From Nitrososphaerota archaeon (GTDB lineage: Archaea; Thermoproteota; Nitrososphaeria; Nitrososphaerales; Nitrosopumilaceae): 49,796 bases of DNA. Shown in pieces: positions 1 to 49,796 of the stretch; position 1 is the first letter of the stretch, and each line of letters begins with the position of its first letter. Under the pieces are notes generated by a model. It saw only the letters and a program-made list of their open reading frames with translations, made no database searches and was not told the DNA's origin. A program made the position numbers and the translations under genes. The stretch spans positions 1-49,796 of the forward strand of contig JAJPGX010000005.1 in assembly GCA_021325595.1 (NCBI GenBank). The letters are read 5' to 3'.

Positions 1-63
1 ATAATCTAGAGCATATGTTATTATTTCGTTTAGATTCTTTTCTTCAATTACATCTAACCCCAT
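1..63 (-). CDS. N-terminal fragment of an unidentified protein, cut by the window edge
   Basis: An ATG on the minus strand (complement of 61-63) opens a frame that runs off the window after 21 codons, beginning MGLDVIEEKNLNEI. A TATA-like stretch on the same strand near 85-95 lies about 26 nt upstream of the ATG, the spacing of a leaderless archaeal transcript, which supports a real start. The gene is divergent from the S25e gene. Too little protein is visible to assign a family. Confidence 0.5.
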   Translation of the reverse strand, partial: MGLDVIEEKNLNEIITYALDY

Positions 64-112
64 AACAGTGCGCACCGTGATCTAGTATTTAGAATTTATC
101 AAACTTTTGTTC

Positions 113-124
113 GTTTATAAATGG
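113..124 (+). promoter_or_regulatory. TATA box of the S25e gene
   Basis: The sequence TTTATAAATGG is centred about 26 nt upstream of the ATG at 144. This is the usual distance between an archaeal TATA box and the transcription start, so the S25e mRNA is probably leaderless. The spacing also favours the ATG at 144 over the TTG six bases earlier. Confidence 0.5.
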
Positions 125-143
125 GCTAAAAAGATACTTGATT

Positions 144-458
144 ATGGGTGGAGCAAAGAAAAAATCTCCTGCACAAGCAGAGAAATCCCAGCAAGCAGAA
201 GCGACAAAAAAAGAGGGAGGATCAAAAAAAGGAGATAAAAAAGAACAGAAACAAAAAACAAACATTTCTGTCATAATTGATGAAGGTCAAGCAATGAGTT
301 TTATAAAAGGTTCAAAGGTATTTACAGTCCAAGAACTTTCTCGACAAACAAATGTCAAAGTGTCTACAGCAAATTCCTATTTACTAAATCTTCTAAAACA
401 AGGTTTAGTAAAAAGAATCGGTGGATATAGCGGACACCATGTCTATGTTCAAGCTTGA
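144..458 (+). CDS. rps25e: Small ribosomal subunit protein S25e (eS25)
   Basis: This is the archaeal/eukaryotic-specific 30S protein eS25, 104 residues from the ATG at 144. The first 45 residues are Lys/Gln/Glu-rich and probably disordered (GGAKKKSPAQ, then many K-E-Q repeats). The rest is the compact winged-helix of the family, with FTVQELSRQTNVKVSTANSYL and a final basic GLVKRIGGYSGHHVYVQA. A TTG two codons upstream could also start the frame, but the TATA spacing favours ATG. The 3' end overlaps the convergent cyclophilin-like gene by 10 bp in a palindrome that carries both stop codons. Family assignment is firm. Confidence 0.93.
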   Translation: MGGAKKKSPAQAEKSQQAEATKKEGGSKKGDKKEQKQKTNISVIIDEGQAMSFIKGSKVFTVQELSRQTNVKVSTANSYLLNLLKQGLVKRIGGYSGHHVYVQA

Positions 459-829
459 TTAACTGAAAATATGTCTCCCGGTTTTACTTGATTTAGTGCG
501 TCAAGATTAGTTACAATCTTACCTATCAATGTCATTGGCTTTGCTTGTGAAACATCCTGTAAGAAATAACAAATTGCTCCGTTTGACGCCAAGAATCCGA
601 CGTCTCCTTTTTTGAATTGATTTCTTAGTTTCTCACCGCCTGCATTAAGATTTGTATCCATGAACGCAATACTGGTCCCCATCATGTGTGCATTTCCTTC
701 AAGTGGAAGTGATCTGACAATGATTCCAACCGTTTTTGGGGCAAAATGTCGTTTTAGCTCCAAACTCAAAGAAGCTTTTCCTTTTAGAGTCAAAACCAAA
801 TCTATTTTGGATACAGATCCAGCGTCCAT
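449..829 (-). CDS. Cyclophilin-like fold protein of unknown function
   Basis: A 126-residue protein whose second half resembles the small cyclophilin-like beta-barrel family typified by Thermotoga TM1367: KKGDVGFLASNGAICYFLQ, then PMTLIGKIVTNLDALNQVKPGD. It carries no signal peptide or membrane segment and is probably cytosolic. I see no conserved peptidyl-prolyl isomerase active-site pattern, so isomerase activity should not be assumed; the family role is unknown. The start is ATG at 829. It is divergent from rpo6, separated by 52 bp, and its stop overlaps that of S25e. Confidence 0.65.
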   Translation of the reverse strand: MDAGSVSKIDLVLTLKGKASLSLELKRHFAPKTVGIIVRSLPLEGNAHMMGTSIAFMDTNLNAGGEKLRNQFKKGDVGFLASNGAICYFLQDVSQAKPMTLIGKIVTNLDALNQVKPGDIFSVNQA

Positions 830-848
830 TTTTGAAGGGGAGGATTAT

Positions 849-858
849 GAAATATATA
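849..858 (+). promoter_or_regulatory. TATA box of rpo6
   Basis: AAATATATAAC lies about 28 nt before the ATG at 882 and matches the archaeal TATA consensus. It supports starting Rpo6 at 882 rather than at in-frame ATGs further upstream, which fall inside the opposing gene. Confidence 0.6.
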
Positions 859-881
859 ACGTTTCTTTGACCTCTTTTTTG

Positions 882-1382
882 ATGTCGGATGAACCTGAGG
901 AAATACTAGAAACTGAAGAGGTTCAACCAGTTGAAGAAGAAGAAGAGCCAATTTTAACACCAGTATCTGAAACAACAGAAACCTCTGTCATTGTCGAAGA
1001 AGAGCGACCAACTAAGAAAGGAAAGAAAGAGCTAACTGCTGAAGAAATTGCAGAACAAGAAAGACGTCAAAAAATTATTGATGCAAGAGAAATCATTGAG
1101 GTTGACCCAGTTCATGTACCTGTAGAGTTTGAAACTACTGGAAAAGGAAAAATAATGATAGGTCCTCCAACACTGACTCGTTTTGAAAAAGCTAGAATAC
1201 TTGGTGCAAGGGCATTACAATTATCACTTGGAGCGCCTCCATTTATTCAAGTACCAAAAGAGGTTGCAACATCACTTGATCTTGCTTATACTGAACTTGA
1301 AAAGCGTGTAATTCCTATTACTATACGAAGAGTATTACCAAATGGTGACTTTCAAAATATTCCGATCGATCTTTTTGATTAA
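882..1382 (+). CDS. rpo6: DNA-directed RNA polymerase subunit Rpo6 (RpoK/omega) with acidic N-terminal extension
   Basis: Subunit K/Rpo6 is the archaeal counterpart of bacterial omega and eukaryotic Rpb6; it clamps the largest subunit during assembly. The C-terminal 75 residues carry the family signature: PPTLTRFEKARILGARALQL, then APPFIQVPKEVATSLDLAY, and a closing TIRRVLPNG. From the ATG at 882 the protein has 166 residues. Residues 1-85 form an acidic, Glu-rich low-complexity tail (EEILETEEVQPVEEEEEP) that stand-alone archaeal Rpo6 proteins of about 60-90 residues lack; eukaryotic Rpb6 also has an acidic N-terminus. The start is set by a TATA box at about 855. An open frame continues upstream but would overlap the opposing gene. 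Confidence 0.93.
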   Translation: MSDEPEEILETEEVQPVEEEEEPILTPVSETTETSVIVEEERPTKKGKKELTAEEIAEQERRQKIIDAREIIEVDPVHVPVEFETTGKGKIMIGPPTLTRFEKARILGARALQLSLGAPPFIQVPKEVATSLDLAYTELEKRVIPITIRRVLPNGDFQNIPIDLFD

Positions 1383-1437
1383 TGGATGATTCGTCGATAA
1401 ACCTTTAATAGAATGCATATTTTGTGGTGGTAGGGTT

Positions 1438-1752
1438 TTGTTGAGTGGTATAGAAAAAGTGCAATTAGAACATGGTGCTGATGCAGAAGGAAAACTTGTG
1501 ATAATACACAATCAACCCATAATGGAATGCGCTCTTGATATATTGACTGACCTTGTAAAACATAAAACAGTTACACTCAAAGCCCATGGTGATTCAATAC
1601 CGACTGCTGTTGCAGTTGCAAACGTTGTTACCGAAAACATGATGAAAGGAAACGCAAAGATAGTAAATATCGTGGTTGACAGTGAATCATCTGATGGAAA
1701 ATTTGGTCCTCTTGTATCTATAATTAAAATTACAATAACAAAAACAAACTAG
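1438..1752 (+). CDS. albA: Alba family chromatin/RNA-binding protein
   Basis: Alba is a small dimeric DNA- and RNA-binding protein that coats archaeal chromatin. This 104-residue member shows the family pattern: KPVM-like NQPIMECALDILTDL, then VTLKAHGDSIPTAVAVANVV, and a final beta hairpin with FGPLVSIIKITITK. The first half of the domain is less standard than in Sulfolobus, and the usual N-terminal lysine acetylation site is not evident. The start is one of two adjacent TTG codons (1438 or 1441), behind a purine-rich GGTGGTAGGG. The 3' end shares a CTAG palindrome with the convergent regulator gene, each strand reading TAG. Confidence 0.85.
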   Translation: MLSGIEKVQLEHGADAEGKLVIIHNQPIMECALDILTDLVKHKTVTLKAHGDSIPTAVAVANVVTENMMKGNAKIVNIVVDSESSDGKFGPLVSIIKITITKTN

Positions 1753-2168
1753 AGAGTGCCTGGCCCTTTAAGGAGCATATTTTCACATTCTTTACAAACA
1801 GCTTCGTCAATATTTGTTTCAAGTTTATGATGGATGTCACAAATCAATAAACTCGATTTGATATAGTTGCATAAACCTATGAATTTTGAAAGACTAGAGG
1901 GCGTATATGCCATGTTTGATGCAAGATTACTTGAAATATCATTGATCATATCTGATACTTCTTTGACAGATAACAACTTGTTAATGAGAGTTGGATCTCC
2001 ACGTGTCCCTCTTACATAATTACTTATTGCAGCTTGTGTCACGCCCAGTAATTTTGATACTTCTTCCTCACGTATCTTATGTTCTTCAATAAGCTTTTTT
2101 GCTAAAATGGCCCTTAGGGCAGGTATGAGTGTCTTTGTCTCTATTTCAGAAGGAAGAAGCATATACAC
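1749..2168 (-). CDS. XRE-type HTH regulator with C-terminal cysteine cluster
   Basis: A 139-residue protein with an N-terminal helix-turn-helix at about residues 30-60 (EEEVSKLLGVTQAAISNYVRG), typical of archaeal Cro/XRE-like regulators of the COG2522 kind. The C-terminal half is helical and contains Cys100, Cys110, His113-His114, Cys125 and Cys128. This spacing could ligate a metal or an iron-sulfur cluster, so the protein may sense redox or metal; that is inference. The start is ATG at 2168. The stop codon overlaps that of alba. Confidence 0.7.
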   Translation of the reverse strand: MYMLLPSEIETKTLIPALRAILAKKLIEEHKIREEEVSKLLGVTQAAISNYVRGTRGDPTLINKLLSVKEVSDMINDISSNLASNMAYTPSSLSKFIGLCNYIKSSLLICDIHHKLETNIDEAVCKECENMLLKGPGTL

Positions 2169-2248
2169 GCAAATGTTGGTGTAAAATATTTAAATCTAAT
2201 CATCATCTTCAAGATGACTTAATTGAGAGATTAAATTAGTTCATTTGA

Positions 2249-3199
2249 TTGCAAGGTATTTTCGATGAATTAAGATCACTTCTAATTGCATCTGCCCAGA
2301 AGTGTAATGCTGACTGTATATCTTTGTCAGGTGGGCTGGATAGTACCATTCTTGCATTTTGCACTCAAAAAAAGAACATGAAATCATTTTCAATTATAGC
2401 AAAAAATTTTCCTTCATCTGATCTACTGTATGCACAACTGGCAGCAAAAACAATCAACCTCAAACTGATTGTCTTTCAGGTAGAAATTAATGATCTGCTT
2501 TTAGCAATAGGCGAAACCATCAGGATCCTCCAAGTTTTCAATCCTATCGAAATCCGTAACAATGTGGTAATATATCTTGTCCTAAAGAATGCCAAAAACC
2601 AGGGATGTAAGAAAATTATTACAGGTGATGGTGCTGATGAGCTTTTTGCAGGATACAACTTTTTTCAAAGAATGACTTCAGACGAACTTGAAAAAGATCT
2701 CAAAAGAATATGGCAAGTCATGCATTTTCCTTCTAAAGCAATATCTAACCACCTTGGGATCTCAATATGTACACCATTTTTAGATGCTGATATGATCAAA
2801 TTTGCAAAAAAGATCCCGGCTGATCTAAAAGTTAAGGAGGAAAACGGCATAAAATTTGGAAAATGGATTCTTCGTAAAGCGTTTGAAAACGATTTACCAA
2901 AATCCATAATTTGGAGAAAAAAAACTGCCATGCAAGACGGCTCAGGCACAAGTGGTCTGACATCATTTTTGGATAATATGGTAGAACAAACAGAATTTGA
3001 GGAAAAGGCAAAAAAATATGAAAAAGAAGAAAAGGTCAAGATCTTATCTAAAGAGTCGTTGTATTACTATGAAATATTTCGTAAATACTGTAACGCCCCA
3101 TTTGCTCTAAATGACATGTCTATACGCTGCCCTGTGTGTAATTTTGGGATGGCAAAAAAATCTCACTTCTGTCACATGTGTGGCAGTTTTCCAATCTAG
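2249..3199 (+). CDS. Asparagine-synthase-like PP-loop protein with C-terminal zinc ribbon, no glutaminase domain
   Basis: The 316-residue protein has the PP-loop ATP pyrophosphatase signature SGGLDS at residues 27-32 and the downstream GDGADELFAGYNFF motif of the asparagine synthase C-terminal domain. The N-terminal class II glutaminase domain of AsnB is absent, so it cannot release ammonia from glutamine itself and would need free ammonia or another substrate. The end carries a four-cysteine knuckle (Cys294, Cys297, Cys308, Cys311), uncommon in this family. The TTG start at 2249 lies about 26 nt after a TTAATT element, fitting a leaderless mRNA. Substrate unknown; asparagine is only one possibility. 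The stop shares CTAG with the YHS gene. Confidence 0.75.
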   Translation: MQGIFDELRSLLIASAQKCNADCISLSGGLDSTILAFCTQKKNMKSFSIIAKNFPSSDLLYAQLAAKTINLKLIVFQVEINDLLLAIGETIRILQVFNPIEIRNNVVIYLVLKNAKNQGCKKIITGDGADELFAGYNFFQRMTSDELEKDLKRIWQVMHFPSKAISNHLGISICTPFLDADMIKFAKKIPADLKVKEENGIKFGKWILRKAFENDLPKSIIWRKKTAMQDGSGTSGLTSFLDNMVEQTEFEEKAKKYEKEEKVKILSKESLYYYEIFRKYCNAPFALNDMSIRCPVCNFGMAKKSHFCHMCGSFPI

Positions 3200-3339
3200 T
3201 CTTTTTTCCACTTGTCAGGTTTTTTTGTAAAAATCCTCTTGCATCCATGACAGCAAAAATAATACTTTTTGCCTTTGTATTCATGTACCAGTGCAAGACT
3301 CTCGTCCATTTCTATTCCGCAAACTGGATCTACTGGCAT
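3196..3339 (-). CDS. YHS-domain small metal-binding protein
   Basis: A 47-residue frame starts at ATG 3339 and reads MPVDPVCGIEMDESLALVHEY, then GKKYYFCCHGCKRIF, ending KPDKWKKD. This is a complete YHS domain, a cysteine-based metal-binding module (DPVCG, then YYFC..GCK..F) also found attached to copper ATPases and monooxygenases. The likely metal ligands are Cys7, Cys29/30 and Cys33. In ammonia oxidisers, rich in copper enzymes, a copper-handling role is plausible but inferred. It is the last gene of a minus-strand run that follows the aldo/keto reductase by 38 bp, and its TAG overlaps the TAG of the opposing gene in CTAG. Confidence 0.85.
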   Translation of the reverse strand: MPVDPVCGIEMDESLALVHEYKGKKYYFCCHGCKRIFTKKPDKWKKD

Positions 3340-3377
3340 ATTGAGGTTCGTCTGTTATTTGTATTTAAAACTTACAA

Positions 3378-4484
3378 TTATGCCGATAATTTCTTTATCA
3401 AATCAAAAAATTCATTTTCATCAAGTACTGGTGTGGACATTACTGCCAAATTCTCATTCACATGTTCTGGTGATTTCTGCCCAACTAGTGGTGCAATCAC
3501 GCCTGGAGTTGATCTTACAAATTGTATTGCTCTATGCGAGGGCTTGGATAAATTACCAAATTCGGGAAGAACATTTGGTGCTAGTAATTTTGCTTGCATT
3601 AATGGAACGCTCGTAAAGACACCAATTCCTAATTTTTGTGATGCTTCCAAAATACTATAGTGGTTTCCTTCTAATGATTGATTTTTTTGTGTTAATGCTT
3701 GATCTAGATACATGTTGTATGGTAATTGTATGAACCTAAATCCATTATCTGCACCTCCTACTTTTTTTGAAATTTTTGCAATTTCATATAATGAAAGATA
3801 CTGCTTGTGTTCTGGCGGTACTCTAAAACAATCCCATGTGGCCATTCCGTAATATCTAATGGTTCCTAATTTTCTTTGTTCTTCATAAAACAGGAATACG
3901 TCGTGCAATTTTTTCAAAAACTCTTCTTTTGTCATATCCTGTAGTTGCCCTTCTGCTGCATTATGAATATACATTAGATCAATACAGTCTAAATCTAGGT
4001 TTTTCAAACTGCGTGAAAGTTGGTCTTGTAAATATGGTATGGTCATACAATGATATCCTGAAGATATGTCTTCTGACTTTATGACTCCGGATTTTACCAG
4101 AGTATTTTGTATGTTCTCCCAAAACTCTTCCTTTGAATCCCCATCATTTGTAATGTAACCATTTTTTGTGCTTATGAAAATCTCTTCTCTTTTTACAATT
4201 TTTGCTTCTACTAGTTCTCTGATTGCATTCCCAACAGCTCTTTCAGCTTTTTGAGAACGATAGTTAATTGCTGTATCAATTACGTTTACCCCTGAAACTA
4301 TGGTTTTCTTTATAGCTTCTTTGACTAAATTATCAGTGTCAGAATCTGGATTTCCAAGGTATGTCCCTATTCCTACAGACGAAAGTGTTAGATCAAGGAA
4401 TTTTTTGAAATGATTTTTTGCTACATTGGTCTGACGTTTAGCAAACTCTGAGGTACCTGACGATGTTGCATATCCTGAAATCAT
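3378..4484 (-). CDS. Aldo/keto reductase family oxidoreductase
   Basis: A 368-residue NAD(P)H-dependent reductase of the AKR TIM-barrel superfamily. Visible signatures are VGIGTYLGNPD near the start, VNVIDTAINYRSQKAERAVG containing the catalytic Asp and Tyr, EIFISTKNGY with the catalytic Lys, LDLMYIHNAAEG with the His, and FRFIQLPYNMY. The substrate cannot be read from the sequence. It is about 50 residues longer than a minimal AKR. The gene lies between the UbiA prenyltransferase (31 bp upstream) and the YHS gene, probably in one transcript from 6754 down. Confidence 0.85.
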   Translation of the reverse strand: MISGYATSSGTSEFAKRQTNVAKNHFKKFLDLTLSSVGIGTYLGNPDSDTDNLVKEAIKKTIVSGVNVIDTAINYRSQKAERAVGNAIRELVEAKIVKREEIFISTKNGYITNDGDSKEEFWENIQNTLVKSGVIKSEDISSGYHCMTIPYLQDQLSRSLKNLDLDCIDLMYIHNAAEGQLQDMTKEEFLKKLHDVFLFYEEQRKLGTIRYYGMATWDCFRVPPEHKQYLSLYEIAKISKKVGGADNGFRFIQLPYNMYLDQALTQKNQSLEGNHYSILEASQKLGIGVFTSVPLMQAKLLAPNVLPEFGNLSKPSHRAIQFVRSTPGVIAPLVGQKSPEHVNENLAVMSTPVLDENEFFDLIKKLSA

Positions 4485-4515
4485 ACTCTCAATCTAATGC
4501 GGGTACGATTTATTT

Positions 4516-5418
4516 CTAATGAACTTGTTTTAATAAATAATCTATTGCAAAAGTGGCAGCAAATATGGCTCCTGTTATTCTACTATACGACACAAAACCT
4601 CTCATTGTTGGAACCAAATCTTCAATTTGCTCATGTTTCTTTTTCAATACTTTAACATGTTTTATGGCCATCGGAATTGTTACAAGTGTAAGTAATGTAA
4701 TTGTTGGAAATATGTTGATTATTGCTGATACCGTGATTATGCCATAGATGATTGCTGGAAATATCCAAACATATGCAGAGGCCTTTGTCTTTCCAAGTAT
4801 GATGACTAGAGTTTTTCTACCATGTAACTTGTCAGCATCATAATCTGGAAATGAATTGACAAAGAGCACTGTTGCAGAAAGTATTCCGGATACAATGCCT
4901 GCCATTATGGGTTCTATTGTAATTTGTGAAGATTGCACATAATATGTACCAAGTACTATCATGGCGCCCTTGATAGTAACAAACACCTCGCCTAACCCTG
5001 AATCTACAATTCGTGTAGAGTAAAAGTAGATTGATACGATAGCAAAACCAAGAATTACTGCAATTGTGATGCCCCTTTCATAAATGAAAAACGCTCCAAT
5101 AATTGAACCCGTTATGAGTAGAGCTACTCCAACCCGATATACTTGATTTGGTTGTAGTAACCCTTCAGGCAAAACTCCCGTACCGCCGCTAAATTGCGTT
5201 CTTTTGGTATCTGTGTCAATTTGTCTCTTGAAGTCCCAATAGTCATTGAGCAAATCTACACTTGCATGTAAACAAATCACACCCAGCATTGTTAGTATGG
5301 CAAATGATATGTTTGTGGTACCAGTTTGCCACCAATTGATTGCAAGGCCTATGCAAACTGATATCACTGAAGCTAGAAGAAATCTTATCCTGACAGCTCT
5401 TAGCCATGTAGATAACAT
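4516..5418 (-). CDS. menA: UbiA-family prenyltransferase, MenA-like
   Basis: A 300-residue integral membrane protein with about eight or nine hydrophobic segments. The first Asp-rich motif is LLNDYWDFKRQIDTDTKRT, followed by FSGGTGVLPEGLLQP, a pattern typical of 1,4-dihydroxy-2-naphthoate prenyltransferase (MenA). The second Asp motif is NSFPDYDADKLHGRKTL. Such enzymes attach a polyprenyl chain to the quinone ring, and thaumarchaea contain menaquinones, so a menaquinone role fits. A related UbiA reaction, for instance in lipid or haem synthesis, cannot be excluded. It is translated from ATG 5418 in the 6754-3196 minus-strand cluster. Confidence 0.8.
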   Translation of the reverse strand: MLSTWLRAVRIRFLLASVISVCIGLAINWWQTGTTNISFAILTMLGVICLHASVDLLNDYWDFKRQIDTDTKRTQFSGGTGVLPEGLLQPNQVYRVGVALLITGSIIGAFFIYERGITIAVILGFAIVSIYFYSTRIVDSGLGEVFVTIKGAMIVLGTYYVQSSQITIEPIMAGIVSGILSATVLFVNSFPDYDADKLHGRKTLVIILGKTKASAYVWIFPAIIYGIITVSAIINIFPTITLLTLVTIPMAIKHVKVLKKKHEQIEDLVPTMRGFVSYSRITGAIFAATFAIDYLLKQVH

Positions 5419-5466
5419 ATAGTATAATAAACTTGGAATTGTTTTGTTATATTCGTAGTGGCAAAA

Positions 5467-5886
5467 TCATCTTAGTTTTTCCAAGTCTACGCTTTCAACA
5501 GGTTTTCTACCTGTGAATCCCTCGTCTTTGCCATGCCAAAATTTTATTTCCGTCTCACCTTCTTTCCAACATAACCATATTTCTTCATTAAATCGAAGCG
5601 ATGGAAAATCTACCAGGCCTTGGTCTATGCTTTTTATCACTACTCCCATACTTTCGAGGTCCTCAATTGACTTGTAAAAATTTGTAATGGCTGAGTTTAA
5701 CTCTTGTTTTTTAACAATATATTCTTTGAAGTTTGACTGATACTTTGGATCAGTTTCAATTTCACTTTGTACCTTTACTACTACATTTTTCATGTTTACT
5801 ATGTGCTTGAATTTTTTAATTACTGTAGGTAAAGCTTGATTTGATTCTTTCAAAGTGAAATGAGAAAACATCGATTCTGTTGGCAC
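5467..5886 (-). CDS. DUF2203 family protein
   Basis: A 139-residue soluble protein whose C-terminus matches the DUF2203 pattern: LVDFPSLRFNEEIWLCWKEGE followed by FWHGKDEGFTGRKPVE. The N-terminal two thirds are helical and probably coiled coil (ALPTVIKKFKHIVNMKN onward). The family is of unknown function and is widespread in bacteria and archaea. The start is GTG 5886, with an in-frame ATG at 5871 as alternative. It lies 28 bp after the ureohydrolase gene and is probably cotranscribed with it. Confidence 0.75.
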   Translation of the reverse strand: MPTESMFSHFTLKESNQALPTVIKKFKHIVNMKNVVVKVQSEIETDPKYQSNFKEYIVKKQELNSAITNFYKSIEDLESMGVVIKSIDQGLVDFPSLRFNEEIWLCWKEGETEIKFWHGKDEGFTGRKPVESVDLEKLR

Positions 5887-5914
5887 ATCGGCCCAGTTAA
5901 AAGCATTAGCATAT

Positions 5915-6754
5915 TTAGTTAACTGATGATGCTACCTCAGATATGATTCTTGATGCCAAATGTGATGTTCTATCCTTTATGTCATAATTTGGACATACTT
6001 CCATTATGTCAAATCCCACTATGCCGTATTTTGTAATTGATTTGAGTATGATCATTGCTTCTACACTATTTATTCCAAGAGGCACGGGCACCGATACTCC
6101 TGGAGCATATGCAGGGTCTATGGCATCCATGTCAAATGATACGTAAACATTTTTTCCAATTTTATTCATGATTGTATCTGTTGTTTTTTTAATTCCATCA
6201 TTGGCAATATCATAGGGCGTAATTACTGTCACATCATATTTTTTTAGGTTCTCGATTTCCTCTTTTTCTGGAGTCCTAATTCCAATCTGTACGCTTGATT
6301 TTATGTCTATGTAAGGCATGACATCATAAAATACCGAACCATAATAGTCACTAACTGAGCTAACAAAATCCGGATGTGCATCAAAATAAACTAGGGACAC
6401 AGGACCTTTTTTCTTGGAAATTGCCTTTACTATTGCTGTAGTTATGGAATGATCCCCACCTATTGATATGGGAATTTTTGAACTTGAAACTATTCTGTCA
6501 ATTGTATCTCCGACTTGATTTCTAGATATGTTTCCATGATCATAGATTTTTTTGGAAATTCCGCCTAGTGGGTATCCTAATGAGACAAAATTTTCATGTT
6601 TATAGGTATCACGTATTATTGATATTTCTCTTATTCTATGTGGAGCTTCTGAAGTGCCTTTTCGTAATGCATGTGATTTTGATTCATCTGGAATTCCAAT
6701 TATAACCAAATCAGATTCCTCAAATTTTTCAGTGTTTGCCCAGCAGATCTTCAT
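5915..6754 (-). CDS. speB: Ureohydrolase (agmatinase/arginase family) with an altered active-site loop
   Basis: A 279-residue arginase/agmatinase-fold hydrolase. All six Mn ligands are visible: His in GGDHS, Asp-His-Asp in FDAHPDF, and both Asp in SFDMDAIDPAYAPG. The late Glu motif is DIMEVCPNYD. The His-Gly that follows DAHxD in arginase and agmatinase (the arginase His141 position) is replaced here by Tyr-Gly in SDYYGSVF, so substrate and mechanism may differ from agmatine hydrolysis. Start ATG 6754 lies about 26 nt after TTTTATAATCG on the same strand, fitting a leaderless mRNA. It heads the 6754-3196 minus-strand run. The speB symbol is by family only. Confidence 0.75.
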   Translation of the reverse strand: MKICWANTEKFEESDLVIIGIPDESKSHALRKGTSEAPHRIREISIIRDTYKHENFVSLGYPLGGISKKIYDHGNISRNQVGDTIDRIVSSSKIPISIGGDHSITTAIVKAISKKKGPVSLVYFDAHPDFVSSVSDYYGSVFYDVMPYIDIKSSVQIGIRTPEKEEIENLKKYDVTVITPYDIANDGIKKTTDTIMNKIGKNVYVSFDMDAIDPAYAPGVSVPVPLGINSVEAMIILKSITKYGIVGFDIMEVCPNYDIKDRTSHLASRIISEVASSVN

Positions 6755-6891
6755 TGTCTAAAAAGGAGTATATCCGATTATAAAACTTGGCAATCCTTTA
6801 TGTACACGATCTATTGGTGTTATCAAAATAGCTGAATTATAATAATTATAGCTGATAAAAGACTATGTAATGTGCAACATTTTTTATCCAC

Positions 6892-7029
6892 ATGATTGAT
6901 GTAAAAAAACACAAGGACATTTCACTCTCTGGGGAAAACTTTGTACGGCGAATACTTGTTCCGCACTGGATGGAAGTTCTAACTGGCATACTTGTTGGTA
7001 TATCCATAGTCCATCTTACAACCAAATAA
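6892..7029 (+). CDS. Small single-pass membrane protein, 45 aa, unknown
   Basis: A frame of 45 codons from ATG 6892 reads MIDVKKHKDISLSGENFVRR, then ILVPHWMEVLTGILVGISIV, and ends HLTTK. The N-terminal half is polar and basic, and the C-terminal half is one hydrophobic helix of about 18 residues. A TATA-like AATTATAATAATTA at 6835-6847 lies suitably upstream. It sits alone between the divergent ureohydrolase and the convergent birA, which ends 18 bp away. I do not recognise a family; the promoter and compact placement are the reasons for calling it. Confidence 0.55.
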   Translation: MIDVKKHKDISLSGENFVRRILVPHWMEVLTGILVGISIVHLTTK

Positions 7030-7047
7030 TCTTTGAATTTCTTAATG

Positions 7048-8070
7048 TCAATTTTTATTGTATGTAATGTCACCTGCCACAACTCGTTGAATTTTATTTT
7101 TTGTGGAGATAAGTAAAGATCCGTTTTCATCAATCGATAAAGCCTTTCCACTTATTGTAGAAGTAGGAGTGATTACTTTGACATTTTTTCCTATTGTTGA
7201 AGAACGTTTTATCCACTCTTTTCTGATTTCCTTGATGGCGCCAGTTATCATCTTTTTATGAATTACTTCAAGTTGGTATAGGAATTCTTGTATGAAATTA
7301 GCGGGATCTGACATCTGATCTTTTTCGATTAGTGTAGTTATACCATAGCGTGCGGTGTTTTTACTCGTGATCTTTTTTGTAACTTGTTTTGGTTCAATCT
7401 TAAAATTAATTCCAATTCCAGCTATCAGGTAATCTATCTTGTTGGTCTCAATTGAGGCGTCAATCAAAATTCCAGCTACTTTTTTGTTATTTATGGTTAC
7501 ATCATTTGGCCATTTTAATTTGGGTTTTATTTTGAATTTTTTTTCAATTGCAATCGCTAATGCAAGTGATGTTGCAAGCGAAAATAAAGAAACATGTGAT
7601 ATGTCAAAATCAGATCTTAGCAGAACCGATAACCAAATTCCTCCCTTTGGGGACTCCCATTTTCTATTGAGCCTACCTCTCCCAGCAGTCTGTGTCCTGG
7701 CTATTACTATGGAACCATTCTCGTGTGGTTTTTTTGTTAGCTCGGTAGCAAAATTCTGTGTAGAATCTATTGTGTCAAAATAATAGATTTTATTTCCTAT
7801 GATTTCAGTTCTTAAGCCATTTGTAATTTCCCATGGTAACAGCAAATCTGATTTGGTAACTAACCTGTAACCCGAATTTTTTTTTGATTCAATTTTGTAT
7901 CCAAGTGATTCCAACTTCTTTATGTATTTCCAAATTGCAGTTCTGCTGAGACCAAGCGTAGTGCTTATTTGCTGGCCTGACAAAAATTCCTTTTTGTGAG
8001 ATTTGAGTAAAGTTACTATTTTATCAAGAGGTATGTCATCAAAAGATGTGTACATGTGTTGTTTATTCAT
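7048..8070 (-). CDS. birA: Biotin protein ligase BirA with N-terminal HTH
   Basis: The enzyme makes biotinyl-AMP and transfers biotin to carrier proteins; in this lineage the main target should be the acetyl-CoA/propionyl-CoA carboxylase of the carbon fixation cycle. The 340 residues comprise a winged HTH at about 20-75 (LSGQQISTTLGLSRTAIWKYI), the catalytic domain with the biotin loop AGRGRLNRKWESPKGG and KWPNDV, and a small C-terminal SH3-like domain. The HTH suggests it also represses genes, as in E. coli. The start overlaps the end of the thioredoxin-like gene by 8 bp, so the two are cotranscribed. Confidence 0.92.
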   Translation of the reverse strand: MNKQHMYTSFDDIPLDKIVTLLKSHKKEFLSGQQISTTLGLSRTAIWKYIKKLESLGYKIESKKNSGYRLVTKSDLLLPWEITNGLRTEIIGNKIYYFDTIDSTQNFATELTKKPHENGSIVIARTQTAGRGRLNRKWESPKGGIWLSVLLRSDFDISHVSLFSLATSLALAIAIEKKFKIKPKLKWPNDVTINNKKVAGILIDASIETNKIDYLIAGIGINFKIEPKQVTKKITSKNTARYGITTLIEKDQMSDPANFIQEFLYQLEVIHKKMITGAIKEIRKEWIKRSSTIGKNVKVITPTSTISGKALSIDENGSLLISTKNKIQRVVAGDITYNKN

Positions 8071-8725
8071 TTAGCAATTTTTTGATGTTTTCTTCAAGAA
8101 AATCGTTTGTACCAAAAACTACATCACGCAGTATTCCTTTTTTATCAATTAGAATTGAAGAAGGTGTTCCACGTAATCCAAATTCATCAAATGTACGTGC
8201 TGAATATTCTTTACTTTTGAGATAATGCTTGACCCTTTCAATGATTTCATCTTTCTGGGCTGTATTGTATGAATCAAAACCAGGCACATTGGTTTCAATT
8301 ATTTCATCAATTTTTGTTTGTGATATCTGATCTGTTTCTTTGACTAACAAATCCATTGCTACTGGAAATGGAATCTTATATGGTAGTTTATTTCCATCCA
8401 CTAATTGACCATACTGTCCTAACACCTTTAATGTCTCTCCAATGACTTCGCCTTTTGATAGTAATAATTCTAAATTCTCTAATGTGTTTTTATCGAAATC
8501 TTCAAAAGCGGTGGCAACACCAAGGACAACAACTCCATCTTTTCTATATCTTTGATAGATGTCAATAGCCTGTGGTATTCCATATAGAAAACATCCGGGG
8601 CAGTTTACTTGAAAAACTTCAACTAGTATGACATTGTCTTTTTCTTTATCAATATTGGTTGGTAGACCTTGAACCCATTTTGATACTTGAATCTGTGGTG
8701 ACTTTGTTCCTATTTTTGCAACCAT
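8063..8725 (-). CDS. Thioredoxin-fold (TlpA/peroxiredoxin-like) protein
   Basis: A 220-residue protein with a thioredoxin/AhpC-TSA fold. The redox motif CPGC appears in VEVFQVNCPGCFLYGIPQ at about residue 40, and the cis-Pro region is FGLRGTPSSILIDKKGILR near residue 185. A long helical insert of about 80 residues sits between these elements. No signal peptide is visible, so it is probably cytosolic. Function may be disulfide exchange or peroxide reduction; substrate unknown. Start ATG 8725; it is upstream of and overlapping birA, with no obvious functional link. Confidence 0.75.
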   Translation of the reverse strand: MVAKIGTKSPQIQVSKWVQGLPTNIDKEKDNVILVEVFQVNCPGCFLYGIPQAIDIYQRYRKDGVVVLGVATAFEDFDKNTLENLELLLSKGEVIGETLKVLGQYGQLVDGNKLPYKIPFPVAMDLLVKETDQISQTKIDEIIETNVPGFDSYNTAQKDEIIERVKHYLKSKEYSARTFDEFGLRGTPSSILIDKKGILRDVVFGTNDFLEENIKKLLNE

Positions 8726-8784
8726 CGCCTAAATGCCTACTAATCATCTATTTGATTGTTAAGAAATCACTTTTGTTAAAGAAC

Positions 8785-8794
8785 TCTTTTATAT
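8785..8794 (+). promoter_or_regulatory. TATA box of the secreted-protein gene at 8815
   Basis: TCTTTTATAT ends 20 nt before the ATG at 8815. Exactly the same ten bases precede the paralogous gene at 9940 with nearly the same spacing (9909-9918), so the two genes share promoter architecture and are probably leaderless. Confidence 0.6.
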
Positions 8795-8814
8795 TTGAAA
8801 CCTTGATCTACGCC

Positions 8815-9879
8815 ATGTCAAAAAGACTGGTTACAGCTGCACTAGTTTTTGTAATACTGGTAGCATCCATAACAGCTAACGCACTACCTGTTAACGCGTT
8901 GCCAGCTACAAGCGACCTTACAAAGAGAAGTTATTACTTTCTAAATGATCAACATCTTACAGCAAGATTTGGAAATACTGCTGTTTGCGGTGATCATTTG
9001 TGTGGACCTGGAGAATTTGCAAGATTGCAACAATCATTAAATGATCAGCAAAGATTTGCTCTTGAACATACTAATCAGACATCGAATCAGAACATGTCTG
9101 AAAATACCATGCCTCCAACTACTCCACCTACAACAATCCCAGAAAGTATGCCGCAATCAACATCAATGCCAGCGTGGATAACAAAGGCAAGTACAGTAAC
9201 TTCAGTACAAGATCCGGGCCAAGGACATGAAAGTCATCAACTAGCATTGATACTTCCACCTAGCGACAAGATCTATACTGGTGTTATTTCTTGGGCTTCA
9301 TCAAAACCACTCCAAATTGTTGAACTTACTGGACCACTAAACCAAGGCGATGATAAAGGACAGCCAATATGGACGACAGATGGTAAAACAAAATTTGCAT
9401 TAACTCTAGTTAATGTCAATGCAACAACTGGGAGTTTTTCATTTACGGGAAATGCGCTTGCACTACATTATCCAAAGCCTGATGCATTTACTGTAAGCTA
9501 TTCAGTAAGTTACATGGAATCATCCACTACTGATACTGCAAAATCAGGAACATTAACTTCAGTACAAGATCCGGGCCAAGGACATGAAAGTCATCAACTA
9601 GCATTGATACTTCCACCTAGCGACAAAGCATATCATGGAGTTCTTACATACTCTGCATCAGAGCCTGTACAATTGGTCACTTTGATTGGACCTATCGATC
9701 CAAATGACAAAAAAGGACAATTGGTATACACCATGGATGGTAACACTTGGTATGCCTTGGTGTTTGTAGATTCTGGAATGCAAATGGGGACATGGGAATT
9801 CTCAGGAAATGCTCTAGCGGTTCATACCACGAACACAACACCGTTTCAAGTGAGCTATACAGTTGATGCTCACAACTAA
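8815..9879 (+). CDS. Secreted protein with CGDHLC motif and two tandem beta domains
   Basis: A 354-residue exported protein of unknown function. Residues 1-26 form a signal peptide (KRLVTAALVFVILVASI). A short conserved block follows, TARFGNTAVCGDHLCGPGE, shared with the next gene; its two cysteines, His and acidic residues could bind metal or form a disulfide. A Pro/Thr-rich linker (MPPTTPPTTIPESMPQS) leads to two homologous domains of about 110 residues, each beginning TSVQDPGQGHESHQLALIL and ending FSGNALA. The 73 bp encoding the start of each domain are identical. The start at 8815 is set by the TATA box; an upstream open frame is ignored. Confidence 0.75.
   Translation: MSKRLVTAALVFVILVASITANALPVNALPATSDLTKRSYYFLNDQHLTARFGNTAVCGDHLCGPGEFARLQQSLNDQQRFALEHTNQTSNQNMSENTMPPTTPPTTIPESMPQSTSMPAWITKASTVTSVQDPGQGHESHQLALILPPSDKIYTGVISWASSKPLQIVELTGPLNQGDDKGQPIWTTDGKTKFALTLVNVNATTGSFSFTGNALALHYPKPDAFTVSYSVSYMESSTTDTAKSGTLTSVQDPGQGHESHQLALILPPSDKAYHGVLTYSASEPVQLVTLIGPIDPNDKKGQLVYTMDGNTWYALVFVDSGMQMGTWEFSGNALAVHTTNTTPFQVSYTVDAHN
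9197..9269 (+). repeat. 73-bp direct repeat, copy 1
   Basis: Bases 9197-9269 are identical to 9554-9626, offset by 357 bp (119 codons). The repeat encodes the opening of each beta domain in the secreted protein. The sequence on either side diverges at once, in amino acids as well as bases. Confidence 0.9.
9554..9626 (+). repeat. 73-bp direct repeat, copy 2
   Basis: Second copy of the repeat at 9197-9269, in the same reading frame. Identity includes synonymous positions, which suggests recent gene conversion or a constraint on the DNA or RNA itself. Confidence 0.9.
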
Positions 9880-9908
9880 TCCTATTTTTTGAACAGTTGT
9901 TTCATAAG

Positions 9909-9918
9909 TCTTTTATAT
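9909..9918 (+). promoter_or_regulatory. TATA box of the secreted-protein gene at 9940
   Basis: TCTTTTATAT, identical to the box at 8785-8794, ends 21 nt before ATG 9940. It supports the start at 9940 rather than the in-frame codon at 9889. Confidence 0.6.
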
Positions 9919-9939
9919 GCGCTCAGGCAAGCCACATTG

Positions 9940-10293
9940 ATGTCTACAAAGATAGCATTACTCCTGTTCACAACTGCTGTTCTATTGACATCGTTTGCAG
10001 TAGTTGCTATTCCACCAGCTAGTGCGTTGACTCAGAATACATTTGATGATAGTCATACCACTGCCCGATTTGGTAACAGCAAAGTCTGCGGCGATCATCT
10101 GTGTGCACCAGGCGAGCATGCAAAATGGGTGCAAGCACTAAATGATGCACAACGCGCAAACCAGGTTGGACACTCAAAAAATGCTCAACATGGTGAAGAT
10201 GTAATACATCAACTTGCCCTACAAGGCAGCAGTAACTCTGGAATGCAGATGACAGGAAATATGACTGGCAATAACATGCCTTCAGGCAAGTAA
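9940..10293 (+). CDS. Small secreted protein with CGDHLC motif
   Basis: A 117-residue exported protein. Residues 1-30 form a signal peptide (LLLFTTAVLLTSFAVVAI, cleavage probably after ASA). The mature part begins with TARFGNSKVCGDHLCAPGE, the block also present in the preceding gene, and ends in a His/Gln/Met-rich tail (HGEDVIHQLALQG, then GMQMTGNMTGNNMPSGK). Cys, His and Met together suggest possible copper binding at the cell surface, which is inference. It is a tandem partial duplicate of the gene at 8815, sharing leader architecture and promoter, and is followed by a hairpin with a T tract. Confidence 0.7.
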   Translation: MSTKIALLLFTTAVLLTSFAVVAIPPASALTQNTFDDSHTTARFGNSKVCGDHLCAPGEHAKWVQALNDAQRANQVGHSKNAQHGEDVIHQLALQGSSNSGMQMTGNMTGNNMPSGK

Positions 10294-10304
10294 AATAATC
10301 CCAA

Positions 10305-10346
10305 CAATTTCCGGGTTGTCCCAACCGGAAACCGAAATTGTTTTTT
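10305..10346 (+). terminator. Hairpin and T-tract terminator after the secreted-protein gene
   Basis: CAATTTC (10305-10311) pairs with GAAATTG (10334-10340); inside, GGTTG (10314-10318) pairs with CAACC (10322-10326) around a short loop. Six T follow directly at 10341-10346. It stands between convergent genes and could serve as a terminator for the plus strand. Confidence 0.6.
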
Positions 10347-10367
10347 AATTTATCTTATTTTGTAGAT

Positions 10368-10940
10368 TTAGAAATTTACGTCAAATCCGCCCATGTCGCC
10401 AGGACCACCGTCTCCATGAAAGTCTCCTCCACTGTAGTCTTGACTTGAATCATATCCTGTATCGTGCCCAGCATCATGACCGCTCATGTCTGAATGTCCT
10501 GTATCTCCAATGTACTGATCAGGAATGAAACTTGTCATTGCAAGACCCATGAATGACATCATTGTAGAAAACATCATCATATCCATTATTCCCAAAAACA
10601 TCATGGCTGGAAGTATCGATTTGTTGTTATCCATATATTGCTGCAGTTTTTGTTTATCTCCACTTTTCCACATGGTGACCATTTGATCCCAATTCTTTTG
10701 TAATTCAAATTTTCTTTCCTCTAATTCCTTGTTGCCTTTATCAGTTAGTATGATCTCTTTTTTTGGTCCAAAAAGCCCTTTTTTCTGAATTACCGTAATC
10801 AAACCTTTGTTTTCCAAGCGTTCAAGCAAGCTATTCAGCTCCTCGGCAGTAATCTTGGTTTTTCTAGATATCTTATCAAATTTTTTGGCACCTTGACTGA
10901 TTGCACTTAATACAATTACATCTGATGCTTCTTCTTCCAT
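10368..10940 (-). CDS. Winged-helix protein with Met-rich hydrophobic segment and His/Asp/Gly tail
   Basis: The 190 residues fall into three parts. Residues 1-75 form a winged helix (FDKISRKTKITAEELNSLLE, then LENKGLITVIQKKGLFGPKK) like PadR/MarR-type regulators. Residues 109-139 are hydrophobic and very Met-rich (PAMMFLGIMDMMMFSTMMSF), probably membrane-associated. Residues 146-190 are rich in Gly, Asp and His (GHSDMSGHDAGHDTGYD). The Met and His stretches suggest metal (copper) binding, so this may be a membrane-tethered metal-responsive regulator; that is inference. The gene is convergent with the secreted-protein gene and its start is ATG 10940. Confidence 0.65.
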   Translation of the reverse strand: MEEEASDVIVLSAISQGAKKFDKISRKTKITAEELNSLLERLENKGLITVIQKKGLFGPKKEIILTDKGNKELEERKFELQKNWDQMVTMWKSGDKQKLQQYMDNNKSILPAMMFLGIMDMMMFSTMMSFMGLAMTSFIPDQYIGDTGHSDMSGHDAGHDTGYDSSQDYSGGDFHGDGGPGDMGGFDVNF

Positions 10941-11012
10941 GGACTAACTTGTAAGTTACCCTATAAATCGTTATTCCATAAGATATTAAGCCAGATTGTG
11001 CATCAATACGAT

Positions 11013-11423
11013 ATGGAAAAAGATTCTCACAACGATGATCAAATACGTCAAATCTATTCTTTGAAAAATATAGCAGTGGTCGGCATGTCTAAAAATCCAG
11101 AAAAGGCGGCTCACTATGTTCCTAAATATCTTGATGAAAAAGGTTATAACATAATTCCAGTAAATCCTACTGCTACCGAAATACTGGGTAAGAAATGTTA
11201 TCCATCTTTACTTGATATTCCAGTTAAGGTTGACATTGTGGATATCTTTAGACCTTCAGATCAAGTTCAACCTGTAATAGATGAAGCAGTTAAAATCAAA
11301 CCAAAGATAGTTTGGCTTCAAGAAGGAATTCATAATAAAGAGGCAGAAGAAGTTGCAAAAAAGGCAGGCATTGATGTGATATTTAACAGATGCATGCTTG
11401 CCGAACACCAGAGATTGTTCTAA
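11013..11423 (+). CDS. CoA-binding (YccU-type) Rossmann protein
   Basis: A 136-residue single-domain protein of the CoA_binding family: IYSLKNIAVVGMSKNPEKAA is the nucleotide-binding strand and loop, and GYNIIPVNPTATEILGKKCY, KVDIVDIFRPSDQV and IVWLQEGIHNKEAEEVAKKA follow in family order. Such stand-alone domains resemble the N-terminal half of succinyl-CoA synthetase alpha but have no catalytic His; they may bind CoA or a related nucleotide. ATG 11013 is chosen over GTG 10998. The gene is followed 3 bp later by the next gene, and the two are probably cotranscribed with the YchF-type GTPase. Confidence 0.85.
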   Translation: MEKDSHNDDQIRQIYSLKNIAVVGMSKNPEKAAHYVPKYLDEKGYNIIPVNPTATEILGKKCYPSLLDIPVKVDIVDIFRPSDQVQPVIDEAVKIKPKIVWLQEGIHNKEAEEVAKKAGIDVIFNRCMLAEHQRLF

Positions 11424-11426
11424 GAT

Positions 11427-11792
11427 ATGGCAGATGATTTCTTAAAACTGCATGAAGAAATTGTAGAATTGGTAAAAAAACTCGAAGATCAAGGAATTCA
11501 CGTTAAATTTCAATCTGATCCAAGTTCTGGCACGGTACGTATTTCAACTGACAAAACAGATTCAGTAACCCTTGCAAAAATGGGCCTTGAGGATATATCG
11601 GAACTTGCCTATGCCACAGCAGAACATCATCCATACTGGGGCATCTTGTATAATGGTTCACAAATACTTCGAATTGTACTTGACAAGTGGGATGATAATC
11701 TATTACAAGATGAAATAAACGAAATGGTTTGGCATGCCGACGAGATAAAAAACACTTCCGCAAAAGTTGATGGTAATATCCATGATGATTAA
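11427..11792 (+). CDS. Conserved-looking hypothetical protein, 121 aa
   Basis: A soluble acidic protein with no recognisable family. It begins with an amphipathic helix (FLKLHEEIVELVKKLEDQG), continues with short beta strands (GTVRISTDKTDSVTLAKMG), then ELAYATAEHHPYWGILYNGS and an acidic helical end (WHADEIKNTS). It follows the CoA-binding gene by 3 bp and precedes the YchF-type GTPase by 40 bp, so translation is likely coupled to the upstream gene. Its role is unknown. Confidence 0.7.
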   Translation: MADDFLKLHEEIVELVKKLEDQGIHVKFQSDPSSGTVRISTDKTDSVTLAKMGLEDISELAYATAEHHPYWGILYNGSQILRIVLDKWDDNLLQDEINEMVWHADEIKNTSAKVDGNIHDD

Positions 11793-11832
11793 TTACGGCA
11801 GAGATAAATAGTAAATATAATCAGAGTGAGAC

Positions 11833-13050
11833 ATGCCAATAAAAATTGGCCTAATTGGAAAAACTAACACTGGAAAGACTACATTTTTTAATGCCGCAAC
11901 AATGGCAGGAGGAGAAGTCTCTACATATCCATTTACCACAAAAAAACCAGAAAAAGCAATTGGTAATGCCATTACGCCATGTGTACATACTGAATTTAGT
12001 ATAGCAGACAATCCAAAAAATTCCAAATGTATTGATGGTTGGAGATTTATTCCAATTGAGCTGATTGACCTACCAGGTCTTATCAAAGATGCATGGGCAG
12101 GGAAGGGACTGGGAAATCAATTCCTCTCAGTAGCTACTCAATCTGATGCCCTTTTACATGTGGTGGATGTTTCCGGAAGTATTGACGCTGCTGGAAGAAT
12201 CACAGAAATAGGAAATGGTGACCCAATTGCAGACGTTTCTGATATTGAGGAAGAGCTCATAATGTGGTATCTGAAGCTTCTTGAGGGCAATAGGGATAAA
12301 ATTTCAAAACTAGTAAATGCTGAAACAGAACAACTTGTAGCAATAACTGATGTGTTTAGAGGAATAGGTGTAAAGGAAAGTCATGTAAAAGAAGCACTAA
12401 AAGTTACAGGACTAGAAGACAAGCATTTTGATAACTTTGATATGCATGACAGCAAAAAATTTGCAGCGCATTTGCGTAAAATATCAAAACCTACACTAAT
12501 CGTTGCAAATAAAATTGATGTTCCAGGAGCAGATAAAAACTTTGACAGGTTGCGAGAAAAATATGTGGATACTATAATTATTCCCGCCAGTGCAGACAGT
12601 GAGCTGTCACTTAGAAAGGCAGAGCAAAAGGGGTTGATAAAATACGTTCCAGGTTCTGAACAATTCGAGATACTCCAAAAAAATAAACTTAACAAAAAGC
12701 AATTGGACGCACTAGATTTCATAACAAAAGGCATCTTGGGTGAATACATGAGAACTGGGGTGCAATTTGCAATCAATGTTACTGTATTCAAACTACTTAA
12801 AATGAATTCTATCTATCCGGTGGCAGATCCTAACAAATTATCAGATCACAAAGGGCGAGTTCTCCCAGACCTTATCCTAATGAAAGATGGTTCAACAATT
12901 GAAGATCTTGCAAGAGAAATCCATTCTGATCTTACCAAGGGTCTTTTGTATGCAAAGGATGTACGATATGGGGTAAGACTTCCTGTTACTTATCAGCTAC
13001 GAGACCGCGATATTGTATCCCTTGTAAGTACAAAGACAAAAAAATCCTAG
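11833..13050 (+). CDS. Archaeal YchF/Obg-type GTPase with C-terminal TGS domain
   Basis: A 405-residue translation-associated GTPase. Motifs in order: P-loop GLIGKTNTGKTTFF at residues 6-19, switch region PFTTKKPEKAIGN, G3 as LIDLPGLIKDAWAGKGLG, and G4 NKID in TLIVANKIDVPGADK at about residue 222. The NKxD motif predicts GTP rather than the ATP preference of bacterial YchF. A TGS domain ends the protein (KDGSTIEDLAREIHSDLTKG, ending RLPVTYQLRDRDIVSL). Such proteins bind ribosomes. The TAG stop shares CTAG with the stop of the convergent cysS. Confidence 0.88.
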   Translation: MPIKIGLIGKTNTGKTTFFNAATMAGGEVSTYPFTTKKPEKAIGNAITPCVHTEFSIADNPKNSKCIDGWRFIPIELIDLPGLIKDAWAGKGLGNQFLSVATQSDALLHVVDVSGSIDAAGRITEIGNGDPIADVSDIEEELIMWYLKLLEGNRDKISKLVNAETEQLVAITDVFRGIGVKESHVKEALKVTGLEDKHFDNFDMHDSKKFAAHLRKISKPTLIVANKIDVPGADKNFDRLREKYVDTIIIPASADSELSLRKAEQKGLIKYVPGSEQFEILQKNKLNKKQLDALDFITKGILGEYMRTGVQFAINVTVFKLLKMNSIYPVADPNKLSDHKGRVLPDLILMKDGSTIEDLAREIHSDLTKGLLYAKDVRYGVRLPVTYQLRDRDIVSLVSTKTKKS

Positions 13051-14468
13051 TTTCCAATATTCTCTTGTTTCATCCATAGTGTCCTTTTCTTATGATCAAT
13101 CAAAATAATTCCCTTGTCAAGCAATTGTTTTCTTATATTATCTGCATCTTGGTAACGTTTTTCATCACGAAATATCTTTCGTCGTTCTATCATTTTTCCT
13201 ATTTCATCATTTTCTTCTTTTGTAATTTCACTTATTTTAAGGCCTAGGATATTCATCATTTTTGTAAAAACCGGAAGTAAATATCCTGCAACCGATTTTG
13301 CAATATACTCAGCTGATGCTAAATTATTTATTTCATCAACAACTGAAAAAAACGAATTCAATGCCAAAGATGTATTAAAATCATTGTTTAACGCATCATG
13401 GAATCTATTCAGCTCTTCCTCAATTCTTGGTCTTATCGCTTTCTCCATGATGTTTGGGTGCTGTAATAATACGGTATCATCTTTTTCAGGATTTGAAATT
13501 TCTGCATAGGCATTTTCCACCTGACGCCATTTTGTAATGGTTTCTTTGAGCATATCTTCAGAATAATCAATGGGCTTTGAATAATGCCCTGCGAGGCAGA
13601 ATAGCCTAATTATATTTGGTCCCCATTTTTGCAAAACATACTCTACAGTTTTGGTGTTTCCTAGCGATTTTGACATTTTCACACCATCTATTGTTACCAT
13701 GCCAACATGCATCCAAATTTTTGCAAAATTTTGACCAGTGAATGCCTCCGATTGGGCTATCTCATTCTCATGATGAGGAAAAATGAGGTCTCTCCCGCCT
13801 CCGTGTATCTCAAAATCATTTCCAAGCTCCTCCAAACTCATTGCAGAACACTCTATGTGCCACCCTGGTCTTCCTTTTCCCCATGGACTATCCCAATTTG
13901 GCTGGTCATTTGCAAACTTCCACAATGCGAAATCTAGTGGATCGTGTTTGGTTTCATCTACTTCTACTCTGGCCCCTGCAATTAATTCATCAATTTTCTT
14001 TTTTGAAAGTTTCCCATAATCTTTGAATTTTGACACTGCAAAATACACACCATTATTTGATACATATGCTATTTCTTTGTCAATCAGTCCTTTGATGAGG
14101 TCAATCATTTTTTCAATGTATTCTGTTGCCTTTGGATAAGAATCGGCCCGTTTTACGTTAAGCTTATCAAATTCTACAAAATATCTGTCGATATACCTTG
14201 TGCTTATTTTGTCTGTAGATGTGTTCTCAGTACGCGCACGATTTATTATCTTGTCATCAATATCTGTGAAATTTTGCACAAACTTTACTTTGGTACCTTC
14301 TGACTCCAAAAATCTTCTCAACGTATCAAAAACTATTATGGTCCTTGCATGCCCTATATGGCTATCATCATATACTGTTACTCCGCAAAGATATATTCTA
14401 ACCATGTTGTTTTTTACCACTTCTTTTTCTTTTTGTGATAAAGTATCAAAGATTTTCAAAAGATACAA
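13047..14468 (-). CDS. cysS: Cysteinyl-tRNA synthetase
   Basis: Class I synthetase charging tRNA-Cys, 473 residues, a normal length. HIGH appears as DDSHIGHAR near residue 37, preceded by the zinc-ligand Cys in YLCGVTVYD. The other zinc site residues are in WHIECSAMSLEELG and FPHHENEIAQSEA. KMSKS is KMSKSLGNT near residue 265. The C-terminal helical anticodon region is complete. It lies 4 bp downstream of nadE on the same strand and overlaps the end of the YchF-type gene by 4 bp. Confidence 0.96.
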   Translation of the reverse strand: MYLLKIFDTLSQKEKEVVKNNMVRIYLCGVTVYDDSHIGHARTIIVFDTLRRFLESEGTKVKFVQNFTDIDDKIINRARTENTSTDKISTRYIDRYFVEFDKLNVKRADSYPKATEYIEKMIDLIKGLIDKEIAYVSNNGVYFAVSKFKDYGKLSKKKIDELIAGARVEVDETKHDPLDFALWKFANDQPNWDSPWGKGRPGWHIECSAMSLEELGNDFEIHGGGRDLIFPHHENEIAQSEAFTGQNFAKIWMHVGMVTIDGVKMSKSLGNTKTVEYVLQKWGPNIIRLFCLAGHYSKPIDYSEDMLKETITKWRQVENAYAEISNPEKDDTVLLQHPNIMEKAIRPRIEEELNRFHDALNNDFNTSLALNSFFSVVDEINNLASAEYIAKSVAGYLLPVFTKMMNILGLKISEITKEENDEIGKMIERRKIFRDEKRYQDADNIRKQLLDKGIILIDHKKRTLWMKQENIGN

Positions 14469-14472
14469 TCAC

Positions 14473-15261
14473 CTATGTTTCACATATCTTTGCAGTGGTT
14501 CTCTTATGCTCACTGCGTTTGTACATTCGAAAGATTTTTTCCACATCATAAATTGGTATTTGTGTTATTTTGGAAGTCTCATCAGTATTTTGGTTTTTTT
14601 CTGTAATGCAATATAGTATCGAGTCCACTTCCTCATAACTTATTTCTAATTCGTTTTCAGCAGTATGCCCTTCCCATAAATATGGGCCGCTTGGCTTGGA
14701 GATTATATTTTGGGGCATTCCTAAATTTTTTGCAAGTTCTCTTACTTGGCTTTTGTATAATGAGGCAATTGGAAGAAGATCTGCCGCACCATCTCCAAAT
14801 TTTGTGAAATAACCAATCAAAAACTCGCTCTTATCTGATGACCCCAGTACCAGATAGTTTCTAGCATTTGCATAGTAGTACAATATATTGGCTCTTATTC
14901 TTGCACCTAAATTACCAAACGCTAAAGGATTTGGTTCTAGATATTTTGAATATTCCTTGTGAATAAAACTAATGTCTATCAATTTGTACTCGATTGAAAG
15001 ACTGTCGACTATCTTTATTGCATCTTCTGTATCTGATTTTGGAGTGATTTTTGAATTTGGCATAATTATTGCAAGTGTTTTCTCTTTGATAAATTTAGAA
15101 CATAATGAGGCAATTACAGCAGAATCGATCCCGCCACTTAACCCAAAAACAACTCCTCGGGCTCTTCTTATTTCTATTTCTTCTTTTAGAAAATTTCCTA
15201 CCTTATTTTGAATTGAATTGTAATCTTTTTTTAAGATTTCAGAAATGATTTCTGGATTCAA
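14473..15261 (-). CDS. nadE: NAD+ synthase (ammonia-dependent type)
   Basis: Converts deamido-NAD to NAD with ATP and ammonia. The 262-residue protein has the PP-loop VFGLSGGIDSAVIASLC at about residue 40, then LVLGSSDKSEFLIGYFTKFGD and AADLLPIASLYKSQVRELA, followed by ISKPSGPYLWEGHTAENEL. There is no nitrilase or amidase domain, so it uses free ammonia, which an ammonia oxidiser has. The gene is the first of a two-gene unit with cysS, from ATG 15261. Confidence 0.94.
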   Translation of the reverse strand: MNPEIISEILKKDYNSIQNKVGNFLKEEIEIRRARGVVFGLSGGIDSAVIASLCSKFIKEKTLAIIMPNSKITPKSDTEDAIKIVDSLSIEYKLIDISFIHKEYSKYLEPNPLAFGNLGARIRANILYYYANARNYLVLGSSDKSEFLIGYFTKFGDGAADLLPIASLYKSQVRELAKNLGMPQNIISKPSGPYLWEGHTAENELEISYEEVDSILYCITEKNQNTDETSKITQIPIYDVEKIFRMYKRSEHKRTTAKICET

Positions 15262-15295
15262 TGTTTTTTAAAACTAAGATTAAGAATTAAACTTA

Positions 15296-15598
15296 TCATA
15301 CATCAAGATATATGCCGTCATTTCTTGCTTCTACTTTGTATGTCTGAAGTTTCACACCTTTGATGTAATCTAGCAGCTCTCCAGTCTTTATGTTGTAATG
15401 CCAGAAATGGAGTGGGCATTCTACTACGTCCCCATCTAGTTTTCCTGGTGCAAGAGAACCATCTTGGTGCACACACATGGAATCTAACGCATGATATCCA
15501 TTTTGGTTAAAAATCGCTATCTTCTTTCCGTCTATTTGGAACTCTCTACTCTTTCCAGGTGCAATTTCGCTTTTTTCTGCTACTTTTTTCCAAGTCAT
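15296..15598 (-). CDS. Rieske-type [2Fe-2S] ferredoxin
   Basis: A 100-residue soluble electron carrier. The cluster ligands are in SMCVHQDGSLAPG (Cys-X-His) and VVECPLHFWHYNIKTGE (Cys-X2-His), spaced as in Rieske ferredoxins of oxygenase or nitrite-reductase small-subunit type. No signal or membrane anchor is visible, unlike respiratory Rieske proteins. The ATG at 15598 gives the compact domain; a TTG at 15622 adds eight residues and lies near the transcription start predicted from a TATA-like CTATAAATT at about 15650, so it is a real alternative. The electron partner is unknown. Confidence 0.88.
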   Translation of the reverse strand: MTWKKVAEKSEIAPGKSREFQIDGKKIAIFNQNGYHALDSMCVHQDGSLAPGKLDGDVVECPLHFWHYNIKTGELLDYIKGVKLQTYKVEARNDGIYLDV

Positions 15599-15677
15599 AT
15601 CTGCATGAGAAATTCTATCCAATATTTAGATTATTATCCTGATACTAATTTATAGTGGCTACATTTTAGAAAAATTC

Positions 15678-16919
15678 ATGAGTCAGATAAAAGATCCAAG
15701 TCTAGCAGAAAAAGGACGTCTCTCTCATGAATGGGCCAAAGATCATATGAAGATTCTTACAAATACAATACAGAGACTAAAGAGTTCACAGCCTTTGAAA
15801 GGACGTCGCTTAGGAATTTGTTTACATATTACAAAAGAAACATCTGTTTTAATAATGGGCGCCAAGGAACTTGGTGCTGATGTTAGCGCATGTGCAGCAA
15901 ATCCGTTATCCACTCAAGATGACATTGCCGCATTTCTAGCAGATAGTGGAATTCATATTTACGCATGGGAAGGTCAAACACCTGAGGAATATGACTGGTG
16001 TATTGAACAAATGTTAAGCCATAAACCTGACATTTTAACAGATGATGGTTCTGACTGTCATAGTAAAGTACATGGAAGTTCCAAATTCTCATCTATGAGA
16101 ATTCTGGGTGGGACTGAGGAAACTACAACTGGTGTAATTCGACTAAAAGCACTTGCAAAACAAAAGAAACTCAAATATCCGGTAATTGCAGTTAATGACG
16201 CATATACAAAACATATGTTTGATAATCGATATGGTACAGGCCAGAGCACGATAGATGGATACCTTAGATCAATGAATTTACTTTTTGCAGGAAAACGAGT
16301 TGTAGTAGCTGGATATGGTTGGGTCGGAAGGGGTGTTGCATCAAGAGCAAATGGACTAGGAGCTAAAGTGTATGTAACCGAAGTAGACCCAGTTAGAGCA
16401 CTTGAAGCACACATGGATGGTTACGAAGTATTAACTATGAACGAAGCTGCAAAAATTGGAGATATTTTTATCACTGCTACTGGTCAAACAGGTGTAATCA
16501 GAAAAGAACACATCTTAAAAATGAAAGAAGGTGCAATCATGGGAAATGTAGGACATTTCGATGTAGAAGTTGATGCCAAGTTTCTTTTAACTGAATCTAA
16601 ACTAGTACGAGAAGTGCGACCTAGTCTAGATGAATGCGTTCTGAAAAATGGAAAAAGCGTTTATCTCATAGGCAAAGGAAGAATTGCAAATCTTGTTGCA
16701 GCAGAAGGTCACCCTCCTGAAGTCATGGCACAATCATTCTCAAACCAGCTGCTCTCTATGATTTACATTGCAAAAAACCACAAGAAAATCGGAAAACGAG
16801 TAATCACTGTACCATCTGAGATAGACCAACAAATTGCAATAGACGCATTAAACGCAATGGATGTGTCAATTGACAAACCAACCAAAGAACAATTAAAATA
16901 CGCAGAAAGTTGGGCATAG
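15678..16919 (+). CDS. ahcY: S-adenosylhomocysteine hydrolase
   Basis: Hydrolyses S-adenosylhomocysteine to adenosine and homocysteine in the methyl cycle. The 413 residues contain the substrate-site His in ICLHITKETSVLI, Asp in LTDDGSDCH, Glu in GGTEETTTGV, and the Lys-Asp-Asn set in AVNDAYTKHMFDNRYGTGQS. The NAD site is GYGWVGRG at about residues 211-218. NVGHFDVE and the C-terminal LKYAESW complete the family. The enzyme keeps its NAD tightly bound. The start is ATG 15678, and metG follows by 30 bp. Confidence 0.96.
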   Translation: MSQIKDPSLAEKGRLSHEWAKDHMKILTNTIQRLKSSQPLKGRRLGICLHITKETSVLIMGAKELGADVSACAANPLSTQDDIAAFLADSGIHIYAWEGQTPEEYDWCIEQMLSHKPDILTDDGSDCHSKVHGSSKFSSMRILGGTEETTTGVIRLKALAKQKKLKYPVIAVNDAYTKHMFDNRYGTGQSTIDGYLRSMNLLFAGKRVVVAGYGWVGRGVASRANGLGAKVYVTEVDPVRALEAHMDGYEVLTMNEAAKIGDIFITATGQTGVIRKEHILKMKEGAIMGNVGHFDVEVDAKFLLTESKLVREVRPSLDECVLKNGKSVYLIGKGRIANLVAAEGHPPEVMAQSFSNQLLSMIYIAKNHKKIGKRVITVPSEIDQQIAIDALNAMDVSIDKPTKEQLKYAESWA

Positions 16920-16949
16920 CTTAAATCACACTCGAACTTTACTCAGATA

Positions 16950-18596
16950 ATGAAAAAAGCAATCATTACAAGTGCTTTGCCATATGCTAACGGTGAAATT
17001 CATTTAGGACACGTTGCGTCTACTTATCTTCCAGCTGACATAACTACCAGGTTTTTAAAATTAAATGGTGTTGAAGCATATTACATCTGTGCATCAGATG
17101 ATTATGGTACTCCAATTTTAATCCAGTCCGAAAAAGAAAAAAAATCTCCAGAAGAATATGTAAAATTCTGGAACAAGCGAGACCTAGATGATTTTAGAGC
17201 GTTTGGAATTGGTTTTGATCTTTTCTATAAAACCAGCTCAATAGAAAATATTACATTTGTCCAAGAAGTCTTCAAAAAACTAATGGTGAATGGGCACATT
17301 TACGAGAAAGAAATAATACAATTTTACTGTAAAACTGATAAGAAGTTCTTACCTGATAGATATGTTATCGGTAGATGTCCATATTGCAAGGCAGAAGATC
17401 AATACTCTGATCTGTGTGAGAAATGCAGTAGAATACCACAAGAAATTGAAGACCCTAAGTGTGCCATATGTAAAAACCCACCAATAAAAGAAAAGACAAA
17501 CCATTATTTCTTCAAGCTCACTAATTTTGTCAACGAACTAAACAAGTGGCTTGATTCTAACTCTCGGCTTCAAAAAGATGTCAAAAAATATGTTCAAAAC
17601 TGGATTAAAGATGGTCTAGTAGATTGGGATATTACACGTGATATTACATGGGGTGTCCCAATACCACTTGAAGAGGCAAAAGGCAAGGTCTTTTACGGCT
17701 GGTTTGATAACCACCTTGCGTACATCTCATCTGCTATAAAACTGCTCAGTGAAAAAAACATTGATGGAAAACAATTCTGGAATTCTGCAGATATTTATCA
17801 TTTCATAGGAAAAGACATTGTCTATCATCATTACCTCTTTTTACCTGCCATGCGAATTGGAATTAATAACGAATACAAACTTCCTGATTACATTCCAACA
17901 CGCGGTCACCTTATGCTACAATCAAAAAAGATTTCAAAAAGTAGGAACTGGTACATTGGACTAAAAGACTTTTTGAGTAATTTCCCAGCAGATTATCTTC
18001 GTTTTTATCTTACATTGATAACACCTTATAGTCAGGACGATCTCAATTTTGACTGGGATGAGTTTTCAGCAAGAATAAATTCTGAGCTTATTGGAAACAT
18101 CGGAAATTTTGTTAACAGAGCGCTAGGCTTTACAAATAAATCACTTTCTGGAATTGTACCTAAAGTTACTGAATTTGATTCACATGATAACGAGGCACAA
18201 AAAAAGATTCTAGATTTTAAAGGTGAACTAACTGTATTAATGGAAAAAAATGAGTTGGATAAGGCCCTGAAAAAAATACTTGAATTTTCTGCATACTTTA
18301 ACCAGTATTTCCAAAAAAAGGAACCTTGGAAAAGTGCAAATGGTTCCAACAATTGCATCTTTATTTCTGTAAATGCTGTTTCTAGTTTGTCTATTGCACT
18401 GTTTCCATTCCTTCCGTCCTCATCTGAATGTATGTGGTCTCAATTAAACATGGACGGAAAAATTACTGACAAAAACTGGTGTGCTATATCCGAGATTGCA
18501 ATAAAATCTGGTCATAAAATTGGTGAACCATCTCCACTATTCAAAAAAGTGGAGCCGGAAGTAATTCAAAAACTCAAATCAAAACTTGGTAAATAA
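16950..18596 (+). CDS. metG: Methionyl-tRNA synthetase
   Basis: Class I synthetase of 548 residues. HIGH is in ANGEIHLGHVAST at residue 18, and the zinc-knuckle insert carries two CxxC pairs (GRCPYCKAED, DLCEKCSRIP) plus CAICKNP. The KMSKS loop reads LQSKKISKSRNW, a common archaeal variant. The anticodon-binding helical domain is complete. The separate C-terminal tRNA-binding (EMAP-like) domain of some MetRS is absent. Its TAA overlaps the ATG of the MFS gene (TAATG), indicating translational coupling. Confidence 0.96.
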   Translation: MKKAIITSALPYANGEIHLGHVASTYLPADITTRFLKLNGVEAYYICASDDYGTPILIQSEKEKKSPEEYVKFWNKRDLDDFRAFGIGFDLFYKTSSIENITFVQEVFKKLMVNGHIYEKEIIQFYCKTDKKFLPDRYVIGRCPYCKAEDQYSDLCEKCSRIPQEIEDPKCAICKNPPIKEKTNHYFFKLTNFVNELNKWLDSNSRLQKDVKKYVQNWIKDGLVDWDITRDITWGVPIPLEEAKGKVFYGWFDNHLAYISSAIKLLSEKNIDGKQFWNSADIYHFIGKDIVYHHYLFLPAMRIGINNEYKLPDYIPTRGHLMLQSKKISKSRNWYIGLKDFLSNFPADYLRFYLTLITPYSQDDLNFDWDEFSARINSELIGNIGNFVNRALGFTNKSLSGIVPKVTEFDSHDNEAQKKILDFKGELTVLMEKNELDKALKKILEFSAYFNQYFQKKEPWKSANGSNNCIFISVNAVSSLSIALFPFLPSSSECMWSQLNMDGKITDKNWCAISEIAIKSGHKIGEPSPLFKKVEPEVIQKLKSKLGK

Positions 18597-19819
18597 TGGC
18601 TTTTGACTGGATCTCGCGTGATGGAAAACTAATACTGGGAGCAAGAATTGTACGCACATTTTCATACGGATTTCTAAGTATTATTCTTGCAATCTATCTA
18701 AACTTGGTGGGTTTTAATGAAATAGCAATAGGACTTGTTCTCACTGCCACTCTAGTAGATAGTGTAATTTTCAATCTAATTTCCGGTGCTTATGCTGATA
18801 AATTTGGACGCAAAAAAATGCTAGTTTTGTATGCAATACTGATGATTGCATCTGCAATTATTTTCTTTGTCACCAACAACTATGTTGCATTAATTATAGC
18901 CGCATTGATTGGCACCATAAATGTGACAGGCTCAGAGGTAGGAGCATTTTTGTCATTAGAACAAGCGATTCTACCACAAACCGTATTCAATATTAAAAAG
19001 CGCACTTCTGTTTTTGCTATCTATAACACTGTAGGCACTTTTGCAATGGCAGGAGGCGTACTAATGTCTGGACTATCTACCATATTGGAAAATCGTTATG
19101 GTCTTGACAAAATTGATTCTATACGCTATCTTTTTCTTTTATATGCGTTTTGTTCAGTTGTAGTACTTGTGATCTATTTTCTACTTTCTCATAATATAGA
19201 ATCACAAAAAACTCGTATTAATTCCAAACCGATCGCTCTTTCAACCAAATCACGTAAAATAATTAGAAAAATGTCTTCACTTTTTGCAGTTGATGCCTTT
19301 GCTGGTGGATTTGTAATCCAAAGTATAGTTTCATTTTGGTTTTACACAAAATTTGGAGCAGACATATCTTCATTATCATATATCTTTGCAACAGCGGCTG
19401 TTTTAACTGGACTATCGTTTCTTTTTGCATCAAAACTTGCCTCAAAAATCGGTCTTGTGAATACTATGGTGTTTACACATATTCCATCTAATGTATTGAT
19501 GATTTTACTTGCATTTGCACCAACGTTTTATGTTGCAATTTTGATTTATCTTGCAAGAATGGGTCTATCTCAAATGGATGTACCAACAAGACAGTCTTAC
19601 ATAGTTGCCGTAGTAAACGAAGATGAGAGGATAGCTGCTGCGTCTATAACAAACACATCTAGAAATGTAGCTCAATCTGTAAGTCCATCTCTATCTGGAT
19701 TGATAATACATGCGCTATCGCTTTCTGCTCCTTTTGTAGTAGGTGGTGCTCTCAAAATTGTATATGATGTGGGTATATTCTTAAATTTTAGAAAAATAAA
19801 ACCGCCAGAAGAGATCTAA
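18596..19819 (+). CDS. MFS-family transporter
   Basis: A 407-residue membrane protein with about twelve hydrophobic helices in two halves. The loop 2-3 signature of the major facilitator superfamily is visible as SGAYADKFGRKKMLVLYA at about residue 65. The substrate is not evident; sugar, drug or metabolite export are all possible. It is translationally coupled to metG by one overlapping base. The 3' end overlaps the convergent dehydrogenase gene by 4 bp (CTAA, giving TAA on plus and TAG on minus). Confidence 0.85.
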   Translation: MAFDWISRDGKLILGARIVRTFSYGFLSIILAIYLNLVGFNEIAIGLVLTATLVDSVIFNLISGAYADKFGRKKMLVLYAILMIASAIIFFVTNNYVALIIAALIGTINVTGSEVGAFLSLEQAILPQTVFNIKKRTSVFAIYNTVGTFAMAGGVLMSGLSTILENRYGLDKIDSIRYLFLLYAFCSVVVLVIYFLLSHNIESQKTRINSKPIALSTKSRKIIRKMSSLFAVDAFAGGFVIQSIVSFWFYTKFGADISSLSYIFATAAVLTGLSFLFASKLASKIGLVNTMVFTHIPSNVLMILLAFAPTFYVAILIYLARMGLSQMDVPTRQSYIVAVVNEDERIAAASITNTSRNVAQSVSPSLSGLIIHALSLSAPFVVGGALKIVYDVGIFLNFRKIKPPEEI

Positions 19820-20691
19820 TCCTTGTCTGAGATTTTTTCCAAATATGCCAAAATTCCTGTATAATCAAGTTCCGACATGCCTTCTTTTATGGCATCTTTG
19901 TATATCTTGTTAGCAACCTTTGCCATTGGAAGATTGGCGCCAAACTCTTTTGCTGTAAAGCTTATCTCATCCAGATCTTTTTGCATCATCTTTAGGTAGA
20001 AAGTAGGATCAAAGATTCCTTTTGCCATCTTTGGCCCTTTGTTTATACTCATGCCTGTTTTGAAGTAAGTGGAATTTAATACATCAAGAAAAACTAACGG
20101 GTCAAGATCTGATTTTTTTGCAAGAATAATTCCTTCTGATAATGATATGGCAAGTAAAGCAATCTGCAAATTCATGGCAAGCTTCATTGCATGACCTGCA
20201 CCATTGTTTCCAATATGGTATGTCCTTGTTGCAATTGAATCAAAGATTGGTTTCCATTTTGTAACCAGATCATCACTCCCTCCTATCATTACAACTAGCT
20301 CACCTTTTTCTGCAAGAGGCGGACCTCCCATCACTGGAGAATCTATCATGGGTATTCCATATTCATGATATTTTTTGTAAATTCTTTTTGAATGAATTGG
20401 ACTTATTGTACTCATATCTGCTATATGTAATCCAGGATGTTTCCCATGGATTACTCCATTTTTTCCAAAAGCTACTTCCTCAATTATCTGTGAATCCTTT
20501 AATACTGTAATGACAAAATCTGATCTTTCAGCTACTTCTTTTGGTGATGAGACCGATTTTGCTCCAAGATTAACAAGTGATTGCGTTTTCTCACTGGTCC
20601 TATTGTATACTGTTAATTCATGACCATTATTCAAAATGCGGATTCCCACGGATTTTCCAAGTAGTCCAATCCCAATAATTCCTATTTTCAT
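19816..20691 (-). CDS. 3-hydroxyisobutyrate dehydrogenase/glyoxylate reductase family oxidoreductase
   Basis: A 291-residue beta-hydroxyacid dehydrogenase. The nucleotide-binding start is MKIGIIGIGLLGKSVGIRIL followed by TVYNRT; Arg in YNRT points to NADP(H). The substrate loop is DSPVMGGPPLAEKGELVVMI, and the catalytic Lys is in NNGAGHAMKLAMNL near residue 171. A short-chain semialdehyde such as succinic or malonic semialdehyde is a possible substrate, which would suit the 3-HP/4-HB cycle, but sequence alone does not decide it. Start ATG 20691. Confidence 0.85.
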   Translation of the reverse strand: MKIGIIGIGLLGKSVGIRILNNGHELTVYNRTSEKTQSLVNLGAKSVSSPKEVAERSDFVITVLKDSQIIEEVAFGKNGVIHGKHPGLHIADMSTISPIHSKRIYKKYHEYGIPMIDSPVMGGPPLAEKGELVVMIGGSDDLVTKWKPIFDSIATRTYHIGNNGAGHAMKLAMNLQIALLAISLSEGIILAKKSDLDPLVFLDVLNSTYFKTGMSINKGPKMAKGIFDPTFYLKMMQKDLDEISFTAKEFGANLPMAKVANKIYKDAIKEGMSELDYTGILAYLEKISDKD

Positions 20692-20730
20692 AAAATTATG
20701 TTTTTTTATTATTATTTCTCTTTATTGGGA

Positions 20731-21255
20731 TCAAGATATTAATGACTGGAACCTATGATCTGCTCTCAAGTGAACAAAATCCATATCGCCTGAAGCTCTT
20801 TTCACATATCGCGAATCTAGCATTATGGCTTTTTCAAGCAGTTGAAGAGCATCGTCTTTTTTTTCTTCAAGAGCCATACTACATGCCTTATGATATAATG
20901 CGCTTGCATCATCAGGAACATGAGACAAAATCACATTATAACATGAAATGGCATCTTGGTATTTTTTTAAATAATGAAGGGCAAGTCCCTTGTTTAGTAG
21001 ACATGTACTATGATCTGGTTTTATGGCAAGTACTTTGTTGTAAATCGATATGGCCTCCTCATACTTTCCAAGCTTCCCTAAGGCATTTCCTTTGTAAATT
21101 AAGGCATTGAGATGTTCAGGCTCGACTATAAGCACCCTGTCAAAGTAAAATATGGCATCACGTGGTTTTCCACGGTTGACATGAAGTAGACCAATTCTGA
21201 ATATTGATTCTAGATTTTGATCTTCATCTTCCGTAAACTCGATTGAGCCAGTCAT
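20731..21255 (-). CDS. Tetratricopeptide repeat protein
   Basis: A 174-residue protein made of about four TPR units, e.g. RIGLLHVNRGKPRDAIFYFD, ALIYKGNALGKLGKYEEAI and CLLNKGLALHYLKKYQDAI, ending in the non-TPR FVHLRADHRFQSLIS. TPR arrays bind other proteins; the partner is unknown. ATG 21255 (MTGSIEFTEDEDQ) is used because a TATA-like TTTTATAGT lies about 25 nt upstream on this strand; the open frame extends further but begins with unlikely sequence. The zinc-ribbon gene is divergent across 70 bp. Confidence 0.75.
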   Translation of the reverse strand: MTGSIEFTEDEDQNLESIFRIGLLHVNRGKPRDAIFYFDRVLIVEPEHLNALIYKGNALGKLGKYEEAISIYNKVLAIKPDHSTCLLNKGLALHYLKKYQDAISCYNVILSHVPDDASALYHKACSMALEEKKDDALQLLEKAIMLDSRYVKRASGDMDFVHLRADHRFQSLIS

Positions 21256-21325
21256 GTATTGGATAAGTTTTACTATAAAATAAACTCTAAGACAAACTGA
21301 TATTGCACATGTATCGAATATATCT

Positions 21326-21445
21326 ATGGAAAAAGTAAGGGCCTGTCCTATATGTCCCAACTGTGGTTCAAAAAAATTCGATAGAATGCCAGCAAGTGAA
21401 ACCATAGTAAAATGTGTTAATTGCGGAAAAGAAATGGTAGTATGA
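21326..21445 (+). CDS. Zinc-ribbon microprotein, 39 aa
   Basis: A short frame from ATG 21326 reads MEKVRACPICPNCGSKKFDR followed by MPASETIVKCVNCGKEMVV. It carries CPxC-PNCG and CVNCG pairs, a typical zinc ribbon. TATA-like CTATAAAATAAAC at about 21273-21285 on this strand overlaps the divergent TPR promoter. It precedes ilvC by 50 bp. No function can be assigned; small zinc ribbons often bind nucleic acid or proteins. Confidence 0.65.
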   Translation: MEKVRACPICPNCGSKKFDRMPASETIVKCVNCGKEMVV

Positions 21446-21495
21446 AAATATACGAGTGTTGTACGTTTTTATTTCGATGATTTTAATGGTCAATT

Positions 21496-22494
21496 ATGGC
21501 AAAAAGCTGGAAAGATTCTGACGTAAGCATTGATCCTATCAAAAATCAAACCGTTGCAGTAATTGGATATGGTATTCAAGGTGATGCACAATCAAATAAT
21601 CTCAAAGATTCTGGAGTTAATGTAATAGTAGGTTTGCAAGAAAATGGGTCTAGCTGGAAAAAGGCAACAAATGATGGACATAAAGTTATGCCAATTGCAA
21701 AGGCAGTTGAAAAAGCAGACATTGTTCATGTTTTGATTCCTGATATGGTTCAAGCCCAAGTCTACAAAGAGCAGATTGAGCCGAATCTCAAAGCAGGTAA
21801 GGCATTATCATTTTCTCATGCAGCTGCAATTCATTGGGGATGGATAACTGCCCCAAAAGATGTTGATGTAATAATGGTAGCACCAAAAGGACCTGGTTCC
21901 AAAGTGCGTGAAACCTATCTTCAAGGATTTGGAACTCCTGCAATAGCTGCAGTTTATCAAGATTTTACAAAAAAAGCATGGGATAGAACACTTGCAATAG
22001 CAAAAGGAATTGGAAGTACCCGAGCAGGTGTAATTGAAACAACATTTAAAGAAGAAGTAGAAACTGATTGGTTTGGCGAACAAGTTGACCTATGTGGTGG
22101 TTCTGCATCTATGATCATGAACGCATTTGAAACACTGGTTGAAGCAGGTTATCAGCCAGAAATCGCATATTTTGAGGTATTGCACGAATTGAAATTAATA
22201 GTTGACATGATCCAAAGATACGGAATTGCAGGAATGTATCGAAGAGTAAGTGAAACCGCAAGATATGGTGGGCTAACACGTGGACCTATGGTGATGGATA
22301 AAGATGTTAAACAAAAAATGAAAAAGGTACTAAAAATGATTCAAGACGGAACCTTTAACCAAGAATGGATAAGTGATTACAAGAAAAATGGTAAGAATGC
22401 ATTTGATAGATATATGAAAGAAATAGAGGCGCATCAGGTAGAAAAAGTTGGAAAGATCATGCGCAAAATGATGTGGTCTGACTCCACTGAGTAA
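21496..22494 (+). CDS. ilvC: Ketol-acid reductoisomerase (class I)
   Basis: Second common step of valine and isoleucine synthesis: isomerises and reduces acetolactate or acetohydroxybutyrate with NAD(P)H and Mg. The 332-residue protein is class I length. The cofactor site is IGYGIQGDAQ at residues 23-32 and the catalytic His is in SFSHAAAIHWGW, where many KARIs have GFNIH. The C-terminal knotted domain carries DWFGEQVDLCGG and FEVLHELKLIVD with the Mg ligands. The start ATG 21496 is clear. Its TAA lies 2 bp from the stop of the convergent mutase subunit. Confidence 0.95.
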   Translation: MAKSWKDSDVSIDPIKNQTVAVIGYGIQGDAQSNNLKDSGVNVIVGLQENGSSWKKATNDGHKVMPIAKAVEKADIVHVLIPDMVQAQVYKEQIEPNLKAGKALSFSHAAAIHWGWITAPKDVDVIMVAPKGPGSKVRETYLQGFGTPAIAAVYQDFTKKAWDRTLAIAKGIGSTRAGVIETTFKEEVETDWFGEQVDLCGGSASMIMNAFETLVEAGYQPEIAYFEVLHELKLIVDMIQRYGIAGMYRRVSETARYGGLTRGPMVMDKDVKQKMKKVLKMIQDGTFNQEWISDYKKNGKNAFDRYMKEIEAHQVEKVGKIMRKMMWSDSTE

Positions 22495-22496
22495 TT

Positions 22497-22910
22497 TTAC
22501 TTTTTCAAGATATTTTTGTGAATAAATTCAACTATAGTGGGAAGTGGTGTTCCGGGTCCGAAATTTCCTTTCACACCTGATTTTTCAAGCTCAGTTTTAT
22601 CATCTTCGGGAATGACTCCACCCCCTATTACTAATACATCGTTAATTCCTTTCTGTTTTAATGCCTTGACCACTCTTGGAAACAAGGTAAGATGGGCTCC
22701 ATTTAGTAAGCTTAATGCAACTACGTTCACATCTTCGTCTTCTACTATCTGGGCTATTCTTTCTGGCGTGGCAAAAAGTCCAGAATAAATCACTTCCATT
22801 CCTGCATCCCTGAAAGCTCTGCATAATACTAGTGCTCCTCTGTCATGACCGTCAAGGCCTAGCTTTGCCACAAGAATTCTTACACGTTTTATTTGTGCTT
22901 TCTGGGACAT
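22497..22910 (-). CDS. mcmA2: Methylmalonyl-CoA mutase, small (B12-binding) subunit
   Basis: The 137-residue cobalamin-binding subunit of the split archaeal mutase that interconverts methylmalonyl-CoA and succinyl-CoA. The B12 signature DGHDRG occupies residues 20-25 (the His is the lower cobalt ligand), with ALSLLNGAHLTLFP and VLVIGGGVIPEDD following as in the family. The catalytic subunit is encoded about 1.3 kb away on the opposite strand together with its chaperone and the epimerase. In thaumarchaea these act in the 3-hydroxypropionate/4-hydroxybutyrate cycle. Start ATG 22910. Confidence 0.93.
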   Translation of the reverse strand: MSQKAQIKRVRILVAKLGLDGHDRGALVLCRAFRDAGMEVIYSGLFATPERIAQIVEDEDVNVVALSLLNGAHLTLFPRVVKALKQKGINDVLVIGGGVIPEDDKTELEKSGVKGNFGPGTPLPTIVEFIHKNILKK

Positions 22911-23037
22911 CGATCTTGGAAGTGTTTTTTGGTCTTTAAAACCTTTATTTGATAAGAATTATAGATCCGGACTCATCTTTAGTTTGTAGCTATAAGCACA
23001 AGCTAGGACTCTATTATATGAGCCACATAGTACATGT

Positions 23038-23166
23038 ATGAGTGATAATCCACATTTAGACAATGACGATATGTCATCTATAGAAATAGATGCACTTGAT
23101 CTTCTTAAAGGAAAAATGTCTGAAAAAGCAATTCGTATAATGAATAATAAAACATCGTCAAAGTAA
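23038..23166 (+). CDS. Small acidic hypothetical protein, 42 aa
   Basis: An ATG at 23038 opens 42 codons: MSDNPHLDNDDMSSIEIDAL, then DLLKGKMSEKAIRIMNNKTS and SK. A TATTATATGAG element centred near 23016 is about 24 nt upstream, fitting a leaderless transcript. The acidic N-terminal half and the basic helical C-terminal half suggest a small regulatory or binding protein, but no family is recognised. It lies in the 347-bp gap between mcmA2 and meaB; the rest of that gap shows nothing coding. Confidence 0.45.
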   Translation: MSDNPHLDNDDMSSIEIDALDLLKGKMSEKAIRIMNNKTSSK

Positions 23167-23257
23167 ACGGTTTTAACAGTTGGTTGGAATAATCCTAAAG
23201 TAACTTAGGAGTGTAACAAGAAGATTTTATTGTGGTTCCACTACGTGATTATTCCAT

Positions 23258-24172
23258 ATGGACTTGGTAAAAGAGATAAAGGCAGGAAACAGGAGGGCAA
23301 TAGCACGAGCCATATCAATAATAGAAAACGACGAATCTGATGCAAAATCATTAGTTAAAAAAATCTTCAAGATGTCTGGAAAATCATTCAAAATAGGTAT
23401 AACCGGTCCTGCAGGTGCAGGCAAAAGCACTTTGATTAACAAAACTAGCATCGAACTAAACAAGCTTGGATGCAATGCAGCTGTGCTTGCCATAGACCCC
23501 ACCAGTCATCTCACAGGTGGAGCAATCTTGGGTGATAGAGTTCGCATGATCGAATCTACTGATTCCGGAACGTATATTCGAAGCATGGCATCAAGGGGTG
23601 CTACAGGAGCTATATCGTCTGCATTACGAAATAGTATTCGAATACTAGAATATGCTGGATTTGATCCGATAATAATTGAAAGTGTAGGTGCAGGACAAAC
23701 CGAAATCGACATATCTAAAATAGTGGATGTAACAGTTGTTGTGTTTAATCCAAATACTGGTGATAATATCCAGACAATAAAAGCTGGACTTACCGAGATT
23801 GGTGATATTTACTTGATAAACAAAGGAGATCTTCCTGGTGCAAACCAGCTATTTGATTCTGTTAGAGATTTTATTGGCATGTCGGAAAAAAACCCAATAA
23901 TTCTTATGACATCAGCCAAATCAAGCAAGGGCGTATCTGATTTTGCAAAAAAACTCTATGAACTAATGGAGATAAAGAAAAAGACAAAAAAACAAAGTGA
24001 GAAATCTAGGCTAGATGTAGAACTAAGAGATATTGTTTTAAATAATGTCAAAAATAAAGTCAGTACAATGCTTGATGAGAGCAAAATGTATGCAACATAC
24101 TTAAGAAAAGTACAATCAAAAGAAATGGATCCTTTCACAGCCGCAGAAAAGATAACAAAGGAGATAAAGTAA
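23258..24172 (+). CDS. meaB: MeaB/ArgK G-protein chaperone of methylmalonyl-CoA mutase
   Basis: A 304-residue GTPase that loads and protects the cobalamin cofactor of methylmalonyl-CoA mutase. The P-loop GPAGAGKS is at residues 50-57. The family motifs AIDPTSHLTGGAILGDRVRM, YIRSMASRGATGA, IIESVGAGQTEIDI and the NKGD base-recognition loop are all present. It directly abuts the mutase gene: TAA is followed immediately by ATG at 24173. The operon meaB-mcmA1-mce is therefore a single functional unit. Confidence 0.95.
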   Translation: MDLVKEIKAGNRRAIARAISIIENDESDAKSLVKKIFKMSGKSFKIGITGPAGAGKSTLINKTSIELNKLGCNAAVLAIDPTSHLTGGAILGDRVRMIESTDSGTYIRSMASRGATGAISSALRNSIRILEYAGFDPIIIESVGAGQTEIDISKIVDVTVVVFNPNTGDNIQTIKAGLTEIGDIYLINKGDLPGANQLFDSVRDFIGMSEKNPIILMTSAKSSKGVSDFAKKLYELMEIKKKTKKQSEKSRLDVELRDIVLNNVKNKVSTMLDESKMYATYLRKVQSKEMDPFTAAEKITKEIK

Positions 24173-25747
24173 ATGGCAGAAAAAATAAAGACTGATTCCA
24201 ACATTACTGTGAAAAAATTCTACGATTCTAAAATAAAACCTCGCAGTAAGAATGAGCAACCCGGAAAGTATCCATTCACAAGGGGGATACATCCTGGAAT
24301 GTATCGTGATAGGCTTTGGACTATGAGACAGTATACTGGTTTTGGTACTGCTGATCAAACAAACCAGCGATTCAAGTATCTGCTCGAAAGAGGACAAACT
24401 GGTCTTAGCATGGCATTTGACTTGCCAACTCAGATAGGATATGATGCTGATGACTGTCATGCAGAAGGTGAGGTTGGAAAAGTTGGAGTATCAATTACGT
24501 CACTCAAAGACATGATGACATGTTTTAATGGAATACCACTTGATAAAGTAAGTACTTCTATGACAATTAATTCTACAGCGTCAACACTGCTTTCACTTTA
24601 TATTGCAACAGGTGATTCACAAGGAGTTTCAAGCGAGAAATTAAGAGGAACAACACAAAATGATATACTCAAAGAATACATTGCAAGAAATACCTACATC
24701 TATCCTCCGAGACCTTCTATGCGATTAATTGGAGACATGATAGAATATTGTTCCAAAAAAGTCCCACAATGGTATCCTATATCAATATCCGGATATCACA
24801 TGCGAGAGGCTGGGTGTAACGCAATTCAAGAAGTTGCTTTTACGATGGCAAATGCAATAGAATACATTGAGACCTGTGTTGAAAGAGGACTCAAGATTGA
24901 CAAATTTGCTCCGAGACTGTCGTTTTTCTTTTGCTGCACAAATGAATTTCTAGAAGAGATTGCAAAATTTCGTGCGGCAAGAAGAATATATTCCAAAATA
25001 CTAAAACAGAGATTTCACGCGCGTGATCCAAAATCGCTTCAGCTAAAATTCCATGTTCAAACAAGTGGTGAATCTTTGACAGCTCAGCAACCAGATAATA
25101 ACATAATTAGGGTTGCAATACAATCAATGGCAGCAGTATTGGGAGGATGCCAGTCATTACACACAAACTCAAAAGATGAAGCGCTAGCTCTTCCAACCGA
25201 GGCTGCTGTAAAAATTGCTTTAAGAACACAACAAATTGTAGGATATGAGAGCGGTATTACAAAAACTGTCGATCCTTTGGCAGGTTCTTATTATGTTGAA
25301 TATTTGACTGATGAAATTGAGGATCAAGTAAATAAATATCTCAAAAAAATTGACAGGATGGGTGGTTCTATGGCTGGAATAGAGAGAGGCTTCTTCCAAT
25401 CTGAAATCAGACAGAATGCTTATAGATTAAAACAAGAAATTGACAAAAATGAAAGAATAATTGTTGGGGTCAACAAGTTTACTGACACAACAGAACAAAA
25501 ACCCGAAATTATGAAAATTGATAATAGTATCCAAGACAAGCAGATTCAAAACCTAGAGGAGTTAAGAAGCACAAGAGATAACAAAAAAGTTGAAGATGCC
25601 CTTTCCAAGCTGAAATCAGCTGCTGACAAGAATGAAAACCTAATGCCATACATATTGGACTCTGTAAAAAGCTATGCGACATTGGGTGAAATCAGCAATA
25701 CCTTTAGAGAGGTTTTTGGCATATATCGACCAAAGGAGGCATTCTAG
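24173..25747 (+). CDS. mcmA1: Methylmalonyl-CoA mutase, large catalytic subunit
   Basis: The 524-residue TIM-barrel subunit that carries out the radical 1,2-rearrangement between (R)-methylmalonyl-CoA and succinyl-CoA. Clear motifs are PFTRGIHPGMYRDRLWTMRQ, TGLSMAFDLPTQIGYDADD, MTINSTASTLLSLYIATGD and ISGYHMREAGCNAIQEVAFT, ending with SLHTNSKDEALALPTEAA. The B12 domain is separate (mcmA2). In autotrophic thaumarchaea this step feeds succinyl-CoA into the second half of the carbon fixation cycle. It abuts meaB and precedes the epimerase by one base. Confidence 0.96.
   Translation: MAEKIKTDSNITVKKFYDSKIKPRSKNEQPGKYPFTRGIHPGMYRDRLWTMRQYTGFGTADQTNQRFKYLLERGQTGLSMAFDLPTQIGYDADDCHAEGEVGKVGVSITSLKDMMTCFNGIPLDKVSTSMTINSTASTLLSLYIATGDSQGVSSEKLRGTTQNDILKEYIARNTYIYPPRPSMRLIGDMIEYCSKKVPQWYPISISGYHMREAGCNAIQEVAFTMANAIEYIETCVERGLKIDKFAPRLSFFFCCTNEFLEEIAKFRAARRIYSKILKQRFHARDPKSLQLKFHVQTSGESLTAQQPDNNIIRVAIQSMAAVLGGCQSLHTNSKDEALALPTEAAVKIALRTQQIVGYESGITKTVDPLAGSYYVEYLTDEIEDQVNKYLKKIDRMGGSMAGIERGFFQSEIRQNAYRLKQEIDKNERIIVGVNKFTDTTEQKPEIMKIDNSIQDKQIQNLEELRSTRDNKKVEDALSKLKSAADKNENLMPYILDSVKSYATLGEISNTFREVFGIYRPKEAF
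25732..25739 (+). promoter_or_regulatory. Shine-Dalgarno site of mce
   Basis: AAAGGAGG ends 9-10 bases before the ATG at 25749, inside the end of the mutase gene. It is one of the few strong ribosome-binding sites in this window, as expected for an internal operon gene where most first genes are leaderless. Confidence 0.7.
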
Positions 25748-25748
25748 A

Positions 25749-26144
25749 ATGAGACTTGATCATGTAGCTATTGCAGTAAACAATTTAGATGAAGCAGTAA
25801 AGGAATACCAAACAGCTTTAGGGATAAAACAAATTGAATTTGAAACAGTAGAAACAGAAGGTGTCCGAGTTGCAATACTACATCTTAATAATTCTAGAAT
25901 TGAACTAATGGAACCAACAAAGGAAACTAGCCCAATTAAGAAATTTTTAGCTACAAAAGGTGAAGGATTACATCATGTAGCACTTGAAACCGACGGAATT
26001 GAGGGTGTGGTCGATAGGATGAAAACTTGTGGAGTCAAATTCTTGGGTGAAGTAAGACCAGGGTCAAGAGGGACAAAAATTACATTTATTCATCCCAAGT
26101 CACTTCATGGTGTGTTAACGGAGCTTTGTTCACACTCAAAATAG
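25749..26144 (+). CDS. mce: Methylmalonyl-CoA epimerase
   Basis: A 131-residue glyoxalase/VOC-fold enzyme that interconverts (S)- and (R)-methylmalonyl-CoA before the mutase. Metal ligands appear in MRLDHVAIAVNNLDEAVKEY (His), ILHLNNSRIELMEP (Glu) and KGEGLHHVALETDGIE (His), with a Glu near the C-terminus in LTELC. The start ATG 25749 follows a strong Shine-Dalgarno, AAAGGAGG, and replaces the longer open frame that begins inside the mutase gene. Third gene of the meaB-mcmA1-mce operon. Confidence 0.94.
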   Translation: MRLDHVAIAVNNLDEAVKEYQTALGIKQIEFETVETEGVRVAILHLNNSRIELMEPTKETSPIKKFLATKGEGLHHVALETDGIEGVVDRMKTCGVKFLGEVRPGSRGTKITFIHPKSLHGVLTELCSHSK

Positions 26145-26150
26145 GAGAGG

Positions 26151-26705
26151 TTATTCTACTAGTTTTAGAGTGTCCGATGCTGTAATTATTCCAACTATCT
26201 TGCTGTTTTTTGATATCAATACACACTTTGAGAATCGTACTAATGAGACAAGTGTCTTAACCGGTGTGTTAAACTCAACAATAGGAGGTCTTGGATCCAT
26301 GATTTCCAAGAGTTTGATCTTTTTTCTTTCTGTTTCATCATTATCCAACAAATGTTTTACAATCCCATCTTCAGTGATGAGGCCTACAACCTCGTTTCCT
26401 GCAAATACTGGAATCTGGCTGATGGATAGGTCTTGCATCATTTTTATAGCATCATGTAATGAATCTGTGGTTTTTAGTTTAGCAATATCTTTGCTACAAA
26501 TATCGCCTGCTTTAGTTGAAGATTGGCTTTCAAGTGACCATAATACTTCAAAAATTTTTCTGGCAGTTGCATAACTTGGCTGGCATCTACCTGACTCTAT
26601 CTGGTTTATCATAGATGTACTGACTCCAGTAAGTGATGCTAGTTTTTGTTGTGTTAGACCTATCTTTAACCTAGCTTGTTTTATTGATTCTAGTCTTGGT
26701 AACAT
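26151..26705 (-). CDS. XRE-type HTH regulator with paired CBS domains
   Basis: The 184 residues combine an N-terminal Cro/XRE helix-turn-helix (RLKIGLTQQKLASLTGVSTS, SMINQIESGRCQPSYATARK, residues 10-50) with two CBS motifs (DSLHDAIKMMQDLSISQIPV, then VVGLITEDGIVKHL; second motif from PPIVEFNTPVKTLVSLVRFS to IVGIITASDTLKLVE). CBS pairs bind adenine nucleotides or SAM, so this regulator probably senses energy state; the targets are unknown. Start ATG 26705. It may be cotranscribed with mscL (45 bp) and tpiA upstream. Confidence 0.85.
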   Translation of the reverse strand: MLPRLESIKQARLKIGLTQQKLASLTGVSTSMINQIESGRCQPSYATARKIFEVLWSLESQSSTKAGDICSKDIAKLKTTDSLHDAIKMMQDLSISQIPVFAGNEVVGLITEDGIVKHLLDNDETERKKIKLLEIMDPRPPIVEFNTPVKTLVSLVRFSKCVLISKNSKIVGIITASDTLKLVE

Positions 26706-26750
26706 GTAAAATCATCACACTTTGTATATTTTAATATACGCAACAAAATA

Positions 26751-27143
26751 TTATTTCATTCCTGCTTTTCTACCGAATTTTGCGATGAAAAAGATAACTA
26801 CTGAGATGATCATAAAATCAATTATTACTCCGACAAAATCTCCTATTCCAAAATTTATTCCACCACTTACTGGTATGTTGACAATTGCCTTTCGCCAATC
26901 TCCGCCGGGAATAAATGCTCCTGGTATTGGCATGATGAGATCCTGAACTAGGGCAGTTACAACTTTTCCTATGGCCGTTCCCATGATGAATCCTATTGCT
27001 AGTCCTAGTACCCCAGCTTTTCCAATAAACTCCTTAAATTCTGCTAACATGCCTTTTGGAGCTGGTTTGGTTGGTTCTACTTTGGGACTGAGTGCCTCTC
27101 GTATTTTCTTAAGCTCTTCAAGAATTTCATTGTCAACTGTCAT
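26751..27143 (-). CDS. mscL: Large-conductance mechanosensitive channel MscL
   Basis: A 130-residue osmotic safety valve of the cell membrane. Two hydrophobic helices are visible, AGVLGLAIGFIMGTAIGKVV (TM1, Gly-rich pore helix) and FVGVIIDFMIISVVIFFIAK (TM2), separated by a loop with LIMPIPGAFIPGGDW. A 30-residue charged N-terminal extension containing a Pro-rich stretch (KVEPTKPAPK) precedes the usual amphipathic helix. The C-terminal cytoplasmic bundle seen in bacterial MscL is essentially missing. Start ATG 27143. Confidence 0.88.
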   Translation of the reverse strand: MTVDNEILEELKKIREALSPKVEPTKPAPKGMLAEFKEFIGKAGVLGLAIGFIMGTAIGKVVTALVQDLIMPIPGAFIPGGDWRKAIVNIPVSGGINFGIGDFVGVIIDFMIISVVIFFIAKFGRKAGMK

Positions 27144-27209
27144 GAATTTAATTCATTAATATCTGATATAACATTCTTTGTATATGTTACTCAGTTTTAC
27201 ATATTAATT

Positions 27210-27866
27210 TCATTTGAATGCATTGGCAAACTCTTCAATGATTTTTTGCCAATCTCTTGCTTTTACAATTCCACTTGCCACAAGTATTCCTTTTGCGCCA
27301 AGCTCTATTGCACGTGATACATCTTTGCCTGAAACGATTCCTGCTCCGCATAATAGGCGTGTCTTATTCTTGGCGTTTTTTACTACCATGACTGATTTTG
27401 TAATAATTTCAGGTTTTTCTTTTGATACTGCTTTTCCTGATCCAATTAGCTCAGGAGGTTCTATTGCAATGTAATCTGGATTTAGTTTGACATATGTTTC
27501 TACTTCGTTCACATCTCTTACACATACCACCGATTTCATCTTAAGCTCTCTTAGACGTACTATTAGAGTTTCAATTTCTTTTGGAGAAATTCTATGTTCA
27601 CTATGATTTATAAGTGAACCTGTAATGCCTGATTTTTTTGTAAGCTCAGGTATTACAAATCCTGTGGTACTTCCAGGATTCAAAACATCAAGATGCTGTG
27701 CGAATACAGTAACAGGTACTTTAGCAACTTCTGACAAGAGATGTTGGGGTGGACATACAACTATCTCCAATCTATGTTTTTTTGCTACTTTTGATGCTAT
27801 TTTTGCAAGTCGTACTGCTTTTGGACCCGCGATTTCTTCATAATTTTTGAAATTTATTATAAACAA
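27210..27866 (-). CDS. tpiA: Triosephosphate isomerase (archaeal type)
   Basis: Interconverts dihydroxyacetone phosphate and glyceraldehyde 3-phosphate; in thaumarchaea mostly for gluconeogenesis. At 218 residues it has the short archaeal form. The catalytic Lys environment is FIINFKNYEEIAG, the catalytic His is in SLINHSEHR, the catalytic Glu in YIAIEPPELIGSGKAV, and the phosphate loop is LLCGAGIVSGKD. The start ATG 27866 gives MFIINFKNYEE, like other archaeal members. Confidence 0.95.
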   Translation of the reverse strand: MFIINFKNYEEIAGPKAVRLAKIASKVAKKHRLEIVVCPPQHLLSEVAKVPVTVFAQHLDVLNPGSTTGFVIPELTKKSGITGSLINHSEHRISPKEIETLIVRLRELKMKSVVCVRDVNEVETYVKLNPDYIAIEPPELIGSGKAVSKEKPEIITKSVMVVKNAKNKTRLLCGAGIVSGKDVSRAIELGAKGILVASGIVKARDWQKIIEEFANAFK

Positions 27867-27972
27867 CTATCCAGGAAAGGTTACAGTTCCTAATATATCA
27901 AGATCTTGATATGTGATAAATTCTTTATACTGTTTTTGCATTATAAATCATATCTTGAATAGCACTTCGATA

Positions 27973-28242
27973 ATGTTACTTGGACAAATAAAACAAGTAA
28001 CCAGAGATACACAACTGAAACCGGAAGATGAGACCACAATAAAAGATGTGTTTAAAAATATTCTATCAAGCGGAGACAATTATGATCTTTCTGAAATTGA
28101 GAAGTGGGTCAATACCATAACTAAATCACAATCCATAGTAGATCGAATCATGAATATTGCACATTATCAAAAAATAAAACATGAAACAAACAATAGGTTA
28201 AAAATTATGCCAGATGGTTGCGGCTGTTGTGGGAACTGCTAG
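27973..28242 (+). CDS. Small helical protein with C-terminal CGCCGNC motif
   Basis: An 89-residue protein of unknown function. The body is helical and charged (EDETTIKDVFKNILSSGDNY, then EIEKWVNTITKSQSIVDRIM); the final residues PDGCGCCGNC carry Cys83, Cys85, Cys86 and Cys89. Such a tail could bind copper, zinc or a cluster, or be a redox tail. ATG 27973 is preferred to an upstream in-frame start because the earlier segment is hydrophobic and atypical. The stop TAG is directly followed by the stop of the convergent L40e gene, with no base between them. Confidence 0.65.
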   Translation: MLLGQIKQVTRDTQLKPEDETTIKDVFKNILSSGDNYDLSEIEKWVNTITKSQSIVDRIMNIAHYQKIKHETNNRLKIMPDGCGCCGNC

Positions 28243-28410
28243 TTACTTCTTTATTCCTAACGTTCTGTTTTTAAGTCTGAGGTATGTGTTGCGACACTTT
28301 CTGCATCTTGTAGCACTCATTGGGTTCTTTGCGCCACATGAAAAACATACTTTAAAGTGTAATCTTGCCTTTTGAGCAATTTGTTTTTTTAATGGATCTG
28401 TAATTGGCAT
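28243..28410 (-). CDS. rpl40e: Large ribosomal subunit protein L40e (eL40)
   Basis: A 55-residue ribosomal protein read from ATG 28410: MPITDPLKKQIAQKARLHFK, then VCFSCGAKNPMSATRCRKCR and NTYLRLKNRTLGIKK. The four cysteines in CFSC and CRKC form the zinc ribbon of eL40, which in eukaryotes is made as a ubiquitin fusion; here it stands alone, as in archaea. It follows sucD by 21 bp on the same strand, so it may be read through from the sucCD promoter. It is short enough to be missed by automatic annotation. Confidence 0.95.
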   Translation of the reverse strand: MPITDPLKKQIAQKARLHFKVCFSCGAKNPMSATRCRKCRNTYLRLKNRTLGIKK

Positions 28411-28431
28411 TTTCTTTCCTTTTCTTATCTA

Positions 28432-29352
28432 CTATTTGATTCTACCTTTTTCCATCTTACCTGCAAGTAACATGGGTACTTCAGCGGGTCTTTTTGCAAC
28501 AGGGACGTTAGCCTTGGCATACATTGAAACCTTTGATTCTGCAGAGCCATAATTTCCATAAATTATTGCACCGGCATGTCCCATTCGTTTCTCTTTTGGT
28601 GCGGCTCTTCCTGCGATGTATGCAACTACTGGTTTGTCAAATTTAGTATCAATGATATGTTGTGCAAGCATCTCTTCCGCATCTCCTCCAATTTCTCCAA
28701 CTACTACAACACCATCAACATTAGTTCCATTGCGGATTCTTTCAAATGCTTCGATTAAGGGAGTACCATTGATGGGGTCACCCCCAATTCCTAAACAAAT
28801 GCTTTGACCAAAATTTGCAAGTGATAAATTGTGGGACACTTCGTACATCAAAGTTCCACTTCTTGAGAGAACAGCTATTCTTCCCGGTTTGAACGGTGAT
28901 GCAGGCATAATTCCGATCTTGATTACTCCTGGAATTATTATGCCTGGAGTATTTGGTCCTATCACTATGGCATCTTTCTTTTTTGCCAAGTCAACTACTG
29001 TTAATGCATCTTTGACTGGTACGTGTTCTGGAATTGCAATTAACAATTTTATGCCTGATTCAAGGGCATCTATTGCAGCACTAAGAAAAAACTTTGCAGG
29101 TACAAAAACAATTGAAATTTTTGCACCTGTTGCTGATACCGCATCTTTCATGTTTTCATAGATTGGTATTTCTTCAATTTTTTGTCCACCCTTTCCTGGT
29201 GTAACCCCAGCTACAATATTGGTTCCATATGCACGCATTTGTTGTGTATGAAATGATCCAAACTTGCCAGTTATACCTTGTACAATAACTGGTTTTTTCT
29301 TATAGTCGTTTTCTCCTTCTTTTCCAATTAGTAATTCAAAAAGATCAACCAT
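28432..29352 (-). CDS. sucD: Succinyl-CoA synthetase (ADP-forming), alpha subunit
   Basis: Couples succinyl-CoA and succinate with ATP/ADP; the alpha subunit holds CoA and the phosphohistidine. The 306 residues show the CoA-binding Rossmann region (IVQGITGKFGSFHTQQMRAY), IGPNTPGIIIPGVIKIGIMP, the phosphate helix region SRSGTLMYEVSHNLS, and the catalytic His259 in EKRMGHAGAII. Its start overlaps the end of sucC by 8 bp, typical of the sucCD operon. A propionyl- or other acyl-CoA substrate is possible but less likely. Confidence 0.94.
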   Translation of the reverse strand: MVDLFELLIGKEGENDYKKKPVIVQGITGKFGSFHTQQMRAYGTNIVAGVTPGKGGQKIEEIPIYENMKDAVSATGAKISIVFVPAKFFLSAAIDALESGIKLLIAIPEHVPVKDALTVVDLAKKKDAIVIGPNTPGIIIPGVIKIGIMPASPFKPGRIAVLSRSGTLMYEVSHNLSLANFGQSICLGIGGDPINGTPLIEAFERIRNGTNVDGVVVVGEIGGDAEEMLAQHIIDTKFDKPVVAYIAGRAAPKEKRMGHAGAIIYGNYGSAESKVSMYAKANVPVAKRPAEVPMLLAGKMEKGRIK

Positions 29353-30457
29353 TTTTGTTTACCTCAATCACTGCAGCATTTATTGCTTCTTCAATTGTAT
29401 CAAACATTTTAGTTCTTGAACCTTTTAGCATTTCTTTTGATTTGTCTGCTTCTGATCCAGACATTCTTGCAAATACTGGTATGTCAATAACTTTATTTTC
29501 ATATGCTTTGATAAAGGCAGTAGCAACAGTTGTTGTTTTTACAATTCCTCCGTAAAGATTTACTAGTATGCCTTTTACTTTTTTCATTTTACTAATTAGT
29601 GTAAGTGCTTCATATACTGTCTCTGTAGTAGCCCCTCCACCCACGTCCAAAAAACAGGCTGGTTTTCCTCCATGGTCTGATAACATGTCAAGTGTAGACA
29701 TGACCAATCCTGCACCATTTCCAACAACTGCTATGTTTCCATCTAACTCTACTAGTGAAAAACCGCTTTTTTCTGCTTTTTCTTCTAATTCTGAAATCTC
29801 TTGAAACTTTCTTAACTCATCGTGTCTGAACATTGAATTATCATCAATTATGACTTTGCCATCTAGTGCTACAAGTGAATCGTCCTTTAGTATTGCAAGC
29901 GGGTTAATTTCAGCAAGCTCTGCTTCTTTTTCCACCGTTACTTTTGATAATTTTTGTAATATGTCTACGAACTGAGCCAACGACTTGTCTTTCAGGCCAA
30001 TCTCTTTTCCAACCTCTTCTGCAGTTTTAGCATCTACGTTTCCAAGACCAACTTCGCGTATTATCTGACTCTTTACAGATTCTATTTCCACACCTCCTTC
30101 TGAGGAAGTAATTATAGTATAGCATCGTTTACCGCGATTTAAAAATAAAGATAAATACAATTCTTTTTTAATATCTGCCATTTTTTCAAGAAGTATTGCT
30201 TTTGTCTTTTCGCCCTTGACTACTTTTTGCATGATTTCTGGATATTTTAATTCAAATTCATCGGCATTATGACATTTTTGAATTGCGCCAGCTTTTCCTC
30301 TTCCACCTACTGCCATCTGAGCTTTTATCACAAACGGAAACCCTAAAGCATTGGCATCTTTTCTACCCTGTTCAATATCGGTTGATGTTAATCCCTTTGG
30401 AATAGGAATGCCATATTCTGCAAATAACGACTTTGCTTGATATTCTAGCAGGCGCAT
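29345..30457 (-). CDS. sucC: Succinyl-CoA synthetase (ADP-forming), beta subunit
   Basis: The nucleotide-binding partner of SucD, 370 residues. The ATP-grasp domain begins MRLLEYQAKSLFAEYGIPIP, with FVIKAQMAVGGRGKAGAIQ as the nucleotide loop, LAEINPLAILKDDSLVALD for Mg, and the C-terminal flavodoxin-like half with GGKPACFLDVGGGATTETVY and ILVNLYGGIVKTTTVA. The promoter is a GATTATAAG box about 25 nt upstream of ATG 30457, so the sucCD mRNA is probably leaderless. Confidence 0.95.
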   Translation of the reverse strand: MRLLEYQAKSLFAEYGIPIPKGLTSTDIEQGRKDANALGFPFVIKAQMAVGGRGKAGAIQKCHNADEFELKYPEIMQKVVKGEKTKAILLEKMADIKKELYLSLFLNRGKRCYTIITSSEGGVEIESVKSQIIREVGLGNVDAKTAEEVGKEIGLKDKSLAQFVDILQKLSKVTVEKEAELAEINPLAILKDDSLVALDGKVIIDDNSMFRHDELRKFQEISELEEKAEKSGFSLVELDGNIAVVGNGAGLVMSTLDMLSDHGGKPACFLDVGGGATTETVYEALTLISKMKKVKGILVNLYGGIVKTTTVATAFIKAYENKVIDIPVFARMSGSEADKSKEMLKGSRTKMFDTIEEAINAAVIEVNKNG

Positions 30458-30537
30458 GATGGTTTGTCATTTTTATGGTCTTATAATCTGTTTGTTGAAT
30501 TTTGCTAATTTCTGATTTGTTATGATCTCAAATTCTA

Positions 30538-30592
30538 TTCTAATTCTCTTTATTTTTCAAATATCACAAATTAGAATTTTTATGATAAAGAG
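30538..30592. repeat. Interleaved inverted repeats in the sucC upstream gap
   Basis: TTCTAATT (30538-30545) is complementary to AATTAGAA (30569-30576), and CTCTTTAT (30546-30553) to ATAAAGAG (30585-30592). The two pairs interleave rather than nest. They may be operator half-sites or RNA structure; AT-rich composition makes chance pairing possible. Confidence 0.35.
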
Positions 30593-30603
30593 AGTTAAAA
30601 ATA
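30591..30603 (+). promoter_or_regulatory. Possible TATA box for the hairpin RNA at 30625
   Basis: AGTTAAAAATACC is centred about 26 nt before 30625, the first base of the 9-bp outer stem of the hairpin. The spacing would place a transcription start at the foot of the hairpin. Confidence 0.4.
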
Positions 30604-30624
30604 CCTTGTATGAGACTAGAAATA

Positions 30625-30685
30625 GTTTTGGAGTAGGACCATGGCAAGATAGGTGTCATAAGACACTTGGTTCTATCTCCAAAAC
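30625..30685 (+). ncRNA. Candidate structured ncRNA in the 302-bp gap between sucC and 30760
   Basis: The gap 30458-30759 has no plausible protein gene. Inside it a 61-nt segment folds strongly: GTTTTGGAG (30625-30633) pairs with CTCCAAAAC (30677-30685); TAGGACCA (30634-30641) pairs with TGGTTCTA (30668-30675) with one G-U pair and a single bulged T; an apical GTGTC/GACAC stem has the loop ATAA (30658-30661). An 11-nt one-sided internal loop separates the lower and apical stems. A TATA-like element precedes it on this strand, and another (TTATATTTG, about 30711-30720) faces it on the other, so the strand is uncertain. It does not fit a tRNA. Terminator, riboswitch and protein-binding site remain open. 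Confidence 0.45.
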
Positions 30686-30759
30686 ATCTTGATTTGATTA
30701 TTAATAATTTTCAAATATAATTACATTATGTTGATTGTCGATCCTAGTTTGTCTGATAT

Positions 30760-31089
30760 TTACCTGAATTGTTCTTCTAGATAGTCTATGGAAGTTAAAA
30801 GCAGATCTTTGCTTTTCTTCATTAACCATAGGGGGAACTCGTCCAGAGTAAATACGAATTGTTGCTGGAAGCTAGGTACTATACCTCCGCCAGACGTGAT
30901 TACCTGAACTACCACATATCCTTCAACCAATGTACAAACGGTTTCCTGATATGATTCTCCCTCCTCTTCCATAGTATTTCGATATAATATGATTGGAGTC
31001 GTGGTCTTGCCAACATGAGACGAACCCTTTTTTAAAAGCACAGAAAAGTGAGATAACAGCCATCCGTCAAGGGTAATTTGTTTTGGCAT
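30760..31089 (-). CDS. Hypothetical protein, 109 aa
   Basis: A soluble protein with no family that I recognise: MPKQITLDGWLLSHFSVLLK, GKTTTPIILYRNTMEEEGES, then VEGYVVVQVITSGGGIVPSF, and an amphipathic C-terminal helix (LMKKSKDLLLTSIDYLEEQF). The alternation of short strands and one helix suggests a small alpha/beta fold. It follows ileS by 44 bp on the same strand and may be cotranscribed with it. Start ATG 31089. Confidence 0.6.
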   Translation of the reverse strand: MPKQITLDGWLLSHFSVLLKKGSSHVGKTTTPIILYRNTMEEEGESYQETVCTLVEGYVVVQVITSGGGIVPSFQQQFVFTLDEFPLWLMKKSKDLLLTSIDYLEEQFR

Positions 31090-31133
31090 GCTTATTATCT
31101 ACAATTTAATTATTTAATTGAATGGATAAAACC

Positions 31134-34100
31134 CTATTCCACTGAGATTCGAATCTTTTGACCATCGACATCTTCATATTTGTAGGTTTTAGCAGTGTCA
31201 GAAAACTCTATTTTCTTTACCCTTACAAGAAATGCCAAATCTTTTTGTTTTTCTTGAATCATTTCCTGCGATTCTTCGTCTAGGTCTAAAATATGTGCTG
31301 TGTTTAGGATATCCGTTGGATTATAACCCTTTTCTTTTCTTAATACCTGTATTCTTCGTGCAATATCTCTTAATAGACCACGTGCCAACATTTCGCGATT
31401 TCTTGCAGTGCTGATAAATACGACCAGCGAGTCACGACTTGCCATGGCGTATTCCTTTTTCTCTGTAAATCCAACAACAAAGTCATCACGGTCCAATACT
31501 ATTTTGTTGTCACCAAAATCAAAAGTAAAAGATCCACTTGCAAGTAATTCATCTAAAATCTTTGAGGGTTCGATTTCAGCAAATTTTGATAGTAACCTGT
31601 TCATGTCTTGCTTTGCTTTCGGACCAACTTTTTTTCTATCAAGTTCAATTTTTGGCAAAATAGGCAGTCCTGCTTTAAGAAATTCCGCAACTTGTTCTAA
31701 TCCTTCTGATTTTTGAATTTCCTTGATCTCGTATTTTTCAACGTTAAGTTGTGAAAGTAGTAAATCCGATAATGATTCAAGCTTAGAACGCTGATTGGGC
31801 TCAAGACAAATTATGGCATGATTCAAAGGCCATCTTCGCTTTAGCTTGCCTTTCATTCTGGCTGCAGCAGAAACTGATACGGCTTCTTTCATCAAGTCAA
31901 AAGATTCTTCCACCTTGTCATTTATCAAGCTGGTTTGGGGTTTGGGAAATTCATCAAGTAGGATGTGCTTGGTTTCCTCAAATATGTTACTATATAGATA
32001 CTGCGTTATGAAAGGACACACTGGATGCAGCAAGATATCCAGTGTTCGCAAAATGGCAGAAAGCGTAGCATAAACGGAGTATCTTCTTTCTTTTTGTGTA
32101 TCGTCTTCTGCCCAAAGTTCTTCACGTATTATTGGAATATATACTTGACTTACTGAATTTATAATATAATCATCTATTGCACGAGTTGATTCATGAAACC
32201 TACACTTGTCTTGTAATTCTTTTACTGTTGAAATTAATTTTTGAAGCTTCGATAATATCCATGCCTCTGGTTCTTTTAAAAGAAGTTTTTCTTTTGCCCA
32301 CTGTGTGGTGTATTTTTTTTCAAATTTATCAAACTCACTGTTTTGTTTAAAATACAAGTGTAGATGATATAAAGTACTTAGTATCTGATATGGTCTTGCA
32401 ACAAGTTCATCAGTACTGAAATTAATTGGTTCAATCGGACTCGATTTCCACATAAAATAAAGCCTAATCAAATCAACTGGATACTTGTTCAATAGCTCAG
32501 TTGCATCAAGAACATTTCCGAGACTTTTACTCATCTTGTTTCCATTTTTATCAAGTACATGTCCTTGAAACAGAAATGATCTAAATGGTGCAACGGGGGC
32601 ATCATTGAAGATTACATTTTCTATCAATAATGTATATGCCCAACCACGTGTTTGGTCTATTCCCTCCGTAAGAAACATTGCTGGAATGAATTCTTTATAC
32701 TCTGAATCACTTAGCGAAGAAAATGGTGCAGCACCACTGTTGTGCCATGTATCCAAAACAAATTGTTCTCTTTCCATTTTCGCACTACACTTGTCACACT
32801 TTATAGTAACCTTGTCTATCCATGGCCTGTGTAACTCAAAGTTTGGGCCATCTGGCAAGTCTAAGGACGCATCAACAATCTCTTTTCTTGTAAAAAACCA
32901 TCTGCGATTGTTACAACTTGAGCAAGTCCATATGGGAAGCGGGCATCCCCAAATTCTCTCCCTTGAGATGCACCAAGGATGTTTATCTTTTATTATTTCA
33001 AGAAACCTGTTGCGAGGTGGCTCAAAAAAGTATTCTACATTTTCCGCAGCTTTTATTGCTTTGTCTCCTAATCTATCAAGAAAATAGAAGAATCCTCTCC
33101 GTGCTAACCATAAAAGTTTGTGGTGTGATCTCCAACATAGCGGATATTGATGTTTTATCTTACCAATCTTTATCAACGCACCTTTTTCTTTTAAAGAACT
33201 TACAATCTTTTCATCTGCATCTCTTACAAAAAGACCTGCATAGGCACCTGCCTTCTCTGTAAATTGTGCATTGTCATCTATTGGATTAAACATGGGCACT
33301 GATCTCTTATTCGCAATCTCGAAGTCTTCTTCACCATTTGCTGGTGACAAGTGTACTAATCCACTTCCTGTTTGAATGTCAACAAAATTTTCTGCTACTA
33401 CACAGTGGAACGAAGGAAGCATTGTCTTTTCTTGCAATCCTGGAATTTCGCCTGATAAAGGATGGATGTATTTTTTCATTTCTAATGAATTGCCTTTTAC
33501 AGTTTTGATGATGGAATAGTCTTCTATTCTCACTTCTTTCATAAATTCCTCTAAGCGTTTCTCACCTATGAGCCAGATCTCATTTCCTACTTTTACATGA
33601 ACATAATTCTCGTCTGGATTAACTCCTACCATTGCATCAGTTACAAGCGTAAACGGCATGGTTGTCCAAACTATCAAGTATAGATCTTCATCACGTAATT
33701 TTACTTTGTAGTAAAGTGAAGGGTCTTGAACCATCTCATATCCTTGATTGACTTCAGCATGACTAAGTGATGTTTGGCAACTTGGACAATAAGCTACTAC
33801 TTTGTATGCTTCTGAAAGTATGCCACTCTGATTTGCTTTTTTTAGGTATTGCCACTCTCGTTCGATGTATTCATCTTTGTATGTCCAGTATGCTTTTTTT
33901 TGATTAAATGACATTCCAAGAAGATTGTCTACCTCTACCCACTTTTCGTTAAATCTGTGAACAATTTTTTTACATTCGGAAACAATTTTTTCAATTCCTA
34001 CTGATTCCAAGACTTGTGATTTACTTCCTGTTATTCCCAATTCTTTTTCTGCTTGCAATTCAACAGGAAGTCCTTGTGTATCCCACCCTGCATTAAAAAT

Positions 34101-34331
34101 TATCTTATAGCCCTGAAGTGTGGTGTATCTGTACCATACATCTTTGATTATTCTTCCTCGAAGATGACCCGCATGTGGTATGCCATTCATTGTAGGCGGG
34201 CCCTCTATGAATGCAATTTTCTTTGTTTTATTTGATGACTCAAAAATCTTTTTTTCTAAGTCTGCATCAAGATTTTTTCGCACATCGTCTTCAATTTTTT
34301 TTAAGTTAAACTCTGGTGGCAATCGATGCAT
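31134..34331 (-). CDS. ileS: Isoleucyl-tRNA synthetase
   Basis: Class I synthetase of 1065 residues with editing domain. HIGH is in TMNGIPHAGHLRGRIIKDVW near residue 55; the editing (CP1) domain contains LIVWTTMPFTLVTDAM and ETGSG-like QTGSGLVHLSPANGEEDFEI. KMSKS is in GNKMSKSLGNV near residue 600. A zinc-like CxxC insert (WTCSSCNNRRWF, CDKCSAKMERE) is present as in archaeal and eukaryotic IleRS. The C-terminal domains are complete. Start ATG 34331. Its complement holds several long open frames that I treat as shadows. Confidence 0.96.
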   Translation of the reverse strand: MHRLPPEFNLKKIEDDVRKNLDADLEKKIFESSNKTKKIAFIEGPPTMNGIPHAGHLRGRIIKDVWYRYTTLQGYKIIFNAGWDTQGLPVELQAEKELGITGSKSQVLESVGIEKIVSECKKIVHRFNEKWVEVDNLLGMSFNQKKAYWTYKDEYIEREWQYLKKANQSGILSEAYKVVAYCPSCQTSLSHAEVNQGYEMVQDPSLYYKVKLRDEDLYLIVWTTMPFTLVTDAMVGVNPDENYVHVKVGNEIWLIGEKRLEEFMKEVRIEDYSIIKTVKGNSLEMKKYIHPLSGEIPGLQEKTMLPSFHCVVAENFVDIQTGSGLVHLSPANGEEDFEIANKRSVPMFNPIDDNAQFTEKAGAYAGLFVRDADEKIVSSLKEKGALIKIGKIKHQYPLCWRSHHKLLWLARRGFFYFLDRLGDKAIKAAENVEYFFEPPRNRFLEIIKDKHPWCISRERIWGCPLPIWTCSSCNNRRWFFTRKEIVDASLDLPDGPNFELHRPWIDKVTIKCDKCSAKMEREQFVLDTWHNSGAAPFSSLSDSEYKEFIPAMFLTEGIDQTRGWAYTLLIENVIFNDAPVAPFRSFLFQGHVLDKNGNKMSKSLGNVLDATELLNKYPVDLIRLYFMWKSSPIEPINFSTDELVARPYQILSTLYHLHLYFKQNSEFDKFEKKYTTQWAKEKLLLKEPEAWILSKLQKLISTVKELQDKCRFHESTRAIDDYIINSVSQVYIPIIREELWAEDDTQKERRYSVYATLSAILRTLDILLHPVCPFITQYLYSNIFEETKHILLDEFPKPQTSLINDKVEESFDLMKEAVSVSAAARMKGKLKRRWPLNHAIICLEPNQRSKLESLSDLLLSQLNVEKYEIKEIQKSEGLEQVAEFLKAGLPILPKIELDRKKVGPKAKQDMNRLLSKFAEIEPSKILDELLASGSFTFDFGDNKIVLDRDDFVVGFTEKKEYAMASRDSLVVFISTARNREMLARGLLRDIARRIQVLRKEKGYNPTDILNTAHILDLDEESQEMIQEKQKDLAFLVRVKKIEFSDTAKTYKYEDVDGQKIRISVE

Positions 34332-34395
34332 TTAGAAATCAGGTAAAGTTCTTGATATTATAAAGGTACAAAAATGAAGTGTGAAGGTCTACTCT

Positions 34396-34992
34396 CTATC
34401 TTGAGAATGACTCCGGCAAATATCCGATCTTTATTGCATTCATTACCACTTCTGTGCCTGCCGATAATTTGTTATCCCATGATTGAATTATCAGATGGGA
34501 TGTATCCATTGTATTTGCTGGTGTGATTTGAAATGTAATGTACATGTATTGTTTATCGTATGTTATGTCGGCAGTTGCTTTTTTTATTATGCCATGTGGG
34601 TCGGTTGTTGTGATGCCTGAATCTCTATCCCATGCAATAGATGTATCACTTTTGTATGTTGCTGGTAGTGTGCCCTTTAGGTTCATGAATAAGGCCACAT
34701 GATTGATGAATTGTGGACTTGCATGATGGTATATTTTTATGGTTACCATGTTTGTTATACCAACATAAAGTTTCTGTGCAGGTATAGTTGTTGGACTCTT
34801 TGAAATATCAAACGATATTCCATTTATTTTTAGTCCATTGTTGTATGAATCGTATGGTCCTGCTCCATACTGTGGTCCATATGATACTCCGTGACCCCAT
34901 ATTGCATATGCAGGTGCATTGATTGCCAATATGGAGGAAGCCAGTACAATTAATGATGCAATGCCAGCTATTTTGAATACTGTTTTTTGCAT
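34396..34992 (-). CDS. Secreted or surface-anchored protein of unknown function
   Basis: A 198-residue exported protein. Residues 1-30 are a signal peptide (FKIAGIASLIVLASSILAIN, cleavage probably after APAYA). The mature part starts with a Gly/Tyr-rich stretch (GHGVSYGPQYGAGPYDSYNN) and then a beta-rich domain with NMVTIKIYHHASPQFINHVA and YMYITFQITPANTMDTSHLI. No membrane anchor is seen at the C-terminus. The His-His and nearby His residues could bind metal, but that is speculative. The family looks thaumarchaeal. It lies between ileS and a TrmB-type regulator on the same strand. Confidence 0.65.
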   Translation of the reverse strand: MQKTVFKIAGIASLIVLASSILAINAPAYAIWGHGVSYGPQYGAGPYDSYNNGLKINGISFDISKSPTTIPAQKLYVGITNMVTIKIYHHASPQFINHVALFMNLKGTLPATYKSDTSIAWDRDSGITTTDPHGIIKKATADITYDKQYMYITFQITPANTMDTSHLIIQSWDNKLSAGTEVVMNAIKIGYLPESFSR

Positions 34993-35053
34993 TAAGGTTG
35001 ACTCTATATGAAATCAATATAAAGTTTTACCCATGTTTTTTGATGATTTTTCA

Positions 35054-36232
35054 CTACAAATTATTGAAATTAACTTTAGAATCTATTTTGATGTGTATCT
35101 TTTCGCCGCTGTGCTGGTGATCATTATAAATCATTTTTGTCTTGATACCATTTTTATTAAGATACCCTTCAAGCAGTAATGCCCATGGTATAGAATGTCC
35201 ACTGTTGACTTTAGATTCAATTACAAAATGATTTGAGCTTGACTCATAGTATAGATTTCCAGAGCATGTTATGTCTAATGTGGAATTGAGAAGTAATATG
35301 ACCTCGTCTAGTGTTTTTGCAGACAAGTCTATGCCATTCTTGTTTAGGAATGTCATAAGATCAATTCCTTTGTTTTTTGAATTCAACATTGAATTTAAGA
35401 CATAACCCAAACCGCTTTCGCTTATAACCTGTATTGCCTTCAGTGTTTCTTGAGCTTCGCTTTTTGTCATATCTATCAAATTGTTTATCTTGATCCCACT
35501 CTTCCACATTTGCTCAAATGCCTTCACTTGATTTGTGGCAAGAACATCCGTTGATAAGAATATGGCACCTTTTCCATTGTTACTGTTTATCATAATGAAT
35601 TCAGAATCATCAAAGATTGCCATATTTTGTGAAATATCTGATGTCTTTAGTTTTATTCCTGCTGGTAATTGATGAAACGTTTCAGTACCAACCAAATTTG
35701 ATGGTATGACTATCTTGACATCTATATTTTTCCGCATCGCATGAATTAGGGAATCCTTGCATTGTGAAAGCAAGTTCAATCCCCATGAATCTACCATTGC
35801 ATGTATGGATGTCTTGGATCCTTCAATCATGGATTGTAATTGTTTGAATACATAGTTTGGCGCAAGATGAAAGTATCTTTTCTCTTCTGAACCCCTTGCT
35901 TTTTTACTGTCTTCGCTAAGCTGTTTTAGTTTTGTAATTAAACTATTCATGGCATTTACTCTATTGATCTGTTCTTGAATCAACTCATCAAAGGCATCTT
36001 CTGGTGCTATTGCGGTACACATGATTGGCTTACTTTTTGAAATAATTGCAATCTTCTTTTTTTCAAGTTTTAGCAATGTGGGATAAACTTTGGTTCGTGG
36101 TAAATTCGAGTAATATGCAAGCTCACTTGCAGATATGGTTCCCTTAGTAATCAAAGTGACATAGGCCTGTGCTTCGTATTTGCTGAGTCCGAATTCCTCT
36201 AGACTTACAGCTAAATCCTGACCTTTGACCAT
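35054..36232 (-). CDS. TrmB-family transcriptional regulator
   Basis: A 392-residue regulator with an N-terminal TrmB winged helix (VSLEEFGLSKYEAQAYVTLI, then SASELAYYSNLPRTKVYPTL) and a long coiled-coil linker (EQINRVNAMNSLITKLKQLS). A PLD-like sensor region follows (IHAMVDSWGLNLLSQCKDSL, ENMAIFDDSEFIMINSNNGK-like). TrmB proteins usually respond to sugars or other small ligands and can repress or activate. ATG 36232 is used; an in-frame TTG at 36286 would add 18 residues. It is divergent from the ESCRT-III-like operon across about 157 bp, so it might control that operon; that is inference. Confidence 0.8.
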   Translation of the reverse strand: MVKGQDLAVSLEEFGLSKYEAQAYVTLITKGTISASELAYYSNLPRTKVYPTLLKLEKKKIAIISKSKPIMCTAIAPEDAFDELIQEQINRVNAMNSLITKLKQLSEDSKKARGSEEKRYFHLAPNYVFKQLQSMIEGSKTSIHAMVDSWGLNLLSQCKDSLIHAMRKNIDVKIVIPSNLVGTETFHQLPAGIKLKTSDISQNMAIFDDSEFIMINSNNGKGAIFLSTDVLATNQVKAFEQMWKSGIKINNLIDMTKSEAQETLKAIQVISESGLGYVLNSMLNSKNKGIDLMTFLNKNGIDLSAKTLDEVILLLNSTLDITCSGNLYYESSSNHFVIESKVNSGHSIPWALLLEGYLNKNGIKTKMIYNDHQHSGEKIHIKIDSKVNFNNL

Positions 36233-36359
36233 GGACAGAACTTGATTGATTGAAAGGTAAACTGAATAGCTAAATTCATTGAACAAAGGCTAGAAAAAAT
36301 ACTAAGCTGTATCTACTAGGAATGTTACTATGGTTACAGGTTACGAAAGTACACGAATT

Positions 36360-36370
36360 TGATATATCTA
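36360..36370 (+). promoter_or_regulatory. TATA box of the cdv-like operon
   Basis: TGATATATCTA is centred about 25 nt before ATG 36390, the spacing for a leaderless mRNA. It is the only clear promoter before the three closely packed genes ending at 38710. Confidence 0.5.
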
Positions 36371-36389
36371 GAATTAATCTAATGTTCAG

Positions 36390-36953
36390 ATGATAAGCCA
36401 GTCTAAATGGAAAATAGAATATGATTCAAAGACCAATCTAATACGTGCAACTACACTCAAGCCAAGGGTAGACTACGCGGTAGAAATAGTGGATATATTA
36501 CTTGACATCTTGGTTCAAAAAAGACAAGAACTTGATAGAAAAAACCTAGAACTATACAGAAGAAACGATGAAACGCATGAATCACTCGAAATACTGAAAA
36601 ACCAAATCAAAGACGAATTTGAGATTTCATTCATCATAGAGTCGCTACGACAGATAAGACGTAGCCTTGATTCTATAGTTGGTTTGGGCAACCTACCAGT
36701 AGTCTTGTCACCCACCGTGTCTGTTGTCAGAACACTGCGTTCAAGAATGCTTGGAATTATGCCACAGTTAGATTCTCAACTGGGCGAATTATCCCTATTA
36801 ATTGGCGGAATCATAATAGATTCTGCACACTTGGCAAGCGCGAATCTTGATTTTGGCGTGGCCAATGAAATTTCAAGAAGATTACTTGATGAAGCTAAAT
36901 TGATTGCTGACTCTAAAATAAACAAGCAATTCCCTAATGTAGATTTATCGTAA
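36390..36953 (+). CDS. ESCRT-III/CdvB-like protein
   Basis: A 187-residue helical protein whose second half follows the archaeal ESCRT-III (CdvB) pattern: FIIESLRQIRRSLDSIVGLG, NLPVVLSPTVSVVRTLRSRM, then LGIMPQLDSQLGELSLLIGG. CdvB proteins polymerise at the division site and are remodelled by the ATPase CdvC. No C-terminal winged-helix or obvious MIT-binding extension follows, as in the short paralogues CdvB1/B2. It is the first gene of an operon with a coiled-coil protein and CdvC. The assignment rests on motif resemblance, not a search. Confidence 0.75.
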   Translation: MISQSKWKIEYDSKTNLIRATTLKPRVDYAVEIVDILLDILVQKRQELDRKNLELYRRNDETHESLEILKNQIKDEFEISFIIESLRQIRRSLDSIVGLGNLPVVLSPTVSVVRTLRSRMLGIMPQLDSQLGELSLLIGGIIIDSAHLASANLDFGVANEISRRLLDEAKLIADSKINKQFPNVDLS

Positions 36954-36962
36954 GCAAACACA

Positions 36963-37511
36963 ATGTTACATTTCTCAAAGCAAGAGAGCCAGGAAAACCT
37001 GAATGCGTATTTGTCAAAAATAAAAATATTGTCGGGTAAAATTGAACAAAAAATTATTCAAAAGGGAAAAGACCATGATGACTTCATAGAGTCATTATCA
37101 GTTGAAGAACTAAAAGACTTGCGACAGATAATTTTAGCCTCTGAGTATCTTCTTACCAAGTATAAGGATAAAAAAGACATAAAATTGTTTTTAGAAGAAT
37201 TCATCGGTGTACTATTACACGCCTCAAATTCTGTAAATTCGCTCAAAAATGATCTAGAAGATCTTGTAGTATCAGCAGAGGTTGCTTTTCATCAGATTCA
37301 ACATCTTCATGATGAGGTTACACATAATTTAGAACTTGGTCATACAGTCCAAACACGACTTGATGATTACGGTCTTCCACTTAAGCACACACCTAGTCCA
37401 GTAGTGTCGATAGTTGAGCAAAAGGCAGAAACTAGTTCAATTAATTTAACAAATTCTTCTAGACGAGTTAACACCAGTGATTACCTTGAAAGAACCGCAG
37501 TTGAGATCTAG
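36963..37511 (+). CDS. Coiled-coil protein of unknown function in the cdv operon
   Basis: A 182-residue, almost wholly helical protein between the ESCRT-III-like gene (9 bp upstream) and cdvC (11 bp downstream). The visible segments are LNAYLSKIKILSGKIEQKII, EELKDLRQIILASEYLLTKY, VNSLKNDLEDLVVSAEVAFH, and a disordered tail with Pro residues (GLPLKHTPSPVVSIVEQ) ending in SRRVNTSDYLERTAVEI. The Pro-containing stretch could be a ligand for the MIT domain of CdvC, by analogy with MIM motifs; this is inference. I do not recognise a family. Its position argues for a division or membrane-remodelling role. Confidence 0.65.
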   Translation: MLHFSKQESQENLNAYLSKIKILSGKIEQKIIQKGKDHDDFIESLSVEELKDLRQIILASEYLLTKYKDKKDIKLFLEEFIGVLLHASNSVNSLKNDLEDLVVSAEVAFHQIQHLHDEVTHNLELGHTVQTRLDDYGLPLKHTPSPVVSIVEQKAETSSINLTNSSRRVNTSDYLERTAVEI

Positions 37512-37522
37512 ACTGTGATATT

Positions 37523-38710
37523 ATGAGCCTAGCCCCGCAAGAATTAGAAAACAGTGCCAGCAAGTTCGCCGCTGAGGCAATAAAGCTGGATTCTCAAGGT
37601 GCACGAGGCATGGCAATATCGAATTATCAAAGGGCAATTGAATCACTTGTAAAACTAATCAATCTTTACCCAGAAAACAAACTAAACCGGGTATATCAAG
37701 AACGTGTGGCGGCATATCAGAACCGCATCAAGGCACTACAAATGAATACCATGCCAGTTGAACCAGTGGTAGACTCTAAGGCAACTCCTGAAGAACAGAA
37801 ACAGAGCCTAACAAGAAACGAACTTGACTCCTTAATCATGAAAGAAAAACCCAACATAAGCTGGGAAGAAGTAGTAGGACTAGATGATGCTAAAAACGCA
37901 CTAAGAGAATCAATCGTATATCCTGCTAAAAGACCAGATTTATTCCCACTTGGATGGCCTCGTGGAATTTTGTTGTATGGACCACCAGGATGTGGAAAAA
38001 CAATTTTGGCAGCAGCTACTGCAAGTGAGATTGATGGATATTTCATAAACGTAGATGCAGCTTCTATGATGAGTAAGTGGCTAGGAGAAGCAGAAAAGAA
38101 TGTCTCAAAGCTATTTTCGATGGCACGAGGACTAGCTGAAAAAGAAGGACTTCCAGTAATTTTGTTTATTGATGAGGTTGATTCACTTCTTGGAAATCGC
38201 AATAGTGAAGTAGGTGGCGAAATTAGAGTAAAAAACCAATTCTTAACTGAAATGGATGGAATAAATGGAAAAGGAAAGGATCTTAAACTATACGTAATTG
38301 GTGCAACAAACAAACCATGGAGTCTTGATTGGCCATTTCTTAGAAGATTTACGAAAAGAATCTACGTTTCACTACCTACGCTTGAAGCAAGAATAAACTT
38401 GTTTGATTTGTATACTGCACCACTGAAAAAAGAGGAAAATGTAAAGACTGCAGAACTTGCAAAGATGGCAGATGGCCATAGCGCAAGTGACATTAAGGAT
38501 ATTTGTCAATCAGCTCAATTGATGGTAGTAAACGACTTGTTCCATTCTCCAAGTTTTAGCGAGCCAGTGGTAGGAGAAGAAAATAAATCCCAACCACGAC
38601 CTATTTCGATATCTGATTTTAAGGAAATAATTTCAAGAAGAAAACCAAGTGTCAGCATGGAAATGATTCGTGCCTATTACAAATGGAGCGAACAGTTCAA
38701 GGCTCTATAA
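37523..38710 (+). CDS. cdvC: CdvC/Vps4-like AAA+ ATPase
   Basis: The ATPase that disassembles ESCRT-III filaments in archaeal cell division. The 395 residues comprise an N-terminal MIT domain (ASKFAAEAIKLDSQGARGMA, then ISNYQRAIESLVKLINLYPE, residues 5-75), a linker, and one AAA+ domain. Motifs: WEEVVGLDDAKNALRESIVY, Walker A GPPGCGKT at about residue 153, Walker B ILFIDEVDSLLG at about 215, sensor 1 GATNKPWSLDWPFLRR with the arginine finger. The C-terminal Vps4-type helix ends KWSEQFKAL. Third gene of the operon. Confidence 0.95.
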   Translation: MSLAPQELENSASKFAAEAIKLDSQGARGMAISNYQRAIESLVKLINLYPENKLNRVYQERVAAYQNRIKALQMNTMPVEPVVDSKATPEEQKQSLTRNELDSLIMKEKPNISWEEVVGLDDAKNALRESIVYPAKRPDLFPLGWPRGILLYGPPGCGKTILAAATASEIDGYFINVDAASMMSKWLGEAEKNVSKLFSMARGLAEKEGLPVILFIDEVDSLLGNRNSEVGGEIRVKNQFLTEMDGINGKGKDLKLYVIGATNKPWSLDWPFLRRFTKRIYVSLPTLEARINLFDLYTAPLKKEENVKTAELAKMADGHSASDIKDICQSAQLMVVNDLFHSPSFSEPVVGEENKSQPRPISISDFKEIISRRKPSVSMEMIRAYYKWSEQFKAL

Positions 38711-38770
38711 ACCAAAACCAGAACAACAACCAAAGATCTACATAAAACTTAAATTCTCATTTTAATTCAG

Positions 38771-39943
38771 TTGCTGAGGGTTTCAGAAATTCCAATAAAG
38801 AAAGCCAAACATGCAAACAAGTTTGGTAAGCTTGTTTTGGAAGATGGAACTGTTTTTGACGGAACGGGATTTGGTTATTCTACTACAGTTTTTGGTGAAG
38901 CCGTATTCAATACTGGTATGGCAGGATATGTTGAAGCACTAACTGATCCATCATATAGTGGTCAGATATTGACGCTTACCTATCCTCTTGTTGGAAACTA
39001 TGGTGTGCCTGACATATCTGTAAAAGATGAAGATGGCATAAAGCAAAACTCTGAATCAGATAGGATCCAGGCAAGGGGACTTGTAGTACACGAATTATCA
39101 CTTACTGCCAGTCATTGGAGTTTACAAATGACACTTGATGAATGGTTGCACAATGAAAAAGTTCCAGGCATATCTGGAATTGATACTCGTGCACTTACTA
39201 CAAAACTTAGGACAAAAGGTGTCATGATGGCAGCACTTGCAGTATCTGATAAAGAAATAGATGAAAATGAATTAAAGAAAAGTTTGGCATCTGCAAAAAA
39301 ATACAATGATGAAGAATTCATGAATGTCGTTTCTACAAAACAACCTGAAGTTTATGGAAAAGAGCAAGAATCAATTGTTGTTGTAGATACTGGTGTAAAA
39401 AACGCAATACTTCGTAATATACGAAAACTCGGATACAAGGTGATTAGGGTTCCTTGGAATTATTCTATTGAAAAAATTCTTTCATATAACCCACGTGGTG
39501 TTGTATTGTCGAATGGTCCAGGCGATCCAATAAAATGTGGTGATACCATGAAAACAGCTAAAGCGTTAATTGACAAAAACATACCTACACTTGGAATATG
39601 TCTTGGTGCACAAATACTGGGTCTTGCAGGGGGGGCTGAAACATACAAACTCAAGTATGGTCATAGGGGACAAAACAAATCTTGTATTGATTTGGATACA
39701 AATCAGGTTTATGTGACAAGTCAAAATCATGGATATTGCATTGATCCTGAATCTCTAAAGAAAACTGATTTCAAATTATGGTTTACTAATGCTGATGACA
39801 AAACTGTGGAAGGAATAAGACACAAGGAAAAAAAGATAATCGCAGTTCAGTTTCATCCAGAAGCTTCACCTGGACCTTTTGATTGTATGTTTGTTTTTGA
39901 AGAACTCAAGAAACTCATAGGGGAGGAAAATGCCAAAAAATGA
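38771..39943 (+). CDS. carA: Carbamoyl-phosphate synthase small (glutaminase) subunit
   Basis: Releases ammonia from glutamine for carbamoyl phosphate synthesis, the shared precursor of arginine and pyrimidines. The 390-residue protein has the N-terminal CPSase small domain (GKLVLEDGTVFDGTGFGYST, ALTDPSYSGQILTLTYPLVG) and the class I amidotransferase domain with nucleophile Cys in PTLGICLGAQILGLAGG and the His-Glu pair in AVQFHPEASPGPFDC. The start is TTG 38771, about 26 nt after a TTAAATTC element, probably leaderless. Its last 14 bases overlap the start of carB. Confidence 0.94.
   Translation: MLRVSEIPIKKAKHANKFGKLVLEDGTVFDGTGFGYSTTVFGEAVFNTGMAGYVEALTDPSYSGQILTLTYPLVGNYGVPDISVKDEDGIKQNSESDRIQARGLVVHELSLTASHWSLQMTLDEWLHNEKVPGISGIDTRALTTKLRTKGVMMAALAVSDKEIDENELKKSLASAKKYNDEEFMNVVSTKQPEVYGKEQESIVVVDTGVKNAILRNIRKLGYKVIRVPWNYSIEKILSYNPRGVVLSNGPGDPIKCGDTMKTAKALIDKNIPTLGICLGAQILGLAGGAETYKLKYGHRGQNKSCIDLDTNQVYVTSQNHGYCIDPESLKKTDFKLWFTNADDKTVEGIRHKEKKIIAVQFHPEASPGPFDCMFVFEELKKLIGEENAKK
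39920..39926 (+). promoter_or_regulatory. Shine-Dalgarno site of carB
   Basis: GGGGAGG lies four bases before the ATG at 39930, inside the end of carA. It fixes the carB start upstream of the in-frame TAA at 40011 and supports carB being translated from 39930. Confidence 0.7.
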
Positions 39944-42900
39944 ATCGCTGAAAAAGATTCTTGTTCTTGGTAGTGGAGCCATTAAAATCGGAGAAGCAGG
40001 CGAAAGTCACTAAAATGACCGCCAATTCGATTACTCCGGTAGCCAATGCCTCAAAGCCATCAAAGAAGAAGGGATCAATAGCATTCTTGTAAATCCAAAT
40101 ATTGCAACAATTCAGACTGATACAAGATTTGCAGACAAGGTGTATTCTATCCCAGTAAATCCACAATATGTGGAATCCATTATAGAATCTGAAAGACCAG
40201 ACGGTTTAATGCTTGGATTTGGTGGACAAACTGCGCTAAACTGTGGAGTAAAGCTTGACGAAATAGGCGTATTAAAGAAATATGGCGTCAAGGTGCTAGG
40301 AACCCAGATAAAAGGAATTCAAGCAACTGAAGACAGACAACTCTTCAAAGATTCTATGATTGAATGTCATGTTCCAGTACTCAAAAGTAAAACGGTATAC
40401 AATTTTGAGGAAGCAAAAAAAGTAGCACAAGATCTTGGATATCCGGTAATCATACGTGTAGCATACACACTAGGTGGAAAAGGTGGCGGTGTTGCACATA
40501 ATGAGATTGAGTTACATGAGATTGTATCAAGAGGATTGAATGCAAGTCTTGTGGGTCAAGTTCTAATCGAGGAATACATTGGAAATTGGAAACAAATCGA
40601 ATATGAGGTTATGGCAGACTATCATGGTAACAATGTAATAATTTGTAACATGGAAAATGTACTTTCAATGCGGGTACATACTGGTGATAACATTGTAGTT
40701 GCTCCTTCTCAGACACTTGATAATCATGAATATCAAATGCTAAGGTCTGCTGCATTACGTGCAGCAAAACATGTTGGAATAGTTGGAGAGTGCAACATAC
40801 AGTTTGGACTAGATCCAAATTCGGATAGGTATGTTGCAATAGAAATGAACCCTAGACTTTCACGTTCATCTGCTCTTGCCAGTAAGGCAACAGGATATCC
40901 TATTGCTTACATGGCAGCCAAAATCAACATGGGTTATACACTACCAGAGCTTGTAAACCATATAACAAAAACCACAACTGCGTGCTTTGAACCATCACTT
41001 GACTATATTGTATGCAAGCACCCACGATGGGATTTTACCAAGTTTGAGCTTGCAAATCGTAATCTTGGACCTACTATGAAGTCTGTCGGTGAAGTAATGG
41101 GGGTGGGGCGATGCTTTGAAGAATCATTTCAGAAAGCAATACGCATGTTAGAAATTGGAAATGACGGTCTTGTCGCGAACAGGATGCCTGATGAGAAATA
41201 TGACATTGAAGAAATTGAAAACAAGTTACAAAACCCTGATGACAAAATTTTGTATCATATTGCAGCCGCTATAAAACAAGAAATATCAGTTGAGAGAATC
41301 TACAAACTTTCAGCAGTAGATCCTTGGTTTATAGAAAAAATCAAAAATATTGTTGATATCGAGAAACAACTAAAAACACCACTTGATCTAAAGGTTCTAC
41401 GTAAGGCAAAAGAGATTGGATTCTCAGACAAGCAAATTGGTCGTCTTGTTGGAAAAGATGATCTTGAAATACGAAAAATTAGAAAAGAATATGGGATTAT
41501 TCCAGTGGTAAAACGGATAGATACACTTTCGGCCGAGTGGCCCGCGAAGACCAATTACCTGTACCTGACATATGGTGGAACAGAAAATGACTTTGAGATT
41601 GATAGCAAACCAAGAAAGATAGCTGTTTTGGGGGCAGGTCCATACAGAATAGGTAGCAGTGTAGAATTTGACTGGGGCACAGTAAACATGGTGTGGGGTC
41701 TCAAGGCAAATGGTGTAGATGAGGTATCTGTAATAAATTGCAATCCGGAAACTGTATCAACTGATTATGACATCTGTGATAGGCTATACTTTGAAGAGCT
41801 TACACTAGAACGAATACTTGACATCTCGGATTTTGAAAAACCAGATGGAATAGTTACTGCAGTAGGTGGACAAACGGCAAACAATCTTACACCAAAGCTT
41901 GCAAAAAATGGAATAAAGATAATTGGAACATCGCATGATGATATAGACAGAGCAGAAAATCGTTCAACTTTCAGCAAGGTACTTGACGATCTTCATATTA
42001 TGCAACCTCCATGGCAAGCATTTTCAAGCCTACCTGATGCTAAAAAATTTGCAATTAAAGTTGGATATCCTGTTTTGGTAAGACCATCATATGTTCTAAG
42101 TGGTGCGGCAATGAAAGTTGTATGGTCAGAAGAACAACTTAAAAAATATCTTGACGAGGCAACAAATGTGTCTCCTGATTATCCTGTCGTAATTACAAAG
42201 TTCATGTTAAACTCAAATGAAGCCGAAGTAGATGGTGTATCTGATGGAAAAAATGTTGTAATAGGTGCTGTAGTGGAACACATTGAAGGTGCCGGAGTCC
42301 ACTCTGGAGATTCCATGATGTGTATTCCACCGTGGAGCTTGAGCACCAAAGTTACAGAAACAATACTTGATTATACTAAAAAAATTGCAACCGCATTTAA
42401 TATTAAAGGACCATTTAATCTACAATTTCTAATAAACCAAGACCGAGTTTACGTTATTGAGCTTAACATACGAGCATCACGCTCCATGCCATTTGTCTCA
42501 AAATTTGTTAAAACGAACTTGATTAGTTTAGCAGCTCAAGCAGTTCTTGGAAAAACACTTCCTAGTATTCCTCCAGACAGGTGGCGAAAAACCCATAATT
42601 TTGGAATAAAGGTGCCTCAGTTCTCATTTATGCAACTTGAAGGAGCAGACGTAGTTCTGGGAGTTGAAATGCAGTCAACTGGAGAGGCAGCATGTTTTGG
42701 TGAGAGTTTTTATGATGCACTGTCAAAGGGATTGATCTCTGTTGGATATTCGCTTCCAAAAGAAGGCACCGTACTGATAACTGCTGGAGGTTCTGAAAAT
42801 AAAGAAAAACTTCTCCAAACTGCAGCGTTATTGAAAAATCTGGGATACAAGATCTTGGCAACAGAGCATACTGCAGAATTTTTGTCTGATAAAAGAATTG

Positions 42901-43190
42901 GAAACGTTGAAGTCGTATACAAAATTAGCGAACCTGAACGAAAACCAAATATTGCAGACCTGCTTTATCAAAGAAAGATAAATTTTATCATAAACGTACC
43001 AAGCACATCAACTTTGGAAAAATACGTTGGTATGTTATATGATGAATATCAGATACGAAGAAAAGCAGTAGAGCTTGGAATTCCTGTACTAATAACAACT
43101 GAGCTTGCAGATTCTTTTGCAAAAACACTTGAATGGTTACGTAGCAATGAAACTACAAAAAAATCGCTTGAGCCATATGAGATAATCTAG
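39930..43190 (+). CDS. carB: Carbamoyl-phosphate synthase large subunit, interrupted by a 21-nt intron-like insertion
   Basis: Makes carbamoyl phosphate from bicarbonate, ammonia and two ATP. From ATG 39930 the first 25 codons give MPKNESLKKILVLGSGAIKI followed by GEAGE, then a 21-nt insert brings an in-frame TAA. After the insert the frame resumes at 40026 with FDYSGSQCLKAIKEEGINSI and runs to 43190. Joining 39930-40004 with 40026-43190 yields 1079 residues, the normal length. Both ATP-grasp halves are intact (IEEYIGNWKQIEYEVMADYH in the first, VEFDWGTVNMVWGL heading the second), as is the C-terminal MGS-like domain. Without removal of the insert only a 27-residue peptide is made, and the next start (GTG 40140) would lose about 63 residues of the first nucleotide-binding region. 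The intact 3.2 kb downstream argues against a pseudogene. Confidence 0.93.
40005..40025 (+). other. Putative bulge-helix-bulge mRNA intron (21 nt) in carB
   Basis: The insert folds with its exon edges as an archaeal BHB motif. Central 4-bp helix: GGCG (39999-40002, exon 1) with CGCC (40020-40023, intron). Bulges: AAA (40003-40005) and AAT (40024-40026), three bases each. Inner helix: GTCA (40006-40009) with TGAC (40016-40019), loop CTAAAA containing the TAA. Cutting after the second base of each bulge gives exon 1 ending GGCGAA and exon 2 starting TTCGATTAC, restoring Gly-Glu-Phe-Asp-Tyr. The outer helix is weak next to the motif, though CGGAG (39989-39993) can pair with CTCCG (40034-40038) across an internal loop. 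The length is a multiple of three. Confidence 0.85.
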
Positions 43191-43193
43191 TTT

Positions 43194-43967
43194 TTACAGT
43201 ACGTTTGTAATCATGGTTTCATCACCAATAATTGAACCATCAAGTGTCACAATTTTGACAGAATGATATTTTTTTATGGATTTCAAAATGGGAGAGATTG
43301 ATTTTTTATGAAATCTTTTTTGGCTTGCATAAAGATATCGATTAAATGAAGGAATTATGATTATCTCAAGATCCCCCGTGGTAGAAGGAAATAACTGATT
43401 TTTATCTGTCTTGATTGAAACCCAGACACGCTGACCATCCATTACAGAGCCTTCCTGAAAATAAACAGGATGTACATGCCCCATTATAATTCGATTTACA
43501 TGTGAGAGGTTTTCAGTTGGCATCACATGTCCATGTGTGAGCAATGTATCATCTAATACCATTCCAGTACTACTACTCATTGTAACCCAAGATGGAATAA
43601 TTTTTTGCAGGTTTCCATCATGGTTACCAGGTATGACAAGAGTTTTGATTATTTTTCCAATTTCAAAAAATGAAGGAACAGCACTCCGCTCGATCTTTGA
43701 TATGGCACGTGTTCCTGCTTTTATGTCTCCCAACAAGATGAGGCTATCAGGTGACTCTAATCTGATTAACTCTTGTAAAATCTTGTGAATGCTAAATACC
43801 AGATCTTCTGGTTTTACAAATATGTCATTTGAAATCATACTTGCTTCAAATCCGATATGCAGATCAGTTATGATCATGTGACGCTCCTTTTCTTCAAGTA
43901 TTAATGCGGGATGTGAAGGAACAATTCTCGTTCTTATCATCAAAAAGTTATACGTAGCGTTTTGCAT
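43194..43967 (-). CDS. Calcineurin-like metallophosphoesterase
   Basis: A 257-residue phosphoesterase with the dimetal motifs in order: DLHIG (Asp35, His37), LLGDIKAG, PGNHDG near residue 115, LLTHGH near 143, and GHVHP near 162. Archaeal relatives of this size are annotated as DNA-repair-associated or SbcD-like phosphoesterases, but the sequence does not show the substrate. The C-terminal 60 residues are basic (ASQKRFHKKSISPILKSIKK) and could bind nucleic acid. It is divergent from the SWIM gene by 9 bp, and its stop lies 3 bp from that of carB. Confidence 0.82.
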   Translation of the reverse strand: MQNATYNFLMIRTRIVPSHPALILEEKERHMIITDLHIGFEASMISNDIFVKPEDLVFSIHKILQELIRLESPDSLILLGDIKAGTRAISKIERSAVPSFFEIGKIIKTLVIPGNHDGNLQKIIPSWVTMSSSTGMVLDDTLLTHGHVMPTENLSHVNRIIMGHVHPVYFQEGSVMDGQRVWVSIKTDKNQLFPSTTGDLEIIIIPSFNRYLYASQKRFHKKSISPILKSIKKYHSVKIVTLDGSIIGDETMITNVL

Positions 43968-43976
43968 TAAATTCTT

Positions 43977-44282
43977 GTGACGGTTGACAATATAGGTAAG
44001 GTCATTTCATCAAGGGGAGTAAAATTTCATCTTTTTGTTCCAAGTAATAGAAATATCTGGACCGTAGTTGGGAAAGAAAAAGAATACTGGCTTGATCCTG
44101 AACTTGCATTTTGTTCATGTGAAGATTACTATTACAACGAAATGACAAAAAATGGAATCTGCTATCACCTTAAGGCTACAAAAACTGCCCAAGAAAAAGG
44201 GGCGGTAGAAAAAATCCAGTTTACAGATTCAGAGTTTGATGATTTTGTTGGTGCGCTAGTTGACGATATCTTAGAACTATGA
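43977..44282 (+). CDS. SWIM zinc-finger protein
   Basis: A 101-residue protein with a SWIM-type CxCxnCxH zinc finger: FCSCEDYYYN and GICYHLKA give Cys46, Cys48, Cys62 and His64. Before it lies a short beta region (VKFHLFVPSNRNIWTVVGKE); after it an acidic helical tail (TDSEFDDFVGALVDDILEL). SWIM fingers bind DNA or proteins, and archaeal stand-alone examples are often near recombination or repair genes. The start is GTG 43977, which leaves only 9 bp to the divergent phosphoesterase gene, so the promoters must overlap the coding sequences or one start is misassigned. Confidence 0.75.
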   Translation: MTVDNIGKVISSRGVKFHLFVPSNRNIWTVVGKEKEYWLDPELAFCSCEDYYYNEMTKNGICYHLKATKTAQEKGAVEKIQFTDSEFDDFVGALVDDILEL

Positions 44283-44288
44283 TTTGAT

Positions 44289-44609
44289 TCAAACCTGCTT
44301 GAGAGGTATTGTAAGAAGGTCTTCTTTTGATACCCCTTTCCATAGACCAATCATACCTTCTGGTTTTACAGGTTCAACCTTTGTTATCTTTTGAATCTTG
44401 ATATGATCTGGGTTTGGTGGCATCCAAAGCATTGCCATATAATCTCCGATATCGCCTACCTTGTCTGGCTTGGCAGAAACTATCTTATCTCTTCCAAATC
44501 CTTTTGATATCAATGCATTAATTGCTTGGGACTCTAAATCTTTTCTTCCATGTATGAAAAGATATATTGATTTTGTTATGTCTATGTCTGACAACACAAG
44601 AACTCCCAA
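44289..44609 (-). CDS. Hypothetical protein, 106 aa
   Basis: A soluble protein of unknown function. It begins (TTG 44609) with VLVLSDIDITKSIYLFIHGR, contains a helix with SQAINALISKGFGRDKIVSA, and ends in a Pro/Lys-rich region (MPPNPDHIKIQKITKVEPVK) and LWKGVSKEDLLTIPLKQV. The alternation of strands and helices suggests a compact alpha/beta domain. It is convergent with the SWIM gene (6 bp between stops) and divergent from purD by 67 bp. No family recognised; the exact start is uncertain. Confidence 0.55.
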   Translation of the reverse strand: MGVLVLSDIDITKSIYLFIHGRKDLESQAINALISKGFGRDKIVSAKPDKVGDIGDYMAMLWMPPNPDHIKIQKITKVEPVKPEGMIGLWKGVSKEDLLTIPLKQV

Positions 44610-44676
44610 TTATGCGTTAATGAATATTTCTAAAATCAATCTTGGATTATATACTAGATTCTGAAAAACAAATTCA

Positions 44677-45942
44677 TTGGTTAACGTACTTGTGGTGGGT
44701 TCTGGTGGAAGAGAGCATGCATTAGGGTGGAAGCTCAAACAGAGTCCGCATGTTGATACGATATATTTTGCCCCGGGAAATGGAGGGACAGAAAATAATC
44801 AAAACATATCAGTTGATCAAATAGACCAACTAGCACAATTTGCAAAAGAAAATAATTGTTTAACCGTTGTAGGTCCTGAAGGACCTCTCTCTGAAGGTAT
44901 AGTTGACGAATTTATAAAAAGAGGACTTTCTATATTTGGCCCAACAAAAAACGCAGCTCAGTTAGAGTCAAGTAAGGTGTGGGCAAAAAACTTCATGAAG
45001 CGAAACGGAATTCCAACTGCACAATTTGAGGTATTTGAAGATCCAAAAAAAGCCAAAGATTATGTAAAATCAGTTGATTACAAACTTGTAGTAAAAGCAG
45101 ACGGCCTTGCTGCAGGAAAAGGCGTCATAGTTTGCAATGATTCATCTGAGGCAATATCTGCAATTGATAAAATCTTAATAGACAAAAGCTTTGGAAATGC
45201 AGGTTCTAAAATCATTTTAGAAGAGAGAATCGATGGTGTTGAGGCATCATATATTGCACTGTCTGATGGAAATACGGCGTATCCTATGGCATCAAGCCAA
45301 GACCACAAGAGAATATTTGATGACGATAAAGGCCCAAACACTGGTGGTATGGGAGCATATTCTCCTACGCCTGTAATTAATGAAAAGATGGCGGATGAGA
45401 TTCAAAAAAATGTAATTGAAAAAACAATTCAATCAATGAAAAAAGAAGGAATTATCTTCAAAGGCTTTCTTTATGCAGGAATTATGATAAAAGATGGAAA
45501 ACCCTATGTCTTGGAATATAATGCAAGAATGGGTGATCCTGAATGCCAACCAATAATGATGCGGATGGATTCTGATTTGTATGAATATGTGATGGCTAGT
45601 ATTACAGGAACTTTATCCAAACTACCAAAAATACAATGGAAAAAACAAAGTGCGGTATGTGTAGTTCTTGCATCAAAGGGCTATCCTAATTCTTATCCAA
45701 AAAATGAAGAGATTTTAGGTCTTGATTTTTCTGATAAGAATTCTTATGTATTTCATGCAGGTACAAAAAAAGAATCTGGTAAGATTTTATCAAATGGTGG
45801 ACGTGTACTTGGAGTAACAGCACTTGGAGATACCTTGCAAGATGCAATCAAAAATGCATATGCAAGAGCTGGTAAAATATCATGGCCATCAAAATACTGC
45901 AGAACTGATATTGGCAAAAAAGGACTTAGCTGGGGAAAATAG
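44677..45942 (+). CDS. purD: Phosphoribosylamine-glycine ligase
   Basis: Second step of purine synthesis: joins glycine to phosphoribosylamine using ATP. The 421-residue protein has the N-terminal VNVLVVGSGGREHALGWKLK, the LTVVGPEGPLSEGIVDEF loop, the ATP-grasp domain with LVVKADGLAAGKGVIV and QDHKRIFDDDKGPNTGGMGA, and VLEYNARMGDPECQ with the Mg ligands. The TTG start at 44677 lies about 26 nt after ATTATATACT, so the mRNA is probably leaderless. It overlaps the convergent cyclo-ligase gene by 17 bp. Confidence 0.95.
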   Translation: MVNVLVVGSGGREHALGWKLKQSPHVDTIYFAPGNGGTENNQNISVDQIDQLAQFAKENNCLTVVGPEGPLSEGIVDEFIKRGLSIFGPTKNAAQLESSKVWAKNFMKRNGIPTAQFEVFEDPKKAKDYVKSVDYKLVVKADGLAAGKGVIVCNDSSEAISAIDKILIDKSFGNAGSKIILEERIDGVEASYIALSDGNTAYPMASSQDHKRIFDDDKGPNTGGMGAYSPTPVINEKMADEIQKNVIEKTIQSMKKEGIIFKGFLYAGIMIKDGKPYVLEYNARMGDPECQPIMMRMDSDLYEYVMASITGTLSKLPKIQWKKQSAVCVVLASKGYPNSYPKNEEILGLDFSDKNSYVFHAGTKKESGKILSNGGRVLGVTALGDTLQDAIKNAYARAGKISWPSKYCRTDIGKKGLSWGK

Positions 45943-46486
45943 TATAATCTTCAGTTACAATACAATCCATCTTCACATCATGGCTGTCATGAGGAAATGA
46001 CTTGACTACTTGTTTTGCATAAGACAATGCAACCTTTGCAGTCCTTTTTCCATGCAAAAATTTATCATAAAATCCAAAGCCGTATCCTAATCTGTGCCCT
46101 TCTCGCGTAAGAGCTATTGCTGGAACAAGAATAAGATCCATTTTTTTTATCGGTAGGCATCTTTCCTTTGGTTCCATTACAGAAAAATTTCCAATCTCAA
46201 GATCCGATGATCCTGTTATTTTCATAAATACAATCGCATCTTTTACAACTTTTGGAAGAGCCAGTTCTTTTCCTTGGTTTAGGATTTCTTGAATAATATC
46301 TTGTGTGCGAACCTCGCTTCCTATGGCATAGTATGCGCCAATGGTTTTTGCACTCTTATACAAGTCCAGTTTTCTTAGTCTATCGTGTATCTTTGAGCTT
46401 GATATGTTGATAAAATCAGGTGATAATGCATCACGTGAGTCTAATAGTTGCTTGCGGAGTCTTGCCTTCTCAATAGTTTGTGACAA
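45926..46486 (-). CDS. 5-formyltetrahydrofolate cyclo-ligase
   Basis: Converts 5-formyl-THF to methenyl-THF with ATP, returning stored folate to the one-carbon pool. The 186-residue protein shows ATP-binding basic residues in KARLRKQLLDSRDALSPDFI, GAYYAIGSEVRTQDIIQEIL, and the signature LILVPAIALTREGHRLGYGF followed by GFYDKFL. It overlaps the end of folD by 17 bp on the same strand, so the two folate enzymes form one transcript. Confidence 0.92.
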   Translation of the reverse strand: MSQTIEKARLRKQLLDSRDALSPDFINISSSKIHDRLRKLDLYKSAKTIGAYYAIGSEVRTQDIIQEILNQGKELALPKVVKDAIVFMKITGSSDLEIGNFSVMEPKERCLPIKKMDLILVPAIALTREGHRLGYGFGFYDKFLHGKRTAKVALSYAKQVVKSFPHDSHDVKMDCIVTEDYTIFPS

Positions 46487-47339
46487 ATTCTTTACTAATT
46501 GATGCAGCTGTGACAGTATTTTTTAAAAGCATCGCTATTGTCATAGGTCCAACCCCGCCTGGTACAGGCGTAACATATGCGGCCTTTTTTATTACATTAT
46601 CAAAATCTACATCTCCTACGAGTTTTCCATTTACACGCCCAGTTCCAACATCAATTACTATTGCACCATCTTTTACCATGTCTTGTGTCAACACAAATCT
46701 TTCTCGGTCTCCTATGGCAGTAACTATAATGTCTGCATTCAGACAATGTTTTTTGATGTTTGCAGTCTTTGAATGACACATGGTAACTGTTGCATCTCTT
46801 TCAAGCAACATGTGATACAATGGTTTGCCAACTAAATTGCTTCTGTTAATTATTACTACGTTTTTTCCTTGTAAATTGATATCATAATGATCAAACAGCT
46901 CGATTATCCCAGATGGAGTACATGGTTTGAGCAATGCCCTTCCTGATACTAGGAGTCCAATATTGTATGGAGTTAATCCATCTACGTCCTTGAGGGGAGA
47001 TATTCTAGATGTTGTTGCAAAGTCGTTTAATTGTTTTGGGAGGGGTAACTGGATCAGTATGCCATGAACCATGGAATCCTTGTTTAGTAAATCAATTAAC
47101 GAGTCAATCTCTTTTTGAGAAAATGTGGAAGGGAGCTTGTGATCTTTTGTTATTATACCTACTTCTGAACAAGCTTTTTGCTTGTTTCTAACGTATGTCG
47201 CAGATGCAGGGTTATCTCCAACTAGGACAGTGGCAAGGCATGGCGTGATCCCTTCTTTTTGTAATTCAGCTACTGCCACTTTTACCCTCTCTTTGACAGT
47301 TAATGCTACCAGTACCCCGTTAATTCTTTGTCCACTCAA
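46470..47339 (-). CDS. folD: Bifunctional methylenetetrahydrofolate dehydrogenase/cyclohydrolase
   Basis: Interconverts methylene-, methenyl- and 10-formyl-THF, supplying formyl groups to PurN encoded nearby. About 289 residues from TTG 47339, with the folate site ASATYVRNKQKACSEVGI (Tyr and Lys catalytic), ILIQLPLPKQLNDF, KDVDGLTPYNIGLL, the NADP site VIINRSNLVGKPLYHMLLE and VTPVPGGVGPMTIAMLLKNT. TTG 47339 is chosen because a TTAAATATC element lies about 25 nt upstream and the protein then begins as other FolD proteins do; an ATG at 47390 would add 17 residues. Confidence 0.93.
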   Translation of the reverse strand: MSGQRINGVLVALTVKERVKVAVAELQKEGITPCLATVLVGDNPASATYVRNKQKACSEVGIITKDHKLPSTFSQKEIDSLIDLLNKDSMVHGILIQLPLPKQLNDFATTSRISPLKDVDGLTPYNIGLLVSGRALLKPCTPSGIIELFDHYDINLQGKNVVIINRSNLVGKPLYHMLLERDATVTMCHSKTANIKKHCLNADIIVTAIGDRERFVLTQDMVKDGAIVIDVGTGRVNGKLVGDVDFDNVIKKAAYVTPVPGGVGPMTIAMLLKNTVTAASISKEFVTNY

Positions 47340-47427
47340 ACAAGTTTGGGTTGTTTTTTCGATATTTAATCTTTGGAAGATTAAAAACATAATATCTGCA
47401 TAAATAATCTATTACACAAGTGATTAC

Positions 47428-47748
47428 TTGAAAATAGTATTTGATACAAACCAATATGTACAAGATATCGCAAAAAGTGATTCATACTTTCACACATTCA
47501 TAAACAGAGACTCTCTGGCAGTAGGTGTACTGCGACTTGAACCTGGTAAAGAAGATACACAAGAACCGCATGAAAGTGACGAAGTTTACTATGTTATAAG
47601 AGGCGATGGATTTCTACACATAAATGGAAAAGACTACGCCGTATCTGAAGGACTGTCTTACTTTGTTCCAAAAAAGATTCCTCATTATTTTCATGGAAAC
47701 AAAAAAGAGCTTGTAGTCCTATATTTTTTTGGCGGGCCTGATTCTTAA
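47428..47748 (+). CDS. Cupin-domain protein
   Basis: A 106-residue single cupin barrel. Motif 1 is EPHESDEVYYVIRGDGFLHI and motif 2 is YFVPKKIPHYFHGN, giving His, Glu and His residues that would hold one metal ion. Small cupins include isomerases, dioxygenases and ligand sensors; the substrate is not visible. TTG 47428 follows AAATAATCTA by about 24 nt, another probable leaderless start. Its TAA and the TAA of purN overlap in the palindrome TTAA. Confidence 0.8.
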   Translation: MKIVFDTNQYVQDIAKSDSYFHTFINRDSLAVGVLRLEPGKEDTQEPHESDEVYYVIRGDGFLHINGKDYAVSEGLSYFVPKKIPHYFHGNKKELVVLYFFGGPDS

Positions 47749-48362
47749 GATATTATGGTTTTTCGGCCCTTGACTTTGATCTTACCTTCTGCAAATAATC
47801 GCACAGCTTTGGGATAGATGCGGTGTTCTTGTTTTAGTATCCTCTTTGAGAGACTCTCTTCGGTATCATCGTCTTTTACCTTGACTATTGCTTGTAGGAT
47901 GATGGGACCTGTATCAACTCCCTCATCAACAAAATGCACCGTACATCCTGAATACTTTACACCATGATCAACTGCCTGCCTTTGTGAATGTAATCCTGGA
48001 AAAGATGGTAAAATTGCAGGATGTATGTTGATGATTCTGCCCTTGTAACGTTTGATAAACTCAGGACTCATAATTCGCATAAAACCTGCAAGACAAATTA
48101 GGCCATTTTTTGGTGTAACATTATTTTCTTCAAGAACTGCAGATAATTTTTTGTCATATTCCCAACTTCTACCTTTTAGTCCTACGCTTTCAACTATTGC
48201 AGTTTTGACACCAAGTTTTTTTGCTATTTGCAGTCCCTTTGCATCAGATTTATTGGCTATGACAATAACAGGCCTGACTGGCATCTTTTTCTTTTTGACC
48301 GCACGCAAAATTGCTTCCATGTTAGATCCTCGTCCTGAAATCAGGATTGCAAGATTTATCAT
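47745..48362 (-). CDS. purN: Phosphoribosylglycinamide formyltransferase
   Basis: Third step of purine synthesis, using 10-formyl-THF from the FolD pathway. The 205 residues from ATG 48362 show INLAILISGRGSNMEAILRA, GLICLAGFMRIMSPEFIKRY, and IINIHPAILPSFPGLHSQRQ (Asn-His catalytic pair), then CTVHFVDEGVDTGPIILQA with the catalytic Asp. An ATG 11 codons upstream is in frame, but the conserved start is MINLAIL. With purD and folD nearby this is a loose purine/folate cluster. Confidence 0.94.
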   Translation of the reverse strand: MINLAILISGRGSNMEAILRAVKKKKMPVRPVIVIANKSDAKGLQIAKKLGVKTAIVESVGLKGRSWEYDKKLSAVLEENNVTPKNGLICLAGFMRIMSPEFIKRYKGRIINIHPAILPSFPGLHSQRQAVDHGVKYSGCTVHFVDEGVDTGPIILQAIVKVKDDDTEESLSKRILKQEHRIYPKAVRLFAEGKIKVKGRKTIIS

Positions 48363-48516
48363 GCATCTTGAATTGGTTTTTGTGTAAATAAACATCTTAC
48401 TGTTATGATCAAAAAAGATCGCGTTTGAATCACTTTAGACTAGAAGTTGCATTGGATCAATCTTGCAATTTATATGGAAAATATGGGTTTCAACTTTTAA
48501 TTTGGCCCACGTCAAG

Positions 48517-49473
48517 ATGACATCAAACGGTATCTTGCTTGAAAAAAACGGGACCAAAGTTTTGCTTGACCCAAAACGTGGTACAGGTAGCATGGCGTTT
48601 GTATCTCATGCTCATACCGATCACTTACATAACCAAAATGGTGGATTGGTGCTTACTACTAGACAGACACAAGAGATTGCAAAACAGCGTGGATTCGTAA
48701 TTGAAAATTATGTAGAGGAATATTCTGGCTTTGAGATGATTGACTCAGGACACATCTTGGGCTCAAAAGGATTGGTATTTGATGACATCTTCTATACTGG
48801 AGATATCTGTACAAGAAATCGTTCTTTTATGAAAGGAGGTAAGATTCCAAAATGTAAAACATTGATAACTGAATGCACTTTTGGTATGCCAGAATATGTC
48901 TTTCCGCAAATAGATGATGTCGTAAAACAAGTAAATGCGATAATTTCTGATCTTTATTCCAGAGGTAAACCGGTAATCTTGTTTGGGTATGAGCTTGGCA
49001 AGTCTCAGATTTTATCTGATCTATTTTCGCATTGGGAGCCATACTATCATGATTCTGTCAAAAAGATAAATGACTTGTATCGAAGCTTTGGTGTTAATAT
49101 GCGGGATTCAATAGGCCATACTGAAGCTGAAAGCAGTGGTCTTCTTGACAAAAAACCATGGCTTATGATTGCGCCTAATCTCAGCTCAAAAAGCGTATTT
49201 GTAAAACATATGAAATCAAAATATGATGCAATAACAATTGGATTTAGCGGATGGGCAAAATCTCCGAGATTTGCATTTTCAAGAGGTCACGATTATTCAA
49301 TACCTTTAAGCGATCATTGTGATTACAACGAATTACTTGATCTTGTCAAGTCTTGCAGTCCTGAAAAAATATACACTGTTCATGGTTTTGTAGAAGAGTT
49401 TGCGTCTGATCTTACAGAGATGGGGTTTGATGCTCAACCACTAAAAGAAAATTCACTTGACGAATTTTTGTAA
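48517..49473 (+). CDS. Metallo-beta-lactamase-fold RNA/DNA exonuclease (COG1236-like)
   Basis: A 318-residue MBL-fold nuclease related to mRNA 3'-end processing factors and ligase-associated exonucleases. The metal motif is FVSHAHTDHLHNQNGG; further motifs are MIDSGHILGSKGLVF, FYTGDICTRNRSFM, LITECTFGMPEYVFP, and the beta-CASP end FSGWAKSPRFAFSRGHDYSI with LSDHCDYNELLDLV and YTVHGFVEEFASDL. It may process RNA ends or act in repair beside uvrC, which is convergent. ATG 48517 is used; a longer frame begins at 48463. Confidence 0.85.
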   Translation: MTSNGILLEKNGTKVLLDPKRGTGSMAFVSHAHTDHLHNQNGGLVLTTRQTQEIAKQRGFVIENYVEEYSGFEMIDSGHILGSKGLVFDDIFYTGDICTRNRSFMKGGKIPKCKTLITECTFGMPEYVFPQIDDVVKQVNAIISDLYSRGKPVILFGYELGKSQILSDLFSHWEPYYHDSVKKINDLYRSFGVNMRDSIGHTEAESSGLLDKKPWLMIAPNLSSKSVFVKHMKSKYDAITIGFSGWAKSPRFAFSRGHDYSIPLSDHCDYNELLDLVKSCSPEKIYTVHGFVEEFASDLTEMGFDAQPLKENSLDEFL

Positions 49474-49477
49474 AACA

Positions 49478-49796
49478 CTATGTAAACTTACGAATGGCCC
49501 TGTTATACGCTACGCCGAATCTGTGAGCTTCATCTCTTGCAAACTGTAAAATTTTGAGAGCCTGACTGCTTTTTGGAATAACTAGAGGCTTTGCCGTCTT
49601 TGGTAGGTATACTTCTTCGTTTTCTTTTGCAAGTGAAATACAAGGCAGATTCACGTCTATTGAGTGCAGCGCACCTAGTGCTGCATTAAGCTGCCCCTTT
49701 CCACCATCGATTAAGACCAAATCAGGCATTTTTGTTTTTTCTTGCTTTATTCTCAAGTATCTCCTTTTTACAATTTCTGATATCATGGAAAAATCA
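49478..49796 (-). CDS. uvrC: UvrC excinuclease subunit, C-terminal part (cut by the window edge)
   Basis: The visible 106 or so residues are the end of the RNase H-like endonuclease domain that makes the 5' incision in nucleotide excision repair. DFSMISEIVKRRYLRIKQE, MPDLVLIDGGKGQLNAALGA (with the catalytic Asp) and LQFARDEAHRFGVAYNRAIR match the family. The protein stops right after this domain at RKFT, so the tandem helix-hairpin-helix tail of bacterial UvrC is absent. The frame is open to the window end, so the N-terminus lies outside. Confidence 0.92.
   Translation of the reverse strand, partial: DFSMISEIVKRRYLRIKQEKTKMPDLVLIDGGKGQLNAALGALHSIDVNLPCISLAKENEEVYLPKTAKPLVIPKSSQALKILQFARDEAHRFGVAYNRAIRKFT

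Follow-up and report, generated by a model that had tools for sequence, protein, structure and literature searches.

The gap between sucC and a conserved 109-aa open reading frame in a genome of Nitrosotalea, a genus of acidophilic ammonia-oxidising archaea from acid soils, holds a strong hairpin, and this raises the question of whether the hairpin belongs to one of its neighbours or constitutes a gene of its own. The window analysed here, i.e., the whole stretch of 49,796 nt, had been interpreted earlier from its letters alone, and this sequence-only reading favoured a small RNA with its own promoter. Comparison with related genomes indicates that the hairpin forms the central part of a small RNA gene not catalogued before. 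Probably, this is a stand-alone non-coding RNA gene with its own promoter and a nitrogen-regulon operator, whose product would be a trans-acting riboregulator.

The intergenic gap (30458-30759, 302 bp) contains no ORF of at least 60 aa, in agreement with the previous description of a region without protein genes upstream of sucC. The strength claimed for the hairpin is also borne out, since the + strand of 30625-30685 folds with -28.0 kcal/mol, compared with a mean of -11.4 for shuffled sequences (z -6.55, equalled by 0 of 200 shuffles); the - strand is weaker (-22.0 kcal/mol, z -5.1). A 17-bp stem with one bulge and an asymmetric internal loop had been correctly described, although the loop, which is one-sided, comprises 10 nt and not 11, and the apical stem, carrying the loop AUAA, has 6 bp and not 5. 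An alternative fold, in which AGATAG would pair with CTATCT, had also been suggested. The AGATAG motif exists, at 30647-30652 and not at 30648-30653, but this fold is unsupported because the motif is found in this species only, its relatives having GGCAAGA-GGG or GGCAAGA-GAG. The GGCAAGA sequence, located on the 5' side of the internal loop, is invariant, and can be regarded as a candidate pairing or protein-binding site. Moreover, the feature exceeds its earlier description, as it begins with a 26-bp dyad and is conserved to about 30730 (Table 1).

Table 1. Coordinates of the RNA block and of the genes at both sides of it in the window.
Feature	Position	Strand	Basis and remarks
sucC, succinyl-CoA ligase beta subunit	29345..30457	-	ATP-grasp_2, Ligase_CoA
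26-bp dyad TATCACAAATTAGAATTTTTATGATA, putative operator common to amt, glnK and the 227-aa ORF	30562..30587	+	alignments, pattern search
BRE/TATA element AAGAGAG TTAAAAATA	30588..30603	+	genus-conserved; TATA 7 nt past the dyad; putative core promoter, from spacing
Predicted transcription start, first hairpin base	30624..30626	+	from spacing, ~26 nt past the TATA centre
Main ncRNA hairpin (stem, one-sided internal loop, apical stem)	30625..30685	+	folding, alignments, covariation
GGCAAGA, unpaired motif in the internal loop	30643..30649	+	invariant in 25/25 aligned sequences; putative contact role
TATAATTACATTATG, conserved AU-rich 3' hairpin, tentative RNA 3' end	30716..30730	+	alignments, arm pairing
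p109, conserved uncharacterised 109-aa ORF, ileS side of the block	30760..31089	-	ORF call, conservation

When the gap was searched against 60 related genomes, region 30560-30690 was found to be conserved in many congeners. The covariance search of related genomes proposed in the sequence-only reading has been carried out with two models of the hairpin (R2 and R3). Strong copies are present in 25 of 37 Nitrosotalea genomes (R3, E <= 2.2e-13), whereas R2 detected no copies in 280 genomes of the same order, belonging to 63 further genera, and R3 gave only chance-level scores elsewhere in the family. A named carrier with a closed genome is N. devanaterra (LN890280.1, about 742283-742366, complement). 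In the 1.64-Mb genome of the window the hairpin is single-copy, and in all the loci with mapped flanks the block lies beside p109 and/or sucC. The RNA is missing from several near-complete Nitrosotalea genomes, and is therefore dispensable; the block has disappeared from the bavarica clade, and in some genomes the dyad is all that is retained, no convincing degenerate hairpin copies being found in these dyad-only genomes with search filters off. No match to the 4227 Rfam families was obtained at gathering score across the whole window, a permissive Rfam scan returned chance-level matches only, none on the hairpin, and a tRNA scan found none.

Compensatory changes in relatives, whose absence had been named in the sequence-only reading as part of what would refute it, are evident. 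In 25 distinct sequences, 92.3% of the cells are paired and 8 of the 23 pairs have changed on both sides, compared with 3.5 in shuffles, which ignore the relatedness of the sequences (0/500), and 1-3 in slid controls, which preserve it; the covariation score is 0.198 versus 0.109 +/- 0.007. Helices 2-3 contain 38 G-U cells but only 3 A-C cells, and therefore the + strand is the RNA strand. These wobble pairs also bear on the possibility of a DNA- or terminator-type hairpin separating the p109 and sucC units and giving no RNA of its own. Such a function would agree with the intergenic location downstream of p109 and with a terminator-like pattern called on the + strand; however, the strand fixed by the wobble pairs is opposite to that of p109 and sucC in the window, the unpaired GGCAAGA is invariant, and promoter and operator are conserved alongside at fixed spacing. 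Furthermore, other genera manage without the hairpin, with a p109-sucC gap of 35-45 bp in 39 loci. Taken together, a terminator is quite improbable.

The block is found between p109 and sucC in two orientations. In the window and one clade (orientation A) it points away from sucC, while the clade of N. devanaterra has it in the direction of sucC (orientation B); dyad, TATA and RNA are intact in both cases. A tree of p109, SucC and the C-terminal part of IleS agrees with A being the ancestral state and with a single inversion basal to the devanaterra clade (support 100/99), although the placement of the window itself is weak (80/33). Since dyad, TATA and RNA have remained together through the inversion, they constitute their own transcription unit and not a sucC leader, and sucC has its own conserved promoter stretch (about 30460-30497). 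Thus, judging from gene order, the RNA is independent of the neighbouring operons, being neither a leader of sucC nor part of such an operon.

Taking into account the short gap of other genera, the block was gained within Nitrosotalea. This gain, together with the palindromic character of the hairpin and its single flip of orientation, could recall a mobile-element remnant (a MITE-like palindrome), which had been mentioned as an option in the earlier interpretation. Nevertheless, the hairpin occupies one place per genome, with the exception of apparent assembly duplicates in one MAG, and has no related copies elsewhere; its stem has evolved by compensatory changes genus-wide, and promoter and operator have been kept, all of which makes such an origin highly unlikely.

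In most Nitrosotalea the p109-sucC gap as such (L039-L107) is from 150 to 2,450 bp long and carries varied inserted ORFs, behaving as an insertion hotspot. In two deep relatives (L045 and L143/L046; G012) it contains a different hairpin of ~61 nt (GAAACTGTAGGCC...CCGTGTGAGCACGG...GCCCACAGTTTC), which is unmatched by R3 and was not found in a DNA search of the other genomes among the 37 Nitrosotalea. For the p109 product, neither Pfam nor NCBIfam gave a match above cutoff.

With respect to the start of the RNA, the TATA-like element noted earlier about 26 nt ahead of the hairpin is confirmed as TTAAAAATA at 30595-30603, the distance being measured from the TATA centre. The same order is found in both orientation classes: the 26-bp dyad, 7 nt, TTAAAAATA, and the hairpin ~26 nt from the TATA centre. 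This is the usual distance between TATA centre and start in archaeal core promoters, and therefore the predicted RNA begins with the hairpin. The TATA box would drive a + strand transcript from ~30625; its N. devanaterra counterpart would begin with AGTTTTGG. It has to be noted that in most orientation-A species an ATG adjoins this predicted start, so that a leaderless small ORF beginning with the hairpin (MFWSKGHGKRVS... in these species) was considered. It was rejected because 1-nt indels shift the reading frames, the lengths vary (12-40 aa), and an ATG start is lacking both in the window and in orientation B; a coding function at this place is scarcely credible.

A structured, riboswitch-like 5' leader of a downstream gene deserves more attention. 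In this case, the gene would originally be an ORF of ~122 aa that follows the hairpin at about 180 nt, on the same strand, in most orientation-A species, and one locus (L189:1949-2000, genome G021) retains dyad and TATA beside a remnant of this ORF, the hairpin being gone. However, the species do not have the same downstream gene: the ~122-aa ORF is absent from the window and from orientation-B species, and in the latter the next gene is sucC, situated hundreds of bases away and provided with its own conserved promoter. In addition, conservation falls past the AU-rich 3' hairpin, which in orientation A is often followed by a T-rich stretch. A leader is thus unlikely. The ~122-aa ORF (L007:1808-2176 and orthologues) is uncharacterised and belongs to a paralogous family, of which the window's genome contains 7 distant copies.

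Returning to the stand-alone RNA gene, its transcript would present the covarying hairpin first, displaying the GGCAAGA loop, and would probably end near the AU-rich hairpin, at about 30730. This 3' end is less certain than the rest of the RNA. The AU-rich hairpin is weak in several orientation-A species; it is located ~90-100 nt past GGCAAGA in most species and ~73 nt in the window.

The dyad connects the RNA with nitrogen metabolism. In relatives it reaches a perfect TATCATAAAATT-NN-AATTTTATGATA, the copy in the window having 3 mismatches to the consensus pattern, and this pattern yields 46 sites in 12 genomes versus 9 with a reversed control pattern. The genome of the window contains four dyad sites, which precede the ammonium transporter gene amt (C38:47930), the P-II protein gene glnK (C38:50429), an uncharacterised ORF of 227 aa (C4:31330) and the RNA. 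The amt and glnK sites were found in all the complete congeners with an amt-glnK locus examined; they are also present in N. bavarica and in G034, where the RNA is absent, and the glnK dyad occurs at two further loci (L219, L220) outside the Nitrosotalea set. Since the dyad is common to amt, glnK and the 227-aa gene, we infer that the RNA is under the same nitrogen/ammonium signal, and it is probably co-regulated with ammonium uptake and nitrogen sensing. The small RNA with its own promoter proposed in the sequence-only reading is upheld by the fixed-spacing TATA, the RNA-type covariation and the conservation of both orientations, while the operator link to amt and glnK goes beyond it.

The dyad, which is unlike the known NrpR sites, would control transcription of the RNA as it would for amt, glnK and the 227-aa gene. 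It lies 7 nt from the TATA box in the promoters of amt and of the RNA, and about 38 nt in that of glnK, where it is ~31 nt (three helical turns) farther away. A place just upstream of the TATA box is usual for archaeal activators, and this arrangement suggests activation rather than repression.

In another genus (L217), amt and the 227-aa gene diverge from a common region that contains a dyad-like site, and the product of the 227-aa gene is therefore a candidate nitrogen regulator. Searches of this conserved protein (L180:1596-2279 (-); G000:C4), whose gene has a promoter dyad of its own, against Pfam and PDB sequences returned no match and no DNA-binding domain. In other Nitrosopumilaceae genera (L206, L208, L203, L214, L216 and L218, about 1501-1700), a dyad of this kind precedes by exactly 63 nt the ATG of a conserved membrane microprotein with 36 aa (MAEAGMAAFG...ALRGKGHPEPL), and in Nitrosotalea a MAEAG relative of 53 aa is encoded divergently from amt. 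The identification of the amt-adjacent microprotein as AmoY or AmoZ was discarded, as the sizes reported for these (PMC10030591) do not fit.

Among known RNAs, the nearest analogue is sRNA154 of Methanosarcina mazei, which is expressed under nitrogen starvation and acts on mRNAs of nitrogen metabolism (PMC5867862). Both are intergenic archaeal RNAs with stable stem-loops, genus-wide conservation and nitrogen control, the last being deduced here from the common operator. As in an sRNA154-like RNA, there is an own intergenic promoter, judging by sequence (the conserved TATA keeps its spacing, and the block is whole in either orientation), and an operator shared with nitrogen-assimilation genes, namely the dyad upstream of amt and glnK. 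However, no sequence relation was seen between them, the organisms belong to different phyla and no nif genes are involved in the Nitrosotalea case; analogy, and not membership or homology, is proposed. As a probable RNA output of a nitrogen-assimilation regulon, it also resembles GlnZ (PMC9731577) and other nitrogen-controlled bacterial sRNAs, but the enterobacterial GlnZ is released from an mRNA 3' UTR, whereas the Nitrosotalea RNA has its own predicted promoter.

Archaeal H/ACA and C/D guide RNAs are likewise small and of similar size, with a hairpin and an internal loop. Both identities were rejected, the first on the basis of a variable 3' end (AAACA or AAACG), without a conserved ACA end, and a one-sided loop instead of a two-sided guide pocket, and the second because a C box (RUGAUGA) and a D box (CUGA) are absent from 30625-30735, as read by eye; neither guide type has an Rfam match here.

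With regard to function, the RNA would most likely be expressed in step with amt and glnK under ammonium shortage, or be switched off like them when ammonium is abundant. It would most likely act in trans, GGCAAGA contacting an mRNA or a protein; the beginnings of amt, glnK and the 227-aa gene contain no complement of this motif.

Among the open-access papers searched, none was found on regulatory RNAs, or on transcriptional control in response to nitrogen, in ammonia-oxidising archaea. It is conceivable, and tentatively put forward here, that the dyad defines an undescribed nitrogen-control regulon of Nitrosopumilaceae-type ammonia oxidisers, including amt, glnK, the 227-aa candidate regulator and the membrane microprotein, to which Nitrosotalea would have added a riboregulator tuning ammonium uptake versus ammonia oxidation. 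For these organisms ammonium is both fuel and nitrogen source, and the question of their nitrogen control becomes directly testable now that a concrete operator, the genes behind it, a candidate regulator and an RNA have been brought together in one proposed regulon.
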